NCBI RefSeq assembly: GCF_022436485.1
Contig: NZ_JAKUDO010000001.1
Span: 2,604,001-2,668,000, forward strand
DNA from: Agrococcus sp. ARC_14
GTDB lineage: Bacteria; Actinomycetota; Actinomycetes; Actinomycetales; Microbacteriaceae
Direction of reading: 5' to 3'
DNA length: 64,000 nucleotides
Positions 1 to 64,000 of this stretch are shown in pieces. Each line of letters opens with the position of its first letter. Position 1 is the first letter of the stretch. The position numbers and the translations under genes are program-made. The notes beneath the pieces are model-generated. The model had not been told where the DNA came from and ran no database searches. It saw only the letters and a list, made by a program, of their open reading frames with translations.

Positions 1-444
1 CGTGCCGAACTCACCGCCGGCCGAGAAGCCCTGGATGAGGCGCGAGAGCAGGATGATGATGCCGCCCCACACGCCGACCATCGCGTACGTCGGCGCGACC
101 GCCATGAGCAGCGTGCCGACCATCATGAGCAGGAGCGTGAGCGTCAGCGCGTTCTTGCGACTGCTGCGGTCGGCGTAGCTGCCGAGCACCATGCCACCGA
201 GCGGCCGGATGAGGTAGGTCGTCGCGAAGGTCGCGAACGTGAGGATGAGGCCGTAGGCGCCCTCCGCCTCCGGGAAGAAGACCTCGGAGATCACGACCGC
301 GAAGGAGGCGTAGACGATGATGTCGAACCACTCGAGCGCGGCGCCGATCGAGCTCGAGATCACCGCCTTGCGGGCTGCCCGGAGCCGCTCTGGGCTCGCC
401 GGCGGCGCTGCCCCGGGCGTGGACTGCGGAGTGCTGGTGGTCAT
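1..444 (-). CDS. MHS-family MFS transporter, 3' part outside the window
   Basis: The N-terminal 148 residues of a major facilitator protein are visible; the gene runs off the left edge. Sequence features are a hydrophilic N-terminus, the ALEWFDIIVYASFA first membrane helix, the RPLGGMVLGSYADRSSRKNAL loop (the MFS signature between helices 2 and 3) and GFSAGGEFGT at the edge, all typical of the metabolite:H+ symporter family. Substrates of that family are small organic acids or betaines; the substrate here is unknown. ATG at 444 has AGGAG about 7 nt upstream, and that site overlaps the end of the preceding M20 gene (13 nt gap), so the two are probably co-transcribed. Confidence 0.88.
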   Translation of the reverse strand, partial: MTTSTPQSTPGAAPPASPERLRAARKAVISSSIGAALEWFDIIVYASFAVVISEVFFPEAEGAYGLILTFATFATTYLIRPLGGMVLGSYADRSSRKNALTLTLLLMMVGTLLMAVAPTYAMVGVWGGIIILLSRLIQGFSAGGEFGT

Positions 445-457
445 GGTGTTCTCCTCG

Positions 458-1630
458 CTATGCGCTCAGGCCGGCGATGAGCCGGTCGACGAACGCCTCG
501 CACTGCACGATCTGCTCGAGCTCGATGAACTCGTCTGGGGCGTGGGCCTGGGCGATGTCGCCAGGACCGCACACGACGGTGGGGATGCCCGCACGGGCGA
601 AGATGCCAGCCTCGGTGCCGTAGGTCACCTTGCGGTCGCTGGGAGCGCCGCCCCATTCGGCCGCGAGCGCGACGATGTCGGCGTCGCCGTGTGTGTCGAC
701 GCCGGGGGCGGCTGCCGTGACGGCGAGCTCGACGCGGCACGCGTCGTCCTGCTCGCGCATGGCGGCCTCGATGCGGCGACACTCGGCGGCGAAGCGCTCG
801 GAGAGCGCGTCGTGGTCGAGCGTGGTGAGCCCGCGGAACTCGAAGTGCACGGTGCACTCGGCCGGCACCGTGTTGATGGCGATGCCGCCGTCGATGCGGT
901 TGACGCTCACGGTCGTGTACGGCACGAGGTAGCCCTCGTCGAACGGGCCCCCCTCGCGCATCTCGTCGGCGACGCCCTCGACGAAGCGCACGAGCTCGGT
1001 GGCAGCGCTGATGGCGTTGACGCCGTGCGGGGCGAGCGAGGAGTGGATCGCGACGCCGCGCACGTGGGCGCGGAAGACGTTCATCGACTTGTGGCCGCGC
1101 ACGACCTGCATGCTCGACGGCTCCCCCACGATGCAGCCGCGCGGGCCGATGCCACGACGCACGATCTCGTCGACGAGGTCGACGGCGCCGACGCATCCGA
1201 CCTCCTCGTCGTAGGAGAAGGCGAAGTGGATGGGCTCGGCCAGCTGCGCCGCCGCGATCTGCGGCGCCTTGGCGAGCAGCACGCCGAGGAACGACTTCAT
1301 GTCGGCGCTGCCGCGGGCGTAGAGCCTGCCGTCGCGGAGCTCGGGCTCGAACGGCGCGCTGCCCCATGCCTGCCCGTCGACGGGCACCACATCCGTGTGT
1401 GCCGAGAGCACGATGCCGCCGGTGGTCGTGCCATCCGCCGCTGGGAAGCTCGCGAGCACGTTCGCCTTCGTGCCGTCGGCGTTCAGCACCAGCACCGGCT
1501 CGACGCCGGCGGCGCGCAGCAGCGCGACCGTGCGGTCGACGAGCGCGAGGTTCGACTCGCGGCTCGTGGTGTCGAAGCGGATGAGCTCGGTGATCTCGGC
1601 CATGGTGGATGCGGCGGGCGAGATGGGCAC
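458..1630 (-). CDS. argE: M20 family deacylase, ArgE-like (acetylornithine deacetylase type)
   Basis: Predicted cytosolic zinc-dependent amidohydrolase of 390 aa, the usual ArgE length. Metal-site motifs are visible: AHTDVV (His78, Asp80), ARGSADMK (Asp110) and SYDEEVGC (Glu142 and Glu143, general base plus ligand). The [14 protein letters not shown]-terminus matches acetylornithine deacetylases. The GTG at 1630 is chosen because AGGAG lies 5 nt upstream; the open frame extends to 1735 without a ribosome site. It is followed after 13 nt by an MHS importer and is divergent from xseB. That pairing suggests a catabolic N-acyl amino acid deacylase rather than a dedicated arginine biosynthesis enzyme; substrate is inferred only. 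Confidence 0.85.
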
Positions 1631-1714
1631 GGATGCTCCTGACGTTCGGCGGGTGCGCTGTCTGACATGCTTCCACAGGCTCGAGGCGAGGGCTCGCATG
1701 TCGGGCCCGGGCGG

Positions 1715-1720
1715 TAGGCT
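1715..1720 (+). promoter_or_regulatory. TAGGCT -10 box for xseB
   Basis: TAGGCT ends 7 nt before the GTG of xseB, the spacing expected if transcription starts at or next to the start codon (leaderless). The same arrangement recurs at many genes in this window. Confidence 0.6.
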
Positions 1721-1727
1721 GGAGCCC

Positions 1728-1979
1728 GTGAGCACCCCCGAGAACAGCGACGTCGCAGAGCTCTCCTATGAAGCGGCACGAGACGAGCTCGTGCGTGTGG
1801 TGACGGCGCTCGAGTCGGGCGGGGCATCGCTCGAGGAGTCGCTCGCGCTGTGGGAGCGGGGCAACGCGCTCGCCGACCGCTGCGAGCAGTGGCTGCAGGG
1901 CGCGAAGCAGCGGCTCGACGCAGCACGCGGTGCGGCGACAGGCGCAGCGAGCGCACCCGCGGAGGCCGACGAGGCATGA
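1728..1979 (+). CDS. xseB: Exodeoxyribonuclease VII small subunit
   Basis: 83-residue XseB: the [20 protein letters not shown] and [20 protein letters not shown] segments are the two family helices. It associates with XseA to form the single-strand-specific exonuclease VII. The GTG is set by the upstream TAGGCT box and by fit to family length; a GGAG lies 3-4 nt before it. The stop overlaps the start of the next gene (ATGA). The large subunit gene xseA, which normally lies immediately upstream, is absent: the divergent argE-like gene occupies that position. Confidence 0.9.
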
Positions 1980-2611
1980 GCCCCAAGGAGCCCCGCATCG
2001 TCGCAGAGCTCGGCAGGCCTGAGACGCCAGACGAGACCGCTGCGCGCAAGGCGGCATCGTCGCGTCGGCATCGCGAGAACCGCAACGTGGTCAATCTGAT
2101 CGCCGCTGTGGTCGTGTGCCTCGCGGTCGTGCTCGTCATGGTGCTCGTGGTCGTGCGACCCGGCGTGCCAGAGCGCGAGCCGGTCGATGTCGCGGCGGCG
2201 GCCGCGGGCGCGCAGGTCGTCACCGATGAGCCGCTGCTCGTGCCGGCGCTGCCTGAGGAGTGGGCGGCGAACGTCGCAGAGATCCGCACGGGCGCCGACG
2301 ACATCATCAGCTGGTACGCCGGCTACGTGACACCCGGCGAGCAGTTCCTGTTCCTCCGCCAGGCTGTCGACGCGAACCCCACGTGGCTCGTCACGGCGAT
2401 CGAGGACGCGACGCCCACCGGCGAGCGGACGATCGACGGCGTCACGTGGATCGAGCACGACCAGCGCGACACCGAGGACCCCGGCAACCTCGCGTACGTG
2501 CTCACGACCGAGCACGGCGCATCCACCGTCATCGTCGGCGGCACAGCCGACGATGCGGAACTCCAGGCCTTCGCCGAAGCCGTGAGCGCACAGCTCACGG
2601 GCGGCGAGTAG
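1976..2611 (+). CDS. DUF4245 domain membrane-anchored protein
   Basis: 211-residue protein with a charged N-terminal tail, one transmembrane helix at about residues 38-60 ([20 protein letters not shown]) and an extracytoplasmic domain matching the DUF4245 pattern, including [20 protein letters not shown] and WIEHDQRD. No enzymatic motif is visible and the function is unknown. In actinobacteria this family commonly sits between xseB and the fumarase/glpX genes, as here. Translation is coupled to xseB by a 4-nt ATGA overlap. Confidence 0.8.
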
Positions 2612-2651
2612 ACACCCAGACACGAATCCAGCCAAACGAAGGGCAAGTGCA

Positions 2652-4073
2652 GTGAGCGACGTCGACTTCCGGATCGAGCACGACACGATGGGCGAGGTGC
2701 GCGTGCCCAAGAACGCGCTCTACGGCGCGCAGACGCAGCGCGCGGTCGAGAACTTCCCGATCTCGGGCTCGGGCCTCGAGCCCGCGCAGATCGTGGCGCT
2801 CGCCCGCATCAAGCGTGCGGCGGCGATCGCCAACCGCGAGCTGGGCGTCCTGGCAGCGCCGATCGCCGACGCGATCGTCGCGGCGGCAGAGGAGATCATC
2901 GGGGGCGCGCACCACGACCAGTTCCCGGTGGACACCTACCAGACGGGCTCCGGCACCTCGTCGAACATGAACATGAACGAGGTGCTCGCGGCGCTCGCGA
3001 CGAAGCATCGCGCCGACGCAGGGCATGCCGACAGCGGCGTGCACCCGAACGACCACGTGAACGCATCGCAGTCGTCGAACGACGTCTTCCCGACCTCGGT
3101 GCACATCGCCGTCACCGGTGCGCTCATCGAGCAGGCCATCCCCGCGCTCGACCACCTCGCCGCCGCGCTCGAGGAGAAGGCCGCGCTCTGGGCCGACGCC
3201 GTCAAGCCCGGCCGCACGCACCTCATGGATGCCACGCCCGTCACGCTCGGCCAGGTGTTCGGCGGCTACGCCGCACAGGTGCGCTACGGCATCGAGCGCA
3301 TCGAGGCTGCGCTCCCCCGCGTCGCAGAGGTGCCGCAGGGCGGCACCGCCGTCGGCACCGGCATCAACACGCCGCTCGGCTTCCCCGAGCAGGTCATCGC
3401 CGAGATCGCCGCATCCTCGGGGCTGCCCATCACCGAGGCGCGCAACCACTTCGAGGCGCAGGCCAACCGCGACGGCCTGGTCGAGGCATCCGGCGCCCTG
3501 CGCACGATCGCGGTCTCGCTCACCAAGATCAACAACGACCTGCGCTGGATGGGCTCGGGCCCCAACACCGGCCTCGGCGAGCTGTCGATCCCCGACCTGC
3601 AGCCGGGCTCGTCGATCATGCCCGGCAAGGTCAACCCGGTCGTGCCCGAGGCCGTGCTCATGGTCGCCTCCCGGGTGATCGGCAACGACGCGACCGTCGC
3701 GTGGGCTGGCGCCTCGGGCGCCTTCGAGCTCAACGTGCAGATCCCCGTCATGGGCACTGCGCTGCTCGAGTCGATCCGGCTGCTCTCGAACGCCTCGCGG
3801 GTGCTGGCAGACAAGACCGTCGCGGGTCTGACGGCCAACATCGAGCGGGCCGCGGCGCTGGCCGGCATGAGCCCGTCCATCGTGACGCCGCTCAATCGCC
3901 TGATCGGCTACGAGGCCGCCGCGAAGATCGCCAAGCACTCGGTCGCGCAGGGCATCACGGTGCGCGAGGCCGTCATCGACCTCGGCTACGTCGAGCGCGG
4001 CGAGCTGACGGAGGCCGACATGGACAAGGCGCTCGACCTGCTCTCGATGACGCACCCGGGCGTCGCGAAGTAG
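2652..4073 (+). CDS. fumC: Class II fumarate hydratase
   Basis: 473-residue fumarase C, interconverting fumarate and malate in the TCA cycle as a cytosolic homotetramer. It shows all three superfamily blocks: [15 protein letters not shown], the [17 protein letters not shown] segment with the active-site His, and the [12 protein letters not shown] signature loop near residue 318. It is full length. GTG at 2652 follows a GAAGGG-like site. It lies 40 nt after the DUF4245 gene and is probably in the xseB operon. A strong hairpin follows at 4094. Confidence 0.97.
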
Positions 4074-4093
4074 CTCGCTGACAGCGACCTCGC

Positions 4094-4125
4094 AGAGGGG
4101 CGTCCGCTGCGGCGGGCGCCCCTCT
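4094..4125 (+). terminator. Terminator hairpin after fumC
   Basis: A 14-bp stem with one mismatch and a 4-nt loop starts 20 nt after the fumC stop (left arm AGAGGGGCGTCCGC, right arm GCGGGCGCCCCTCT). No long U tract follows, which is usual for high-GC actinobacteria. Confidence 0.75.
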
Positions 4126-4147
4126 CGCGATCGTGCCTCGGCCGCTC

Positions 4148-4239
4148 GCACAACGCAAGCTGCCGGCCGTCAGCTCGTGGCCGATCGACCGCGATCCGCC
4201 GTCGGGCCGCGGGATCGGGGCGAGCGGCTTGCGTTGTGC
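4148..4239. repeat. Intergenic 13-bp perfect inverted repeat
   Basis: GCACAACGCAAGC at 4148-4160 is repeated exactly in inverted form at 4227-4239, with a 66-nt interior that itself contains shorter GATC-centred complementary stretches. It lies between the fumC terminator and the promoter of the peptidase gene. Function is unknown; it could be an extended hairpin or a dimer-binding site. Confidence 0.6.
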
Positions 4240-4302
4240 GTCGTCGATCCGCTGCCACGAACCGCTGACCGCCACCCGGGCCGCTCCTCCAGCCGCTCGG
4301 CC

Positions 4303-4308
4303 TAGGGT
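4303..4308 (+). promoter_or_regulatory. TAGGGT -10 box for the S9 peptidase
   Basis: TAGGGT ends 6 nt before the ATG at 4315 and no Shine-Dalgarno sequence is present, so a leaderless transcript is likely. Confidence 0.6.
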
Positions 4309-4314
4309 GGTCGG

Positions 4315-6474
4315 ATGCGGTATCCCGAGGTGCGAAGAGACGACACGGTCGAGACGATCCACGGGGAGGAGGTCGCCGATCCGTACCGCTGGCTCGAGGA
4401 CGGCGACTCCGCCGAGACGCGCGCCTTCATCGAGGCGCAGAACGCGTTCGCAGAGCCTGTGCTGGCGCAGCTGCCGGCCCGTGCCGCCTTCCGCGAGCGG
4501 TTGACCGCCCTGCTCGAGGCGCCCACCCGCGGCTGCCCTTGGGTGCGCGGCGGCCGAGCCTTCGCGTGGCACTCCGACGGGCAGAACCAGCCGGTGCTCG
4601 TGGTCGCCGACTCCGTCGACGGGCTCGAGGGAAGCGGGGATGCGGCACCTCGCGTGCTGCTCGACCCGAACGTGCTGTCGGCCGACGGCACGGTCGCGGT
4701 CACGATGGCGAGCGTCTCCCCCGACGGCGCGCTGCTCGCCTACGGCGCGGCCGACGGCGGCTCCGACTGGCGCACCATCCGCATCCGAGACATCGCCACC
4801 GGCGACGATCTCGCCGACGAGATCCCGTGGACGAAGTGGAACAGCGCCGTCTGGCTGCCGGGAGCGCGCGCCTTCAGCTACTGGGCGTACGACGCGCCGA
4901 CCGGCGACGCCCTCACCGACGAGATGGGCGCCGGCCGTCTCATGCGGCACGAGACCGGTGCCGATGTGGCTGACGACGCCGTGCTCTTCGCCCGCCCTGA
5001 CGAGCCGCGCATGTTCGCCCGGCACTGGCCGCGCGACGACACGTGGCTCGTGCTCTCGACCGACACCGGCTCGTCGAGCGGCAACGACCTCGCCGTCGCG
5101 CGGCACGGGGATGACGGGCTGACACAGCTCGTGGACGGCCACGAGCACGAGTGGAACGCGATCGGCGTCCGGCAGGGTCGCCTGTACGCGGTCACCGACG
5201 AGGGCGCCGCCCGCTACCGGCTGGCCGTCTTCGACCTCGAGACCGGGCGCGAATCGACGATCGTTCCCGAGCACCCCGAGGACGTGCTGCTCGACGCCTC
5301 GCTCACCGCATCCGGCCTCGTGCTGGAGTACTCGCACGACGCGAGCCACCGCATGCAGCTGGCCACCTTCGACGGCGAGCTCGGCGACGCCGTGCCGCTC
5401 GGCGACGGCGTCTCGATCATCGGCTCCGACGCCGGCAAGGATTCCGACACCGTGCTCGTGTCGACGCAGAGCTTCGTCGACCGCGGCACCCGGCACGTCA
5501 TCGAGGTCGACGGCGCGCGCCTCGTCTCGCACCGCACGCTGCCCACCCCGGGGCCGGCAGCGCCCGCGGCGGTGACGCACCGCATCCGCACCGTCTCGAC
5601 CGACGGCGTCGAGGTGCCTGCCTTCCTGGTGCGCCCGGCCGACGACCCGGGCGATGCGGCCCGCCCGACCCTCATCTGGGGCTACGGCGGCTTCAACATC
5701 CCGATGAATCCGGGGTTCCGCGCGGTGCTCGCCGCATGGGTGGCAGCGGGCGGCGTGCTGGTGGTGCCCAACCTGCGGGGCGGCGGCGAGTTCGGCTCCG
5801 AGTGGCACAAGGGCGGCACCAAGGAGCGCAAGCAGCAGGTCTTCGACGACCTCTTCGCGATCGCCGAGCACCTCATCGCGACGGGCGTGACGAGCGTGAC
5901 GCAGCTCGCCCTGCACGGCCGCTCAAACGGCGGCCTGCTCGCGGGTGCCGCGCTCACCCAGCGACCGGAGCTGTGGGCCGCGGTGCTGCCGGGCGTCGGC
6001 GTGCTCGACATGCTGCGCTACCACCGCTTCACGATCGGCTGGGCGTGGGCGAGCGACTACGGCGACCCCGACGAGGCGGACGCGCATCGCTACCTGCGCG
6101 CGTACTCGCCGCTGCACAACGTTCCGACGGGCGTGGCATACCCGCCGACGCTCATCACCACCGGCGACCACGACGACCGCGTGGTGCCCGCGCACTCGTT
6201 CAAGTTCGCGGCCGAGCTGCAGCGCGCGCAGGCGGCGGGCCAGACGGGCGAGGGCGCGGATGCTCCCGTGCTGCTCTCGATCGACACGCGGGCCGGGCAC
6301 GGCATGGGAAAGCCGAAGGACGCCGCTGCGCTGGAGTTCGCTGACCAGCTGGCCTTCGCGGCGCGCCACACGGGGCTGGTGGTCGCGGCGACCGACGGTG
6401 CGGGAAGCAGCCGGCAGGCCGGCGCAGGGCTGGTCGCTGCGGCACCCGAGGCCGGCCCGGAGCCGCGCGCATGA
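4315..6474 (+). CDS. Prolyl oligopeptidase family (S9) serine peptidase
   Basis: 719-residue cytosolic serine peptidase cleaving short proline-containing or oligobasic peptides. The N-terminal block DPYRWLEDGDSAETRAF and a central seven-bladed propeller region (about residues 75-400) are followed by an alpha/beta-hydrolase domain. The catalytic triad is visible: Ser537 in GRSNGG, Asp620 in DHDDRVV and His662 in AGHG. Length is normal for the family. The ATG follows a TAGGGT box directly. The last codons overlap the next gene (ATGA). A C-terminal tail rich in Ala/Gly/Pro (about 45 residues) extends past the hydrolase domain. Confidence 0.93.
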   Translation: MRYPEVRRDDTVETIHGEEVADPYRWLEDGDSAETRAFIEAQNAFAEPVLAQLPARAAFRERLTALLEAPTRGCPWVRGGRAFAWHSDGQNQPVLVVADSVDGLEGSGDAAPRVLLDPNVLSADGTVAVTMASVSPDGALLAYGAADGGSDWRTIRIRDIATGDDLADEIPWTKWNSAVWLPGARAFSYWAYDAPTGDALTDEMGAGRLMRHETGADVADDAVLFARPDEPRMFARHWPRDDTWLVLSTDTGSSSGNDLAVARHGDDGLTQLVDGHEHEWNAIGVRQGRLYAVTDEGAARYRLAVFDLETGRESTIVPEHPEDVLLDASLTASGLVLEYSHDASHRMQLATFDGELGDAVPLGDGVSIIGSDAGKDSDTVLVSTQSFVDRGTRHVIEVDGARLVSHRTLPTPGPAAPAAVTHRIRTVSTDGVEVPAFLVRPADDPGDAARPTLIWGYGGFNIPMNPGFRAVLAAWVAAGGVLVVPNLRGGGEFGSEWHKGGTKERKQQVFDDLFAIAEHLIATGVTSVTQLALHGRSNGGLLAGAALTQRPELWAAVLPGVGVLDMLRYHRFTIGWAWASDYGDPDEADAHRYLRAYSPLHNVPTGVAYPPTLITTGDHDDRVVPAHSFKFAAELQRAQAAGQTGEGADAPVLLSIDTRAGHGMGKPKDAAALEFADQLAFAARHTGLVVAATDGAGSSRQAGAGLVAAAPEAGPEPRA

Positions 6475-6953
6475 GCTGGCAGGACGAGCTCGCGGCGCTC
6501 TGGGACGACGCCTCGATCGACGAGCATGAGCGCGTCGCCCGCATGCATCCGCTCGCCGAGGCGGCGCCGCACCAGGCGATCGGCCTGTTCGAGCTCGCGA
6601 GCGCGCACGACAGCGCCGGGCTCGAGACTGAGGCCGCAGCGCTCTACGAGCAGGCTGCGGTGGCCGGCCTTGCCGACGTCGACCCCGACCTCGACGCGCA
6701 CCGGCAGATCCAGCATGCATCGACCCTGCGCAACGTCGGCCGCAACGAGGAGGCGATCGCCATGCTGCGCGCGGCGCCCGACCATCCGCAGGTGGGTGCG
6801 GCGCGCGACGCGTTCCTGGCGCTGGCTCTCCACGACGCGGGCAGGCACGACGAGGCGCTGCGCGTCGCGATCGAAGCGCTCGTGCCCACGATGCCGCTCT
6901 ACCGACGGGCGCTCACGGAGTATGCGGCGCTGCTCACCGAGGAGCCGTCGTGA
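6471..6953 (+). CDS. Tetratricopeptide repeat protein, copy 1
   Basis: 160-residue helical protein with TPR-like repeats (FELASAHDSAGLETEAAALY, LRNVGRNEEAIAMLRAAP, LALALHDAGRHDEALRVAIE) resembling the actinobacterial TPR_5 group. Such proteins are scaffolds; no catalytic residues are seen and the partner is unknown. Its start overlaps the peptidase stop and its stop overlaps the second TPR gene, so the three are translationally coupled. It is clearly paralogous to the following gene. Confidence 0.85.
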   Translation: MSWQDELAALWDDASIDEHERVARMHPLAEAAPHQAIGLFELASAHDSAGLETEAAALYEQAAVAGLADVDPDLDAHRQIQHASTLRNVGRNEEAIAMLRAAPDHPQVGAARDAFLALALHDAGRHDEALRVAIEALVPTMPLYRRALTEYAALLTEEPS

Positions 6954-7450
6954 GCGCGGCCGAGCGCTGGCACGCGCAGGTCGACGGGCTCTGGGGGCGC
7001 TTCGACGAGACGCCTGCCGACGAGGCGATCGCGGCGATGCGCGCGCTGACGGATGCGTACCCGGGCGCCGACGGTCGTGCCGCGTTCGAGCTCGCGGGCA
7101 TGCTCGACTCCCACGGGCACGAGCACGAGGCTGAGCGCGAGTACGAGCGCGCGCTGGCGCTGGGGCTCGAACCCGAGCAGCACGCCCAGCTGGCCGTGCA
7201 GTACGGCTCGACGCTGCGCAACACCGGCCGCGTCGCCGACGCGATCGCTGTGCTCGAGGCCGCGCCGACGCATCCGTCGACCGGTGCTGCGCCGCGCGTG
7301 TTCCTCGCGCTCGCGCTGCACTCGGCGGGCCGCCACGACGAGGCGATGCGCGTCGCCGTCGAGGCGATCGAGCCCAGCCTGCCGCGCTACAACCGCTCGC
7401 TGCGCGCCTACGCAGCAGCCCTGACCGAGCCCGAGCCCGACCCCTCCTGA
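6950..7450 (+). CDS. Tetratricopeptide repeat protein, copy 2
   Basis: 166-residue TPR protein, a tandem paralogue of the preceding gene: TLRNTGRVADAIAVLEAAP and LALALHSAGRHDEAMRVAVE align with copy 1. It carries an N-terminal extension, RWHAQVDGLWGRFDETPADE, echoing the WQDELAALWDDASIDEHERV start of copy 1. The GTG overlaps the copy 1 stop (GTGA). Together with the S9 peptidase it forms a three-gene unit. Function is unknown beyond probable protein-protein interaction. Confidence 0.85.
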   Translation: MSAAERWHAQVDGLWGRFDETPADEAIAAMRALTDAYPGADGRAAFELAGMLDSHGHEHEAEREYERALALGLEPEQHAQLAVQYGSTLRNTGRVADAIAVLEAAPTHPSTGAAPRVFLALALHSAGRHDEAMRVAVEAIEPSLPRYNRSLRAYAAALTEPEPDPS

Positions 7451-7468
7451 CCCGGCTGCCGGCGCGCC

Positions 7469-7530
7469 GACAGAGTGTCAGGTCGGCGCTCGTCTGTCGC
7501 GACAATCGAGCTCGAACCCGACACGCTGTG
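7469..7530. terminator. Possible bidirectional terminator
   Basis: Between the convergent TPR and MetE-like genes, 7469-7483 and 7516-7530 are inverted copies of a 15-nt stretch with a few mismatches, around a 32-nt loop. The stem is weak. Confidence 0.35.
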
Positions 7531-7556
7531 CGCCCAGCGCAGCCGAACGGCGCTGG

Positions 7557-8594
7557 TCACGCCGAGAGCCGCTCCGCCACCTCGCGGTGCAGGTCGAGCA
7601 GCGGCGCTGTGCGCTCCTCGGGGCCGCGGCCGAAGCCGCACTCGGTGGCGATGCCGAACGATGCCACGGCAGTGCGCGCAGCCTCCGCACGGCGCAGCGC
7701 TCCCGCAACGCCGTCCTCGTGGTGCACCAGGCCGAGGAAGACCTGGGTCTCGCCCCATTCGACGCCGGCGAGCGACGCGAAGTACTCGGCATCGTCGCGC
7801 TCGATCGGCACCGGCAGGTGGATGAAGTCGACGCGTCGCCGAGCATGGGCGAGCACCTCGCGACTCACGGCAGCGAGCTGGCCCGCATCGGCCGGCTGCA
7901 CGAAGTGCGCCTCCTCGACGTCGCCGTAGCAGAGGTGGTAGCCCTGCTCGACGCCCTCCGGCACCCATGCGCCGACCTCCACCAGCCGCTCGACGACACC
8001 TTCGAGGGCGCCGCCCTCCCACCATGGCCCGACCGCGAACGCGGGGCGGCGATCGTGCTCGAGGATGGCGAACTCGACGGCCGCATCGAACTGGATCGCC
8101 AGCTGGTCGTGCGGGATCGCCTCGAGGATGCGGTCCAGCTCTGCCTGCAGCGCATCGCGGTAGATGGGCTCGAAGGCCGCGCGGCTGCCGGCCTCGATGA
8201 ACGCGCCGACGATCGCGATGGGCGTCGGCAGCGACACCTGGAAGCGGATCGCTGTGCCGATGACGCCGCCCTCCTTGAGCGCGGCGAAGCGCTCGTAGGA
8301 CTCGATCGCCGCGTTCGCGTAGCCCAGCTCCGGCAGCACCACGTCACCCGTGACGCGGAACTGCCGCACATCGAAGGTGTCGCGGATGCGGTACCCCGGC
8401 TCGCCGACGCGCTCGAGACCGGGCGTCTGGTCGAAGCGCAGCGTCTGGAACTGGATCCAGTAGAAGCGCTCGCCGACCTCGCCGTCGGGGATGCGCGGCA
8501 CGTCGCCGAGCCGATCGGCGACGACGCGGAAGACGGATTCGGCGTCGGGCTGGTTGATGCTGCCGACGAGGTGCGTGGGAGTGGCTGCGGTCAT
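7557..8594 (-). CDS. MetE-like (UROD/MetE superfamily) zinc enzyme, function unknown
   Basis: 345-residue TIM-barrel protein resembling only the catalytic C-terminal half of cobalamin-independent methionine synthase. The zinc-ligand pattern is kept: His220 and Cys222 in YHLCYGD, and Cys319 in TECGFGR, corresponding to the His-x-Cys and distal Cys of MetE. The N-terminal half of MetE (about 750 residues in full) and the polyglutamate-folate module are missing. A methyl or alkyl transfer to a thiol is inferred; the substrate is unknown. It is not a MetE despite similarity-based naming that may occur. It is monocistronic and convergent with the TPR gene. Confidence 0.75.
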   Translation of the reverse strand: MTAATPTHLVGSINQPDAESVFRVVADRLGDVPRIPDGEVGERFYWIQFQTLRFDQTPGLERVGEPGYRIRDTFDVRQFRVTGDVVLPELGYANAAIESYERFAALKEGGVIGTAIRFQVSLPTPIAIVGAFIEAGSRAAFEPIYRDALQAELDRILEAIPHDQLAIQFDAAVEFAILEHDRRPAFAVGPWWEGGALEGVVERLVEVGAWVPEGVEQGYHLCYGDVEEAHFVQPADAGQLAAVSREVLAHARRRVDFIHLPVPIERDDAEYFASLAGVEWGETQVFLGLVHHEDGVAGALRRAEAARTAVASFGIATECGFGRGPEERTAPLLDLHREVAERLSA

Positions 8595-8657
8595 GCGTCC
8601 ATCATGCGCGCAACCGGCCCGCGCCCGCTTGCCCGTGACGCCCCGTGACGCTCGGGC

Positions 8658-9527
8658 TCAGCGCGACGGCGCGCGTCGGGCCTCGGATCCGCCTTCCGGC
8701 ACGGCGAGGGCAGCCTCCACCCGGTCGACCAGCCGCCGAGCCCGCTCGACCGCGTCGGAGAGAGCGGTTCCGGATGCGTCCCCGAGCGCGAGCGCGTCGG
8801 TCACGCTCGCCGCGAAGCCCGTTGGCGCGCTCGGCAGCCGCGCCGCAGCGGCCACCAGCCCCTTCTCGTTCGTCGACCATCGGAGGTCGCGCCCGTGGAT
8901 CGCGTGCGCCGAGATCAGCGCGGCGTGCGCGAGGCAGAGCGCGACGTAGGCGGCGTCGCCGCGAGCCGCGGCCTTGGCGGCCGCGTCGACCGAGAAGCTC
9001 GCCTCCCAGATGCGGTCGGCGAGCGCGGATCCGAGCGCCGCGGGCATCTCCTGCATGCGCTCCCGGCGCTCGTTCAGCGCCCCGCTCGGATCCGCGAGCA
9101 TCCGGCCGAGCGCCAGCTCCGCGCAGTAGCCGGCGTCGAGGAAGCCGTGCGGGTGCCCGGGCTGGGCGTGGAAGGCGAACTCGCCGCGTCGCGCTCGCTC
9201 CCACTGCGCCTCGACCCGTTCGAGGTCGCGGCGGATCCAGTCGACCGCGGTGCCGTCGACCACGAGCCAGGCGCCGCCGTCCACCCACGGGCCCCACGCG
9301 CCCGACTGCGTCCAGCGCGCGGGCGGCGCCGAGGCATCCGACCACCCCTCGGCGAGCGCCGCGATCGCCTCCTCGTCGACGGCACCGCGCAGATAGATGC
9401 CGAGGTCGGCATCGGAGCCTGGCGCCGCAGCGCCGCGGGCGCGCGAGCCGCCCAGCATGACGCCCTCGACGCCATCGATGCGGCAGAGGTCGCTCGCCAT
9501 GGCGAACAGGGCGGCGTCATCGAGCAC
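8658..9527 (-). CDS. Nucleotidyltransferase-domain protein (aminoglycoside nucleotidyltransferase-like)
   Basis: 289-residue protein whose N-terminus has the pol-beta-type minimal nucleotidyltransferase motif: GGSRARG followed by GSDADLGIYL, with the two metal-binding aspartates. The remainder is helical. Family members adenylylate or nucleotidylate small molecules or proteins, including aminoglycosides, but nothing here fixes the substrate. GTG at 9527 is chosen because TAGGCT lies 7 nt upstream with no Shine-Dalgarno sequence. The TAG of that box is also the stop of a decayed gene fragment on the same strand. Confidence 0.8.
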   Translation of the reverse strand: MLDDAALFAMASDLCRIDGVEGVMLGGSRARGAAAPGSDADLGIYLRGAVDEEAIAALAEGWSDASAPPARWTQSGAWGPWVDGGAWLVVDGTAVDWIRRDLERVEAQWERARRGEFAFHAQPGHPHGFLDAGYCAELALGRMLADPSGALNERRERMQEMPAALGSALADRIWEASFSVDAAAKAAARGDAAYVALCLAHAALISAHAIHGRDLRWSTNEKGLVAAAARLPSAPTGFAASVTDALALGDASGTALSDAVERARRLVDRVEAALAVPEGGSEARRAPSR

Positions 9528-9534
9528 GGTCGGG

Positions 9535-9540
9535 AGCCTA
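9535..9540 (-). promoter_or_regulatory. TAGGCT -10 box for the nucleotidyltransferase gene
   Basis: TAGGCT read on the minus strand ends 7 nt before the GTG at 9527, consistent with a leaderless transcript. Confidence 0.55.
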
Positions 9541-9790
9541 GCGGGCGGTCACCAGCGCCTCGACGCCGGTGATCAGCAGTGCGAGGCCGAATCGGAACGA
9601 TCGCGCACGGCACCGGTCTGCTCCCACTACTCGAGATCGGTCTCCGCCAGCGTGAGGCGCTCCTGCTCTGCGACCCAGCCCTGCGCCGCGCCTGCGTCGT
9701 CAGCCTTCGTGCACGCCTTGACGAAGTTGGCACGCGCGTCGGCGGCACACGGACGACCATCCTTCACCTGTCGTCCGTGTGTAGCACTCG
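9538..9790 (-). pseudogene. Decayed regulator remnant, TetR-like C-terminus
   Basis: On the minus strand, 9538-9606 encodes RSFRFGLALLITGVEALVTAR followed by TAG. This resembles the last helix of TetR-family regulators (FxFGLxLLLxGLE pattern). Further upstream the frame changes and an in-frame TAG at 9627 ends another open stretch with VAEQERLTLAETDLE. No start codon or DNA-binding domain remains. I read this as a degraded gene at the edge of the following accessory block; only the last 21 residues are a reasonable family match. Confidence 0.4.
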
Positions 9791-9792
9791 TC

Positions 9793-10800
9793 TCAGGAGC
9801 CCTGCGGACGACCCCGCACTGATCCCCGCTCGACGAGGATGGGGGCAGGGGTATCGATGACGACATCAGTCAGCGGCTGGCCGAGGAGATGGTCATAGAT
9901 CATCTCGGTGCTCGCCGCTCCTGCCTCGCGCATCGGCATCCTCACCACAGTGAGTGCCGGCACCGCGAAACGCGCGAGCCAGGGGTCCTGAAGCGTGACG
10001 AGAGAGAGATCCGAGGGGATGTCTATGCCACGATCGTGTGCCGCCGAGGCGGCTCCAAAGGCGGCGTTTGCGCTCGCCACCACCACGGCTGAGGGGCGTC
10101 GATCGTGGTCGAGCAGACGGCGCATTGCGGCCGCCCCGTCCTCAGCCTCCCAGCCGCCTTCTTGCACCCATCCGTCGAGGCAGACGAGCCCGTGATTCGC
10201 CATGGCCGCGAGGAAGGCATCGCGGCGCCGCCCGGCAGCATCGTGCAACGGACGGCCACCGACGAACCCGATGTCGCGATGGCCACGCTCGACCAGATGG
10301 CGCGCGGCTATGGCCACGCCGACGGCATCGTCGAGGATGACGGAACCTGTGTAGCCATCGATTCGGGAATTGAACAGCACGGTGGGAACCTCGAGCTGCA
10401 GGCTGGCCCGCAGCTCGTTGTCGGTCATCGACTCGGGCCGCTGCAGGATTGCCCCGTCCACGCGGCCTCGGCCGACGATCGACGCGACGTCGCGCTCGTC
10501 TCCTACTGAGCCGACGATGACGACAGAACCGTGCTCGTCGGCGGTGGCTTCGACGCCGGCGAGCAGCTCCGCGAAGATGGCGTTGTTGACGTCGGGGACG
10601 AGCAGCGCGACCGCGCCAGCGCGGCGCGTGCGCAGTCCCCGCGCCTGGTGATCTGGGGCGTAGCGCAATCGCGTGGCTGCTTCGCGGACTCGCTCGCGAG
10701 TGGTCTCGCTGATCCGTGCTCGGGCATCGCCGCTCAGGACTCGCGACGCGACGGAGCGCGAGACACCGGCCGCATCCGCGACGTCCTGAAGGCTGGCCAT
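9793..10800 (-). CDS. LacI/GalR-family transcriptional regulator
   Basis: 335-residue LacI-type repressor. The helix-turn-helix and hinge are at residues 1-55 (MASLQDVADAAGVSRSVASR, then ISETTRERVREAATRLRYAP), followed by a periplasmic-binding-protein-like sensor domain with VALLVPDVNNAIFAELLAGVE and GHRDIGFVGGR. ATG at 10800 begins the domain; a longer open frame to 11022 has no homology. It is the last gene of the CoA-transferase/hydratase/oxidoreductase operon and also has its own TACGGT box. Its probable targets are the two operators at 14268 and 14302. The ligand is unknown, probably the imported substrate. Confidence 0.92.
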   Translation of the reverse strand: MASLQDVADAAGVSRSVASRVLSGDARARISETTRERVREAATRLRYAPDHQARGLRTRRAGAVALLVPDVNNAIFAELLAGVEATADEHGSVVIVGSVGDERDVASIVGRGRVDGAILQRPESMTDNELRASLQLEVPTVLFNSRIDGYTGSVILDDAVGVAIAARHLVERGHRDIGFVGGRPLHDAAGRRRDAFLAAMANHGLVCLDGWVQEGGWEAEDGAAAMRRLLDHDRRPSAVVVASANAAFGAASAAHDRGIDIPSDLSLVTLQDPWLARFAVPALTVVRMPMREAGAASTEMIYDHLLGQPLTDVVIDTPAPILVERGSVRGRPQGS

Positions 10801-10808
10801 GGCCTGCA

Positions 10809-10814
10809 ACCGTA
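10809..10814 (-). promoter_or_regulatory. TACGGT -10 box for the lacI-type gene
   Basis: TACGGT ends 8 nt before the ATG at 10800, inside the 44-nt gap after the FAD oxidoreductase gene. It would give the repressor its own leaderless transcript in addition to operon read-through. Confidence 0.45.
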
Positions 10815-10844
10815 GCAGCGGCCCGCGTATGCCTGAGCGACCGC

Positions 10845-12215
10845 CTAGAGCTCTGATCCCAACCCGATCATCTCCGACCGGATCCGTTCCCCAGCGAGCT
10901 CCCGATACGCGCTGCTGCTCTGCAGGGACAGCACAGTCGCGACCGCCGCAGCCTGGCCGTACTCGAAGCATTGGGCCGTCACTCGACAGGATGCGAGCGC
11001 CTCGTGCTCCGCGCTGAGGCATCGTCCCGCCACGATGATGTCCTCGCCCCGCTCTGGAACGAGTGCCAAGTACGGAACCTCGTAGAAGTCATCGAGCAGC
11101 CAGTGCAGCTTCGGACGCTCGCCGACGTGCAGCTCGATGGGCCACGGCGACCTGGCGATCCCGTCGGGTCTCTTGCGGAGACCGATCACGTCGTCGTTGG
11201 TGAGCGTCTCGACACCGGTGATGGTCCGGGTCTGACGGATGCCAGCCTCCACTCCGGTGTCGATGACGTAGGCGCCACGGCAGCTGTCGAAGGCATCTCG
11301 GAAGAATCTCTCGTATTCGCGCACCTGCCGGCGCCCGAGGATCTCGGCCTCCGTGAAGTCTTCGGGATCGATGACGTTGAGCATCCGCCCGTCGGCGCCG
11401 CTGAGGCGAGTCGCGTTGACGAGCAGCTGGCCCGGCTGCGGCGTCGCGAACGCCCAGATCTTCTTCCGGGGCAGGTCCAGGCCTGCATCGCTCGCCGCTG
11501 CGATGCGATGGGTCGTGGCCTCGGAGCAGATGGTGTCTGCGCCCCATTCCTGCCAGAACGCCGCTGCGTCGACTCCGCCCAGCCGGAAGAACATCGTCGG
11601 GTTCTGGATGGCGCCCTCGTCACCGAAGGTGTAGTCCAGACCGGCACGCACGGCAACCGCGCCATCGCCCGACGCATCGATGGTGCGCCGTGCCAGCACG
11701 ACCGCGCGGCCTGCGTTCGACTCGATCACCACGCCGCGATGGCGATCGCCGTCGAGGACGACGCCGGTGACCGCCGTGTGGAACAGCACGCGGACGCCAG
11801 CTCGCGTCAGCATGTCGTCGGCGGTCTCGCGCCAGACGAGGGGATCGTGGGCGACCGTCCAGGTCTTGCCGTACGGCTGCGGTGCCGTCAACCCGTGACG
11901 CTGCTCGAGCCCGACCATGAACCGTTCGGTGAAGCCGCGGACGACCTGCACGGGTGTCGAGCTGCGGTCGCTTGCTTGGAACAGGCCGCAGATAGTGCCG
12001 GACATCCCAGCCACCGCGGCGCCACCCGCGAATCCGTACTTCTCGATCACCACGCTCGAGAGCCCCGCCTCGGCGCATGTGACGGCTGCCGCGACGCCGG
12101 CAGCGCCGGCACCGACGATGCAGACGTCCACCTCCGCGAGCACAGGAAGATCGGATCCGTCGGAGACGGCGTCCAACTGCCAGATGGCCAATCGAGGGGT
12201 CGTGCCAGCGGTCAT
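10845..12215 (-). CDS. FAD-dependent oxidoreductase
   Basis: 456-residue flavoprotein of the FAD_oxidored (PF12831-like) type. The Rossmann motif is at residues 31-55 (VCIVGAGAAGVAAAVTCAEAG, then VVIEK), with a FAD-domain TIDASGDGAVAVRAG block near residue 180 and a C-terminal DIIVAGRCLSAEHEALASCR block, the second FAD contact of this family. The ATG at 12215 is chosen because GGAGGAG lies 6 nt upstream; an earlier in-frame ATG at 12233 overlaps that site. It starts 14 nt after the hydratase stop. It probably oxidises a substrate or intermediate of the CoA-dependent pathway; the exact step is not deducible. Confidence 0.88.
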   Translation of the reverse strand: MTAGTTPRLAIWQLDAVSDGSDLPVLAEVDVCIVGAGAAGVAAAVTCAEAGLSSVVIEKYGFAGGAAVAGMSGTICGLFQASDRSSTPVQVVRGFTERFMVGLEQRHGLTAPQPYGKTWTVAHDPLVWRETADDMLTRAGVRVLFHTAVTGVVLDGDRHRGVVIESNAGRAVVLARRTIDASGDGAVAVRAGLDYTFGDEGAIQNPTMFFRLGGVDAAAFWQEWGADTICSEATTHRIAAASDAGLDLPRKKIWAFATPQPGQLLVNATRLSGADGRMLNVIDPEDFTEAEILGRRQVREYERFFRDAFDSCRGAYVIDTGVEAGIRQTRTITGVETLTNDDVIGLRKRPDGIARSPWPIELHVGERPKLHWLLDDFYEVPYLALVPERGEDIIVAGRCLSAEHEALASCRVTAQCFEYGQAAAVATVLSLQSSSAYRELAGERIRSEMIGLGSEL

Positions 12216-12229
12216 CGTGTGCTCCTCCA

Positions 12230-13018
12230 TCATTCGCCCCGGAATTCGGGCTGCCGCTTCTCGACGAACGCAGCGACACCTTCTCTGCCGTCGTGCGACG
12301 CAAACAGCAGATCCAGCGCGGCACGCTCCTCAGTTCGCCCAGCCGGGGCCAAGTCGATGACGCGACAGGCCTCGCGCACCGCTAGCGGCGCCCGTGCGGC
12401 GATCTGGCTCGCGACCTCGAGCGCCGTCGACGCCGCAGCGCCCGGCGCGCAGAGCCGCGTGACGAGACCCACCTCGTCGCCCTCCGCAGCGCTGAGGACA
12501 CGGCCCAGCAGGACGACTTCCTTGGTGCGACGTCGCCCGATGAGCGATGTCAGCCGCTGGGTGCCACCCCAACCGGGTATCAGGCCGAGCGTGACCTCAG
12601 GCAATCCGAACCGGGCAGATTCGGATGCGACCACCAGGTCTGCGGCGAGGGCGAGCTCCATCCCCCCACCCAGCGCCATCCCTTCGACGGCCGCGACGAT
12701 CGGGACGGGTGTGCTCTCGATCAGATCGACGAGAGCGTTGGCAGCATCGGTGAGCGCACGCACCTCCTCGTCGTCGCCGCGCGCGTAGGTCGCGATGTCG
12801 GCGCCTGCGCAGAACACGGCATCGGTGCCGCGGAGCACGATGACGCGCGCCCGCGACGCGGCGTCGGTCAGGGCTGCGATGCACGCGGTCGCCATCGCCA
12901 TCGTGAGCGCGTTGCGCTTCGCTGGTCGATCCAGAGAGACGACGGCGATCTCGCCGTGCCACTCGGTGACCACGCGGCCCTCCGCAGGGGCGTCTTGCGC
13001 CAGCGTGACGACGCTCAT
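12230..13018 (-). CDS. Enoyl-CoA hydratase/isomerase (crotonase family)
   Basis: 262-residue crotonase-fold enzyme. The oxyanion-hole segments FCAGADIATYARG (about residue 70) and GMALGGGMELALAADLVVAS (about residue 113) are present, with PEVTLGLIPGWGGTQRL after them. The Glu-containing PEVTLG and the Pro/Gly positions fit hydratases. The C-terminal VAAFVEKRQPEFRG is the usual family end. The start overlaps the CoA-transferase stop by ATGA. It likely hydrates an unsaturated acyl-CoA made from the CoA-transferase product. Confidence 0.93.
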   Translation of the reverse strand: MSVVTLAQDAPAEGRVVTEWHGEIAVVSLDRPAKRNALTMAMATACIAALTDAASRARVIVLRGTDAVFCAGADIATYARGDDEEVRALTDAANALVDLIESTPVPIVAAVEGMALGGGMELALAADLVVASESARFGLPEVTLGLIPGWGGTQRLTSLIGRRRTKEVVLLGRVLSAAEGDEVGLVTRLCAPGAAASTALEVASQIAARAPLAVREACRVIDLAPAGRTEERAALDLLFASHDGREGVAAFVEKRQPEFRGE

Positions 13019-14181
13019 GCCGCGACCTCCCCGGTCAGTGCGTCGATCGTCTCGCCGTCGATGCCGAGCTCGGCGAGCACCGCGTGCGTATCGGCGCCAA
13101 GCGCGGGCGGCAGGGTGCGGACACCCGGGCGCACGCCGTCGTAGGTGACGGGGTGCCCGATCGTGCGCACGCGCCCGGCCTGCGGATGCTCGAACTCGAT
13201 GATCGACTCGTTGTGCAGCACCTGCGGATCGATCTCCACATCGGCGTAGTCATGGACGGGCGCGTACCAGACGCGGTGCTCCGCAAAGCGGGCCTCCCAT
13301 TCGGCGAGCGGCCGGCCGGCAAGGTGCACTGCCACGCGGCGGTTGACCTCGTCCCGACGCTCGTACGAGTGCTCCTCACCGACTGCGACGAACCAAGGAT
13401 CCCCGAAGAGCTCTGTCAGCGTCGCGAGTGAGTTCAGAGAGAGCGTGACGTGCCGGTCAGCGGTGGGGAAGACTCCGTAGGGCGCCTTGTAGTACCCGGA
13501 CGAGACGCCGCTGGGACTGCGCTGGCCGGCGAAGCCGTTGAGGTGGTACGAGAGCGGCTCGATCTGGAGGTCGAGCGCGGCGTTGAGGAGATTGCTCTCG
13601 ACGAGCGTGCCCACGCCGGTGCGCTCGCGGCCATGCAGCGCCGCAAGGATGCCGAGCGCGCCGAGCGTCGCACCATGCTGGTCCACGATCGACGCCCCGG
13701 TCGGCGTCGGCGGCTGGTCGCCGGCTCCCGTCGCAGCAGCCAATCCTGAGAGCGACTGCAGCAGGACGTCCTGGCCCGGCCGATCACGGTAGGGGCCGTC
13801 CGGGCCGTATCCGGACAGCGAGCAGTACACCAGTCGCGGATTCAGCGCGTGCAGCTCGTCCCATCCCAGGCCCAGTCGCGCCATCGCGCCAGGCCTGAAG
13901 CTCTCGATCAGTACGTCGGCGCGCGTGACGAGTTCTCGGATCGTCTCTCGCCATTTGGGATCCTTGAGGTCCGCGCGGATGCTGCGGACGTTGCGATTGC
14001 CTAGCAGGAAGAACACGCTCGTGTCGCCGAGGTAGGCGTCGGGGCCAGACCACGAGCGCTCGAACGCCCCTTGCGGAGGCTCGACCTTGATCACCTCCGC
14101 ACCAAGATCCGCGAGCGTCTGCGTGGCGGATGGGCCCTGCAGGAAATGGGTGAAGCTCAGTACGCGAATGCCCTCGAGCAC
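13015..14181 (-). CDS. CaiB/BaiF (family III) CoA-transferase
   Basis: 388-residue family III CoA-transferase. Visible blocks are the N-terminal LEGIRVLSFTHFLQGPSATQ, ADLGAEVIKVEPP, SVFFLLGNRNVRSI, SFRPGAMARLGLG and the RPGQDVLLQSLSGLAAATG segment carrying the catalytic-Asp position of formyl-CoA transferase relatives. The GTG at 14181 is chosen because GGAGG lies 6 nt upstream and the family N-terminus starts there; the open frame upstream is not conserved. First gene of the four-gene catabolic operon. It activates a carboxylic acid as a CoA thioester using another acyl-CoA as donor. Confidence 0.93.
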   Translation of the reverse strand: MLEGIRVLSFTHFLQGPSATQTLADLGAEVIKVEPPQGAFERSWSGPDAYLGDTSVFFLLGNRNVRSIRADLKDPKWRETIRELVTRADVLIESFRPGAMARLGLGWDELHALNPRLVYCSLSGYGPDGPYRDRPGQDVLLQSLSGLAAATGAGDQPPTPTGASIVDQHGATLGALGILAALHGRERTGVGTLVESNLLNAALDLQIEPLSYHLNGFAGQRSPSGVSSGYYKAPYGVFPTADRHVTLSLNSLATLTELFGDPWFVAVGEEHSYERRDEVNRRVAVHLAGRPLAEWEARFAEHRVWYAPVHDYADVEIDPQVLHNESIIEFEHPQAGRVRTIGHPVTYDGVRPGVRTLPPALGADTHAVLAELGIDGETIDALTGEVAA

Positions 14182-14267
14182 AAGCGCCTCCTCTCTCGAT
14201 GTCGTGGAGACGTGGAGCATGATCCGGTGGGGCATGCCTGTCGTCTGCGACTCAGTACAGCACGTGC

Positions 14268-14279
14268 GCAACCGATTGT
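14268..14279. promoter_or_regulatory. LacI-type operator, site 1
   Basis: GCAACCGATTGT fits the LacI/GalR operator form CAAnCGnTTG (core 14269-14278). It is an exact inverted copy of site 2; the identical stretch is 14 nt long (14266-14279 against 14302-14315). Confidence 0.75.
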
Positions 14280-14301
14280 CCACCGGCGCGAGCAAATTTG
14301 A

Positions 14302-14313
14302 ACAATCGGTTGC
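14302..14313. promoter_or_regulatory. LacI-type operator, site 2
   Basis: ACAATCGGTTGC again fits CAAnCGnTTG (core 14303-14312). The centres of the two sites are 34 bp apart, about three helical turns, so two repressor dimers could bind the same face of the DNA and shut both divergent promoters. Confidence 0.75.
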
Positions 14314-14489
14314 GCTGCACGTCTGCCGCGTGCTTGAATGCCCGAAATCGCGGTCGGACTTCTGCCCGAGGCCCGGCACCTCGATGAGCGACGGCGCATG
14401 CCGTCGTCGACGAAGACGGTGGAGGCGCAGGACAATCCTGTGTTCCCACGAACAACTCTCAAGCGTCAGCACGAGACAAAGGAGCCTCC

Positions 14490-15848
14490 GTGACCCAGCA
14501 GACCCAGCAGACCCAGCGGCCTTCGCAACCAGCTTCGGTGCTTCGCCGAGTCGTCGCGGCGTCGATGGCCGGCACCGTCATCGAGTGGTACGAGTTCCTG
14601 CTCTACTCGGCCGCGTCGGCCCTGGTCTTCGGCGTGATCTTCTTCCCCCAGACCGGCAACGCGCTCGACGGGGTCATCAGCGCCCTGCTCATCTACGCCG
14701 TGGGCTTCATCGCGCGACCGCTCGGCGGCATCATCTTCGGTCGGCTCGGCGACAGGCTCGGCCGCAAGAAGTTGCTGCAGGCGAGCCTGCTCCTCGTCGG
14801 TGCATCGACCTTCGCGATCGGCTGCATCCCGAGTTTCGAGACGATCGGCTACGCGGCACCGATCCTGCTCGTCACCGCCCGAATCTTGCAGGGCATCGGT
14901 GTCGGAGGTGAGTGGGGCGGAGCGGTGCTGCTGGTCGGCGAGCACAGCCCCAACGCAAGCCGAGGCTTCTGGACCAGCTGGCCGCAGGCGGGGCTGCCCC
15001 TCGGAAACCTCCTCGCCACGGCCGTGCTGGCGACGCTGGCAGCCGTCCTTCCGGAGCAGTCATTCCTGTCTTGGGGCTGGCGAGTCTCCTTCTGGCTCTC
15101 CGCCGTGATCGTCATCGTCGGCTATTACATTCGGACGCGCGTCGATGAGGCGCCGGTTTTCATCGAGGCGAGGGAACAGGCTGAGGCGAGCGCTGAGCAG
15201 CAGCCGACGCTCGTGCAGATCATCCGCACCTACCCGCGCCAGATCCTCATCGCGATGGGCGCTCGAGTCGCCGAGAACATCATGTACCAGCTTGTCGTGA
15301 CGTTCTCGATCACCTACCTCGCCTTCACGATCGGCAGCACGACTCTGGAGATCCTTGTCCTGCTGCTCGGCGCCCACGCCGTGCACTTCGTGACGATCCC
15401 ATTCTTCGGACACCTGACCGATCGATTCGGCCGAAAGCCCGTCTTCCTCACCGGGTCGCTGCTCGCCATCGGATGGGGCTTCGTGGGCTTCCCCCTCATG
15501 TCGACCGGTGAGGACATCCTGATCCTGCTCGGGATCGTGCTCGGCCTCATCGTGCACGGTCTGATGTATGCGCCTCAGCCTGCGCTCATGGCCGAGATGT
15601 TCCCGACCCGGGTCCGATACACGGGCGTCTCCCTTGGGTACCAAGTGACGTCCATCTTCGCTGGTTCACTCTCACCGTTCATCGCGACCTCCTTGCTGCG
15701 CGAGCACGAGACCTGGTGGCCCATCGCGATCTATCTCTCGATCGCTGCAGTCATCTCCACGATCGCGGTCTTCTTCGCCACAGAGACTCGTGGCGCCGAC
15801 CTCGCGACCATCGGGACCAAGGAGCATGCGAAGTCCACGGCGCCTTGA
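14490..15848 (+). CDS. MHS-family MFS transporter
   Basis: 452-residue, 12-helix proton symporter of the metabolite:H+ symporter family. It shows AGTVIEWYEFLLYSAASALV (helix 1), ARPLGGIIFGRLGDRLGRKK (loop 2-3 motif), GIGVGGEWGGAVLLVGEH, and GHLTDRFGRKP (the repeated motif in loop 8-9). GTG at 14490 is preceded by AAAGGAG. Divergent from the CoA-transferase operon and under the same paired operators, so it probably imports the acid that operon degrades. Confidence 0.92.
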   Translation: MTQQTQQTQRPSQPASVLRRVVAASMAGTVIEWYEFLLYSAASALVFGVIFFPQTGNALDGVISALLIYAVGFIARPLGGIIFGRLGDRLGRKKLLQASLLLVGASTFAIGCIPSFETIGYAAPILLVTARILQGIGVGGEWGGAVLLVGEHSPNASRGFWTSWPQAGLPLGNLLATAVLATLAAVLPEQSFLSWGWRVSFWLSAVIVIVGYYIRTRVDEAPVFIEAREQAEASAEQQPTLVQIIRTYPRQILIAMGARVAENIMYQLVVTFSITYLAFTIGSTTLEILVLLLGAHAVHFVTIPFFGHLTDRFGRKPVFLTGSLLAIGWGFVGFPLMSTGEDILILLGIVLGLIVHGLMYAPQPALMAEMFPTRVRYTGVSLGYQVTSIFAGSLSPFIATSLLREHETWWPIAIYLSIAAVISTIAVFFATETRGADLATIGTKEHAKSTAP

Positions 15849-15890
15849 CCTAGGGCAACCGCACGTCTGTGCGGCGGCAAGACCGGTGTC

Positions 15891-15928
15891 GCGGCGAGAT
15901 GCCTCAGCACGTCGAGGCATCTCGCCGC
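15891..15928. terminator. Bidirectional terminator hairpin
   Basis: A perfect 15-bp stem (GCGGCGAGATGCCTC and its complement) with an 8-nt loop lies between the convergent MHS transporter and metI. It can serve both genes. Confidence 0.85.
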
Positions 15929-15934
15929 CACGCG

Positions 15935-16594
15935 TCAGCGGCGCATGATGCGGCGCGCCAGCCCGTTGCCGAGCGCCTGGATCACCTGCACCACGAGCAC
16001 CACCACGACGAGCGCCGACCAGGTGATGACCTCGTCGAACTGCCGGTAGCCGTAGGTGATCGCCCAGTTGCCCAGGCCCTCGCCGCCGACCAGCCCGGCG
16101 ACGGCCGACATGTCGACGATCGCGATCACCGCGAAGGTGAAGCCGAGCACGAGCGGGCCGAGCGTCTCGGGGATGACGACCGTGCGGATGATGCGCCACG
16201 GGCTCGCACCGGTCGCCCGTGCCGCCTCGATGACGCCGGCGGGCAGCGCGACGAGGTTCTGCTCGACGATGCGTGCGATGCCGAAGGTCGCGGCGAACGC
16301 GATCGCGAACAGCGCGTACTCGGTGCCGATGCCCTTGCCCACGACCAGGCGGCCGATCGGCTGCAGCGCCGCGAGCAGGATGATGAACGGGATGGGTCGG
16401 AACGTGTTCACCAGGATGTTCAACACCCACCAGACGACGCGCTGCTGCAGGATGCCGCCGTGCCGGGTGACGTAGAGACCGGTGCCGATGATGAGACCGC
16501 CGATGCCGCCGAGGACGAGCGAGACCGCGACCATCCACAGCATGATCCCGGTCTGCTCGAGCAGGTCGGGCAGGATCTCTGTGATCTCGTTCAT
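15935..16594 (-). CDS. metI: Methionine ABC transporter permease
   Basis: 219-residue inner-membrane permease with five or six helices. The EAA loop typical of MetI is visible (EAARATGASPWRIIRTVVIPE), as are the NTFRPIPFIILLAALQP and AGLVGGEGLGNWAITYGYRQ blocks characteristic of D-methionine/methionine permeases. The start overlaps the metN stop by 4 nt. Last gene of the metQ-metN-metI operon; a strong hairpin follows. Confidence 0.95.
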   Translation of the reverse strand: MNEITEILPDLLEQTGIMLWMVAVSLVLGGIGGLIIGTGLYVTRHGGILQQRVVWWVLNILVNTFRPIPFIILLAALQPIGRLVVGKGIGTEYALFAIAFAATFGIARIVEQNLVALPAGVIEAARATGASPWRIIRTVVIPETLGPLVLGFTFAVIAIVDMSAVAGLVGGEGLGNWAITYGYRQFDEVITWSALVVVVLVVQVIQALGNGLARRIMRR

Positions 16595-17622
16595 CGCTGC
16601 TCCTCCACGCGCACGCCTGCGCCGATGCCGGCGAGTGCGCGCTCGACCGCGTCGTCGCTGCCGCGCACCGCGATCGTCAGCAGCCCGTAGACGCGCCCCT
16701 GGATGTCGTCGACGCCGCCGTGCACGAGGTTGAAGTCGACGCCCGCGCCCGCGAGCGCCGAGAAGACGCGGGCCTCGCTCACGCCCTCGTCCGTGAACGA
16801 GATCGTGAAGAAGCGGCCCTCGTGCTTGGCGCGCAGCTGCGCGAGCTCGTCGCCCTCGGGCAGCGCCCGCACCACGGTCTGCACGAAGCGCTTCGCGGTG
16901 TCGGTCTGCGGACTCGTGAACACGTCATAGGTGGCGCCCGTCTCGACCACCCGCCCCGCATCCATCACCGCCACGCGGTCGGCGATGCGCGTGGTCACCT
17001 CCATCTCGTGCGTGATCACGACGATGGTGACGCCGAGCTCGCGGTTCACGCGGGCCAGCAGGTCGAGCACCTCTGCCGTCGTCTCGGGGTCGAGGGCGGA
17101 TGTGGCTTCGTCGGCGAGCAGGATCTGCGGGTTCGCGGCGAGCGCGCGGGCGATGCCGACGCGCTGCTGCTGCCCGCCGGAGAGCTGCTCGGGGTAGGCG
17201 CCGGCGCGGCCGCCGAGGCCGACGAACTCGAGCAGTTCCTCGACTCGGCGCCTGCGCTCTGCCCTGCCGACGCCGATCACCTCGAGCGGGTAGGCGACGT
17301 TGCCCGCGACCGTGCGCGAGGTCAGCAGGTTGAAGCGCTGGAAGATCATGCCGATGCGAGTCTGCTGCTCGCGCAGGCGCTTGCCGCGCAATCCGCTGAT
17401 CTGCACGTCGCCGACCGTGATCGAGCCCGAGGTGAGGGGCTCCAGCTGGTTGATGAGGCGCACGAGCGTCGACTTGCCGGCGCCCGAGTAGCCGATGATG
17501 CCGAAGATCTCGCCCTGCTCGATCTCGAGCGAGACCTCATCGACAGCGACGATCTCGTCGCCGCCGCGCTTCGCGGGCGGGAACCGCTTGCTCACCCGGT
17601 CGATCACGATGTGCTGTGCCAT
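16591..17622 (-). CDS. metN: Methionine ABC transporter ATP-binding protein
   Basis: 343-residue ATPase. Walker A is GYSGAGKST near residue 43, followed by Q-loop FQRFNLL, signature LSGGQQQR and Walker B ILLADEATSALDP. The last 80 residues (RFFTISFTDEGVSEARVFSA onward) form the NIL domain that senses cytoplasmic methionine and inhibits transport in this family. ATG at 17622 is preferred over an upstream in-frame ATG at 17682 because homology starts there and a GAGAGGA site lies 6-7 nt upstream. Sits between metQ and metI. Confidence 0.96.
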   Translation of the reverse strand: MAQHIVIDRVSKRFPPAKRGGDEIVAVDEVSLEIEQGEIFGIIGYSGAGKSTLVRLINQLEPLTSGSITVGDVQISGLRGKRLREQQTRIGMIFQRFNLLTSRTVAGNVAYPLEVIGVGRAERRRRVEELLEFVGLGGRAGAYPEQLSGGQQQRVGIARALAANPQILLADEATSALDPETTAEVLDLLARVNRELGVTIVVITHEMEVTTRIADRVAVMDAGRVVETGATYDVFTSPQTDTAKRFVQTVVRALPEGDELAQLRAKHEGRFFTISFTDEGVSEARVFSALAGAGVDFNLVHGGVDDIQGRVYGLLTIAVRGSDDAVERALAGIGAGVRVEEQR

Positions 17623-17678
17623 GGTCGTTCCTCTCGATGCCGCAGGGAGCGCGCAGCGCTGGCCGGTCGCTGGCGATG

Positions 17679-18581
17679 TCACTGCGCTTGGAGGGCCTCC
17701 TGCACGGCCTCGAGCGAAGCGACGAGCTCGTCCTTCGGCGTCTGCACGAACACACCAGTGCCGCCGGAGGACTCGAGCGCACCGGCCTGGACCTCCTCGT
17801 TCGTCTGGAAGATCTCGACCAGGCGGTTGAGCACCTCGTCGTCGGCGTTCTCGGCCGTCGTCGCGAAGATGTTGATGTACGGCTGCGCGGCCGGGTCGGT
17901 CGGGTCGTCCTGCGCGAGCGCGTCGGCCGGGTCGATGCCGGCGTCGGTCAGGAAGTCGTTGTTGATGACCGCGGCGGCGACATCCGGCAGCGAGGTGGCG
18001 GTGATCGCGGCGTCGACAGCGCTGACGGTCACGCGCGACTCGGCCTCGATGACGTCATCGACGGTCGAGTAGGGGCTGCCGCCGTTCTCGAGGGCGATCA
18101 GGCCGGCCGCCTGCAGCACGAGCAGACCGCGTGCCTGGTTCGTGTCATCGTTCGGCACGATGACCTCGCCGCCGTCGGGGATCTGCTCGATGTCGTCGTA
18201 CTGCGACGAGTAGAGGCCGATCGGGTAGGTCGCGGTCGAGCCGATGGGCTGGAGGTCGTCGCCTGCCTGCACGTTGTAGTTGGCGAGATAGATGATGTGC
18301 TGGAACTGGTTGATGTCCAGCTCGCCTTCGCTCGTCGCCGGGTTGGGCTGGTTGTAGTCGGTGAAGTCGACGATGTCGAGCTGGATGCCCTCGGCCTCGA
18401 CCGCCTCCTCGTACACGCCCCAGTACGGCTCGGCGGCTCCAACCACGCCCAGCTGCACAGGATTCTCGGCGGTGCCGAGCTCGGCGTCGCCGGCTCCGGC
18501 GGTCGCGCTGCAGCCGGCGAGCGCGACGGAGACTCCGAGTGCGCCGACGAGGGCGGCAGAACGTGAGATGCGGATGGACAT
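17679..18581 (-). CDS. metQ: Methionine-binding lipoprotein
   Basis: 300-residue NlpA/MetQ-type substrate-binding protein. The signal peptide ends in the lipobox LAGC (Cys at about residue 24), giving a diacylglycerol anchor outside the membrane. The FTDYNQPNPATSEGELDINQFQH segment is the usual MetQ methionine-pocket region. ATG at 18581 follows a GAAGGAG site. First gene of the met operon. I looked for a SAM riboswitch upstream and did not find room for one: only 79 nt separate it from the next gene. Confidence 0.94.
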   Translation of the reverse strand: MSIRISRSAALVGALGVSVALAGCSATAGAGDAELGTAENPVQLGVVGAAEPYWGVYEEAVEAEGIQLDIVDFTDYNQPNPATSEGELDINQFQHIIYLANYNVQAGDDLQPIGSTATYPIGLYSSQYDDIEQIPDGGEVIVPNDDTNQARGLLVLQAAGLIALENGGSPYSTVDDVIEAESRVTVSAVDAAITATSLPDVAAAVINNDFLTDAGIDPADALAQDDPTDPAAQPYINIFATTAENADDEVLNRLVEIFQTNEEVQAGALESSGGTGVFVQTPKDELVASLEAVQEALQAQ

Positions 18582-18611
18582 GGTGGCTCCTTCAAGTGCG
18601 GGGATGCCACC

Positions 18612-18617
18612 ACGGTA
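18612..18617 (-). promoter_or_regulatory. TACCGT -10 box for the metQNI operon
   Basis: TACCGT lies 30 nt upstream of the metQ ATG on the minus strand and would give a short leader that includes the GAAGGAG ribosome site. Confidence 0.4.
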
Positions 18618-18660
18618 GGAAGCGCGCGCCTCGATCCAGCAATCGCGCTGTCACGCATCG

Positions 18661-19230
18661 TCACACAGCGCGGAGCGCGGCGATCACCGCCACGAGCGCA
18701 TGACCGATCAGCAGCCAGGGCCCGAAGGCGAGCGTGCGACGACCGAGCGCCAGCGCCACCGCACCGGCCATCCCGCCAACGACCACGGATGCGGCCAGAC
18801 CCGCGAGCGGGACGGCCCACCCGAGCGTCGCGGTCGCGAGCGCCAGCGCCCCGCCGAGCTTCACATCGCCCATGCCCATGCCGCCGGTGATCGCCATGAG
18901 CAGCAGCACGGCACCGCAGGCGAGCGCGGTCAGCGGCGCCGGCTCGCCGGTGAGCACCCGCACCCCGCAGGCGAGCGCTGCCACGAGCAGCAGCGGCAGC
19001 GTCAGCGCATTGGGCAGCCGCCGCTCCGTCGCGTCGATGCGTGCCAGCGCAGGCGCGGCCGCTGCGGCGGCCGTGAGCGGCACGATCGCGACCCCGTCCC
19101 AGCCCTGCGCGAAGAGCAGCCACGCGACCGCCGCTGCAAGCGGCAGTCCGAGCAGATCGAGCGGCCGAATCCGCAGGGGCGGACGCGGGCCGGCGAGCTC
19201 GCCCGCCGTCGCCTCCGCGAGTGCTGTCAT
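18661..19230 (-). CDS. Type IV prepilin peptidase-like (A24) membrane protease
   Basis: 189-residue polytopic membrane protein with about six helices. The two catalytic-aspartate regions of the A24 aspartyl protease family are visible: ALARIDATERRLPNALTLP (first Asp) and TGGMGMGDVKLGGALALA (GxGDxKL, second Asp). It lacks the N-terminal methyltransferase domain of long prepilin peptidases, as usual for actinobacterial TadV/CpaA-like forms. ATG at 19230 is supported by a TACGGT box 7 nt upstream. No pilin genes are adjacent. Confidence 0.85.
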   Translation of the reverse strand: MTALAEATAGELAGPRPPLRIRPLDLLGLPLAAAVAWLLFAQGWDGVAIVPLTAAAAAAPALARIDATERRLPNALTLPLLLVAALACGVRVLTGEPAPLTALACGAVLLLMAITGGMGMGDVKLGGALALATATLGWAVPLAGLAASVVVGGMAGAVALALGRRTLAFGPWLLIGHALVAVIAALRAV

Positions 19231-19237
19231 GGCCGCA

Positions 19238-19243
19238 ACCGTA
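19238..19243 (-). promoter_or_regulatory. TACGGT -10 box for the A24 peptidase
   Basis: TACGGT ends 7 nt before the ATG at 19230 with no Shine-Dalgarno sequence; probably leaderless. Confidence 0.5.
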
Positions 19244-19305
19244 GTGAGGGGCGGGCCGGTGGCGGGATCGCTGTCCACAGCCCGGGTGGAGGGCAGCGCC
19301 GTCGC

Positions 19306-20487
19306 TCAGCGGTGCGGCCAGGCCTCCAGCGCGCGCTCGATGCGGGCGCGCACCGTCGGCGACACCCGCTCGACCAGCGCGAGCTCGGGCTCGACCGGCC
19401 GCCTGCCCGGCTGCGGCGGCCACCGCCAGGTGCCCACCGCCCGACCGTCGACGAGCACCGCCGGCTTGAACACCCCGTTGCTGCCGGGCACGAGCGCCTC
19501 GCGCATCGCGGCACTCGCGATCAGCGCGCGATCGCGATACCCCAGCACCCACTCGTCGAAGCCCGGCACCAGCAGCACACCCGATCGGCCCGCCGCCTCC
19601 TGCTCCGAGGCGATCCACATCGGCACGCCCTCGACGAGCACCTCGACCAGCCCTCCGGCGCGCGCGACCGCGGCCCGCGCATCCGTCTTCGTCAGGCCCG
19701 TCCACCAGGCGAAGTCGTCGGTCGTGACCGGGCCGCGCGCGGCGACGTAGCGCCGGGCGATGCCGGCGAGGCCAGCCTCCGGGTCGTCGACGGCGATGGG
19801 TGCGCTCGGCACGAGCGTCTGCTGCGTGCCCGCGAACGGACCCCAGTGCATGCGGCGCTCCATCGCGAGCTGGCTGATGAGCATGTATCCGCGGCCGCGG
19901 CCGGTCTCGATGCCAGCCGCTTCCCACACCTCGAGCAGCGCGGCGCGAGTGCGGGGCGCCTCGGCGACCGCGGCCACCGCGATGTCCCGCGCGCGATCGA
20001 TCGTCGCGTCGTCGAGACCGCGCTCGCGGCGCTGCGGGGCGGATGCGCGACGGATGCGCTCGGCCGTCCAGGCGAGCAGCACAGCCAGGTCGTCGGGGGC
20101 GATGGCGAACAGCGTGCCGCGCATCGGCCAGGAGCGCACGATCTCGCCGCGGTCGAATGCCGCGCGCACCTGCGCGATCGTGGTGCCGGGCGCCGAGCGG
20201 ATTGCGATGGCCCGCAGCACCTGCGCCAGATCCTGGCCCTGCATCGCGACCATGCGGCGCACGACCTCGGCGGGAGTCGGGCCGGCAGGAGTCGCGCCGG
20301 CGGGAGTCGGGCCAGCGGGCGCCGCGTCGGACGCTGGGTCCGCGGGCGTCTCGCCAGCCGCGGCGCCGAGCGGCGTCGCGCCTGGCGCCGGAGCGCCGGC
20401 TGCGCTCGCCCCCGACGCCACCGTGCCGCGCAAGCCCTGCGCGACCAGCCGCATCCGTCTGGCACCTGCGGTGGTCAGCTCGAGCAT
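19306..20487 (-). CDS. Winged-helix DNA-binding domain protein (HTH_42/PF06224 type)
   Basis: 393-residue member of the winged helix family that includes AlkX/YcaQ-like DNA glycosylase relatives. Typical blocks are VRRMVAMQGQDLAQVLRAIAIR, RSWPMRGTLFAIAPDD, LVPGFDEWVLGYRDRALI and the C-terminal GVFKPAVLVDGRAVGTWRW. Between residues 23 and 73 it carries an Ala/Pro/Gly/Thr-rich insertion encoded by imperfect 15-bp repeats (20269-20325), in a place where relatives continue directly from helix 1. DNA binding or repair is inferred from the family only. Confidence 0.85.
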   Translation of the reverse strand: MLELTTAGARRMRLVAQGLRGTVASGASAAGAPAPGATPLGAAAGETPADPASDAAPAGPTPAGATPAGPTPAEVVRRMVAMQGQDLAQVLRAIAIRSAPGTTIAQVRAAFDRGEIVRSWPMRGTLFAIAPDDLAVLLAWTAERIRRASAPQRRERGLDDATIDRARDIAVAAVAEAPRTRAALLEVWEAAGIETGRGRGYMLISQLAMERRMHWGPFAGTQQTLVPSAPIAVDDPEAGLAGIARRYVAARGPVTTDDFAWWTGLTKTDARAAVARAGGLVEVLVEGVPMWIASEQEAAGRSGVLLVPGFDEWVLGYRDRALIASAAMREALVPGSNGVFKPAVLVDGRAVGTWRWPPQPGRRPVEPELALVERVSPTVRARIERALEAWPHR

Positions 20488-20493
20488 GCGCTC

Positions 20494-20499
20494 ACGCTA
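20494..20499 (-). promoter_or_regulatory. TAGCGT -10 box for the winged-helix gene
   Basis: TAGCGT ends 6 nt before the ATG at 20487; probably leaderless. Confidence 0.55.
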
Positions 20500-20579
20500 G
20501 CGCCGCCCGCCAACGCCAGCCTCGCCCATCCACTGCGCCCGTTCACGCCGACGCCGCAGCCCGCCCACCACACGAACGC

Positions 20580-20635
20580 GACCCCGCTCACCGAACCCGA
20601 CCTGGTGCACCAGGTCGGGTTCGGTGGAAGGGGTC
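20580..20635. repeat. Long palindrome, copy 1 of a two-copy family
   Basis: Positions 20589-20626 form a perfect 38-bp palindrome (half CACCGAACCCGACCTGGTG). After a 3x3 internal loop it extends by a further 6 bp (GACCCC/GGGGTC), giving a 56-nt foldback. It lies 62 nt downstream of the phoH stop. A related palindrome is at 48273-48334, sharing CGAAC, CGACC, GGTG, ACCAGGTCG, GTTCGG and GGGTCCGC in the same order. It may act as the phoH terminator, or be a REP-like mobile repeat. Confidence 0.8.
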
Positions 20636-20697
20636 CGCCACGCACCGCGCAGCCGTCGCACGAGCGGCCTCGATCGCAGTCGTCGAGCCGCCCCGCC

Positions 20698-22035
20698 TCA
20701 GCCCTCCAGCAGGCTCGTCACGAGGGCAGCGATGCGCGAGCGCTCCGAGCGCATCAGCGTGATGTGGCCGAACAGATCGTTGCCCTTGAGCGTCTCGATC
20801 ACGCTCGCGACGCCGTCGTGGCGGCCCACGCGCAGGTTGTCGCGCTGCGCCACGTCGTGCGTGAGCACCACGCGCGAGTTCTGGCCGATGCGCGACAGCA
20901 CGGTCAGCAGCACGTTGCGCTCGAGCGACTGCGCCTCGTCGACGATCACGAAGGCATCGTGCAGCGAGCGGCCTCGGATGTGGGTGAGCGGCAGCACCTC
21001 GAGCAGCCCTCGGTCGGCGACCTCGTCGAGCACGTTGTCGCCCACCAGAGCGCCGAGCGTGTCGTAGATCGCCTGGCCCCAGGGGTTCATCTTCTCGTCC
21101 TTGTCGCCCGGCAGGTAGCCGAGCTCCTGGCCGCCCACGGCGTAGAGGGGGCGGAAGACGATCACCTTCTTGTGCATGCGGCGCTCGAGCACTGCCTCGA
21201 GCCCAGCGGCCAGCGCGAGCGCCGACTTGCCGGTGCCCGCAGAGCCGCCGAGCGACACGATGCCCACCTCGTCGTCGAGCAGCAGGTCGATCGCGAGCCG
21301 CTGCTCGGCCGATCGCCCGTGCACGCCGAAGACCTCGCGGTCGCCGCGCACCAGCGAGATCTCGCCCTTGCGCGTCACCCGGCCCAGCGCAGAGCCACGC
21401 TCGGAGGTGATCACCAAGCCGGTGTTGAGCGGCATCTCGGCGACCAGCCGCGTCTCGAGGCGCTCCTCCTCGTAGAGCACGTTGATCTGCTCGCCCGAGA
21501 GCGCGATCTCTGCCATGCCGGTCCAGCCCGAGTCGACCGCCTGCTCGGCGAGGTACTCCTCCGCGGGGAGGCCGATCGAGGCGGCCTTCACGCGCATCGG
21601 CATGTCCTTCGAGACCACGCAGACGTCGAGCCCGTCGGCCGCGAGGTTCGAGGCGACCGCGAGGATGCGCGAGTCGTTGTCGCCCAGCTGCAGGCCGCTC
21701 GGCAGCACGCCCTGGTTGGTGTGGTTCAGCTCGACGCGCAGGCTGCCGCCGCCCTCGGTCGGCACGGGGAAGTCGAGCCGCTCGTGCGCGGTGCGCAGGT
21801 CGTCGAGGTTGCGCAGTGCTCTGCGGGCGAAGTAGCCGATCTCGGGGTCGTGCCGCTTCTTCTCGAGCTCGGCGATCACGACCACGGGGATCACGACCTG
21901 GTGCTCTGCGAAGCGGTGCATCGCCCCCGGGTCCGACAGCAGCACGCTCGTGTCGATCACGTATGTGCGCTGGCGAGTCTCCGTGGTGTCGACCTCGAAG
22001 GCTCCGGCTGCGGGGGTGGTGGCGAGTTCAGGCAC
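20698..22035 (-). CDS. PhoH-family protein with N-terminal PIN domain (PhoH2 type)
   Basis: 445-residue fusion. Residues 20-150 are a PIN nuclease domain ([19 protein letters not shown], with the conserved Asp and a later DNDSRIL); residues 225-445 are the PhoH ATPase with Walker [12 protein letters not shown] and Walker [14 protein letters not shown]. Mycobacterial PhoH2 with this architecture is an ATP-dependent RNA helicase and ribonuclease. The GTG at 22035 has a GGGAG site 7 nt upstream. A 56-nt palindrome follows the gene. Confidence 0.93.
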
Positions 22036-22231
22036 GAGGCGCTCCCTTCCGACCTAGGGTCGGATCACGCGGCCGTCGCCTCCCGTGGTGCTCGCAGGCG
22101 CGATGGCCGCTCGCTCGCCGGGCGGATCTGCCCGACAAGGCCGAATCTACGCTCGCGGCACGCGCTTGGCCTGCGACGACACACGGATGCCCAGGGACTG
22201 TTCACCTGCACGAAACCTCGCGGGTCGGCGG

Positions 22232-23008
22232 TCACTTCCCGTAGCGGCGGTGCCGCAACCCGTAGGCGCGGACGGCGCGCAGGAAGTCGACCTCGCGCAG
22301 GTCGGGGCCGAGCGCCTCGACGAAGTAGAACTCGCTGTGCGCGCTCTGCCACAGCATGAAGTCGCTCAGTCGCTGCTCTCCGGAGGTGCGGATGACGAGG
22401 TCGGGATCCGGCTGACCCGCGGTCGAGAGGTGCTCGGCGATGAGCTCCGGCGTCAGCCGCTCCGCGAGCTCCGCCGGGCTGACCGTGTCGGACTTCGCCA
22501 GGATCCGTCGCACCGCCTCGACGAGCTCGTGCCGCCCGCCGTAGCCGACCGCGAGGTTCACCTGGATGCCGACATTCTCTGCGGTGCGAGCGACGGCCGC
22601 CTCGATCGCGCCCACCAGCGGCGCCGGCAGGCCCTGCACGTCGCCGACGTGGCGGATGCGCCGGCCGGGCTGACGGGAGAGGTCGTCTGCCAGCTCGGCG
22701 ATGATCTCGCACAGCTCGCCGAGCTCGTCGGTGGCTCGGCCGTAGAGGTTGTCCCTGGAGAGCAGGTAGAGCGTGACGACCTCGACGTCGATCTCGGCGC
22801 ACCAGTCGACGAACTCTCGCAGTCTCGCCGCGCCCGCACGGTGGCCGTGGCCGGCCGTCGCGAGGTTCTGCTCGCGCGCCCAGCGGCGATTGCCATCGAT
22901 GATCATCGCGATGTGCCTGGGCACCGGGGCGCGCTCGAGGTCGCGGCGGAGTCGCCGCTCGTAGTAGCGGTAGACGAGCCGTGAGCCCGGAGCACTGCGC
23001 AGTCGCAC
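22232..23008 (-). CDS. cis-Prenyl diphosphate synthase (Z-farnesyl/undecaprenyl type)
   Basis: 258-residue cytosolic UppS-family enzyme condensing isopentenyl diphosphate onto an allylic primer for lipid-carrier synthesis. The catalytic block is IAMIIDGNRRWAREQN, with NRR where long-chain UppS has NGR; that variant is typical of the short-chain Z-FPP synthases of actinobacteria (Rv1086 type). The DLVIRTSGEQRLSDFMLWQS block is intact. GTG at 23008 is chosen because TAGATT lies 7 nt upstream and relatives begin with a similar RLR...YRYYERRL stretch; an ATG at 23041 is open but less supported. Divergent from hemolysin III, as in mycobacteria. Confidence 0.9.
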   Translation of the reverse strand: MRLRSAPGSRLVYRYYERRLRRDLERAPVPRHIAMIIDGNRRWAREQNLATAGHGHRAGAARLREFVDWCAEIDVEVVTLYLLSRDNLYGRATDELGELCEIIAELADDLSRQPGRRIRHVGDVQGLPAPLVGAIEAAVARTAENVGIQVNLAVGYGGRHELVEAVRRILAKSDTVSPAELAERLTPELIAEHLSTAGQPDPDLVIRTSGEQRLSDFMLWQSAHSEFYFVEALGPDLREVDFLRAVRAYGLRHRRYGK

Positions 23009-23015
23009 GCTGACG

Positions 23016-23021
23016 AATCTA
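23016..23021 (-). promoter_or_regulatory. TAGATT -10 box for the cis-prenyl synthase
   Basis: TAGATT ends 7 nt before the GTG at 23008, which decides that start over the ATG at 23041. Confidence 0.5.
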
Positions 23022-23066
23022 TCGGGCGCTCGCAGAAGCATGCGTGCCGCGCCACTGCGTACGCCC

Positions 23067-23072
23067 TACGCT
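23067..23072 (+). promoter_or_regulatory. TACGCT -10 box for hemolysin III
   Basis: TACGCT ends 6 nt before the ATG at 23079; probably leaderless. Confidence 0.5.
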
Positions 23073-23078
23073 ATAGGC

Positions 23079-23855
23079 ATGGCAGCACGTGCACACGACC
23101 GCGCGCAGGACGACGACTCGTCTGACGACGGCCCGCTCGGCGGCGCCGCCGGCGGCGCCGCCGCCGCACACCTCCCGTTCATCGAGGCCGCAGGCGAGGC
23201 GATCGCCGAGGCGCAGGCCGAGGGCAAGCCCACCTGGCGCGGCTGGATCCACGCCGCCACCGCTCCCCTGGCGCTCATCGCCGGCATCGTGTTGGTCGTG
23301 CTCGCCGACGGCGTGGTCGCGACCTGGTCGACCGCGGTGTTCGCGCTCTCCGGCGTGCTGCTGTTCGGCATCTCCGCCGTCTACCACCGCTTCCACTGGC
23401 AGGAGCACACGCGGGTCGTGCTCAAGCGGCTCGACCACGCCAACATCTTCCTGCTGATCGCCGGCAGCTACACGCCCATCGCGATGCTGACGCTCACCTC
23501 CCCCACCGACTGGATCCTGCTGTCGGTCATCTGGGGCGGCGCGCTGCTGGGCATCGCCTTCCGCGTCTTCTGGCTCACAGCACCGCGCTGGCTCTACGTG
23601 CCGATCTACCTGGCGCTCGGCTGGGCAGCGGTCGCCTTCATGGGCGACATCTGGGCGGCGAACGCCGTGACCGCGACCCTCGTCATCGCCGGAGGCGTCG
23701 CCTACACGGTCGGCGCGATCTTCTACGGCACCAAGAAGCCCAACCCGTTCCCCGGCCACTTCGGCTTCCACGAGCTGTTCCACGTCTGCACCGTGATCGC
23801 CTTCCTGTGCCACTGGACGGGCATCCTGCTCGTCGCGCTCGACCCGCCCGCCTAG
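23079..23855 (+). CDS. trhA: Hemolysin III / TrhA-family membrane protein
   Basis: 258-residue seven-helix membrane protein of the PAQR/hemolysin III family. The metal-site residues of the family are visible: SAVYHRFHW (His), the KRLDHANIFLLIAGSYTP block (Asp and Ser), and HFGFHELFHVCTVIAFLCHW (the two-His cluster near the C-terminus). The N-terminal 40 residues are a charged then Ala/Gly-rich cytoplasmic tail. Relatives affect membrane energetics or lipid homeostasis; actual haemolysis is not established for most. Its divergent neighbour is the cis-prenyl synthase. Confidence 0.92.
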   Translation: MAARAHDRAQDDDSSDDGPLGGAAGGAAAAHLPFIEAAGEAIAEAQAEGKPTWRGWIHAATAPLALIAGIVLVVLADGVVATWSTAVFALSGVLLFGISAVYHRFHWQEHTRVVLKRLDHANIFLLIAGSYTPIAMLTLTSPTDWILLSVIWGGALLGIAFRVFWLTAPRWLYVPIYLALGWAAVAFMGDIWAANAVTATLVIAGGVAYTVGAIFYGTKKPNPFPGHFGFHELFHVCTVIAFLCHWTGILLVALDPPA

Positions 23856-23893
23856 GGCGCAGCGGCTCCCAGCCTTCGCTCGGCGGGCAGGCC

Positions 23894-23899
23894 TAGCGT
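23894..23899 (+). promoter_or_regulatory. TAGCGT -10 box for the secreted protease
   Basis: TAGCGT ends 8 nt before the ATG at 23908. GAGGAA between them could be a weak ribosome site, so the transcript may be leaderless or nearly so. Confidence 0.45.
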
Positions 23900-23907
23900 G
23901 AGGAACC

Positions 23908-24987
23908 ATGCGCCTCGCTCGAACCGCAGCCATCGTCGCCGCTGCCGCCGCCGTGCTCACCGTCTCGGGCTGCATCCTGCCACCGCCGCTGCCGACCGCG
24001 CCGCCCCGGCAGACGGTCACGCCTGTGCCGCAGCCGACCCAGACGCCCCAGGCCTCCGGGGCGCCGCAGGTCGAGGTGGTGCCTGTGGAGCCCGACGGCC
24101 CCGTCACGACCACCGACGAGACGACCGCCGACACCGGCGAGCTCTACGCGGGCAGCCAGGGCGAGACGGTCGACGGCTACTGGCCAGACGCGGCAACCGA
24201 CATGGTGCTCGAGCCGACGCGCGGCACCCCTGCGGTGGCGCCGGGCATCGCGCTGCCGGTGAGCGAGAATGGCGACGAGCTCTTCGCGGGCGAGCCGCAC
24301 ACCGCTGACGCGAACCTGCTGCTGACCTCGATCGGGCGGATCGAGATGGAGTCGGAGGCCGGGCAGTTCACCTGCAGCGGCACCGTCATCAACAGCGATT
24401 CAGGCCTGATCGTCGTCACCGCGGCGCACTGCGTCTGGGACGACGACTCCCGCGACTACTTCGACAGCATCTCCTTCTCCCCCGGCTACGAGAACGGCGA
24501 AGCACCCTTCGGCACCTGGGAGGCCGAGGAGCTCTGGGTGCCGGAGCAGTACCTCGAGGCCAACACCCGCTGGCTCGACGGTGCCGACGACGACGGATGG
24601 ATGGGCTTCGACTTCGGGTTCATCCGCTTCGCCCCGCAGGACGGACAGACACTCGAGGATGCCGCCGGCGGCCAGGGCGTGAGCTTCACCGCCGAGACCA
24701 ACGGCGTCGTGATCGCCGGCTATCCCGGCAACGACGACTTCAACGCGGAGGTGCTGCGCTACTGCGCGGAGGACGCGGTGAACTACGGCGCGGGCGGCGA
24801 CGCCAACTACGGCGCCGACTGCGCCATGGGCGACGGCGCATCAGGCTCCGGCTGGGTCTCGAACCTCGAGGAGTCCAGCGGCGCGGGCCACATCACGGCC
24901 GTCTACTCGAACGGTGGATCGAGCGGGGCCTACGGCCCGCCGCTGGGCATCACCGCCTGGAACGGCCTGCAGTCGCTCGACGGTTGA
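23908..24987 (+). CDS. Secreted trypsin-like serine protease, probable lipoprotein
   Basis: 359-residue exported protease. The signal peptide is followed by VSGC (Cys about residue 23), a plausible lipobox, then a Pro/Thr-rich spacer of about 30 residues. The chymotrypsin-fold triad is visible: His174 in TAAHC, Asp235 in GFDFGFIRF and Ser312 in GASGSGW. The Ser motif departs from the usual GxSGGP, with Ser replacing the second Gly, as in several actinobacterial extracellular proteases. It has Cys pairs consistent with extracellular disulfides. Substrate unknown. It stands alone. Confidence 0.87.
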   Translation: MRLARTAAIVAAAAAVLTVSGCILPPPLPTAPPRQTVTPVPQPTQTPQASGAPQVEVVPVEPDGPVTTTDETTADTGELYAGSQGETVDGYWPDAATDMVLEPTRGTPAVAPGIALPVSENGDELFAGEPHTADANLLLTSIGRIEMESEAGQFTCSGTVINSDSGLIVVTAAHCVWDDDSRDYFDSISFSPGYENGEAPFGTWEAEELWVPEQYLEANTRWLDGADDDGWMGFDFGFIRFAPQDGQTLEDAAGGQGVSFTAETNGVVIAGYPGNDDFNAEVLRYCAEDAVNYGAGGDANYGADCAMGDGASGSGWVSNLEESSGAGHITAVYSNGGSSGAYGPPLGITAWNGLQSLDG

Positions 24988-25028
24988 GCAGGGAGGGCGC
25001 ATGCGGCAGAGCCGCGTTGCGCCCGGAC

Positions 25029-25099
25029 GGCTCAAGGTCGAGGAGCGCGCCTGCGCAGCAGGCACGCATCACGAGACCAGCCACTGAGGGCTTGCCCTC
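25029..25099. repeat. Intergenic element with small hairpins, possible dispersed-repeat remnant
   Basis: Between the protease and secA lie GCCTGC-GCA-GCAGGC (25049-25063) and GAGGG-CTTG-CCCTC (25086-25099). Around them is a stretch reading GTCGAGGAGCGCGCC and CGAGACCAGCCACTGAGG, which resembles sequence seen repeatedly in intergenic DNA of this bacterial family (from memory, not checked). One or both hairpins may terminate the convergent genes. Confidence 0.35.
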
Positions 25100-25111
25100 G
25101 AGGTGGGAGGC

Positions 25112-27922
<2,811 letters not shown>

Positions 27923-27994
27923 GGTGCAGTGCCTCCCGTGTTCAGGGGAAAAGATGACGGTTCGGTAACCGACTGCTCATCCTAACAACGCAAA

Positions 27995-28032
27995 CCCAGC
28001 GGGGCCCCGGATGCGTCCAGGGCCCAGCTGGG
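27995..28032 (-). terminator. Terminator hairpin after hpf
   Basis: CCCAGCGGGGCCCC (27995-28008) and its near-complement ending at 28032 form a stem with a few mismatches just downstream of the hpf stop on the minus strand and upstream of secA. Confidence 0.6.
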
Positions 28033-28038
28033 AGGGGT

Positions 28039-28716
28039 TCAGGACGCAGCGCGCTCGGCTTCGACGACCGGCTCGGACACCTCGTCGTCGAGGGTGATGA
28101 CGCCGTAGGACCAGCCCTTGCGACGGTAGACGACGGCGCACTCACCGTTGGCATCGTCGATGAAGAGGTAGAAGGGGTGGCCGACGAGCTCCATCTGATC
28201 GACGGCATCGCGCACGCTCATGCGCTTCGCGGGGAAGCGCTTCTGGCGGATCACGACGGGCGACCACTCGTTCTCGGCCTCGTGCTGCGCCTCGACGGTG
28301 GGGATCGATCCGGTGCGGACGGCCTCGACGACCGCGGGGTCTGCAGGCGTGATGTCGACCTGGTCGAAGCCGTTCGCGACGGCATCGTGGAGCGGCGTGC
28401 GGCGGCGGGCGCTGTGGTCGGTGCGCTTGTCGTGCACGCGGCGCGCGCGCTCCATGACGCGGTGGAAGGCGGAGTCGAACGCCATGTACTTGTCGGGTCC
28501 ATCGGATTCAGCGCGGATGATGGAGCCAGGACCGTGGACGGTGATCTCCACGCGGCCGCCGGCGACCGACGTATGAGGAACCGCGTGCCGGGTGAGCTTG
28601 ACATCGAGAGCGGTGGCGCGCGGCAAGAGCTGGGTGACCTTCGTCAGCTTCTCCTCGGCGTACGCACGGAATCGGTCTGTGATGTCTGCGCCCTTGGCGC
28701 CGAACGTGATGTCCAT
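28039..28716 (-). CDS. hpf: Ribosome hibernation promoting factor, long form
   Basis: 225-residue two-domain protein. The N-terminal S30AE domain (MDITFGAKGADITDRFRAYA, then KLTRHAVPHTSVAGGRVEIT) binds the ribosomal decoding region. The C-terminal dimerisation domain (KRFPAKRMSVRDAVDQMELV, then HPFYLFIDDANGECAVVYRR) joins two ribosomes into 100S particles. The long form is typical of actinobacteria. ATG at 28716 is selected because GGGAGG lies 5 nt upstream; an earlier ATG at 28779 has no support. A TAGAGT sequence 62 nt upstream (28778-28783) may be its -10 box. Confidence 0.95.
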   Translation of the reverse strand: MDITFGAKGADITDRFRAYAEEKLTKVTQLLPRATALDVKLTRHAVPHTSVAGGRVEITVHGPGSIIRAESDGPDKYMAFDSAFHRVMERARRVHDKRTDHSARRRTPLHDAVANGFDQVDITPADPAVVEAVRTGSIPTVEAQHEAENEWSPVVIRQKRFPAKRMSVRDAVDQMELVGHPFYLFIDDANGECAVVYRRKGWSYGVITLDDEVSEPVVEAERAAS

Positions 28717-28800
28717 CGTGGCCTCCCGGAATGATCGGCGTCGGCGCAGTGGCTGCTGGGCCGACTTGCGTGCCGTCACTCTACCCCCGCCGACCTTGGC

Positions 28801-29451
28801 TCACGCCAGCGGTTCCACCACCCTTCGCTGTGTCCTCGCGACGGCGGCGATCCCGACCGGCTCGCACCCAGCCGCACGCAGCGCACGCACCGCCTCGCGC
28901 ACGGTCGCCCCGCTCGTCACGACGTCGTCGACCACCACGACCGGTCGCCCGCCGAGCGCCCGCACTGCGCGCGGAGGCAGCACGAGCGAGCCCTGCGCCG
29001 CCAGCGCGCGCTCCGCGACCGTGCGCTCCTTCTGCGCGCCGCTCCGCCGCGCAGCGCCTCCCCTCCTGAGTGCGATCGAACGCAGCCCGGCCGCCCGCAC
29101 GACGAGCGCGACAGGGTCGAACCCGCGCCGACGCATCCCCGCCCGACTCGACGGCACGCGCACGAGCTCGGCCTCCGGCAGCACGGCCAGCACCAGCTGC
29201 AGCCCCGCCGCGAGCGCCCGCGCCTCCGCTCGCGCGCCGTGCTCCTTGCACGCGACCACCAGCGAGCGCACCGGCCCCGCGTACTCGGCGGCGGCCACGA
29301 GCGGCAGCCCGTCGAGCACCTCGCGCACCGGACCGGCCAGCAGCAGCGCCCTGCATGCTGCGCACACGGCGACGTCGAGCGCGTCGCAGCCGGCGCACGC
29401 GACCGGCCACAGCACGCTCGCCGCCTCGCGCAGCGCCGCGGTGAGCTCCAT
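28801..29451 (-). CDS. comF: ComF family phosphoribosyltransferase-like protein
   Basis: 216-residue ComF-type protein. The N-terminal zinc ribbon is CAGCDALDVAVCAAC (residues 18-32) and the PRPP-binding loop is VVVVDDVVTSGATVREA. The RRRGFDPVALVVRAAG and RTQRRV blocks are conserved in the family. ComF is linked to DNA uptake in competent bacteria, but its biochemical activity in actinobacteria is not settled. It lies 71 nt after lpqB on the same strand, completing the mtrA-mtrB-lpqB-comF order. Confidence 0.88.
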   Translation of the reverse strand: MELTAALREAASVLWPVACAGCDALDVAVCAACRALLLAGPVREVLDGLPLVAAAEYAGPVRSLVVACKEHGARAEARALAAGLQLVLAVLPEAELVRVPSSRAGMRRRGFDPVALVVRAAGLRSIALRRGGAARRSGAQKERTVAERALAAQGSLVLPPRAVRALGGRPVVVVDDVVTSGATVREAVRALRAAGCEPVGIAAVARTQRRVVEPLA

Positions 29452-29522
29452 GTCGGGAGCATGCCGGGCGGATGCGCGGGCGCGCTCGAGCACAGACCCC
29501 GCCTGTGGAGAAGCCCGCCTGG

Positions 29523-31172
29523 CTACTGCTGGGTGGCGATGAGCCGGAGCGGCTCGAGCCCTGCGGCTGGGCTCCAGACGCGACCCTGCAGCGACAGCAG
29601 CGCGCCGTCGGCACTGAGCGCCCTGAGCGTCGAGATGCCCTGGCTGCCGCCGGCGATCGCCTGCACCGGCTCGCCCGGTGCAGGCAGCTGCTCGGACACG
29701 CCGCCCACGGCGAGCATGGCGATCTGCGCCTGGTCGTCGGCGCTCGAGAGCACCGCGACCTGCGTCGGGCTCACCCATGTGACGTCGCTGGCCGCGCCCT
29801 CGATCGCCGGCAGCGGGTAGGGCTCGCCGAGCGCGACGGGCCTGCCGCTCGCGTCTCGCACGACCGCCAGCACCCAGGCCCGGCTGTCGCCCTCCTCGCC
29901 GGTCACGAGCGCGAGCCGGGAGCCGTCGCGCGCGAGCTCCATCGCCGCGATGCGCGCGAGCCCGGGCGGCAGCGGCAGCTCGGTGCGCTCACCGCCGCGC
30001 CAGGCGAGCAGGCGCGGAGCAGCCGCGACCTCCTGCAGCAGCACCCAGCCGCTGTCGTCGACAGTCGGGGCGACGCCCGCGTCCGTCGAGATGACGACGG
30101 GCTCTGCTCCTGGCAGGATCCAGGCAGCCGTCGTGCCGGTGTGCGCCACGCCGCCCTCTGCGCCGACCGTGTAGCTCGTCGCCCCGATCGCGGCGAGCGT
30201 TGCGCCCACGTCGTCTGGCACGGGGGCGCTGCCACCGACCGGGTGCAGGCTCGTGCCCTCGAGCACGAGCGGCTGCGGGTCGACGTCGCCTTCGTCAATG
30301 ATCGCGGCGTCGGCGCTCGAGGCGACGAGCCCCTCGCGTCCCTCGACCTCGACCAGCACCTCGCGGACACCGACCTCGCGCAGCGACAGCGCCAGCTGCG
30401 CGGCGAGCGGCGAGAGGCTGCCTGGCCCCAGCTGGTCGACCTGTGGGCTGTTGAGCGTGATCGTCATGGTGGTGCCGTCGACGCGCGACTGACCGACGCG
30501 CGACGCCTCCACCGCGCCGAAGGTCGAGACTGCGGGCGAGAGCCAGGTGGACGGCCCTGCCAGCAGCGCGTCGATGATGCGCTCGGAGAGCGTCGTGGCG
30601 GTGCGCGCGAACCACCGCACCTCCGGCACCGTGCGGGTGCCGTCCTGGGTGAGCCAGTGCAGCGTGTGCGCACGGAAGAGCGCGTTGAAGTAGTAGGCGG
30701 TGAGCACGATGCCGTCCGGCGCCTCGGCGATGCGCCACTCGCCGTCGACCATCTCGAGCGCGAACTCCAGCATGCGGTCGTCACCCGTGAGCTGCAGCGC
30801 GCCTCTCGCGTCGACCTCCGAGAGGCCCGACACCACCGCGTTCGCCGCGGTGTCGCCGGTGAGCGAGAGCTCCGGCGGTGCGCCAGAGCGCACGATCACG
30901 CGCGCGCTGGGATCCCAGCCGTCAGCCGCCTCCTCAGAGAGGTACTCGCGAGCGATCGCGTAGTCCTCTCCCGGAGTGATGGCGGCCGCGAGGAAGCCGA
31001 GGATGATCTCCTCCTGCGTGGCGCCGGGCTGCGGCTCCGGCGCCAGGAAGACCAGGTCGTTCGTCTGCTCGCTCGTGTCGACCTGCCCCTCGACGACGGG
31101 TCCGGCGTCGGGGATGGCGACGCAGCCGACCAGGGCGAGCACTGCCAGGAGCGCGAGCGCGGTGCGCTTCAT
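29523..31172 (-). CDS. lpqB: LpqB-family lipoprotein with GerMN and beta-propeller domains
   Basis: 549-residue exported lipoprotein. The signal peptide ends in LALVGC (Cys17). A GerMN domain spans about residues 180-280 (RIIDALLAGPSTWLSPAVST) and a C-terminal propeller-like region follows. LpqB interacts with the sensor kinase MtrB and modulates MtrA phosphorylation in mycobacteria. The start overlaps the mtrB stop by 4 nt. Length and gene order are standard for the family. Confidence 0.94.
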   Translation of the reverse strand: MKRTALALLAVLALVGCVAIPDAGPVVEGQVDTSEQTNDLVFLAPEPQPGATQEEIILGFLAAAITPGEDYAIAREYLSEEAADGWDPSARVIVRSGAPPELSLTGDTAANAVVSGLSEVDARGALQLTGDDRMLEFALEMVDGEWRIAEAPDGIVLTAYYFNALFRAHTLHWLTQDGTRTVPEVRWFARTATTLSERIIDALLAGPSTWLSPAVSTFGAVEASRVGQSRVDGTTMTITLNSPQVDQLGPGSLSPLAAQLALSLREVGVREVLVEVEGREGLVASSADAAIIDEGDVDPQPLVLEGTSLHPVGGSAPVPDDVGATLAAIGATSYTVGAEGGVAHTGTTAAWILPGAEPVVISTDAGVAPTVDDSGWVLLQEVAAAPRLLAWRGGERTELPLPPGLARIAAMELARDGSRLALVTGEEGDSRAWVLAVVRDASGRPVALGEPYPLPAIEGAASDVTWVSPTQVAVLSSADDQAQIAMLAVGGVSEQLPAPGEPVQAIAGGSQGISTLRALSADGALLSLQGRVWSPAAGLEPLRLIATQQ

Positions 31173-32875
31173 CGGTCGACCTCCTCTGTGGTGGTCTCGA
31201 CGGTGGGATCGACGAGCGCGATCGGCGCGCCCTCGGGCTCGGGCTCGGGCGCTGACTCCTGGCGCTGGTTCGGCATCGCGACCGGCAGCACGAGCGGCTG
31301 GGTGTCGTCGGGCGCCAGCTCGATCGGCGAGGCGACCGCCCGCGCCCCCGCGCGCGGCAGCGTGAGCCGGAACTGCGTGCCCTCGCCGGGCAGCGACCAC
31401 ACGTCGATCCAGCCGCCGTGCAGCGCCGCGTCGTCGCGGCTGATCGAGAGCCCGAGGCCGGTGCCGCCCGTGCGGCGCTGTCGCGACGGATCCGCCCGCC
31501 AGAAGCGGTCGAACACGCGGCCCACCTCCTCCTCGGTCATGCCGACGCCGTTGTCGCGCACGGCGATCGCCGCCGCATCCGTCGACGAGTCGACGATCAC
31601 CACGACGGGCCTGCCCTCGCCGTGGTCGATGGCGTTGCCGAGCAGGTTCTGCAGGATCCGGCGGATGCGGCGCGGGTCGACCTCCGCCTCGAAGTGCCCG
31701 CCCGGCGCCACCAGTCGCAGTTCGGTGCCGCGCTCGGCGGCGAGCGGCTCGACCGCGGCGATCTCGCGCTCGGCGAGCCGTACGAGGTTGGTGGGCTCGA
31801 TCTCGAGCTGCGCGGCTCCCGCGTCGAAGCGGCTGAGCTCGAGCAGGTCGGCCAGCAGCTGCTCGAAGCGCTCGATCTGCGCGTGCAGCAGCTCGACGGT
31901 GCGACTCGAGACCGGGTCGAACGACGCGCGCCGGTCGTGCAGCACGTCGCCCGCGAGCCGGATGGTCGTGAGGGGCGTGCGCAGCTCGTGCGACACATCC
32001 GAGACGAAGCGCTGCTGCACCGTCGAGAGCGTCGCCAGCTCGTTGATCTGCCGCGAGATCGAGTCGGCCATGTCGTTGAACGAGCGGCCCAGCTTCGCCA
32101 GCTCGTCGTCGCCGCGCACCGGGATCCGCACGTCGAGCTCGCCGGCGGCGATGCGCGCGCTCGACTCGGCGGCAGTCTGCACGGGACCGACGATGAGCCG
32201 CGCGACCATCCAGGTGATGAGGCCGATGAGCGCGATGAGCGCGAGACCCCCGAGCACCATCGTCAGCTGCATGAAGTCGAGCGTCTCCTGCGTCGACTGC
32301 AGGCTCGTCATCAGATAGAGCTCGTACTGCCCGGTGAGCGGCACGTCGACGACCGTGCCGACGATGAGCCCCGGTTCGCCGCCGTTCGCGGTCGGGATCC
32401 GCACCGATTGGTAGTGCGGGCTCTCGGATGCGTCGGCCACGGCCGTGCGCAGCTCGGGGGTGAGGAGGTCGGCACCGAAGGCCTGCGACTGCACGTCGTT
32501 CATCGACAGCAGCGTCTCCACCTGGCCATCGGTGCGCAGCATCGCGTACTCGGTCGTGGAGCGGGTCGAGATGATGTCGGAGATCGCGTCGAGCGCCGTC
32601 TCCTGCAGCGCATCCACCTCACCGCTCGTGAGGTTCTCGGTCACGGCCTCGAGGAAGATCTGCTGCATCTGGCCGGTCGCCTGCGCCGCCTCGACGAGGG
32701 CATCGTCGCGGCGGGTCTCGAACAGGTTCTGCCCGACGGATGCCGACATGTAGCCGAAGACGCCGACGAGGGCGAGCGTCGAGAGCACCATGCTGGCGGC
32801 GACGACACGCGCCTGCAGCGAGCGGCGGAGCATGCCGGTCGCCTGCTCCCACAGCGGGAGGCGTCGTGCGGCCAC
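31169..32875 (-). CDS. mtrB: Two-component sensor histidine kinase MtrB
   Basis: 568-residue membrane kinase. Two helices (about residues 25-45 and 205-230) flank an extracellular sensor region. These are followed by HAMP, a HisKA domain with the phosphorylated His in RFVSDVSHELRTPL, and the ATPase domain with NLLGNAIDHGEG (N box), VRDNGVGMTEEE (G1) and GGTGLGLSI (G2). The last 60 residues are an acidic/Pro-rich tail. GTG start, 7 nt after the mtrA stop. MtrB controls cell division and envelope genes through MtrA. Confidence 0.96.
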   Translation of the reverse strand: MAARRLPLWEQATGMLRRSLQARVVAASMVLSTLALVGVFGYMSASVGQNLFETRRDDALVEAAQATGQMQQIFLEAVTENLTSGEVDALQETALDAISDIISTRSTTEYAMLRTDGQVETLLSMNDVQSQAFGADLLTPELRTAVADASESPHYQSVRIPTANGGEPGLIVGTVVDVPLTGQYELYLMTSLQSTQETLDFMQLTMVLGGLALIALIGLITWMVARLIVGPVQTAAESSARIAAGELDVRIPVRGDDELAKLGRSFNDMADSISRQINELATLSTVQQRFVSDVSHELRTPLTTIRLAGDVLHDRRASFDPVSSRTVELLHAQIERFEQLLADLLELSRFDAGAAQLEIEPTNLVRLAEREIAAVEPLAAERGTELRLVAPGGHFEAEVDPRRIRRILQNLLGNAIDHGEGRPVVVIVDSSTDAAAIAVRDNGVGMTEEEVGRVFDRFWRADPSRQRRTGGTGLGLSISRDDAALHGGWIDVWSLPGEGTQFRLTLPRAGARAVASPIELAPDDTQPLVLPVAMPNQRQESAPEPEPEGAPIALVDPTVETTTEEVDR

Positions 32876-32882
32876 CGCTGGC

Positions 32883-33569
32883 TCAGCCCTGTGGCGCGCC
32901 GGCGCGATAGCCGACCCCGCGCACGGTCGTCACGACCACGGGGTTGTCGACATCGCGCTCGACCTTGGAGCGCAGCCGCTGCACGTGCACGTTCACGAGG
33001 CGCGTGTCGGCCTTGTAGTGGTAGCCCCAGACCTGCTCGAGCAGCATCTCGCGCGAGAACACCTGCGTGGGCTTGGAGGCGAGCGTCACCAGCAGCTCGA
33101 ACTCGAGCGGCGTGAGCGCGATCGGCGCACCGGCGCGCGCGACCTGGTGGCCATCGACGTCGATCTCGAGGTCAGCGACCTTCAGCGTGCCCGTGTCCGC
33201 CGCCCGCTGCGGGCGCAGGCGGGTGCGCACGCGAGCGATGAGCTCCTTCGGGTTGAAGGGCTTCACGACGTAGTCGTCGGCACCGGACTCGAGGCCGACC
33301 ACGATGTCGGTCGGGTCGCCCTTCGCGGTGAGCATGATGATGGGAACGCCGGACTCGGCGCGGATCTCGGTGCAGATCTGGATGCCGTCCTTGCCGGGCA
33401 GCATGAGGTCGAGCAGCACGAGATCGGGGCGCACCTCATGGAAGCGGCCCATCGCCTGCCCGCCGTCGGCGCAGTACTCGAGCGCGTATCCCTCGCCCGC
33501 GAGCACGATACCGATCATCTCGGCGAGCGCAGGGTCATCGTCGACGACGAGGATCGTCTGCTCCGACAT
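32883..33569 (-). CDS. mtrA: Two-component response regulator MtrA
   Basis: 228-residue OmpR-type regulator. The receiver domain has the acidic pocket VVDDD and the phospho-acceptor Asp54 in LLDLMLPGKDG; the winged-helix output domain ends in RLRSKVERDVDNPVVVTTVRGVGYR. Identity to MtrA orthologues is evident from these blocks. ATG at 33569 has GGGAG 5-6 nt upstream. First gene of mtrA-mtrB-lpqB, transcribed leftward. Confidence 0.97.
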   Translation of the reverse strand: MSEQTILVVDDDPALAEMIGIVLAGEGYALEYCADGGQAMGRFHEVRPDLVLLDLMLPGKDGIQICTEIRAESGVPIIMLTAKGDPTDIVVGLESGADDYVVKPFNPKELIARVRTRLRPQRAADTGTLKVADLEIDVDGHQVARAGAPIALTPLEFELLVTLASKPTQVFSREMLLEQVWGYHYKADTRLVNVHVQRLRSKVERDVDNPVVVTTVRGVGYRAGAPQG

Positions 33570-33704
33570 GGGCGCTCCCTTCGTGCGGGCCCCGGGTCTG
33601 CCCCGGATGCCGCGTCTGCGCGGCTCTCGCCACTGTATCCGAGCGGCTTCCCCGCTGGCTGAGCCGCTCCGCCCCCGAAGGCGACGGAGCGTGTCGAAGG
33701 GCGC

Positions 33705-35531
<1,827 letters not shown>

Positions 35532-35844
35532 ATGGCCTCCATTGTCCCGCACGCGCGCGCACCCCTCTGCGCTCCCCTTCGAGTGGCGCCTCCCAGCAAC
35601 GAGTGGCGCCTCCCCACATCGAATGGCGCCTCCCAGCAACGAGTGGCGCCTCCCCACATCGAATGGCGCCTCCCAGCAACGAGTGGCGCCTTCCCACATC
35701 GAATGGCGCTCTGCGCCATGAGCCGCCACTCGATCGCGGGAAGCGCCACTCGATCGCGGGAAGCGCCACTCGATCGCAGGAGGCGCCACTCGATCGCGGG
35801 AAGCGCCAATCGATCGCCCGGACGCGGGGTCCGGATGCGGCGGG
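35532..35844. other. Non-coding gap between ispE and the ABC-F gene
   Basis: This 313-nt gap is almost filled by the 240-bp array described next. Outside the array there is only the ABC-F ribosome site on one side and 24 nt before the ispE stop on the other. Open frames crossing it exist on both strands, but the 20-bp unit is not a multiple of three and the frames encode no recognisable protein. Confidence 0.8.
35581..35820. repeat. Array of twelve 20-bp units in two opposed arms
   Basis: The left arm (35581-35720) holds seven 20-bp units beginning GARTGGCGCC, with ends alternating CAGCAAC and CACATC, so that two 40-bp blocks (35601-35640 and 35641-35680) are identical. The right arm (35721-35820) holds five 20-bp units with core GCGCCACTCGATCGCGGG, which is the inverted form of the same GAGTGGCGC core. 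The opposed arms can fold on each other. Twenty bp is close to two helical turns, so every core lies on the same face of the DNA. Not a CRISPR: there are no unique spacers. Confidence 0.9.
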
Positions 35845-36768
35845 TCAGTCGATGAGGCGGGCGCCAGGCACGGGGCCGGTCACCTTGACCGCCACGAGCT
35901 GCGCCGTCGAGAGCGAGATCTGCACCTCGATGGCCGACTCCAGATCGTCGCAGAGGAAGGCCACGGTCGGCCCCGATCCGGAGACGATCCCGGCCAGCGC
36001 ACCCGATCGCTCCCCCAGCTCGAGCGTGCCCGACAGGCGCGGCATGAGTCGCAGCGCGGGCGCCTGCAGGTCGTTCTGCAGCGACTCGGCGAGCATGCCG
36101 GCGTCGCCGGCGCGCAGCGCCTGCAGCACCCGCGCATCCACGGTCGGCACGTCGTGCGCCGGCGCGATGTCGGCGGCGTGCAGCGCGCGGTGCTCGTCGA
36201 GCGCACGGTAGACGTCCGGGGTCGACAGCCCGGCGTCGGCGTAGGCGAGCACCCAGTGGAACTGCCCCTTCGCGAGCGCCGGCGAGAGCTGATCGCCGCG
36301 GCCCGTGCCTATTGCGGTGCCACCCGCGAGCGCGAACGGCACGTCGGCGCCCAGCTCGCGAGCGATCTCGTGCAGCGCCTCCCGACCCAGGTGCAGCCCC
36401 CACAGCTCGTCGCACGCGACCAGCGTGGCTGCCGCGTCGGCGGATCCGCCGCCCATGCCGCCGGCGATCGGCACGTGCTTCTCGATCGAGAGCGCGACGC
36501 CGCCCGTGACGCGGCCTCGGCGAGCGAGCGCCATCGCAGCCCGGATCGCCAGGTTGTCCGCTCCGGTCGAGAGGTGCGCGTGCGGCACCGGGCCCGAGAA
36601 GCGCACCGAGAAGTCGGGCGCCTCGCTCGCCTCCACGAACTCATAGAGGCTGACGGCCTGGTAGGCGGTGGCGACGTCGTGGTAGCCGTCGTCCTGCAGC
36701 GCGCCCACGCCGAGGTGCACGTTGATCTTGCCGGGCGCTTTCGCCCGGACTGTGCTGCCGCGTGCCAC
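35845..36768 (-). CDS. ispE: 4-diphosphocytidyl-2-C-methyl-D-erythritol kinase
   Basis: 307-residue GHMP kinase of the MEP isoprenoid pathway, phosphorylating CDP-ME. The [12 protein letters not shown] substrate block, the ATP loop [17 protein letters not shown] and the C-terminal [13 protein letters not shown] motif are all present. GTG at 36768 is supported by TAGGTT 6 nt upstream. In actinobacteria ispE normally follows rsmA directly; here a DUF4287-like gene and an opposing YjbR gene lie between. Confidence 0.95.
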
Positions 36769-36774
36769 GAGTCC

Positions 36775-36780
36775 AACCTA
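36775..36780 (-). promoter_or_regulatory. TAGGTT -10 box for ispE
   Basis: TAGGTT ends 6 nt before the ispE GTG; probably leaderless. Confidence 0.5.
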
Positions 36781-36873
36781 CTGTCCACGGACACCCTCGC
36801 CTGCACACCCCCTGAGCGCCGACGTCCGCGCGTGCGCCCGCTTCCGGCATCGATCGACATCCTCGCCGCGCGC

Positions 36874-36879
36874 TACTCT
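36874..36879 (+). promoter_or_regulatory. TACTCT -10 box for the YjbR gene
   Basis: TACTCT ends 6 nt before the ATG at 36886; probably leaderless. Confidence 0.5.
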
Positions 36880-36885
36880 CCCGCC

Positions 36886-37290
36886 ATGGCGCATCCGCTC
36901 ATGTTCGACGCCGACGACCCGCTGCTGGCGCGCTTGCGCGAGCTCGCGCTCGCCTTCCCCGGCGCGGCCGAGAAGGTCTCGCACGGCCGGCCCGCCTTCT
37001 TCACGACGAAGGTCTTCGCCTACTACGGCGGCACGACCAAGCAGGAGCACAACGCCGGCCTGCACCCGCCGCGGCTGAGCGTGCTGCTCGAGCCCGACGA
37101 GCGCCTCGCGCTGCTCGACGAGGGTGCGCTGGTGCCCGCCTACCTCGGGCCCTCCGGATGGGTCGCGGTCGACCTGCAGGATCCCGACTGGGTGCGCGTG
37201 GCCGAGCTGCTCGACTCGAGCTTCCGCGTGACGGCGACGAAGCGCCTGGTCGCGGAGCTCGACGCCCGCCGCCCGCACGCCGCCCCCTGA
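36886..37290 (+). CDS. MmcQ/YjbR-family protein
   Basis: 134-residue small alpha/beta protein. The pattern LALAFPGAAEKVSHGRPAFFTTKVFAYYGG followed by PRLSVLLEPDERLALLDEG, YLGPSGWVAVDL and a C-terminal helix is that of the MmcQ/YjbR (CyaY-like fold) family. Its role is unclear; DNA binding has been suggested for relatives. Sits in reverse orientation inside the rsmA to ispE run. Confidence 0.88.
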   Translation: MAHPLMFDADDPLLARLRELALAFPGAAEKVSHGRPAFFTTKVFAYYGGTTKQEHNAGLHPPRLSVLLEPDERLALLDEGALVPAYLGPSGWVAVDLQDPDWVRVAELLDSSFRVTATKRLVAELDARRPHAAP

Positions 37291-37509
37291 CGCGCGTCTC
37301 GCACGCCTCCCCCGGCCCGCGGCTCGCACGCCTCCCCAGACCCGCGGCTCGCAAACATGTGGGCATCTGCGCTCTAGCGTGGCCCGTAGCGGCAGATTGC
37401 CACACATGTGCGGCACGAGCGGGAGCGCGAGCACGAGCGCGAGCACGAACGCGAGGCAAGCGTCACAGCGCAGGGCAGACGGGCACCCGCGCGCCGCAGC
37501 GCGCGGACC
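37291..37509. repeat. Intergenic region with three repeat types
   Basis: Between convergent genes. First, about two and a half copies of a 25-bp unit (GCACGCCTCCCC then CCCGCGGCTC). Second, an imperfect inverted repeat: ACATGTGGGCATCTGCGCT (37355-37373) pairs with 37388-37409 except for three single-base bulges, with a 14-nt loop. Third, a 12-bp-period run of GAGCGC/GAGCAC (37417-37457). The inverted repeat could terminate both genes. Confidence 0.65.
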
Positions 37510-38040
37510 TCAGCCCGTGACCGCCGCGAGGATCTCCGCGATCTCGGCCTTCGCTCGCTCCATCGCCGACGCATCCGCCAGCTTCTCGATCGTCAGGGTG
37601 ACGGGCGTGCCCGTCTTGTTGGGCGGCTGCGCCGCGGCGGCAAGCCGTGTGCCGTCGCCCAGCCGCCAGCGCACGACCGGTTGCGACGCCGCAAGGTTCT
37701 CGCGATGCGCGGCGCCGTGCCGTGACTCGATCCGTGCGCGCACCGCCGCGAGCGCCTCGAGCCGCTCCCCCGGCACCGTGCGCGTCACCGACACCGAGAA
37801 CGTGCCGTCGGCCTGCTGCCCCGGCAGCCTGCCCTTGCGCTGCTGCTCGAAGTCGACGGTGATGCCCTGCGCCCACCAGCCGTCGACGCCGTGCTCGGCG
37901 ACCAGCCATCGCGCGGTCTGCGCGTGCGTCCATTGCAGCGCGCCGGCGGCCTCGAGCAGCGCGCGCCACTGCTCGTGGTCGCGCCCCGTGGCCGCCCGCA
38001 GCGCCTCCGGGCCCATGTTCTTCTCGATGCGCTCGACCAT
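37510..38040 (-). CDS. DUF4287-domain-like protein
   Basis: 176-residue protein. The start (MVERIEKNMGPEALRAATGR, then DHEQWRALLEAAG and WLVAEHGVDGWWAQGITVDFEQ) matches the DUF4287 pattern, whose members usually carry a second small domain; here the C-terminal half (SVTRTVPGERLEALAAVRAR onward) resembles an SRPBCC-like strand-helix layout with a final helix KLADASAMERAKAEIAEIL. Function unknown. ATG at 38040 shares one base with the rsmA stop (TGATG), so it is translationally coupled to rsmA. Confidence 0.75.
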   Translation of the reverse strand: MVERIEKNMGPEALRAATGRDHEQWRALLEAAGALQWTHAQTARWLVAEHGVDGWWAQGITVDFEQQRKGRLPGQQADGTFSVSVTRTVPGERLEALAAVRARIESRHGAAHRENLAASQPVVRWRLGDGTRLAAAAQPPNKTGTPVTLTIEKLADASAMERAKAEIAEILAAVTG

Positions 38041-38957
38041 CAGCCCTCCCTGGCCGCATCCTCGGAGCCAGCGACCCCGGCCTCCGCGATCCGGATGAAG
38101 TCGGCGAGCGCCAGGGCCTCGCCGCGCAGCGTCGGGTCGACGCCGGCGCGCTCGAGCACCTCGGTCGCCGCCGCCGAGGAGCCGTAGAGGCCAGAGAGCG
38201 CCTGCCGCAGCATCTTGCGACGCTGACCGAACGCGCCCTCGATCACCGTGAAGGTGCGCCTGCGCAGCGCCTCCGAGCCCATCGCCGGCCCGCGGCGGAA
38301 GCCGACCAGCACGCTGTCGACGTTCGGCACCGGCCAGAAGATCTGCCGCGAGACATCGCCCTCGAGCGCCCACGACCCCCACCATGCGACCTTCGCGGAG
38401 GGCGAGCCGTAGATCTTCGAGCCCGGCCGCGCCGCCAGCCGGTGGCCGACCTCCGACTGCACCATCACGAGCGCGCGCTCGATCGACGGGAAGCGCTCGA
38501 GCAGGTGGATGAGCACCGGCACCGAGACGTTGTACGGCAGGTTCGCGACGATCGCCTGCGGCGCGAAGGGCAGCTGCTCGATCGTGAGGGCGTCGTGCTG
38601 CACGACCTCCAGCCGAGCATCCGGCTGCTTGCGCGCGACGGTCTGCGGCAGCAGCTCGGCCAGCCGCGGGTCGATCTCAACGGCAGCGACCCTGGCGCCG
38701 ACCTCCGTCAGGCCGAGCGTCAGCGACCCGAGACCGGGCCCGACCTCCACGACGTCGAGGCCCGACACATCCGCCACCCTGACGATGCGTCGCACGGTGT
38801 TGGCGTCGACGACGAAGTTCTGGCCCCAGCGCTTCGTGGGCGTCAGGTCGAGCTCGGTCGCCAGCGCGCGGATCTCGGATGCGCCCAACAGGGTCTCGGC
38901 GCTGCGCCTGCCGTCGAGGGGCCCGCCGCGCGGCCCGCCGTCGATCGTCTCGCTCAC
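38040..38957 (-). CDS. rsmA: 16S rRNA dimethyladenosine transferase
   Basis: 305-residue KsgA/RsmA enzyme adding two methyl groups to each of two adjacent adenosines near the 3' end of 16S rRNA. SAM-binding motif I is VVEVGPGLGSLTL, the acidic motif II is VEIDPRLAE, and the catalytic motif is ANLPYNVS. N-terminal KRWGQNFVVDANTV is conserved. GTG at 38957 is supported by TAGGCT 6 nt upstream. An N-terminal extension of about 25 residues precedes the conserved region. Confidence 0.95.
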   Translation of the reverse strand: MSETIDGGPRGGPLDGRRSAETLLGASEIRALATELDLTPTKRWGQNFVVDANTVRRIVRVADVSGLDVVEVGPGLGSLTLGLTEVGARVAAVEIDPRLAELLPQTVARKQPDARLEVVQHDALTIEQLPFAPQAIVANLPYNVSVPVLIHLLERFPSIERALVMVQSEVGHRLAARPGSKIYGSPSAKVAWWGSWALEGDVSRQIFWPVPNVDSVLVGFRRGPAMGSEALRRRTFTVIEGAFGQRRKMLRQALSGLYGSSAAATEVLERAGVDPTLRGEALALADFIRIAEAGVAGSEDAAREG

Positions 38958-38963
38958 GTGTCG

Positions 38964-38969
38964 AGCCTA
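38964..38969 (-). promoter_or_regulatory. TAGGCT -10 box for rsmA
   Basis: TAGGCT ends 6 nt before the rsmA GTG; probably leaderless. Confidence 0.55.
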
Positions 38970-39044
38970 TGCCGAGCAGGGCGGCAGAGAGATCACAGGT
39001 GCGCGCGCGATGATGCTCATCCCAGCACCACGAAGGAGCACCCC

Positions 39045-40034
39045 ATGCGCACGACGTCGATGTCGCGGACGCGAGCACTGCAGCCGTCCGCTCTGCCACG
39101 GGGGTCGCGGATGCTCGCGGCCGTCGTACTCGTCGGGGCCGCCGCGCTCGTCACGGGTTGCGCCATCCAGCAGAACACCCCGGGCGCGCCGAGCGAACCC
39201 ATCTCGCCCCCGGTCGCCATCGTGGGCGACGATCCCGTGTCGATCGACGATGCGCGCCTGGAGACCAGCGGGCTGATGGACGAGGTGTCTGAGCAGGGCG
39301 TCGCCGTGCGCTGGGCGGTGCCGGGCGAGTCGATCGCCGTGTTCGTGGGCGGTTCGGGCAGCGGCGGCGGGTGCATCCCGCAGCCGCACGCGGCGGGACT
39401 GGAGCGGAACGCGCCGTCGATCGTCGTGCGCTTCGATCCGACGGACCCCGACCTGATGTGCACGATGGACTTCCGGGTGCACGGCTGGGAGCTTGGCCTG
39501 GCCGAGGCAGTCGACGGCGCTCAGCCCGTGCGGGTGCGACTGGTGAACCTGCAGGGCGATGACGCGGCACTCGATCTCCAGCTCGGTCCCGACGACCTGC
39601 TCGACGAGCCGGCCGACCCGCAGCCGAGCGAGATCCCCGATGCCGGCGAGGCTCCCGCGCCGACCGCGATCCCCGCAGCGCAGCTGCCCGACGACCCGGG
39701 CCTCGACCCGATGCAGGATCCCGCGGTCGCCGTGCGCTGGATCGACCCGGGCGTCTCCTTGGCCGTGCTGCTGGGCGGCTCGGGCTCCGAGCAGTGCGTG
39801 CCACAGCCGATCGGCGCGACGTCCACCGGTCCCGGCCTGGTCGAACTCGCCTTCGAGAGCACGACAGCAGACGTGGATTGCAGCGCCGACTTCCGCACGT
39901 ACGGCTGGCGGGTGACGCTGCCAGAGGCGATCTCGGCCACCATGCCGGTCTCCGTGACGATCACCGGGGCAGGGTCAGACGGCGCGAGCGCGACGGTCAC
40001 GGTGCAGCCCGACGACGTCCTCGAGCTGCCGTGA
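39045..40034 (+). CDS. Exported lipoprotein with two copies of an unnamed Cys-pair domain
   Basis: 329-residue lipoprotein: signal peptide and lipobox VTGC (Cys39). Two similar domains follow, at about residues 85-190 and 225-325. Each runs VAVRW, then PGxSxAV, GGSGS, a first Cys in C(I/V)PQP, a second Cys before DFR, then GW and a beta-rich end (GPDDLLDEP, QPDDVLELP). The Cys pair in each domain is likely a disulfide. I do not recognise the family. A related single-domain lipoprotein is 150 nt downstream. ATG at 39045 has GAAGGAG 6-7 nt upstream. Confidence 0.8.
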   Translation: MRTTSMSRTRALQPSALPRGSRMLAAVVLVGAAALVTGCAIQQNTPGAPSEPISPPVAIVGDDPVSIDDARLETSGLMDEVSEQGVAVRWAVPGESIAVFVGGSGSGGGCIPQPHAAGLERNAPSIVVRFDPTDPDLMCTMDFRVHGWELGLAEAVDGAQPVRVRLVNLQGDDAALDLQLGPDDLLDEPADPQPSEIPDAGEAPAPTAIPAAQLPDDPGLDPMQDPAVAVRWIDPGVSLAVLLGGSGSEQCVPQPIGATSTGPGLVELAFESTTADVDCSADFRTYGWRVTLPEAISATMPVSVTITGAGSDGASATVTVQPDDVLELP

Positions 40035-40184
40035 TGCGGCATCCCGCACGCCTCGCGCCGAGCTGAGCGGACGGCCGACGCGCCGGCCCAACCGCTGCAT
40101 CCAGGGGGCGTCCAGTCGCCTCAGGCACGGTGGGAGCGCGGAACCACCCGTGAGCTTCGCGGAGGGCGCCGCGAAGGAGTGATC

Positions 40185-40766
40185 ATGCGAAAGATCCTGC
40201 CCATCGCCGTCATCGCGGCCTTCGCTCTCGCCGGCTGCGCGTCGGCGGGAGGCCCGGCTGAGACCAGCGCTCCCGCGACGTCTCAGTCGACTGAGACCAC
40301 GACGGGGTCGCCGGTGCCGACCGAGCCTGATGACGACACGAGCACCGCCACGCCAGCACCGTCTCCGCCGCCCACCGCCGAGGTGCCCGAATCGCCCAGC
40401 CGCATCACCGACGACGCGGTGCTCGGCAGCTACGACGCGCTGGAGCTGCCCAGCGACGAGCCTTTCGTCGCCTGGGCGGATGCCGACCACACGCTCATCC
40501 ACGTGATCGGCACGGGCAGCGGCTCTGAGGCCTGCCAGCCTGTCGGCGATTCTGCAGAGGTCGACGACGGGCGGATCGAGATCGAGTTCGACTGGCCCGA
40601 GACCGACGCGGCCGTGGCCTGCACCGCTGACCTGCGCGTGTTCGGCTGGGAGTTCTGGGTGCCGACAGGCAGCGCAGACATCACGACCGCGACCGTCGAC
40701 GGATGGACGCAGGATGCCGATGACACCGACGACGACATCACCGTCGACATCCAGCCGATGCGGTGA
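40185..40766 (+). CDS. Exported lipoprotein, single-domain relative of the preceding gene
   Basis: 193-residue lipoprotein: lipobox LAGC (Cys18), then a Ser/Thr/Pro-rich spacer of about 50 residues, then one domain with FVAWAD, LIHVIGTGSGS, Cys in ACQPVG, Cys in VACTADLRVFGWEF. This matches each domain of the preceding lipoprotein position by position. ATG at 40185 is preferred to the ATG at 40179 because GAAGGAG is correctly spaced. Function unknown; surface binding is inferred only. Confidence 0.78.
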   Translation: MRKILPIAVIAAFALAGCASAGGPAETSAPATSQSTETTTGSPVPTEPDDDTSTATPAPSPPPTAEVPESPSRITDDAVLGSYDALELPSDEPFVAWADADHTLIHVIGTGSGSEACQPVGDSAEVDDGRIEIEFDWPETDAAVACTADLRVFGWEFWVPTGSADITTATVDGWTQDADDTDDDITVDIQPMR

Positions 40767-40773
40767 CCGCCTG

Positions 40774-40818
40774 CGTCTCGTGGCGCGAGCGCCTGCGGTG
40801 CGCGCGCCACGTCAGACG
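40774..40818. terminator. Bidirectional terminator between lipoprotein and tatD
   Basis: CGTGGCGCG pairs perfectly with CGCGCCACG around a short loop, and flanking CGTCT/AGACG extends the stem. It lies between convergent stops. Confidence 0.75.
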
Positions 40819-40823
40819 AGGAC

Positions 40824-41762
40824 TCAGTCCCAGCTGCCGTACGCCCGCAGGGTGTTCTCGACCGTCTCGGCGGCGAGAACATCCGCATCGACGCCCAGCT
40901 GCTCGGCCATGAAGCGCACCGTGTAGGGCGTGAGGTAGGGGCTGTTCGGCCGGCCGCGGAACGGCGCAGGCGTCAGGAACGGCGCATCCGTCTCCACAAG
41001 GATGCGACTGCGGTCGGCCACCCGCAGCGCCGCGTGCAGGTTCTTGGCGTTCGAGAAGGTCACGGTGCCGGCGAACGAGAGGTACCAGCCGTGCTCGGCC
41101 GCGATCCTGGCGAGCGCCTCGTCGCCGGAGAAGCAGTGGAACACCGTGACGTCCGGCGCCCCGACGCGCAGCAGCGTCTCGACCACGTCGTCGTGCGCGT
41201 CGCGGTCGTGGATCTGCAGCGCGATCCCGTGCCGCTTGGCGATGTCGATGTGCGCCTCGAACGACTCGAACTGCGCGCGTCGGCCGTCATCGCCGGTGCG
41301 GAAGAAGTCGAGGCCCGTCTCGCCAACGGCACGCACGCGCGGCTGCTCGGCGAGCTGATCGATGGTCGCGAGCGCGTCGAAGAGCGTGTCGGCGCTGGCA
41401 TAGCCGGGTGCCTCATTCGGGTGGATGGCGACCGCGGCGAGCACGCGCGGATCCTGCGCCGCGAGCGCGGCAGACCACTCGGACGACTCCACGTCGCCGC
41501 CCACCTGGATGACGCCTGCGACCCCGGCGCGCTCGGCCGCATCCAACGCATCCGCGTACGTGAAGTCCTCGCCGTCCTTGATCTCGAGGTGGGTGTGGTT
41601 GTCGTAGATCGGCACACCCAGCGGCTGCGGCACCGGCGGGCGCGTCATGTCGCGCTTGGCGTCGGCATGCCGCTCGCGGATGTACTCGCCGCCGGGCAGC
41701 ACCGTCTCGCGGGGTGCTTCTGGCAGGCGGATGGGCATGGTTCCGTCATGGCTGGCAGGCAT
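40824..41762 (-). CDS. tatD: TatD-family metal-dependent DNase
   Basis: 312-residue TIM-barrel hydrolase. The N-terminal metal motif is YDNHTHLE, followed by GVIQVGGDVESSEW, AVGETGLDFFR (metal Glu), FHCFSGDEALA and LVETDAPFLTP (catalytic Asp). The first 45 residues extend beyond most TatD proteins. ATG at 41762 is supported by TAGGCT 6 nt upstream. Neighbouring metG and rsmA are the usual company of this gene. Confidence 0.94.
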   Translation of the reverse strand: MPASHDGTMPIRLPEAPRETVLPGGEYIRERHADAKRDMTRPPVPQPLGVPIYDNHTHLEIKDGEDFTYADALDAAERAGVAGVIQVGGDVESSEWSAALAAQDPRVLAAVAIHPNEAPGYASADTLFDALATIDQLAEQPRVRAVGETGLDFFRTGDDGRRAQFESFEAHIDIAKRHGIALQIHDRDAHDDVVETLLRVGAPDVTVFHCFSGDEALARIAAEHGWYLSFAGTVTFSNAKNLHAALRVADRSRILVETDAPFLTPAPFRGRPNSPYLTPYTVRFMAEQLGVDADVLAAETVENTLRAYGSWD

Positions 41763-41768
41763 GCGCCC

Positions 41769-41774
41769 AGCCTA
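41769..41774 (-). promoter_or_regulatory. TAGGCT -10 box for tatD
   Basis: TAGGCT ends 6 nt before the tatD ATG; probably leaderless. Confidence 0.55.
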
Positions 41775-41876
41775 GGAGGGAAGGACTGCAGGAGATCCTG
41801 AGGGACCGTCCAGGTTGTGCCATGAATCCGGTGCCAGCATTGCTCGAAGCCACACCCAGCAGGAGGTCCTCCCGGC

Positions 41877-42527
41877 ATGCCCAGAAGTCTCGCCATCGCA
41901 GCCGCGCTGGCGACCGTGCTCGCGGTCGCAGGCTGCAGCGCAGCGCAGCCGACGGCAGACGCACTGGCGCCGGAGAGCGGCCCGTCGCAGTCGGCGACGG
42001 AGTCGGACCAGTCGGCGACGGAGTCGGAGTACTCGGTGGCGCCGGCGCAGCCGGCCACCGAGTCGGAGCAGGCAGCGACGAGCGAGGTCGAGCCCTCGGA
42101 AGACGCAGACGAGGCGGCAGAGGACGACGCGGTGGAGACCAGCGAGGAGGCGAGCCAACTGCGCACGGGCACGCTCGACGCAATGCTGCGCAGCAATCCC
42201 GGCGAGCCGGGGCTCCCGGCCGACAGCGGCGCCTCCATCGACGACGTGCTGCGGCTGGGCGCTGTCGCCACCTGGGTCGAGGGGCCTGAGCATCTCGCGA
42301 TCTCGCTGCCCGCGACCAGCGCCTGCTGGCCGACGGCGGGTGATCCCGTCGCGCTGACGGAGACACGGTTCGCGATCGCCTTCGCCGTCGAGGAGGGCTG
42401 CGGCGATCCCGACGCCGCGCGCACCTACACGTTCGCGGTTCCGGATGGCGTCGACGCGAGCCAGGAGCTCGAGGTCGCCATCGAGGGCCTCGAGTACGAG
42501 TTCACGCTGGCGTTGCCGGCGCGCTGA
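41877..42527 (+). CDS. Exported lipoprotein, distant third member of the local family
   Basis: 216-residue lipoprotein: lipobox AVAGC (Cys20), an acidic Ser/Glu/Thr-rich spacer of about 75 residues with repeated ATES, and a C-terminal domain with VATWVEG, LAISLP, Cys in ACWPTAGDP, Cys in EEGCGDPDAARTYTF and a final beta segment. Order and spacing of Trp, the two Cys and the Arg-aromatic pair resemble the two lipoproteins upstream, but the match is weak. An AGGAGG lies 10 nt before the ATG. Confidence 0.7.
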   Translation: MPRSLAIAAALATVLAVAGCSAAQPTADALAPESGPSQSATESDQSATESEYSVAPAQPATESEQAATSEVEPSEDADEAAEDDAVETSEEASQLRTGTLDAMLRSNPGEPGLPADSGASIDDVLRLGAVATWVEGPEHLAISLPATSACWPTAGDPVALTETRFAIAFAVEEGCGDPDAARTYTFAVPDGVDASQELEVAIEGLEYEFTLALPAR

Positions 42528-42534
42528 CGCTGCG

Positions 42535-42560
42535 GGTGGAGGCGCTTGCGCGCCGCCACC
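42535..42560. terminator. Bidirectional terminator
   Basis: GGTGGAGGCGC-TTGC-GCGCCGCCACC: an 11-bp stem with one mismatch, between the convergent lipoprotein and SRPBCC genes. Confidence 0.75.
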
Positions 42561-42575
42561 TCGACGCCGACGCGC

Positions 42576-43043
42576 TCAGTGCGCCATCGTCGAGAGCACC
42601 TCGTCGAGCCGCTCGAAGTCCTCATCCATGCCACCGTCGATGCCCGACTCGATCATTGCGTCGCAGGCCGCCTTCGACGTATAGCTCGACGTGACCTCGA
42701 GCACCGAGCGCCCGCCATCCAGGTCACGGAACTCCAGCGTCTCGAGCGTCGGTCTGCCCGGCTCCTCCTGGAACTCCCAGGTGTGCACGATGCGGCCGGC
42801 GATCACCTCGTGGTACGAGCCCCAGAAGCGCCACTGACCGCTGATCTCGACCGTGTAGTCGAAGCAGCCGCCGCGGCGCGCGTCGAAGTGATCGATGCGG
42901 ATGGTCGAGCCGCGAGGCCCCATCCACTGGGAGAACAGCTCGGCAGTGGTGTGGGCGCGTTGCACCGCGGCCGCGGGTGCGTCGAACTCACGGCGGTGCA
43001 CGATCGACTGCTCGCCGATGCGCTCATGGGTGGTCTCGCTCAT
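42576..43043 (-). CDS. SRPBCC-family (AHSA1-like) protein
   Basis: 155-residue single-domain START/AHSA1-type protein. The VHRREFDAPAAAVQRAHTTA entry, QWMGPRGSTIRIDHFDARRG, FWGSYHEVIAGRIVHTWEF and the C-terminal amphipathic helix (MDEDFERLDEVLSTM) are standard for this fold, which binds hydrophobic ligands. No specific ligand can be named. It stands between metG and the third lipoprotein. Confidence 0.88.
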   Translation of the reverse strand: MSETTHERIGEQSIVHRREFDAPAAAVQRAHTTAELFSQWMGPRGSTIRIDHFDARRGGCFDYTVEISGQWRFWGSYHEVIAGRIVHTWEFQEEPGRPTLETLEFRDLDGGRSVLEVTSSYTSKAACDAMIESGIDGGMDEDFERLDEVLSTMAH

Positions 43044-43082
43044 GGCCCCATGCTCGCGGCAGCGCCCGACCGGGTCAACGCC

Positions 43083-44633
43083 TCAGCCGGCGGGCTGGTC
43101 CTGCTCGATGCGGGGGAACAGCGGCGGCATCGTCGTCACGCGGCCGGTGCCCCGCCACTCGTGCGCCGCCTGGATCGGCTGCGCCGTGACCTCGCCCTCG
43201 CCGCCGACGGCGGTCCAGAGCTTCTGCGCGGTCTCCGGCATGACCGGCGCCAGCAGCACCGCCGCCACGCCGATGCCGTGCACGTTCGAGGCCAGCACGG
43301 CGGCGAGCCGGTCGCGCTGCGCCTCATCCTTCGCGAGCACCCAGGGCGCCTGCTCGGTGATGTAGCCGTTCAGGCGCTCGACGATCGACATGGCCGACTC
43401 GATCGCCTCGTGGATCTGGAAGGTGTCGATCGCCCGGTCGGCGCGACCCACCGCATCCGCCACCAGGGTCGCGATGTCGTCATCGGATGCGACGTCGGGC
43501 ACGACGCCGTCGCAGTACTTGTGCACCATCGCGATGACGCGCGAGGCGAGGTTGCCGAGGCCGTTGGCGAGCTCCGAGTGGTAGCGCGCGTCGAGGTCCT
43601 CCCACGAGAACGAGCCGTCGGAGCCGAAGGCGATCGCCGACATGAAGTAGTAGCGGAACGCATCGACGCCGAAGACGTCGGTGATCTGCTTCGGCTCGAT
43701 GCCGGTCGCCTTCGACTTCGACATCTTCTCGCCGCCGACCAGCAGCCAGCCGTGGCCGAACACATGATCGGAGATCGGCAGCCCAGCGGCCATCAGCATC
43801 GCGGGCCAGATGACGGCGTGGAAGCGCGCGATGTCCTTGCCGACGATGTGCGTCGCGGGCCAGCGGCGCTCGAAGTTCGCCTCGTCGACGCCGTAGCCGT
43901 TGGCGGTGATGTAGTTCAGCAGCGCGTCGAACCAGACGTAGACGACGTGCGTCTCATCCCACGGCACCTTGATGCCCCAGTCGAAGGTGTTGCGGCTGAT
44001 CGACAGGTCGTTGAGGCCCTGCTTCACGAACTGCCGCACCTCGTTGCGCACGTGCTCGGGCTGCACATAGTCGGGCTGCTCGTCGTAGAGCGCGAGCAGC
44101 CGGTCAGCGAACTCGCTCAGCTTGAAGAAGTAGTTCGCCTCGCGCACCGTCTCGACCGGGCGCGAGTGGATGGCGCAGACCTGCTGCCCCTCGAACTCCC
44201 CGGTGCCGGGCACGAGGTCGCCGGGCGTCTTGTACTCCTCGCAGCCGACGCAGTACTGCCCCTCGAACTCGCCGTGGTAGATGTACCCGGCTGCCTTGAG
44301 GCGCTCGAGGAAGATGCGCACGCCCACCTTGTGGCGCTCATCCGTCGTGCGGATGAAGTCGTCGTTCTGGATGTTCAGCAGCTCGAGCTGCGGGATCCAG
44401 GCGGTCTCGACCAGGCGGTCGGTCCACTCCTGCGGGCTGACGCCGTTGGCGGCTGCCGTGCGCATGATCTTCTGTCCGTGCTCATCGGTGCCTGTCAGCA
44501 TCCAGGTGTCGTCGCCGCGCTGGCGGTGCCAGCGGGCGAGCACGTCGGTCGCGACCTCGTTGTAGGCGTGGCCGATGTGGGGCACGTCGTTGACGTAGTA
44601 GATCGGCGTCGTCACGGTGAAGCGCTCGGGCAT
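43083..44633 (-). CDS. metG: Methionyl-tRNA synthetase
   Basis: 516-residue class I synthetase charging tRNA-Met. HIGH motif is HIGHAYN, the KMSKS loop is EKMSKSKATG, and the Zn-knuckle region includes CVGCEEY. The anticodon-binding helical domain spans about residues 380-516; there is no C-terminal EMAP-like domain. ATG at 44633 is supported by TAGACT 7 nt upstream. Confidence 0.97.
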   Translation of the reverse strand: MPERFTVTTPIYYVNDVPHIGHAYNEVATDVLARWHRQRGDDTWMLTGTDEHGQKIMRTAAANGVSPQEWTDRLVETAWIPQLELLNIQNDDFIRTTDERHKVGVRIFLERLKAAGYIYHGEFEGQYCVGCEEYKTPGDLVPGTGEFEGQQVCAIHSRPVETVREANYFFKLSEFADRLLALYDEQPDYVQPEHVRNEVRQFVKQGLNDLSISRNTFDWGIKVPWDETHVVYVWFDALLNYITANGYGVDEANFERRWPATHIVGKDIARFHAVIWPAMLMAAGLPISDHVFGHGWLLVGGEKMSKSKATGIEPKQITDVFGVDAFRYYFMSAIAFGSDGSFSWEDLDARYHSELANGLGNLASRVIAMVHKYCDGVVPDVASDDDIATLVADAVGRADRAIDTFQIHEAIESAMSIVERLNGYITEQAPWVLAKDEAQRDRLAAVLASNVHGIGVAAVLLAPVMPETAQKLWTAVGGEGEVTAQPIQAAHEWRGTGRVTTMPPLFPRIEQDQPAG

Positions 44634-44640
44634 GGGGTCC

Positions 44641-44646
44641 AGTCTA
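44641..44646 (-). promoter_or_regulatory. TAGACT -10 box for metG
   Basis: TAGACT ends 7 nt before the metG ATG; probably leaderless. Confidence 0.5.
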
Positions 44647-44664
44647 GGCGCGCTGGAGCTGAAC

Positions 44665-44688
44665 GCTGAGGCCCCTGCGGGCCTCAGC
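44665..44688 (-). terminator. Hairpin 2 downstream of rsmI
   Basis: Perfect 10-bp stem GCTGAGGCCC with a CTGC loop. It is the second of two consecutive hairpins between rsmI and metG. Confidence 0.75.
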
Positions 44689-44701
44689 CGCGACGCCAGC
44701 G

Positions 44702-44724
44702 CCGGAGCCCGTCTCGGGCTCCGG
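44702..44724 (-). terminator. Hairpin 1 downstream of rsmI
   Basis: Perfect 10-bp stem CCGGAGCCCG with a 3-nt loop, 30 nt after the rsmI stop. With the next hairpin it makes a double terminator that separates rsmI transcription from metG. Confidence 0.75.
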
Positions 44725-44754
44725 TCTCCGCCTGGTGCGTGTGACGCCGCGTGG

Positions 44755-45576
44755 CTACGCGGGGGTCGGATTCGTGAGGGCGGCCTGGTAGAGGGCGTTG
44801 CGCGCGTGCCCGGTGGCGTCTGCCACCTCTGCAGCGGCGTCCTTGAGGCGCATCCCGCCCTCCTTGAGCCGCAGCACCTGCTCGACGGCCGCATCCATGT
44901 CGGTCAGCGCGGGTCGGGCGCCTTCGATCACGAGCACGATCTCGCCCTTGACGCCTTCGCTCGCCCACGGCAGCAGCTCGGCGGCGCTGCCGCGGCGCAC
45001 CTCTTCGTAGCGCTTCGTGAGCTCGCGGCAGACCGCCATGCGGCGCTCGGGCATCGCACGGGCGATGGCCTCCACCGACTCTGCGAGCCGGTGGGGCGCC
45101 TCGAACAGCACGAGCGTGCGCTCCTCGCGGGCGACGGAGGCCAGGAAGCGATCCCGCTCCCCCGCCTTGCGGGGCAGGAAGCCGTCGAAGGCGAAGCGAT
45201 CGGTCGGCAGGCCGGAGAGCGCGAGGGCGGTGAGCACGGCAGAGGGCCCCGGCAGGCAGGTGACCTCGACGCCCGCCGCGACGGCGGCCTGCACGAGCCG
45301 GAAGCCGGGGTCGCTGACGGTGGGCATGCCTGCGTCGGTGAGGACGAGCACGTCTTCACCGCGAGCGCGCTCGACAAGGGCGGGCGAGGCGGCCTCCTCG
45401 TTGTGCTCGTGCAGCGCGACGAACGAGGCCTGCCACTCGATGCCGAGCCCCCGCAGCAGCTGCTTCGCGGTGCGGGTGTCCTCAGCGGCGATCACGGTCG
45501 CGGTGGCGAGCGCCTCGCGCAGCCGGCCGCTCGCATCGCCGAGGTTGCCGATGGGGGTCGCGCCGAGGATGATCAC
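44755..45576 (-). CDS. rsmI: 16S rRNA 2'-O-methyltransferase (C1402)
   Basis: 273-residue SAM-dependent tetrapyrrole-methylase-fold enzyme. The N-terminal ILGATPIGNLGDASGR, EDTRTAKQLL, LTDAGMPTVSDPGFRLV, CLPGPSAVLTALALSG and FLPRKAGERDR are the RsmI hallmarks. GTG at 45576 is supported by a TAGCCT box 7 nt upstream. Divergent from the mannosyltransferase, as in other actinobacteria. Confidence 0.96.
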   Translation of the reverse strand: MIILGATPIGNLGDASGRLREALATATVIAAEDTRTAKQLLRGLGIEWQASFVALHEHNEEAASPALVERARGEDVLVLTDAGMPTVSDPGFRLVQAAVAAGVEVTCLPGPSAVLTALALSGLPTDRFAFDGFLPRKAGERDRFLASVAREERTLVLFEAPHRLAESVEAIARAMPERRMAVCRELTKRYEEVRRGSAAELLPWASEGVKGEIVLVIEGARPALTDMDAAVEQVLRLKEGGMRLKDAAAEVADATGHARNALYQAALTNPTPA

Positions 45577-45583
45577 GGCGCCC

Positions 45584-45589
45584 AGGCTA
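45584..45589 (-). promoter_or_regulatory. TAGCCT -10 box for rsmI
   Basis: TAGCCT ends 7 nt before the rsmI GTG; probably leaderless. Confidence 0.55.
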
Positions 45590-45653
45590 GTGCTGCCTGG
45601 GCCTTGGGCGGGCCCCGGCCGATCTCCGGGAACCTGGTGCGAGAATCGGCCGT

Positions 45654-47489
45654 GTGACCCTGCCGAGCGACGACGACGCCCCGCGCGCCGCCGTCGCGCT
45701 CGCCGAGGACGACCGTGCCGCACCCTCCCGATCACGGCGCGAGCGGGTCACGGATGCGTATGCGGGCATCGAGCGGCGCCTGCGCGAGCCGCGCATCCGT
45801 CGCACCCTTGAGATCGCGGCGCCCGTCGCCATCGTCGGCATCGCCGCCATCGCGAGGCTGTCGGGCCTCGGCCACCCGCACCAGCTGGTCTTCGACGAGA
45901 CGTACTACGTCAAAGAGGGCTTCTCGATGTGGCAGCTCGGCTACGAGGGCGACTGGAGCGACGACGGCAACGAGCGCTTCGAGGCCGGCGACGCGGGCGG
46001 GCTCTCGAGCGAGCCCGACTACGTCGTGCACCCGCCGCTGGGCAAATGGATCATCGGCATGGCAATGGCCGTGTTCGGCATCGGCGACCCCTTCTGGTGG
46101 CGACTGCCGAGCGCGCTCGCCGGCATCGCGCTCGTCGGGCTGACCTACGCGATCGCGCGCGGCATGCTGCGCTCGATCGCCTTCGCGTCGCTCGCGGGGC
46201 TGTGGATGGCGATCGACGGCTTCGCGATCGTCATGAGCCGCACCGCGCTGCTCGACGGGCTGCTTGCGGTGTTCGTGCTGGCCGGTGCCGGAGCACTGCT
46301 GCTCGACCGCCGAGGTTCTGCCGCGCGCACGGTGCGGGCGCTGGCTGCGGGGCGACGCCGCGGGTTGGCCGCGATCTGGGGCCGGCCGTGGATCGTGATC
46401 GCCGGCGCCCTGCTGGGCGCTGCCTGCGCCACGAAGTGGTCGGGCGCTGCCTTCCTCGCGGCCTTCGGGCTCTGGAGCGTGCTCATGGATGCGCTCGACC
46501 GGCGCCGCGTCGGCTACCGGCACCCGTGGCTCGGCACCCTGCTGCTGCAAGCGCCCGCGAGCTTCGTGCTGCTCGTGGGGCCTGCGGTCGCGATCTACGT
46601 CGCCAGCTTCGCCGGCTGGTTCGACGGCGGCTGGGGCTCGCAGCTCGCGCTGGAGCGCGTCGACCTGCGGTGGGGCGGCCTGCTCGCCTGGGTGCCGCTC
46701 GGCCTGCAGTCGCTGTGGATGTACCACGCCCAGCAGCTCGGCTTCCATGTCGGCCTCGACAACGACCACCCCTACCAGTCGCCCGCGATCGAGTGGCTCT
46801 GGCTCGGACGCCCGACGGGCTTCGAGATGGTCGACACGGGCACCGGCGTCTGGTGGATCACCGCGCTGCCCAACCTGGTGGTCTGGTACGGCGGCATCAT
46901 CGCGCTGGGCTTCCTGCTCTTCCACCTGGGCCGCACGCTCGACCGCACCGCCGGCTTCCTGCTGCTGGCGATCGCGGCAGGCTTCGGGCCGTGGCTGGCG
47001 TTCCCGGATCGCACGATCTTCTTCTTCTACGCGATCGTCTTCCTGCCGTTCCTCGTGATCGGGCTCTCGTACGCGCTGCAGATCGCGGTCGGGCGGCTGC
47101 GGCCCGCGGTGCATCGGGCGCGGGCAGCGGCGACGGATGTGAGCACGGACTCCGGCGTCGCTGAGCGATGGGGCACGAACTCCGGCGTCGCTGAGCGATG
47201 GGGCACGAACTCCGGCGTCGCTGAGCGATGGGGCACGGATGCCGGCGTCGCTGATGCCCCCGACGCCGACGCCGCGCTCGACGCCGCCATCGCAGCCGCC
47301 ATCCCCCCGCCGGCTGCCGAAGCCCTGCCCGAGGGCGACGTCGAGCGCAGAGCCGCCGCGTGGGCTGTGATGCTGGTGCTGCTGGTCGCGAGCATCGCGG
47401 TCGCGCTGTGGTTCATGCCCGTGGCGTACGGGATCGCGATGCCGGAGCCGCAGATCCGGCTGCGCTACTGGCCGCCCTCCTGGCCGTAG
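45654..47489 (+). CDS. Protein O-mannosyltransferase (PMT family)
   Basis: 611-residue membrane glycosyltransferase moving mannose from a polyprenyl phosphate onto secreted proteins. The catalytic DE motif is in LVFDETYYVKEG (first extracellular loop), followed by VHPPLGKWIIGMAMAVFG and the NDHPYQSPAIEWLW luminal block; about ten membrane helices. Between the last two helices, residues about 500-530 contain three in-frame copies of SGVAERWGTN from a 30-bp DNA repeat, plus an Asp/Ala-rich stretch absent from ordinary relatives. GTG start. Confidence 0.92.
   Translation: MTLPSDDDAPRAAVALAEDDRAAPSRSRRERVTDAYAGIERRLREPRIRRTLEIAAPVAIVGIAAIARLSGLGHPHQLVFDETYYVKEGFSMWQLGYEGDWSDDGNERFEAGDAGGLSSEPDYVVHPPLGKWIIGMAMAVFGIGDPFWWRLPSALAGIALVGLTYAIARGMLRSIAFASLAGLWMAIDGFAIVMSRTALLDGLLAVFVLAGAGALLLDRRGSAARTVRALAAGRRRGLAAIWGRPWIVIAGALLGAACATKWSGAAFLAAFGLWSVLMDALDRRRVGYRHPWLGTLLLQAPASFVLLVGPAVAIYVASFAGWFDGGWGSQLALERVDLRWGGLLAWVPLGLQSLWMYHAQQLGFHVGLDNDHPYQSPAIEWLWLGRPTGFEMVDTGTGVWWITALPNLVVWYGGIIALGFLLFHLGRTLDRTAGFLLLAIAAGFGPWLAFPDRTIFFFYAIVFLPFLVIGLSYALQIAVGRLRPAVHRARAAATDVSTDSGVAERWGTNSGVAERWGTNSGVAERWGTDAGVADAPDADAALDAAIAAAIPPPAAEALPEGDVERRAAAWAVMLVLLVASIAVALWFMPVAYGIAMPEPQIRLRYWPPSWP
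47151..47256 (+). repeat. 30-bp tandem repeat inside the mannosyltransferase gene
   Basis: Three copies of a 30-bp unit (TCCGGCGTCGCTGAGCGATG + GGGCACGAAC; 47151-47180, 47181-47210, 47211-47240) and half of a fourth. The first two are identical and the third differs only at its end. The unit is a multiple of three, so copy-number change keeps the frame. Confidence 0.92.
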
Positions 47490-47539
47490 GGCTCACCAGC
47501 CCCACCCGCAGGCCGGCCGCGGACCGGCCGCCTGCGTGG

Positions 47540-48085
47540 CTACCGCCACGTCGACCAGTGGCTGCACGGCAGCGTCGAGCCGCGCCGCACGCCCGAGCAC
47601 GGCGGCATCACGGCGGGCGGCTCAGGCTCGATGTCCACCCAGCCGCCGTTCGGCAGCTCTTCGTCGCGGCTGAGCGTCCACAGGTGGGCGGCAGGCTGGA
47701 AGACGTTGGCCAGCACCTCGCAGTCGCAGTAGCCGCCGGCATCTGCGAGGCGCCGCTCGAGCCCGACCGCTCGGGGCGCGATCAGGTCGCGGAAGCGTGC
47801 CGCCAGCCGCAGGTCACCCTGGCAGCCGAAGGCGGTGATGGTGCGGTCGAGGTAGCACCCGAGGCACTCGCGCTCATGCGGAGCCAGCCAGAGCTCCGCC
47901 AGCTCGCGCACATGCGCCTCAGCCTCCGCCTCCGCCATGATCGGCTCGGCAGCGGGGTCGGATCCGGCGGGGTCGGATCCGGCGGCGTCGGATGCGGTGG
48001 ATTCGGCTGCGGTGGATTCGGATGCGGTGGGTTCGAATGCGGTGGAGTCTGCTGCGGTGGATTTGGCTGCGGTGGGTTCGTCCAT
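47540..48085 (-). CDS. DUF2695-domain protein with repetitive N-terminus
   Basis: 181 residues. The central part (ECLGCYLDRTITAFGCQGDL, then RFRDLIAPRAVGLERRLADAGGYCDCEVLANVF) is the DUF2695 domain with its conserved Cys residues (CxxC and CDC). The first 45 residues are imperfect five-residue repeats (STAxx) encoded by eight 15-bp units at 47960-48079. An alternative ATG at 47938 would omit the repeats; neither start has a good ribosome site. A short Cys/Trp-containing tail follows the domain. Function unknown. Confidence 0.72.
   Translation of the reverse strand: MDEPTAAKSTAADSTAFEPTASESTAAESTASDAAGSDPAGSDPAAEPIMAEAEAEAHVRELAELWLAPHERECLGCYLDRTITAFGCQGDLRLAARFRDLIAPRAVGLERRLADAGGYCDCEVLANVFQPAAHLWTLSRDEELPNGGWVDIEPEPPAVMPPCSGVRRGSTLPCSHWSTWR
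47960..48079 (-). repeat. Eight 15-bp repeats
   Basis: Eight consecutive 15-bp units of the form GGATGCGGTGGATTC with 1-5 differences, at the 5' end of the DUF2695 gene. In-frame expansion or loss would change the N-terminal tail by five residues at a time. Confidence 0.85.
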
Positions 48086-48272
48086 GCCGCGCACCGTGCC
48101 ACAGCGGCCCCCGCCCGCGCGCGACCCGCGCACCGACCTGTGCACAGCGCCGAGCCCCGCACCGCACCCGCAACGCACCCCCGCCGCACCGCCTCCCCCG
48201 CCGCACCGCCACCGCCGCCGCACCGCCACCGCCGCCGCACCGCCACCGCCGCCGCACCGCGCCACACGCGAA
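48086..48272. repeat. Low-complexity intergenic DNA
   Basis: Contains an 18-bp-period tract built of CCGCACCGCCACCGCCGC (about 48184-48259) that leads into the long palindrome at 48273. I see no gene, promoter motif or RNA in it. Confidence 0.6.
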
Positions 48273-48334
48273 GCGGACCCGTTCTGCCGAACGCGACCCG
48301 GTGTACCAGGTCGCGTTCGGCGGAACGGGTCCGC
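48273..48334. repeat. Long palindrome, copy 2 of a two-copy family
   Basis: 62-nt foldback: 30 pairs with two mismatches around a central GT. Left half begins GCGGACCCGTTC and continues through GCCGAACGCGACC to GGT; the right half mirrors it to GGGTCCGC. It lies 42 nt downstream of the aldo/keto reductase stop on the minus strand. Related in sequence and outer/inner layout to 20580-20635. Probable terminator or REP-like element. Confidence 0.85.
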
Positions 48335-48375
48335 GAAGCGGGCGCGCCCCTGCCGTCGGGGCGCGCAGCAGGTGG

Positions 48376-49218
48376 CTAGTTCACCTCTGCCGGGTCGCTC
48401 GCGACGCGGCCCGCCGCGCCCTGGTCGAGCGCGTCGATCGCCGCGACGTCGGCAGCGCTCAGCTGCACGCCGGCAGCTGCCAGGTTCTCGTCCATGCGCT
48501 CGCGGCGGTTCGACTTCGGGAAGACGATCCGTCCCGATGCCAGGTGCCACGCGATGGTGACCTGCGCCCACGAGGCACCGATCCGCTCGGCGATCTCGCC
48601 GATGACCGTTGCCGCGTAGTCGACCTTGCCCTGACCGAGCGGGCCCCACGCCTCGATGGCGATGGCGTGCTCGGCAGCGAGCGCCGTCGCGGCCCGCTGC
48701 TGGAACTGCGGGTGCAGCTCGATCTGGTTGATCGCCGGGATGACGCCGGTCTCGAGGATCGCCGGCAGGTAGCGCTCGTCGAAGTTCGAGACGCCGATCG
48801 ACGTGGTCAGGCCCTCGTCGCGCAGCGTCGCGAGCGTCTCCCACGTCTCCACCGGGCTGACCGTCTGCGGCGTCGGCCAGTGGATCAGGTAGAGGTCGAC
48901 GTGCGACAGCCCGAGCTTCTCGAGGCTCTCGCCCAGCGCGGCACGCGTGTCTGCGGCGCCGCGGCGGTCGTTCCAGAGCTTCGTGGTGACGAAGAGCTCG
49001 TCGCGCGCGATGCCGCTGGCCGCGAGCGCGCGGCCCACGCCCTCCTCGTTGCCATAGATGGCCGCCGTGTCGATGTGCCGGTAGCCGGCCTCGAGCGCGT
49101 CGGTGACGATGCGCTCGGTCTCAGCCGGGTCGACCTTGAAGACGCCGAAGCCCAGCTGCGGGATGGTGCGCCCGTCGTTCAGCTCGAGCGTGGGGATCGT
49201 CGTGCTCTCGTTCGTCAT
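48376..49218 (-). CDS. Aldo/keto reductase
   Basis: 280-residue (beta/alpha)8 NADPH-dependent reductase. Catalytic tetrad regions: GYRHIDTAAIYGNEEG (Asp, Tyr), TTKLWNDRRG (Lys) and YLIHWPTP (His). The cofactor block is IVFPKSNRRERMDEN. It resembles the 2,5-diketo-gluconate reductase group, reducing carbonyls of unknown identity. ATG overlaps the prpC stop by ATGA, an unexpected coupling of a reductase to a citrate synthase-type gene. Confidence 0.93.
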   Translation of the reverse strand: MTNESTTIPTLELNDGRTIPQLGFGVFKVDPAETERIVTDALEAGYRHIDTAAIYGNEEGVGRALAASGIARDELFVTTKLWNDRRGAADTRAALGESLEKLGLSHVDLYLIHWPTPQTVSPVETWETLATLRDEGLTTSIGVSNFDERYLPAILETGVIPAINQIELHPQFQQRAATALAAEHAIAIEAWGPLGQGKVDYAATVIGEIAERIGASWAQVTIAWHLASGRIVFPKSNRRERMDENLAAAGVQLSAADVAAIDALDQGAAGRVASDPAEVN

Positions 49219-50375
49219 GCTTCCTCCGTGATGGTCGATGTGTCTTCCGGCAGGTCTGCTGCCGAGACACCCTCAACGTGACGCTCGGCAGGGCCTGTGT
49301 ATTCCGACAGCGGCCTGATCAGCGCATTGTTCGCGCGCTGCTCGATGATGTGCGCCGTCCAGCCGGTGACGCGCGCGGCGACGAACAGCGGCGTGAAGAT
49401 CGGCACGTCGAAGCCGATCAGCGCGTATGCAGGGCCGGACGGGAAGTCGAGATTGGGCTTGATCGGCTTGCGATCGGCCATCGCCTGCTCGAGCGCGGTG
49501 TACATCGCGAGCGTCTCGGGAGCGTCATAGTGCTCGGCAAGGCGCTCGAGCGCTGCGCGCATGGTCGGCACGCGCGAGTCGCCGTTCTTGTACACGCGGT
49601 GCCCGAAGCCCATGATCTTGCGCTTCTCGTCGAGCGCGGTCTGCATCCACGCATCCGCCTTCGAAGCCTCGCCGACCTCCTGGAAGACCTCCATGACGGC
49701 CTCGTTGGCGCCGCCGTGCAGGTTGCCCTTGAGCGCGCCGATCGCTGCCGTGACGGCGGAGTACAGGTCGGCGAGCGTCGAGGTGACGACGCGGGCGGTG
49801 AAGGTCGACGCGTTGAAGGAGTGCTCGGCGTAGAGCACCATCGACTGGTTGAAGGCCTCGACCACGACCGGGTCGGCCTCCTCGCCGAACGCCATCCAGA
49901 GGAAGTTCGCGGCGTAGTCGAGGTCGTCGCGCGGCTCGACGAGCTGCTCGCCGCGGCGGCGGCGCTGCTCGTAGCTGACGATCGCAGGCAGCACCGCGAA
50001 GAGGTTGAACGCCTTGGCGAGGTCGTCGGATGCGTCCTCGGCGTTGGGATCGTTGGCCCCGACGATGCTCACGGCCGTGCGCACGATGTCCATCGGGTGC
50101 GCGGTCAGCGGCAGCGCATCCATCACCGTCTTGACGTTCTCGGGCAGGGCGCGCAGCTCGCGCTCGTTCGTCCGGAACTCGGCGAGCTGCGTCTCGGTGG
50201 GCAGGTCGCCGTGCCACAGCAGGTAGGCGACGGCCTCGAACGGCTGCGTCGCGGCGAGCTCCTGCACGGGATAGCCGCGGTAGAGCAGGGAGTTGGTGTC
50301 TGGGTTGACCTTCGAGATCTCGGTGGTGTCGGCGTAGACGCCAGCGAGACCCTTCTTGATGTCTGGCTCGGCCAT
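49215..50375 (-). CDS. prpC: 2-Methylcitrate synthase / citrate synthase
   Basis: 386-residue type II-like small citrate synthase. Catalytic regions: GALKGNLHGGANEAVMEV (His), GFGHRVYKNGDSRVPTM (His) and PNLDFPSGPAYALIGFD (Asp). Length and the VYADTTEISKVNPDTNSLLYRGYPVQEL start match PrpC (2-methylcitrate synthase of propionate catabolism) more than the 430-residue GltA. prpB and prpD lie near the right end of this window, 12 kb away, which supports PrpC, but a citrate synthase role cannot be excluded. Confidence 0.88.
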   Translation of the reverse strand: MAEPDIKKGLAGVYADTTEISKVNPDTNSLLYRGYPVQELAATQPFEAVAYLLWHGDLPTETQLAEFRTNERELRALPENVKTVMDALPLTAHPMDIVRTAVSIVGANDPNAEDASDDLAKAFNLFAVLPAIVSYEQRRRRGEQLVEPRDDLDYAANFLWMAFGEEADPVVVEAFNQSMVLYAEHSFNASTFTARVVTSTLADLYSAVTAAIGALKGNLHGGANEAVMEVFQEVGEASKADAWMQTALDEKRKIMGFGHRVYKNGDSRVPTMRAALERLAEHYDAPETLAMYTALEQAMADRKPIKPNLDFPSGPAYALIGFDVPIFTPLFVAARVTGWTAHIIEQRANNALIRPLSEYTGPAERHVEGVSAADLPEDTSTITEEA

Positions 50376-50513
50376 GGTGCTCCTCGGTGAACGGATGGGC
50401 GGGGACGCGGGATCGACTCTATGCCACGCGGGCGGCGAGGTCGTTCGCCCGACGAACGGTCACGATGACGCAACGATCCGAACCGGTGCGCGGACCCGTC
50501 GCGCACCTCGCGA

Positions 50514-50519
50514 TAGCGT
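50514..50519 (+). promoter_or_regulatory. TAGCGT -10 box for the BCCT transporter
   Basis: TAGCGT precedes an in-frame TTG at 50526 by 6 nt and the preferred ATG at 50586 by 66 nt. Transcription could thus be leaderless from TTG or carry a short leader. Confidence 0.4.
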
Positions 50520-50585
50520 CGCCTCTTGCCCGCCCGGGCAGGCGAGACCGATGCGCCTGACAACCGAGACGAGACGAGACCAGCC

Positions 50586-52616
50586 ATGCCCGACAGCACT
50601 GCCGAGACCCCGCCCCGCAAGCCGAGGACGCCGGTCAAGCAAGTGGTGAGAGAGGTCACCGAGCCGGGTCTCGTGCACCCCGCACTGATCCCCGGCATTG
50701 GGGTCGAGCGCACCGGCAGGTCGTTTGCGACCAACTGGGCGGTGTTCGCGATCGCCGGCGCCTTCGTCGCCGCCGTGATCATCTGGGGCGTCATCGACCC
50801 GGACAGCATCCAGGCGGTCGGCGGTGCATCGCTCAGCTGGGTCAGCGTCAACTTCGGTTGGATGTTCGGTGCGCTGACGATGGCGGTGACCGTCTTCATG
50901 CTGTTCGTCGGCTACGGCCGAACCGGCGGCGTGCGGCTGGGCATGGATGACGAGCAACCCGAGTTCTCGACCGTCTCGTGGATCGCCATGCTCTTCTCTG
51001 CCGGCCTCGGCATCGGACTGCTCTTCTACGGACCGATGGAGCCGCTCACCTACTTCATGGAGCTGCCGCACGGCTTCGAGTTCGAGAACGGCACGGTCGA
51101 CGCGATGCACGCATCGCTCGCGCAGACGCTGCTGCACTGGGGCCCGATGGCGTGGGCCTACTACGCGCTCGTCGGCGGTGCGATCGCCTACGCCGCATAC
51201 CGGCGCGGTCGCTCGCCGCTCATCTCTGCCATCTTCACGCCCATCTTCGGCCAGAAGACCGAGGGCTGGATCGGCTCGATCATCGACATCTTCGCCATCG
51301 TCGTCACGCTCGGCGGCACGTCGATCTCGCTCGGCATCGGCGCGCTGCAGATCAGCCGCGGGTTCGAGATCATCACCGGCTTCGGCGAGCTCGGCAACGG
51401 CTTCATCATCGGCGCGATCGCGGTGCTGACTGCCATGTTCGTCATCTCGGCCGTCTCTGGCATCAAGCGCGGCATCCGAGCCCTGTCGAACATCAACATG
51501 ATCATCGCCGGTATCCTCGGCCTCTTCGTGTTCATCGCCGGGCCCACCCTGCTGCTGCTCAACCTGCTGCCCTCGGTGATGGTGTCGTTCTTCTCAGAGC
51601 TCGGCACCATGCTCATGCGCAGCGGTTCGCAGGGCGCCGACACCCAGGCGTTCCTCTCGACCTGGACCACCTACTACTGGGCCTGGTGGGTCTCGTGGAC
51701 GCCGTTCGTCGGCATGTTCATCGCGAAGATCTCCCGTGGCCGCACGCTGCGCGAGTTCGTCACCGTCGTGATCGTCGTGCCGTCGATCATCTGCCTGGTC
51801 TGGTTCACGATCGTGGGCGGCACCACGATGGCGATGGAGATGGATGGGCTCGGCATCAGCGAGGCGGGATCGTCGGAGGCGATGCTGTTCGAGATGCTCG
51901 GCAACCTGCCATTGGGCGTCATCACCTCGGTGCTCGCGCTCGTGTCGATCACGATCTTCTTCGTCACCTCTGCCGACTCTGCCTCGATCGTCATGGGATC
52001 CATGAGCCAGGGCGGCAAGCCCGAGCCGAGCATGTGGGTGACGATCACCTGGGGCGTGCTGCTGGGTGTGACCGCAGCAACGCTGCTCGTCGCCGGCGGC
52101 GAGACAGCCCTCGGCGGCCTGCAGTCGCTGATGGTCGTCACGGCGCTGCCGTTCGCCTTCGTGGTGATGGGGGTGATGGTGGCGTGGGCGAAGGAGCTGC
52201 GCACCGACCCCTACATGCTGCGGCGCAAGTATGCGAAGGCGGCGATCGCGCAGGGCGTGCGGCTCGGCATCGAGGAGCATGGCGACGACTTCGTCTTCGG
52301 CTCCAGCGAGGTCGTCGCGGACGACGGCGCGGGTGCCTGGCTCGACACCGGCGACCCAACGCTCACGGAGTGGTGGACGGATGCCACGACCGGCCCGATC
52401 AGCTCGGCCGACGTGCTCCGCAACCTCGAGCCCGGGCGCATCCAGCGCAGGGGCCCCGATCGGCCCGACCACACCGCATCCGGCGACAACGCGCTGACCG
52501 TCGGCGAGGAGCGCGTCGAGCGCCACCGGCGGGAGCGGGAGGCCCGCAGGCACCCGCAGCCCGATGCGACCGAGGAGCCGAGCGGGCACGGCGGGCCCGA
52601 CGAGCCGAAGGGCTGA
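50586..52616 (+). CDS. BCCT-family (betaine/choline/carnitine) transporter
   Basis: 676-residue secondary transporter with 12 helices. The first-helix GLVHPALIPGIGVERTG region, the SAGLGIGLLFYGPMEPLTYF block and the family Trp-rich TYYWAWWVSWTPFVGMFIAKISRGRT signature (helix 8) are present. The GIGIG-like glycine stretch in helix 3 is GLGIG. The long charged cytoplasmic C-terminus (about 130 residues) may sense osmolarity. Likely imports glycine betaine or a similar trimethylammonium compound. Divergent from prpC. Confidence 0.93.
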   Translation: MPDSTAETPPRKPRTPVKQVVREVTEPGLVHPALIPGIGVERTGRSFATNWAVFAIAGAFVAAVIIWGVIDPDSIQAVGGASLSWVSVNFGWMFGALTMAVTVFMLFVGYGRTGGVRLGMDDEQPEFSTVSWIAMLFSAGLGIGLLFYGPMEPLTYFMELPHGFEFENGTVDAMHASLAQTLLHWGPMAWAYYALVGGAIAYAAYRRGRSPLISAIFTPIFGQKTEGWIGSIIDIFAIVVTLGGTSISLGIGALQISRGFEIITGFGELGNGFIIGAIAVLTAMFVISAVSGIKRGIRALSNINMIIAGILGLFVFIAGPTLLLLNLLPSVMVSFFSELGTMLMRSGSQGADTQAFLSTWTTYYWAWWVSWTPFVGMFIAKISRGRTLREFVTVVIVVPSIICLVWFTIVGGTTMAMEMDGLGISEAGSSEAMLFEMLGNLPLGVITSVLALVSITIFFVTSADSASIVMGSMSQGGKPEPSMWVTITWGVLLGVTAATLLVAGGETALGGLQSLMVVTALPFAFVVMGVMVAWAKELRTDPYMLRRKYAKAAIAQGVRLGIEEHGDDFVFGSSEVVADDGAGAWLDTGDPTLTEWWTDATTGPISSADVLRNLEPGRIQRRGPDRPDHTASGDNALTVGEERVERHRREREARRHPQPDATEEPSGHGGPDEPKG

Positions 52617-52673
52617 GCCCGCGGTTCCATCGCCCCATCAGGCGGACCTGACGAGCCGAAGGGCTGAGCCCGC
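52599..52673 (+). repeat. Duplicated 24-bp segment at the BCCT gene end
   Basis: GACGAGCCGAAGGGCTGAGC plus CCGC occurs at 52599-52622, spanning the BCCT stop codon, and again at 52650-52673, 51 bp later. The flanks are partly similar (TTCCATC and CTCCATC), so it looks like an old 51-bp tandem duplication of the gene end. Confidence 0.8.
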
Positions 52674-52702
52674 AACTCCATCCGCTCCCCTCCCCGCAGA
52701 AG

Positions 52703-52737
52703 ACGAGATGCCCCGCCGTGCAGGCGGGGCATCTCGT
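52703..52737. terminator. Bidirectional terminator hairpin
   Basis: Perfect 15-bp stem ACGAGATGCCCCGCC with a 5-nt loop between the convergent BCCT gene and the exported-protein gene. Confidence 0.88.
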
Positions 52738-52752
52738 GTGTGACGGTGCGGG

Positions 52753-53271
52753 TCAGTCGTTCGATCCCGCGGAGCCGGCCGACTGCGCCGACGGCACCGA
52801 GGCCAGCGATTGCGCCGACACCGGGCTCGGCGCCGAAGCGGGCGACGGAGCCGAGGCGGCGGGGGCGGGTGCCGGAGCAGGAGCCGAGTGCGCGCTGGCA
52901 GCCGAGTGCTGCTGCTGCGGCTGCGGCTGCGGCTGCTGCGGTGCGGGCTGCGACTGCTGCGCCGGCGCGGATGCAGCGGATGCGGGCGTGTTCGCGGAGA
53001 CCGGCGTCACGGCCGACTGCGTGGCAGAGGGGGCATCCGTCGACTGAGCGTCGGCGGCCGACACCGCGGAGATGATCGAGGCGTGGTCGCCGGCGGTCTT
53101 GATCTGCACGGCGCCGCCCGAGAGCATGTCGCCGCGCAGCGAGCCCGCCTCGACGACGCTGCCGTCCGCGGAGCGCAGCTCCACGGCGTTCGCGATGCCT
53201 GCCGCGCTGGCCGCGATCGCGCCCAGCCCCAGTGCACCGACGGTGCCGATTGCCATCCACTTGGTGTTCAT
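52753..53271 (-). CDS. Exported low-complexity Ala/Ser/Pro/Gln-rich protein
   Basis: 172 residues. A signal-peptide-like N-terminus (MNTKWMAIGTVGALGLGAIA, then ASAAGIANA) is followed by a short ordered-looking region (ELRSADGSVVEAG, AVQIKTAGDHASIISAVSAA) and then about 100 residues of Ala/Ser/Pro with QPQPQPQQQ. No family recognised; the tail resembles wall-spanning or O-mannosylated linkers. ATG at 53271 has AGGAGG 6 nt upstream. Confidence 0.75.
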   Translation of the reverse strand: MNTKWMAIGTVGALGLGAIAASAAGIANAVELRSADGSVVEAGSLRGDMLSGGAVQIKTAGDHASIISAVSAADAQSTDAPSATQSAVTPVSANTPASAASAPAQQSQPAPQQPQPQPQQQHSAASAHSAPAPAPAPAASAPSPASAPSPVSAQSLASVPSAQSAGSAGSND

Positions 53272-53397
53272 GGTCTTCCTCCTGCGTGTGCTGTGCCCCG
53301 GTCGACCCGGGCTGTGTGCTGGCTCTACTCTCGCCAGCCGAGGTGAGGGCGGGAGGAGGTCTGCATGAGAGGGCTCTCACGGATGGCACGGCGCACG

Positions 53398-53455
53398 CAG
53401 ACCGGTACCGAATGGCCGCTTCGTGCGGCTCTGGCGACCATTCGGTACCGGTCTG
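53398..53455. repeat. Intergenic 18-bp perfect inverted repeat
   Basis: CAGACCGGTACCGAATGG at 53398-53415 pairs exactly with 53438-53455; the 22-nt interior folds as a second small hairpin (GCCGC-TTCGT-GCGGC). It lies 60 nt downstream of the acyl-CoA dehydrogenase stop, so termination is possible. Sequence differs from the 20580/48273 family. Confidence 0.75.
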
Positions 53456-53515
53456 TCGCTCGCCAGGCACGGGGCCCGGGCGAGCGGGTCGGGAGGTTCA
53501 GGCGGGGTTGGCGAC

Positions 53516-54679
53516 TCAGGCGACGCCGAGTGCGCGCGCGATCACGAGCAGCTGCACCTCGCTCGTGCCCTCGCCGATCTCGAGGATCTTCGAGTCGCGG
53601 AAGTGCCGCGCGGAGACGTACTCGTTCATGAAGCCGTTGCCGCCCAGGATCTGGGTGGCGTCGCGCGCGTTGTCCATCGCGGCATCGCTCGCCGTGAGCT
53701 TCGCGAGCGCCGCCTCGGTCTTGAAGGGCTTGCCCGCGTCGCGCAGTCGCGCGGCGTGGTGCCACGCCAGCCGGGCGGTGTGCACGCGCGCCTGCATGCG
53801 GGCGATCACGAACTGCACGTTCTGCCGCGCCGCGAGCGGCTCGCCGAAGACCGTGCGCTTGTGCGCGTAGTCGATCGCCTCCTCGAGGCAGCCCTCAGCG
53901 GCGCCGGTCGAGAGCGCCGCGATCGCGATGCGACCCTCGTCGAGGATGTGCAGGAAGTTGGCGAAGCCGCGGCCACGCTGGCCGACCAGGTTCGCGGCCG
54001 GCACCCGCGCGTCGTTGAAGGTGAGCGGATGCGTGTCGGAGGCATGCCAGCCGACCTTGTCGTAGGGCGCCTCCACCGTGAAGCCAGGGGTGCCGTTGGG
54101 CACGAAGATCGTGGAGATCTCCTTGCGGCCGTCGGTCTCGCCAGTGACGGCGGTGACGGTCACGAACTTCGTGATGGGCGTGCCCGAGTTGGTGATGAAC
54201 TGCTTCGAGCCGTTGATGACCCACTCGTCGCCCTCGAGGCGTGCGGTGGTGCGCGTGGCGCCGGCGTCAGAGCCGGCCTCCGGCTCCGTCAGGCCGAAGC
54301 CCGCGAGCGCCGAACCCGCGAGCAGCTGCGGCAGCAGCTCGGCCTTCTGCTCGTCGGTGCCGAAGCGGAAGATCGGCATCGCGCCCAGGCTGACGCCCGC
54401 CTCGAGCGTGATCGCGATCGACTGGTCGACGCGCGCGAGCGCCTCGATCGCCAGGCAGAGGGCGAAGTAGTCGCCGCCCTGTCCGCCCAGCTCCTCCGGG
54501 AAGGGGATGCCGAACAGGCCCAGCTCGCCCATCTGGGCCACGACATCCATCGGCAGCGTCTTCGTGCGGTCGGCCTCGTAGGAGACCGGCGCGACGACCC
54601 TATCGGCGAAATCGCGCACGGCGCTCGCGAGGTCGAGCTCCTCGTCGCTGAGCGCATAGGTGGACAGGTCGATCGGCAT
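53516..54679 (-). CDS. Acyl-CoA dehydrogenase
   Basis: 387-residue flavoprotein catalysing alpha,beta-desaturation of acyl-CoA with electrons passed to ETF. Conserved blocks: GFGLTEPEAGSDAGATRTTA, WVINGSKQFITNSG, DATQILGGNGFMNEY, and the C-terminal EIGEGTSEVQLLVIA with the catalytic Glu position. ATG at 54679 is preceded by AAGGAG; the open frame extends to 54790 without support. A TACAGT about 100 nt upstream on the minus strand could be its -10 box. Substrate chain length not deducible. Confidence 0.93.
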   Translation of the reverse strand: MPIDLSTYALSDEELDLASAVRDFADRVVAPVSYEADRTKTLPMDVVAQMGELGLFGIPFPEELGGQGGDYFALCLAIEALARVDQSIAITLEAGVSLGAMPIFRFGTDEQKAELLPQLLAGSALAGFGLTEPEAGSDAGATRTTARLEGDEWVINGSKQFITNSGTPITKFVTVTAVTGETDGRKEISTIFVPNGTPGFTVEAPYDKVGWHASDTHPLTFNDARVPAANLVGQRGRGFANFLHILDEGRIAIAALSTGAAEGCLEEAIDYAHKRTVFGEPLAARQNVQFVIARMQARVHTARLAWHHAARLRDAGKPFKTEAALAKLTASDAAMDNARDATQILGGNGFMNEYVSARHFRDSKILEIGEGTSEVQLLVIARALGVA

Positions 54680-54844
54680 TCGGTCTCCTTGGGTTCGAGG
54701 GAACCGCCATCGGGCGCCGAGATGCCATGATCCGATCGGGATCCAGCCGGCCTCGCTCCGCGCCGAGCAGTCCGTTGCACTGTACGGCATGGCCGACTGC
54801 CACGCCGGGCCGCCGACCGGCGTGCGGCGGCTGCGGATGCGGTC

Positions 54845-55927
54845 TCAGGCCTGCAGACGAGCCCGCGTGTACTGCGGCGGCCAGACCGACGCATCCGGAG
54901 CCCCGTCGAGCTCGGCCTCTGCCACGAGCGCCCAGTGCGGATTGCGCAGCCACGGGCGCGCCAGCATGACCGCGTCGGCGCCGCCGTCGGCGAGCACCTG
55001 CTCGGCGAGCGCCGGCTCGTCGATGAGTCCGACCGCGTTCACCTTCGCGCCGGTCGCCGCTCGCACCGCGCGGGCGAACGGCACCTGGTAGCCGGGCGCG
55101 AGCGGAATCGACTGCCGCGGGTCGAGCCCGCCGGAGGAGAGGTCGAACCAGTCGGCGCCCGCAGCGGTCGCGACGCGCACATGCTCGATCGTCATCGCCG
55201 TGTCGATGCCGCCGTCGACCCAGTCGGATGCGCTCAGGCGCACCATGAGGGCGGCGTCCGGCGCCGCGGCGCGCACGGCTGCGACCACCTGGCGCAGCAG
55301 CTCGACGCGCAGGCCGTCGGCATCCGCTCCCCATTCGTCGTCCCGGTGGTTCGACAGCGGTGACAGGAACTGGTGCAGCAGGTAGCCATGGGCCGCGTGC
55401 ACCTCGAGCACCTCGAAGCCGGCGGCGACGGCACGGCGGGCTGCCACGGCGAAGTGCTCGGGCAGCGCCGCGACCTCAGCCGGATCCAGCGCACGCGGCG
55501 TCGCGAAGCGGCCGAACGCATCCGCAGTCGGCGCCACCGCCTCCCAGCCGCCCTCCGAGGCGGGCACCGAGCCGGAGCCCGACCACTGGCGGTAGGTCGA
55601 GCCCTTGCGGCCCGCGTGCGCGAGCTGGATGGCCGGCACGGCGCCGTGGGCACGGATGCGCGCGGCGATGGGCGCCCAGGCCTCGGCCTGCGCGTCGTTC
55701 CAGATGCCGACGTCCTGCGGCGAGATGCGCCCCTCGGGCACGACGGCGGCCGCCTCGGTCATGACGAGCCCCGCTCCCCCGCGGGCGAAGGAGGCGAGGT
55801 GCTCGTGGTGCCACTCGGTCGGGATGCCGTCCTGCTGCTCACAGGAGTACTGACACATGGGCGAGACCCAGGCGCGGTTGCGCGCCTCGATGTCTCCGAC
55901 TTGCACGGGCGAGAAGAGCAGGCTCAC
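54845..55927 (-). CDS. Old yellow enzyme family NADH:flavin oxidoreductase (YqjM type)
   Basis: 360-residue FMN TIM-barrel ene-reductase. LLFSPVQVGDIEARNRAWVS, PMCQYSC (the YqjM-class Cys), QLAHAGRKGST, the substrate-binding HAAHGYLLHQFLSPLSNHR and the C-terminal ADAVMLARPWLRNPHW phosphate-binding block are intact. GTG at 55927 fits the family start; the open frame to 56086 is not conserved. Reduces activated C=C bonds using NAD(P)H. Probably separate from the M20 operon upstream (127-nt gap). Confidence 0.93.
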   Translation of the reverse strand: MSLLFSPVQVGDIEARNRAWVSPMCQYSCEQQDGIPTEWHHEHLASFARGGAGLVMTEAAAVVPEGRISPQDVGIWNDAQAEAWAPIAARIRAHGAVPAIQLAHAGRKGSTYRQWSGSGSVPASEGGWEAVAPTADAFGRFATPRALDPAEVAALPEHFAVAARRAVAAGFEVLEVHAAHGYLLHQFLSPLSNHRDDEWGADADGLRVELLRQVVAAVRAAAPDAALMVRLSASDWVDGGIDTAMTIEHVRVATAAGADWFDLSSGGLDPRQSIPLAPGYQVPFARAVRAATGAKVNAVGLIDEPALAEQVLADGGADAVMLARPWLRNPHWALVAEAELDGAPDASVWPPQYTRARLQA

Positions 55928-56054
55928 GTCGAAGCGACCTTTCGGGATGCGTTGGCTGATGGGAGTGGTGCGGCGCGACGCCGAGGGGGCGGGCGTGCGA
56001 GCCGGCAGTGCAATTATCCCGCGTGCACGCGCGCCGGGCGCACGTCGGGATCGG

Positions 56055-57221
56055 TCAGGGCGCGACGCGCAACGGCTGCCTGGCAAGATCGCCGAGCAGC
56101 TGCGCGACCACGGCGGTGCGCTCGACCATGCCGTCGATGCTCACCCACTCGTGGCGAGCGTGTGCGCCGTCGCCGACCGCGCCGAGACCGTCGAGCACCG
56201 GGATGCCGAGCGCAGCGACGAAGTTGCCGTCGCTCGCGCCGCCGACCGAGGTCTCCTCGACCGTCGCCCCCACAGCGGCGGCGGAGGCGCTCGCGCGGGC
56301 GAACAACGCGGCGATCCCGGCCGAGCGGGTCATGACCGGGCGGTTCCAACCGCCCAGCACCTCGATCGAGGCATCGGGGTGCTGCGGTGCAAGCCCGCGC
56401 AGCACCCCGTCGATGCGCTCTCGCTCAGCCTCGTCGGACACGCGCACGTCGACCATGCCGGATGCGGATCCCGCCGTGACGTTCGAGCGCGACCCGCCTC
56501 GGATGGTCCCGACGTTGACGGTCGTACCCGCGGCGAGGTCGGACGCGGCGTGCAGCTGCAGCACGGCGTGGGCGATCTCGTGGATGGCGCTCACGCCCTT
56601 GTCGGGGTCGAGGCCTGCGTGGCCCTCGATGCCGCCCACGACCAGCTCGAAGATGCCGACGCCCTTGCGTGCGGTCTTCAGCATGCCGCCGGCGCTGGCT
56701 TCGAACACCAGGGTCGCGTCGCAGTCGCCGGCCGCCTGCTCGATCACGGGACGCGAGGCGAGCGAGCCGACCTCTTCGTCGCCGTTGAGCACGATCCGAA
56801 TGGCCGGCAGTGGGAGCCCAGCGCGGCGGGCGATGTCGATCGCCCACACGGCCTGGATCAGACCGGACTTCATGTCGAACGCACCCGGCCCCGTGAGCTG
56901 GTCGCCCTCGATCGCGACGGGCCAGCTCGCGAGGGTGCCGAGCGGCCAGACCGTGTCGTAGTGGGCCAGGATGGCGATGCGGCCATCCCCGCCCGCGCTT
57001 GCCGGATAGTCGAGGATCGCGATGTCGCCCATCTCGCCGCCGTCGACGGTGCGGACGGCCTCGGGCTCGCCCAACCGCGAGCTGACGAAGCTGCGCACCC
57101 ACGCGAGGCCGACCGCGAGGGCCGCTCGGTCGTCGGATGGCGTCTCGCACTCGATGTACGCGGTCAGGTCGGCCACCATGTGCTGCCTCGCCGATGCAGC
57201 CAGTTGTCTGATGTCGCTCAT
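56055..57221 (-). CDS. M20 family metallopeptidase (CPG2-like)
   Basis: 388-residue di-zinc hydrolase. Metal motifs: LAHYDTVWPLGT (His, Asp), GPGAFDMKSG (Asp), NGDEEVGSLASRP (Glu-Glu) and the C-terminal ARHEWVS (His). The dimerisation domain lies in the middle (GIEGHAGLDPDKGVSA). It resembles glutamate carboxypeptidase rather than ArgE. Last gene of a five-gene operon; its ATG overlaps the ketopantoate-reductase-like gene. It probably cleaves an amide in the pathway. Confidence 0.92.
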   Translation of the reverse strand: MSDIRQLAASARQHMVADLTAYIECETPSDDRAALAVGLAWVRSFVSSRLGEPEAVRTVDGGEMGDIAILDYPASAGGDGRIAILAHYDTVWPLGTLASWPVAIEGDQLTGPGAFDMKSGLIQAVWAIDIARRAGLPLPAIRIVLNGDEEVGSLASRPVIEQAAGDCDATLVFEASAGGMLKTARKGVGIFELVVGGIEGHAGLDPDKGVSAIHEIAHAVLQLHAASDLAAGTTVNVGTIRGGSRSNVTAGSASGMVDVRVSDEAERERIDGVLRGLAPQHPDASIEVLGGWNRPVMTRSAGIAALFARASASAAAVGATVEETSVGGASDGNFVAALGIPVLDGLGAVGDGAHARHEWVSIDGMVERTAVVAQLLGDLARQPLRVAP

Positions 57222-58225
57222 GCTGTCGCCTTTCTATCGAGCTCGACGAGATGCTCCTCGTCCGTGGCGATGCGACCGGTCTCCAGCAGCTCGATCTTCT
57301 CGATCAGCCACTGTGTCAGCGGCGTCGCGATGCCGTGGCCGCCGGCGGTATCGAGCACCGGCCGGTACTGCGTCGGCACCTCGGTGCGGCGACCGCGCAC
57401 GGCGATGTCCCGCCAGATGCCCGATCGCTTCTTGGTCTGTGTCGCGAGCCACGCGGCGAGGCCGTCGGTCGCGGCCTCGGCGCGTGCCGGATCCGCGAGG
57501 TAGGCGTCCGGCTCGAAGCCGTCGAAGGACTCGAGCTCGATGCCCTCGGCGCGCGCGACCGTCAGCACCTCGCGGACGAGGGCGTGCATGCCGGGGCGAT
57601 GGCGATCGATGAGCACGCCCATGTCCTCGTCTGCGAGCGCGGTTGCGACCAGCATCGCGCCGAAGCCGAGCTTCGACCAGAGGAAGCCCGGAACGTTGCC
57701 GGTGACGATCGGCTCGCCCCAGTGCCGCAGGTCGTGAGCGAGCGTGCGCACGCGCTCGCTCACACCACCCGCGTGCTCGCCGAGGGCGATGGCACCGATG
57801 CCGCCGTCGAGCACGACACCCGGCTCGATGACGTCAGCGAAGAGGTCGACGAAGGCCGCGACGGTGCGCTCGGCGCCGATGTGGCTCGCGATCGTGGCTT
57901 CGTTCAGGCCATTCTGCAACGACGCGACCCAGCCCTCGGGCGTCAGCCGCGGGGCGATCCAGGCTGCGACCGAGTCGGTCGCCTGCGCCTTCACCGCCAG
58001 CAGCACAGCGCCGAGCGACTCGGGCGCCTCATCGGGCGTGAAGATGGGCAGCTCTGCAGAGAGCTCGCCCCCGGGGTGCCGCACGCGCAGGCCCCCGGCA
58101 CGGATGGCCGCCACGTGCGCGGGATCGGCGTCGACGAGCTGCACGTCAGCGCCGGCAAGGTGCAGGTGCACGGCAAGCGTGCCACCGATCGCGCCCGCAC
58201 CGACCACGGTGTATTGGGTTGTCAT
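57218..58225 (-). CDS. 2-Dehydropantoate 2-reductase family oxidoreductase
   Basis: 335-residue PanE/ApbA-fold NADPH enzyme. Nucleotide motif YTVVGAGAIGGTLAVHL at the N-terminus; AVLLAVKAQATDSVAAWI (the family Lys), ASLQNGLNEATIAS and the C-terminal helical domain with YLADPARAEAATDG. It is longer than canonical PanE and lies in a catabolic operon, so it may reduce or oxidise another 2-oxo/2-hydroxy acid. ATG overlaps the SDR stop (ATGA). Confidence 0.88.
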   Translation of the reverse strand: MTTQYTVVGAGAIGGTLAVHLHLAGADVQLVDADPAHVAAIRAGGLRVRHPGGELSAELPIFTPDEAPESLGAVLLAVKAQATDSVAAWIAPRLTPEGWVASLQNGLNEATIASHIGAERTVAAFVDLFADVIEPGVVLDGGIGAIALGEHAGGVSERVRTLAHDLRHWGEPIVTGNVPGFLWSKLGFGAMLVATALADEDMGVLIDRHRPGMHALVREVLTVARAEGIELESFDGFEPDAYLADPARAEAATDGLAAWLATQTKKRSGIWRDIAVRGRRTEVPTQYRPVLDTAGGHGIATPLTQWLIEKIELLETGRIATDEEHLVELDRKATA

Positions 58226-59010
58226 GCCTGCTCCTCCATGTCGATCGCGCTCCAATGCTGCGGCAGGTTCCATGCGCCCGTCGACGATCCGCCGTCGACC
58301 CGCAGCACCTCGCCGGTGATCCATTCGGCCTCGCTGCTCGCGAGCCACACGACCGCCTTGGCGATGTCGGCGGGACGGCCCCTGCGGCCGAGCGGCGTGT
58401 CGCCCACGGCATCGGCGTACTCGTCCGTGACGGGGTTCACGGCGCTGTCCACCTCGACGAACCCCGGAGAAACGGCGTTGACGCGGATGCCGTGCCTGCC
58501 CAGCTCCAGCGCAGAAGCCCTGGTGGCCGCCTCGAGCGCCGCCTTCGAGGTCGAGTACGGCGCGGCCCCGGGGCGTGCTCGCAGCGCAGCGCCAGACGAG
58601 ATGTTGACGACGCTCGCGGGCCTCCCCGCCTCGATCGCGCGCTTCGCCAGCTCGACCGTCAGCAGCACGGGCGCGCGTGTGTTCACACCCAGCACCAGAT
58701 CCCACACACGCTCGTCGAGCTCGAGGAACGGCGTCGCCGGGTAGACACCAGCGCTGGAGACGAGCACGTCGACAGGCCCGCTCGACCACGTCGATGCCAG
58801 CACCTGCGCGGCCGCCCCGGGCTCGCGCAGGTCGACCACGAGCACGTCGCACCTCGGTGCGCCCGACGCACGAGCGGCGTCGGCCGTCTGCTCGAGCGAC
58901 GCCGCATCCACATCCACCAGCGTCAGCGCTTCGCCCAGCTCGGCGAACGCGAGTGCGATGGCCCTGCCGATGCCGCTCCCGGCACCCGTGATCAGCACGT
59001 GTCGCATCAT
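58222..59010 (-). CDS. Short-chain dehydrogenase/reductase
   Basis: 262-residue classical SDR. Cofactor motif TGAGSGIGRAIALAF, Asp for NAD preference in LTLVDVDAASLE, NNAG-like VSSAGVYPATPF (with SSAG in place of NNAG), catalytic Ser in VVNISSGAALRAR and YSTSKAA (Tyr, Lys). The Asp after the second strand suggests NAD rather than NADP. ATGATG start overlaps the transporter stop. Function in the operon is probably alcohol oxidation. Confidence 0.92.
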   Translation of the reverse strand: MMRHVLITGAGSGIGRAIALAFAELGEALTLVDVDAASLEQTADAARASGAPRCDVLVVDLREPGAAAQVLASTWSSGPVDVLVSSAGVYPATPFLELDERVWDLVLGVNTRAPVLLTVELAKRAIEAGRPASVVNISSGAALRARPGAAPYSTSKAALEAATRASALELGRHGIRVNAVSPGFVEVDSAVNPVTDEYADAVGDTPLGRRGRPADIAKAVVWLASSEAEWITGEVLRVDGGSSTGAWNLPQHWSAIDMEEQA

Positions 59011-60314
59011 TCGAGCTTCTTGCCCTTGGTCTCGGGCATCGTCAGGTAGACGGCCAGTCCGATCGCTGCTGCGATCGAGGCGTAGAGCCAGACCCAGTCG
59101 CCCAGGCCGTTCGTGCCCATCCACGTCGTGATGTACGGCGCGGTGCCGCCGAAGAGGGCCACCGCGAGCGCGTACGGCAGTCCGATGCCGGTCGCCCGCA
59201 CCTCCGGTGGGAACTGCTCGGCCATGATGACGGCGCAGTTGGCCGAGTAGCCCAGCAGCAGCACGATGCCGATCAGCTGCACCACCAGCAGCATCCAGAA
59301 GGTCCCGTCGAGCATCTGGAAGGCCGGCCAGGCGAAGATCAGGAAGCCGCCGGCGAACGCCGACATGGTGGGCTTGCGACCGATCTTGTCGGACAGGATT
59401 CCCGCGAACGGCAGCAGCACGAGGAACACGATCATCGCGATGACGTTCGCGAGCAGCGCCTCGTTCAGCGGGATGCCCGTCGTCACGGCTGCGTAGGTGG
59501 GCATGTAGCTGACCCACATGTAATAGAGCAGGGTGCCGGCGATCGTGATGCCGAACACGCGCAGCACCGCCATCGGATGCTCGCGGAACATGCGCAGCAT
59601 GGCGTTGCGGCGCTCGCCACTGGCGGCGTTCCGGTTCTTCGCGAGCTCGAAGGAGTCGGTGTCCTCGACCGAGCTGCGCAGCCACAGGCCCACGAAGCCG
59701 AGGGATGCCGCGATCACGAACGCGAGCCGCCAGCCCCAGCTGTCGACGGCCTCTTCCGGGAGCGTCGAGGTGATGACCGCCCCGATGCCGGAGGCGATCA
59801 GGACGCCGGCCCCGACCGAGACCTGCTGCCACGAGCCCGCGAACGCGCGCCGCGAGGGCGCGGCCGACTCGACGATGAACGCTGAGGATGATCCGAACTC
59901 GCCGCCTGCCGCGAAGCCCTGCACCATGCGCGCGACCACCAGGATGATGGGGGCGAGGATGCCGACCTGTTCGAACGAGGGCGCGAGACCGATCACGAGC
60001 GTGGCCGCGGCCATCATGCCGATGGTGAGGACGAGCCCCTTCTTGCGGCCGTGGCGGTCGGCATACGCGCCCATGACGGCGGCGCCGACCGGCCGCATGA
60101 TGAAGCCGACGGCGAAGATCGCGAGCGTCGACAGCAGCGCGGCGGCGTCGTTGCCTGCCGGGAAGAAGTGGTGGGCGAAGATCGAGGAGAACGTCGTGTA
60201 GATCGCCCAGTCGACCCACTCGACCGCGTTCCCGATGCTGCCGGCGACGATGGCCTTGCGGCCCTTCTTGCTCAGCCGTGTCGCGTGGACGGCCTCAGTC
60301 TCGGTGGTGCTCAT
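59007..60314 (-). CDS. MHS-family MFS transporter
   Basis: 435-residue, 12-helix symporter. Signature AGSIGNAVEWVDWAIYTTFS (helix 1; EWxDW), MRPVGAAVMGAYADRHGRKK, GFAAGGEFGSSSAFIVESA and AGILSDKIGRKPTM. It belongs to the group of metabolite:H+ symporters, third in this window. Begins 11 nt after the CE4 gene and overlaps the SDR gene, so it supplies the operon substrate by inference. Confidence 0.93.
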   Translation of the reverse strand: MSTTETEAVHATRLSKKGRKAIVAGSIGNAVEWVDWAIYTTFSSIFAHHFFPAGNDAAALLSTLAIFAVGFIMRPVGAAVMGAYADRHGRKKGLVLTIGMMAAATLVIGLAPSFEQVGILAPIILVVARMVQGFAAGGEFGSSSAFIVESAAPSRRAFAGSWQQVSVGAGVLIASGIGAVITSTLPEEAVDSWGWRLAFVIAASLGFVGLWLRSSVEDTDSFELAKNRNAASGERRNAMLRMFREHPMAVLRVFGITIAGTLLYYMWVSYMPTYAAVTTGIPLNEALLANVIAMIVFLVLLPFAGILSDKIGRKPTMSAFAGGFLIFAWPAFQMLDGTFWMLLVVQLIGIVLLLGYSANCAVIMAEQFPPEVRATGIGLPYALAVALFGGTAPYITTWMGTNGLGDWVWLYASIAAAIGLAVYLTMPETKGKKLE

Positions 60315-60325
60315 GGTCTGCTCTC

Positions 60326-61255
60326 TCAGGATTCGGTGAGGGTGACGTCGGTGCCGACGAAGGGACGGAGGTGGGAGGCCAGCTCGGCGTGCGTGCCGAT
60401 CCAGGCGTCGCCGCTGTCACGGATGTGCGTGAGGAGTCCGTCGAGCACGAGCAGCCTCGATCGGTGGCCGATGATGTGCGGATGCAGCGTGAGCTGGAAC
60501 ATGCCGCCCTCGGCGCGCGCCGCGTCGTACTCGTCGATCCAGATCTGCAGCAGCTGCCGCGGCGGCATGTGCGGCCGGAGGCCTCCGAAGCGATCCATCA
60601 TCAGGTAGGGAGCGTCGTCGCGGATCCACTCGACGGGGATCTCGATCACGCCCGTGGGGCGGCCGTCCTCGAGCAGCTCGTAGGGCTCGGTGTCGGCCAT
60701 GAGCGAGGAGTCGTAGTCGAAGCCGAGCTCCCTGATGACGTTCAGGCTCGAGTGCGAGAAGTCCCAGGATGGCGTCCGCACACCCGTCGGCCGCACGCCC
60801 GTCTGCGATGCGAGCACGTCGAGGCTGCGCTGGATGAGCGCGAGCTCGTCGTCGCGGCCGAGCGCGGTGTTGCGCTCGTGGATCCAGCCGTGCACGCCGA
60901 CCTCGTGGCCATCGGCGATGTATCCAGGTGCCTCGTCCGGTCGCAGCAGCGCGCAGACGGCGGGCATGAAGAACGATGCCCGGACCTCGTGCTCGCGCAG
61001 CAACCGCATGATGCGGGGCACCGCGCCGCGCGCCCCGTACTCGCCCTGCGCCATTCGACCAGGCGAGGTCTCGCCATCACGCAGTGCAGGCGTCTCGTGG
61101 TCGGAGTCGAACGAGATGAGCACGGCGGTCCGCGCGCCCTCTGGCCAGCGTCGGGCGACATCGTGGTGCATGAGCGACGCGCCGGCTCGTACGTGCTCGA
61201 CGTGCCCCCTCCAGGTGGCCTCGTCCCACTGCCAGGGCTGCTGATCGTGCGGCAT
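60326..61255 (-). CDS. Polysaccharide deacetylase family (CE4, PuuE-like) hydrolase
   Basis: 309-residue CE4/NodB-fold hydrolase. Metal motif 1 ISFDSDHE (Asp pair), metal motif 2 HGWIHE (two His), and the RTPSWDFSHSSLNVIRELGF and QLTLHPHIIGHRSRL blocks. It has no signal peptide, so it works in the cytoplasm on a small molecule rather than on the cell wall; the cytosolic PuuE-like group contains allantoinases and related cyclic-amide hydrolases. First gene of the operon, divergent from the Lrp-type regulator. Confidence 0.88.
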   Translation of the reverse strand: MPHDQQPWQWDEATWRGHVEHVRAGASLMHHDVARRWPEGARTAVLISFDSDHETPALRDGETSPGRMAQGEYGARGAVPRIMRLLREHEVRASFFMPAVCALLRPDEAPGYIADGHEVGVHGWIHERNTALGRDDELALIQRSLDVLASQTGVRPTGVRTPSWDFSHSSLNVIRELGFDYDSSLMADTEPYELLEDGRPTGVIEIPVEWIRDDAPYLMMDRFGGLRPHMPPRQLLQIWIDEYDAARAEGGMFQLTLHPHIIGHRSRLLVLDGLLTHIRDSGDAWIGTHAELASHLRPFVGTDVTLTES

Positions 61256-61345
61256 CTTTGCTCCTCGTCATCAACGTGCTTGCGCAACGCTTGGAGCCAC
61301 ACTAAGCAGAAACGTCGTTCATCACAACCCGATCGGGCATATCCA

Positions 61346-61363
61346 GCGTTACAAACGCGTTAC
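61346..61363. promoter_or_regulatory. Phased direct repeats in the lrp/CE4 intergenic region
   Basis: GCGTTAC occurs at 61346-61352 and 61357-61363, 11 bp apart (one helical turn), in the 167-nt gap between the divergent CE4 operon and the Lrp-type gene. A similar TGCGCAACG lies nearer the CE4 gene. Candidate binding sites for the adjacent regulator. Confidence 0.4.
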
Positions 61364-61410
61364 GTGAGCAAGTCCACCAGAAGGCGATGGAGGATGACGG
61401 TTGCCGCGGA

Positions 61411-61416
61411 TAGTCT
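61411..61416 (+). promoter_or_regulatory. TAGTCT -10 box for the Lrp-type gene
   Basis: TAGTCT ends 6 nt before the GTG at 61423; probably leaderless. Confidence 0.55.
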
Positions 61417-61422
61417 GGCCCG

Positions 61423-62472
61423 GTGCACCGCTCTCACACCCGCCGGGATTCCGCTGACGCGCGACTGCTCGACGATGTCGACCTCGACATCGTCGCCGCC
61501 CTGCACATCGCGCCGCGCGTTCCCACTGCGACGCTCGCGAGCATCCTCGACATCCCCACCAGCACCGCCAACCGCCGCATCGCGCGCATGCAGGATGAGC
61601 GGCTGCTCCGCGTCGTCGGGCGCTTCGCCTGGGACCTGATCGTCTCCAGCAATCCGTACGAGCTGTGGATCACCTCCTCCCCCGGGCAGTCGCACGCCGT
61701 GACTGCTGCCCTGCTCGGCATCCCGGATGTGCAGGCGGTGATCCAGACGAGCGGCTCGACCGACATCTACGCCAACCTGTATCCGCTCCGCGGCTCCGAC
61801 CCCCAGGAGCTGCTGGTCGAGCGTATCCCCGCGATCCCCGGCATTCGCGCCATCGACAGCCGCATGATCCTCGAGACCGCGAAGGTCGGACAGGCCTGGC
61901 GCTTTCCGCGGCTGCCGCAGCGGCAGCAGCTCGCGCTCGAGGCGGAGGCCGCGGTCGAGCACCAGCCCCCGCTGGCGAGCCTCGCCGAGCTGACGGAGCT
62001 GGAGTTCCAGACGATGCGGCTGCTGGGCGAGAACGGTCGCATCACGGCTGCAGAGGTCGGACGGCGCCTCGGCGTCTCCGCCTCCACGGCCTCGCGTGCG
62101 ATCCGCACGCTCCTGCAGACCGGGGCGGTCACCTGCCGTGTCGAGATCGAGCCCAGCCTCATCGGCTTTCCCCTGATGGCGTTCGTATCGCTCGACGTGC
62201 GGCCGCGCGACATCAGCCGCGCGCTCGAGACCTTGGCCGCGCATCCCGCCATTCGCCTGCTCTGCACGGTGACGGGCGAAGCGCCGGTCAGCCTCGCGGC
62301 CTCGTTCTCCGGCCCGGCTGCGCTCTCGGAGTTCCTGCGTCAGGACCTCGGCGCGCTGCCGGGTGTGACGTCGCTCTCCAGCGCGACGGCGCTGCGCACC
62401 GTGCGCCGGTACTGGGTCGACCGCGACGGCATGCGGCTCGGCTCCGCGACCCAGGACGTCCTCAGGCGGTAG
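61423..62472 (+). CDS. Lrp/AsnC-family regulator with two tandem modules
   Basis: 349 residues, twice the usual Lrp length. Two helix-turn-helix regions (about residues 15-62: LDIVAALHIAPRVPTATLAS; about 200-245: TAAEVGRRLGVSASTASRAI), each followed by a RAM-like ligand domain (WITSSPGQSHAVTAALLG; FPLMAFVSLDVRPRDISRAL). Such double Lrp proteins are common in actinobacteria. It probably controls the divergent CE4-MHS-SDR-PanE-M20 operon. GTG start is set by the TAGTCT box. Confidence 0.9.
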   Translation: MHRSHTRRDSADARLLDDVDLDIVAALHIAPRVPTATLASILDIPTSTANRRIARMQDERLLRVVGRFAWDLIVSSNPYELWITSSPGQSHAVTAALLGIPDVQAVIQTSGSTDIYANLYPLRGSDPQELLVERIPAIPGIRAIDSRMILETAKVGQAWRFPRLPQRQQLALEAEAAVEHQPPLASLAELTELEFQTMRLLGENGRITAAEVGRRLGVSASTASRAIRTLLQTGAVTCRVEIEPSLIGFPLMAFVSLDVRPRDISRALETLAAHPAIRLLCTVTGEAPVSLAASFSGPAALSEFLRQDLGALPGVTSLSSATALRTVRRYWVDRDGMRLGSATQDVLRR

Positions 62473-62483
62473 GCCGCCGTCGA

Positions 62484-62505
62484 AGCGCGGGCGCGCCTCC
62501 GCGCT
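62484..62505. terminator. Possible bidirectional terminator
   Basis: AGCGCGG/CCGCGCT, a 7-bp stem with an 8-nt loop, is in the 32-nt gap between the convergent lrp-type and prpB genes. A GGCGG/CCGCC hairpin just overlaps the lrp-type stop. Confidence 0.5.
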
Positions 62506-63419
62506 CAGGGCGCCGTGTGGCCGCCCGGAACCTCGAAGTCGAACACGCTCGCGTCGAAGCTGTTGTAGGCGGCGTAGTCGTTGAGCTCGTAGAGCCGCGC
62601 GCGCGTCTGCATGCGGTCGACGGCGCCGTCCAGTGTGCCTGTCTCCTTGAGCGCACCGAGCTCACGCTCGATCGCGCCCATGGCGATGCGCAGCAGCGAG
62701 ACGGGGTGGATGGCGATGTTGACGCCCACATCCTGCAGCTGCTGATGGGTGAAGAGGGCGCTCTTGCCGAACTCCGTCATGTTGGCCAGGATCGGCACCT
62801 GCACGGCGGCGCGGATGGCGGCGAACTCTTCGAGCGTCGCCATCGCCTCGGGGAAGATGGCGTCGGCGCCGGCGGCCTCGAGCGCCTTCGCGCGGTCGAT
62901 GGCTGCGGCAAGATCCTGCACGCCGCGCATGTCCGTGCGGGCCATGATCAGCAGGTCGCTGTCGCGGCGCGCACTGACTGCGGCGGCGATGCGCTGCGCG
63001 GCCACGTCGGTGGAGACGACCTCCTTGCCGTCGAGGTGGCCGCAGCGCTTGGGGTTGACCTGGTCCTCCAGGTGCAGCCCCGAGACGCCCGCGTCCTCGA
63101 GCTCGTGCACGGCCCGGGCGACGTTCATCGCCTCGCCGAAGCCCGTGTCGGCGTCGATCAGGGTCGGCAGATCCGTCATGCGAGAGATCTGCCGGCCGCG
63201 CTCGGCCACCTCGCTGAGGGTCGTGAGGCCGATGTCGGGCAGCCCCAGCTCAGCCGCCATCACGGCGCCCGAGATGTAGACGCCCTCGAAGCCCAGCTGC
63301 TCGATGAGCGGCGCGGTCAGCGGCGTGAACGCACCCGGGTAGCGCTGGATGGTGCCGGAGGCGAGCCCCGCCCGCAGCGCCTTGCGCTTCTCGTTCGGCG
63401 TGACGGTGGTCGACAGCAT
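62505..63419 (-). CDS. prpB: 2-Methylisocitrate lyase
   Basis: 304-residue isocitrate-lyase superfamily enzyme cleaving 2-methylisocitrate to pyruvate and succinate in the methylcitrate cycle. It shows TLIDADTGFGEAMNV (metal Asp), the catalytic loop HLEDQVNPKRCGHLDGKE (KRCGH signature) and IMARTDMRGVQDL. ATG directly follows the prpD stop (TAGATG), so the two are co-translated. prpC is 12 kb to the left rather than adjacent. Confidence 0.96.
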   Translation of the reverse strand: MLSTTVTPNEKRKALRAGLASGTIQRYPGAFTPLTAPLIEQLGFEGVYISGAVMAAELGLPDIGLTTLSEVAERGRQISRMTDLPTLIDADTGFGEAMNVARAVHELEDAGVSGLHLEDQVNPKRCGHLDGKEVVSTDVAAQRIAAAVSARRDSDLLIMARTDMRGVQDLAAAIDRAKALEAAGADAIFPEAMATLEEFAAIRAAVQVPILANMTEFGKSALFTHQQLQDVGVNIAIHPVSLLRIAMGAIERELGALKETGTLDGAVDRMQTRARLYELNDYAAYNSFDASVFDFEVPGGHTAP

Positions 63420-64000
63420 CTAGAACAGGCCCTTCGTGGTGCCGGCGTCGATCGTGCCCTCTGGCCCGACGACGTTGAGCTGCCGCACCTCGTCGACGGT
63501 CAGCTCCGGCAGTCGCTCGACCAGGCCCAGGAAGCGCTCGATCTCGGCGTCGTCGATGATGCCCTGCGCGAGGGTGCGCAGCTTCTGCACGTACTCCGCA
63601 CGACCGAACGGGCGCGCCCCTGCCGGGTGCGCATCCGCCACGAAGATCTCATCCTCGATCGTCTCGCCCGTGGCGAGCGTGATGACGATGCGGCCGCCGA
63701 ACGCCTTCTTGTCGGGGTCGGGGTCGTGGTACCGCTCGGTCCAGACCGGGTCCTCGAGCGTGGTGATCTTGTTCCACAGCTCGACCGTGTCGGGCCGCTG
63801 CGCACGCCCGGGTGCGTAGGAGTCGACGTGGTGCCAGCCGCCATCCTGCAGCGCGACCGCGACGATGTAGGGGATGGAGTGGTCGAGCGTCTCGCGCGAG
63901 GCCGTCGGGTCGTACTTCTGCGGATCGTTGGCGCCCGAGCCGATCACGTAGTGCGTGTGGTGGCTCGTGTGCAGCACGATCGACTCGATGCCCTCGGGGT
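63420..64000 (-). CDS. prpD: 2-Methylcitrate dehydratase, 5' part outside the window
   Basis: The last 193 residues of PrpD are visible: [17 protein letters not shown] (conserved His-rich block), [35 protein letters not shown] and the C-terminal [20 protein letters not shown]. The protein dehydrates 2-methylcitrate in propionate catabolism. The frame is open to the right edge, so the start and about 60% of the gene are missing. TAG stop abuts the prpB ATG. Confidence 0.93.

Follow-up and report, generated by a model that had tools for sequence, protein, structure and literature searches.

Phased arrays of opposed 20-bp units in Agrococcus, a probable dispersed partner of a distant Vsr-like nuclease gene

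The array between ispE and the ABC-F gene

The 240-base array at positions 35581-35820 of the window (the 64,000-nucleotide stretch of Agrococcus sp. ARC_14 analysed here, G000:C1:2604001-2668000) is composed of seven forward and five inverted 20-bp units. We find it fairly probable that a distant nuclease gene has this array as one of its dispersed, non-coding partners, and infer that its units are bound, cut and dispersed. The best reading is a REPIN/RAYT-like pairing built on an unrelated nuclease. The features of the region are:

33705..35531, - strand, ABC-F-like two-domain ABC ATPase, ATG about 50 bp beyond the forward arm
35581..35720, + strand, forward arm, seven units of 20 bp with core GARTGGCGC, most units being CGARTGGCGCCTCCCMRCAW
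35721..35820, - strand, inverted arm, five units of 20 bp with cores within 35723-35811, three exact and two with one mismatch
35845..36768, - strand, ispE-like GHMP kinase, 3' end 33 bp from the last inverted core

The seven forward cores, starting at 35581, 35601 and so on to 35701, all read GARTGGCGC, while the inverted cores with one mismatch are the first (GAGTGGCGG) and the last (GATTGGCGC). The period is strictly 20 bp inside each arm. The first-pass annotation had described twelve contiguous units filling exactly 240 bp; the seven and five units stand, and the description is slightly idealised because the last forward unit ends in a different tail and a 13-bp gap lies between its core and the inverted core that follows. 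Its five copies of the same core inverted are three exact ones and two that need one mismatch. Sequence inspection and 200 dinucleotide shuffles, in none of which more than one GARTGGCGC falls in line at 20-bp spacing against a run of seven in the window, confirm the existence, coordinates and structure of the array. The two identical 40-bp blocks reported in the left arm are present (35600-35639 and 35640-35679) and the identities of the flanking genes are upheld. ORFs cross the array in several frames. The stretch between the ABC-F ATG and the forward arm is alike by eye in most compared Agrococcus genomes. The window has other tandem repeats, at 37265-37353 (25 bp), 47143-47254 (30 bp), 47952-48080 (15/45 bp) and 48156-48260 (17 bp), whose units lack the array core.

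The statement that no standard feature type describes the array is fair. CRISPR is rejected as the units are of 20 bp with tails common within an arm and without unique spacers. A U-tract terminator is also rejected: no GC hairpin with a U tract was found in window positions 35400-36000 with loops of 3-8. Phage or plasmid origin was discarded, the array being unmatched in 50,697 phage and 72,556 plasmid records; viral contigs gave no confirmed relative of the nuclease. A clean insertion at ispE is rejected too, since the ispE-ABC-F gap of relatives contains different sequence, what look by eye like hairpins, or a small gene, and no empty site can be read there. A different hairpin with TCTCAACGTGNCAGGTG replaces the array in this gap in G001, G015 and G003 (L172, L177, L187; 3 of 310 loci). 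Other inverted repeats, of GAGAGGTAGC type (about 19 bp) and GACCGGGGCG type, are seen by eye in the gap of G009, G016, G011 and G010 (L180, L181, L182, L185) and are possibly further core types.

The array family and its anatomy

The core recurs at 20-bp spacing elsewhere in the genome and in relatives, phased in both, so that it is neither random elsewhere nor missing from close relatives. Genome G000 (3.27 Mb) has 65 phased two-unit pairs at up to 3 mismatches versus 1 for the reversed control pattern. These correspond to about ten array loci, of which C1 has eight and C3 two, excluding L016 with its one weak pair and no arm. Two opposed arms with at least three units each are present at eight of them; at L017 the forward arm is visible in a separate scan, and the inverted side of L015 consists of a single two-unit pair. 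Phased matches to at least one of the cores GGCGC, GGTCA and GGCCA are found in 19 of 24 Agrococcus genomes, the other five (G005, G006, G012, G019, G022) having zero or one stray match. The three-unit GGCGC pattern occurs in 4 of 299 genomes of the family, all Agrococcus (1 of 85 genera). A single forward arm of 45 units is present in G003 (L069:621-1509). Arrays are found near contig ends in G001 (C5, C7) and G002 (C5, C16, C18), and assemblies therefore probably break at arrays.

Neighbouring opposite arms face inward in 48 cases versus outward in 2, both of the latter involving an arm of 3-4 units, in a scan of 74 loci of which some are one- or zero-armed and some, notably from Sinomonas, were picked for matches on both strands. 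Extragenic placement was judged by called flanking genes in Agrococcus and Sinomonas. Solo arrays with both flanks called (42 loci; 5 further loci lack one or both) lie between tandem genes in 24 cases, convergent genes in 14 and divergent genes in 4. Of the 38 loci next to the 3' end of a gene, 31 have the array edge within 50 bp of the nearest stop codon.

The first-pass annotation also predicted a long RNA foldback. The array can indeed form one on paper (folding z -12); there is no sign that it is selected. Similarity of the variable part of the units is 0.84 and 0.79 within arms, 0.59 between the arms of one locus and 0.61 between different loci, and 1578 of 2000 permutations reach the value between the arms of one locus (29 loci, six genomes). 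The variable parts of paired arms being no more alike than those of different loci, each Agrococcus arm seems to evolve on its own, and pairing into a foldback is not the property maintained; a selected foldback in Agrococcus is unlikely. Rfam, at E up to 1, returns four matches below gathering score, three to miRNA precursor models (E 1e-8 at best) and one to a Burkholderia sRNA, which we attribute to the foldback of the array.

The nuclease gene and its linkage to arrays

Repeats matching those of the array flank a gene coding for a 293-aa candidate partner nuclease (G000:C1:1876873-1877754), 0.76 Mb away from the window array; array and nuclease therefore probably form a two-part genetic system. 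The gene lies between two arms, in the place taken at solo arrays by a short gap. In the predicted model the N-terminal part is AbiEi-antitoxin-like in fold, and the C-terminal domain is Vsr/homing-endonuclease-like. Outside these named families, matches include RAP-domain proteins, MenT toxins, TnsA and others. Pfam AbiEi_1 recognises, weakly, one of 29 family members, PADLOC gives two weak domain matches and NCBIfam none. Residues D224, Y236, G238 and H241 are invariant in alignments of 18 and 29 members, and E235 in the 18-member one; the larger alignment (A2) holds 29 of 32 proteins, leaving out L231 (stop codon) and, by choice, L232 and L265. In L012 the neighbouring genes code for an ANTAR response regulator and for a thioesterase.

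The 24 Agrococcus genomes contain 96 nuclease matches, of which 72 were inspected for flanking repeats, the remaining 24 being weaker matches or second pieces. Arrays of 20-bp units adjoin all 14 orthologues of at least 72% identity, on both sides by TRF in 13; the remaining one, L080, lies close to the end of a contig and has a right arm of three units. They are found beside one of two relatives of 60-63% identity and beside 6 of 17 of 43-57%, four of these on both sides (three of the four in G007). Below 38% identity, repeats near 20 bp in length adjoin 3 of 39 and none of them is of array type. Array linkage thus follows one nuclease clade. Within G000 itself, one of four nuclease-family members is array-flanked. 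A relative of at least 44% identity is found in 19 of 19 genomes with phased matches and in one of five without (Fisher p 0.0005, kinship ignored). The latter is G019, 65% complete, which has a 56% relative yet no arrays and counts against the best explanation. So does G004, where the nuclease gene is broken (L090, G004:C1:216615-217492) and both flanking arrays persist together with dispersed GGTCA arrays.

Core types and nuclease lineage

The 14 orthologue loci divide by core into nine of GGCGC type, two of GGCCA (G001, G015) and three of GGTCA (G009, G017 and the broken-gene G004). Dispersed arrays usually carry the core that flanks the nuclease of their own genome. Matches to GGCGC/GGTCA/GGCCA, counted on both strands with up to 2 mismatches so that GGTCA and GGCCA counts overlap, are 59/4/1 in G000, 137/0/0 in G020, 89/0/0 in G013, 0/48/4 in G004, 1/95/36 in G009, 8/24/77 in G001 and 0/7/28 in G015. 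There are four exceptions, which count against the best explanation. G010 (36/43/9) and G016 (19/57/0) have a GGCG-flanked nuclease, yet more GGTCA than GGCGC matches; G017 (38/47/11) has a GGTCA-flanked nuclease, yet 38 GGCGC matches; and in G023 (8/27/12) the closest nuclease relative, of 62% identity, has no flanking array.

The tree of ispE and the ABC-F gene, built from 20 genomes (leaving out G005, G012, G019 and G022), puts the GGCCA genomes G001 and G015 next to the GGCG genome G002 (support 99, 100), with the GGTCA genomes in scattered positions (72, 96, 30), whereas in the nuclease tree the GGTCA nucleases, three in all, form one group (93), G004 being entered as an N-terminal fragment. 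From this, the core seems to follow the nuclease lineage, with modest support and weak nodes in the core-switch trees. At three intergenic sites with the same gene on each side the core differs by species. The ispE site carries GGCGC in G000 and GGTCA in G004; site L066/L308 carries GGCG in G010 and GGTCA in G009; and site L068/L309 is shared by G004 (GGTCA) and G001, which has one extra gene beside an array with one arm of GGCCA and the other of GGCGC/GGCTC.

Arrays and doublets in other genera

A contig scan gave 82 relatives, of which 80 were kept. Flanking arrays are present at 11 of 12 nuclease loci of Sinomonas, on both sides by TRF in 9. Their periods are 19, 21, 22 or 32 bp, 19 being a poorer fit to two helical turns. 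Periods near two or three helical turns, here and in the 20-bp units of Agrococcus, give indirect support to the phased protein-binding array that had been proposed at ispE. The Sinomonas core is mostly GGGGTCA, with variants GGGGTCCC (L248), GGGGTCTC (L251, L256) and GGAGTCAC (L267), and GGGGTCAC is similar to the GGTCA type of Agrococcus. There are 202 copies of GGGGTCACNTCCC in S. mesophila, 110 in the genome of L257 and 5-45 in the other six searched, some of which have an own unit differing from GGGGTCACNTCCC; reversed controls give 0-2. Among the S. mesophila matches listed (100 of 202), neighbouring arms are inward in 14 cases versus outward in 2, and same-strand spacings are 21 (36 times), 42 (6) and 43 (2).

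The nuclease relatives of Arthrobacter are flanked by 63-bp doublets, which are dispersed as well. All five Arthrobacter/Pseudarthrobacter genomes searched contain 17-50 copies of TGACCCCGCGTTG each (controls 0-1), and in the four fully listed ones 92 of 130 copies make 46 doublets, in one order throughout, with an offset of 50 in 41 pairs, 49 in 4 and 48 in 1. In the 21 doublets of the Arthrobacter genome G327 selected by exact left arm (e.g. L322:1237-1299 and 2298-2360, with 19 further places) the spacers are variable, with covariation in the inner stem; the 13-bp ends are identical in 20 of the 21, one end base being off in L330. Doublets lie on both sides of the nuclease gene at L258, L261 and L266, with partial copies at L250 and L274. 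Among 64 nuclease loci of other genera, flanks share an inverted match of at least 13 bp in 36 and a direct one in 27, against 6.5% for flanks of different loci; that direct matches are common too counts against the best explanation. The same holds for Cryobacterium, with no tandem array near the nuclease gene in any of six loci, and for Curtobacterium, where other tandem repeats lie near 6 of 12 nuclease loci in a layout that is not clearly opposed.

A DnaA-box-like site before the nuclease gene

Of 16 orthologues (at least 60% identity), 8 have the sequence TTNTCCACA, a DnaA-box consensus, in the 200 nt upstream; in the more distant groups 0 of 17 and 4 of 39 members have it there, and it is found in none of 1480 background windows. 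In other genera it occurs within 350 nt upstream of 41 of 65 genes versus 3 of 1733 windows. A TTNTCCACA / TGTGGANAA site is present at 47 of 80 named nuclease loci (350 nt) versus 0 of 189 other genes (200 nt), window lengths being different; it lies, for example, 47 nt before the match at L073 and 66 nt before it at L249. Because the orientation of TTNTCCACA is opposite in Agrococcus and Sinomonas, its reading as a promoter -10 element is disfavoured. The position of this site suggests that expression or action of the nuclease may be tied to replication.

Proposed mechanism and alternative explanations

AbiEi binds 23-bp inverted repeats, and we infer likewise that the AbiEi-like N-terminal part of the nuclease would bind the units of about 20 bp cooperatively, on a single DNA face, as fold, phasing and coevolution suggest. 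The Vsr-like domain, judging from its conserved residues, would nick or cut at inward-facing units. Break repair by slippage would then expand and homogenise the units within each arm, and very rare copying or gene conversion could spread the core, as RAYT does with REPINs. Dispersed doublets with near-identical ends suggest mobility. The ispE gap of relatives and the surroundings of the 21 G327 doublets show neither a target duplication nor a clean empty site, and array sites common to species together with variable doublet spacers speak against recent copying. The host would tolerate or use arrays just beyond gene ends. In a bolder form, which we regard as possible rather than probable, a domesticated AbiEi-Vsr fusion nuclease of the Micrococcales, with a DnaA-box-like site at its gene, would, by replication-timed cutting of phased opposed arrays, drive genome-wide concerted replacement of the core when its specificity shifts; the system would then be a so far undescribed class of intragenomic repeats and an independent invention of the REPIN-RAYT kind with a restriction-like nuclease. 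The interpretation given in the first-pass annotation is partly supported.

The arrays could instead be binding sites only, serving regulation or chromosome organisation, with an AbiEi-like protein coating gene-end arrays as an insulator or as a fork or transcription barrier and the nuclease domain incidental or acting elsewhere. Strict helical phasing, inward order, the stop codon within 50 bp at 31 of 38 loci and sites common to species all fit such a role, and AbiEi-type proteins are described as autoregulators (PMC7319586). We consider it unlikely given that the nuclease residues D224, Y236, G238 and H241 are invariant and that the scattered Arthrobacter doublets, with their near-identical ends, look dispersed by copying.

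A role in RNA, as long gene-end hairpins, terminators or mRNA stabilisers, would account for the placement past stop codons (24 tandem, 14 convergent, 4 divergent), for the folding z of -12, for the other hairpins seen by eye in the ispE-ABC-F gap of several array-free genomes and for the covarying inner stem of the Arthrobacter doublets. It leaves nuclease linkage and core switching unexplained, and is made improbable by the lack of covariation between Agrococcus arms, the mosaic arms of G001 and the absent U-tract terminator. Even less credit is due to the idea that the repeats are selfish or slippage-driven, tolerate a position at gene ends and have no link to the nuclease, whose locus would be one occupied site among others: within-arm homogenisation (0.84, 0.79) agrees with slippage, and the sites common to species and the G023 arrays without a flanked nuclease are as expected, but arrays flank 14 of 14 orthologues as well as paralogues and Sinomonas relatives in other contexts, and the core tracks the nuclease clade. 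We privilege the pairing of arrays with the nuclease.

Comparison with known systems

Among the titles and abstract openings listed from open-licence literature, none connects these arrays with this nuclease, and a description elsewhere is possible. AbiEi and Rv2827c, autoregulators of type IV toxin-antitoxin systems, differ in that the domain here is fused to a nuclease and many dispersed arrays take the place of one promoter. Unlike for the homing endonuclease I-Bth0305I, an interrupted host gene or intron is not seen, and the gene lies between opposed arrays. The nuclease was compared with the Vsr-like group of I-Bth0305I, DUF559 and REase_MTES_1575; the MTES_1575 founder is described as a domain within a large HEPN fusion protein (PMC3710099). 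The pairing would suggest a role for some DUF559/MTES_1575-type nucleases.

REPIN-RAYT systems are described as extragenic, dispersed, inward-facing doublets, with repeats that flank the partner gene and a sequence tied to that partner (PMC3116915, PMC8049555). The repeats reported here likewise flank their candidate partner gene and disperse extragenically, and the Arthrobacter form is a doublet of near fixed length with inverted repeats around a variable spacer (46 of 46 in one order). However, in place of a Y1 transposase the candidate partner combines a Vsr-like nuclease domain with an AbiEi-like part; the RAYT-family domain PF01797 is found in none of the 24 Agrococcus genomes, the control for the same search being positive in 5 of 14. 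Agrococcus and Sinomonas repeats are phased tandem arms of up to 45 units, without covariation between arms in Agrococcus, and G007 has three array-flanked nuclease relatives, not one. We rate the system as new in kind because no part of it is known to be homologous to REPIN-RAYT, its mechanism being a proposal. With natural switches between GGCGC, GGTCA and GGCCA at common sites and nuclease clades to match, both specificity and concerted evolution can be tested directly in environmental bacteria. REPINs are presented as a leading example of repeats in bacteria that a domesticated enzyme maintains as a population, with the benefit open (PMC8049555); a second repeat-enzyme case in actinobacteria, with an unrelated enzyme, would permit comparison with them.
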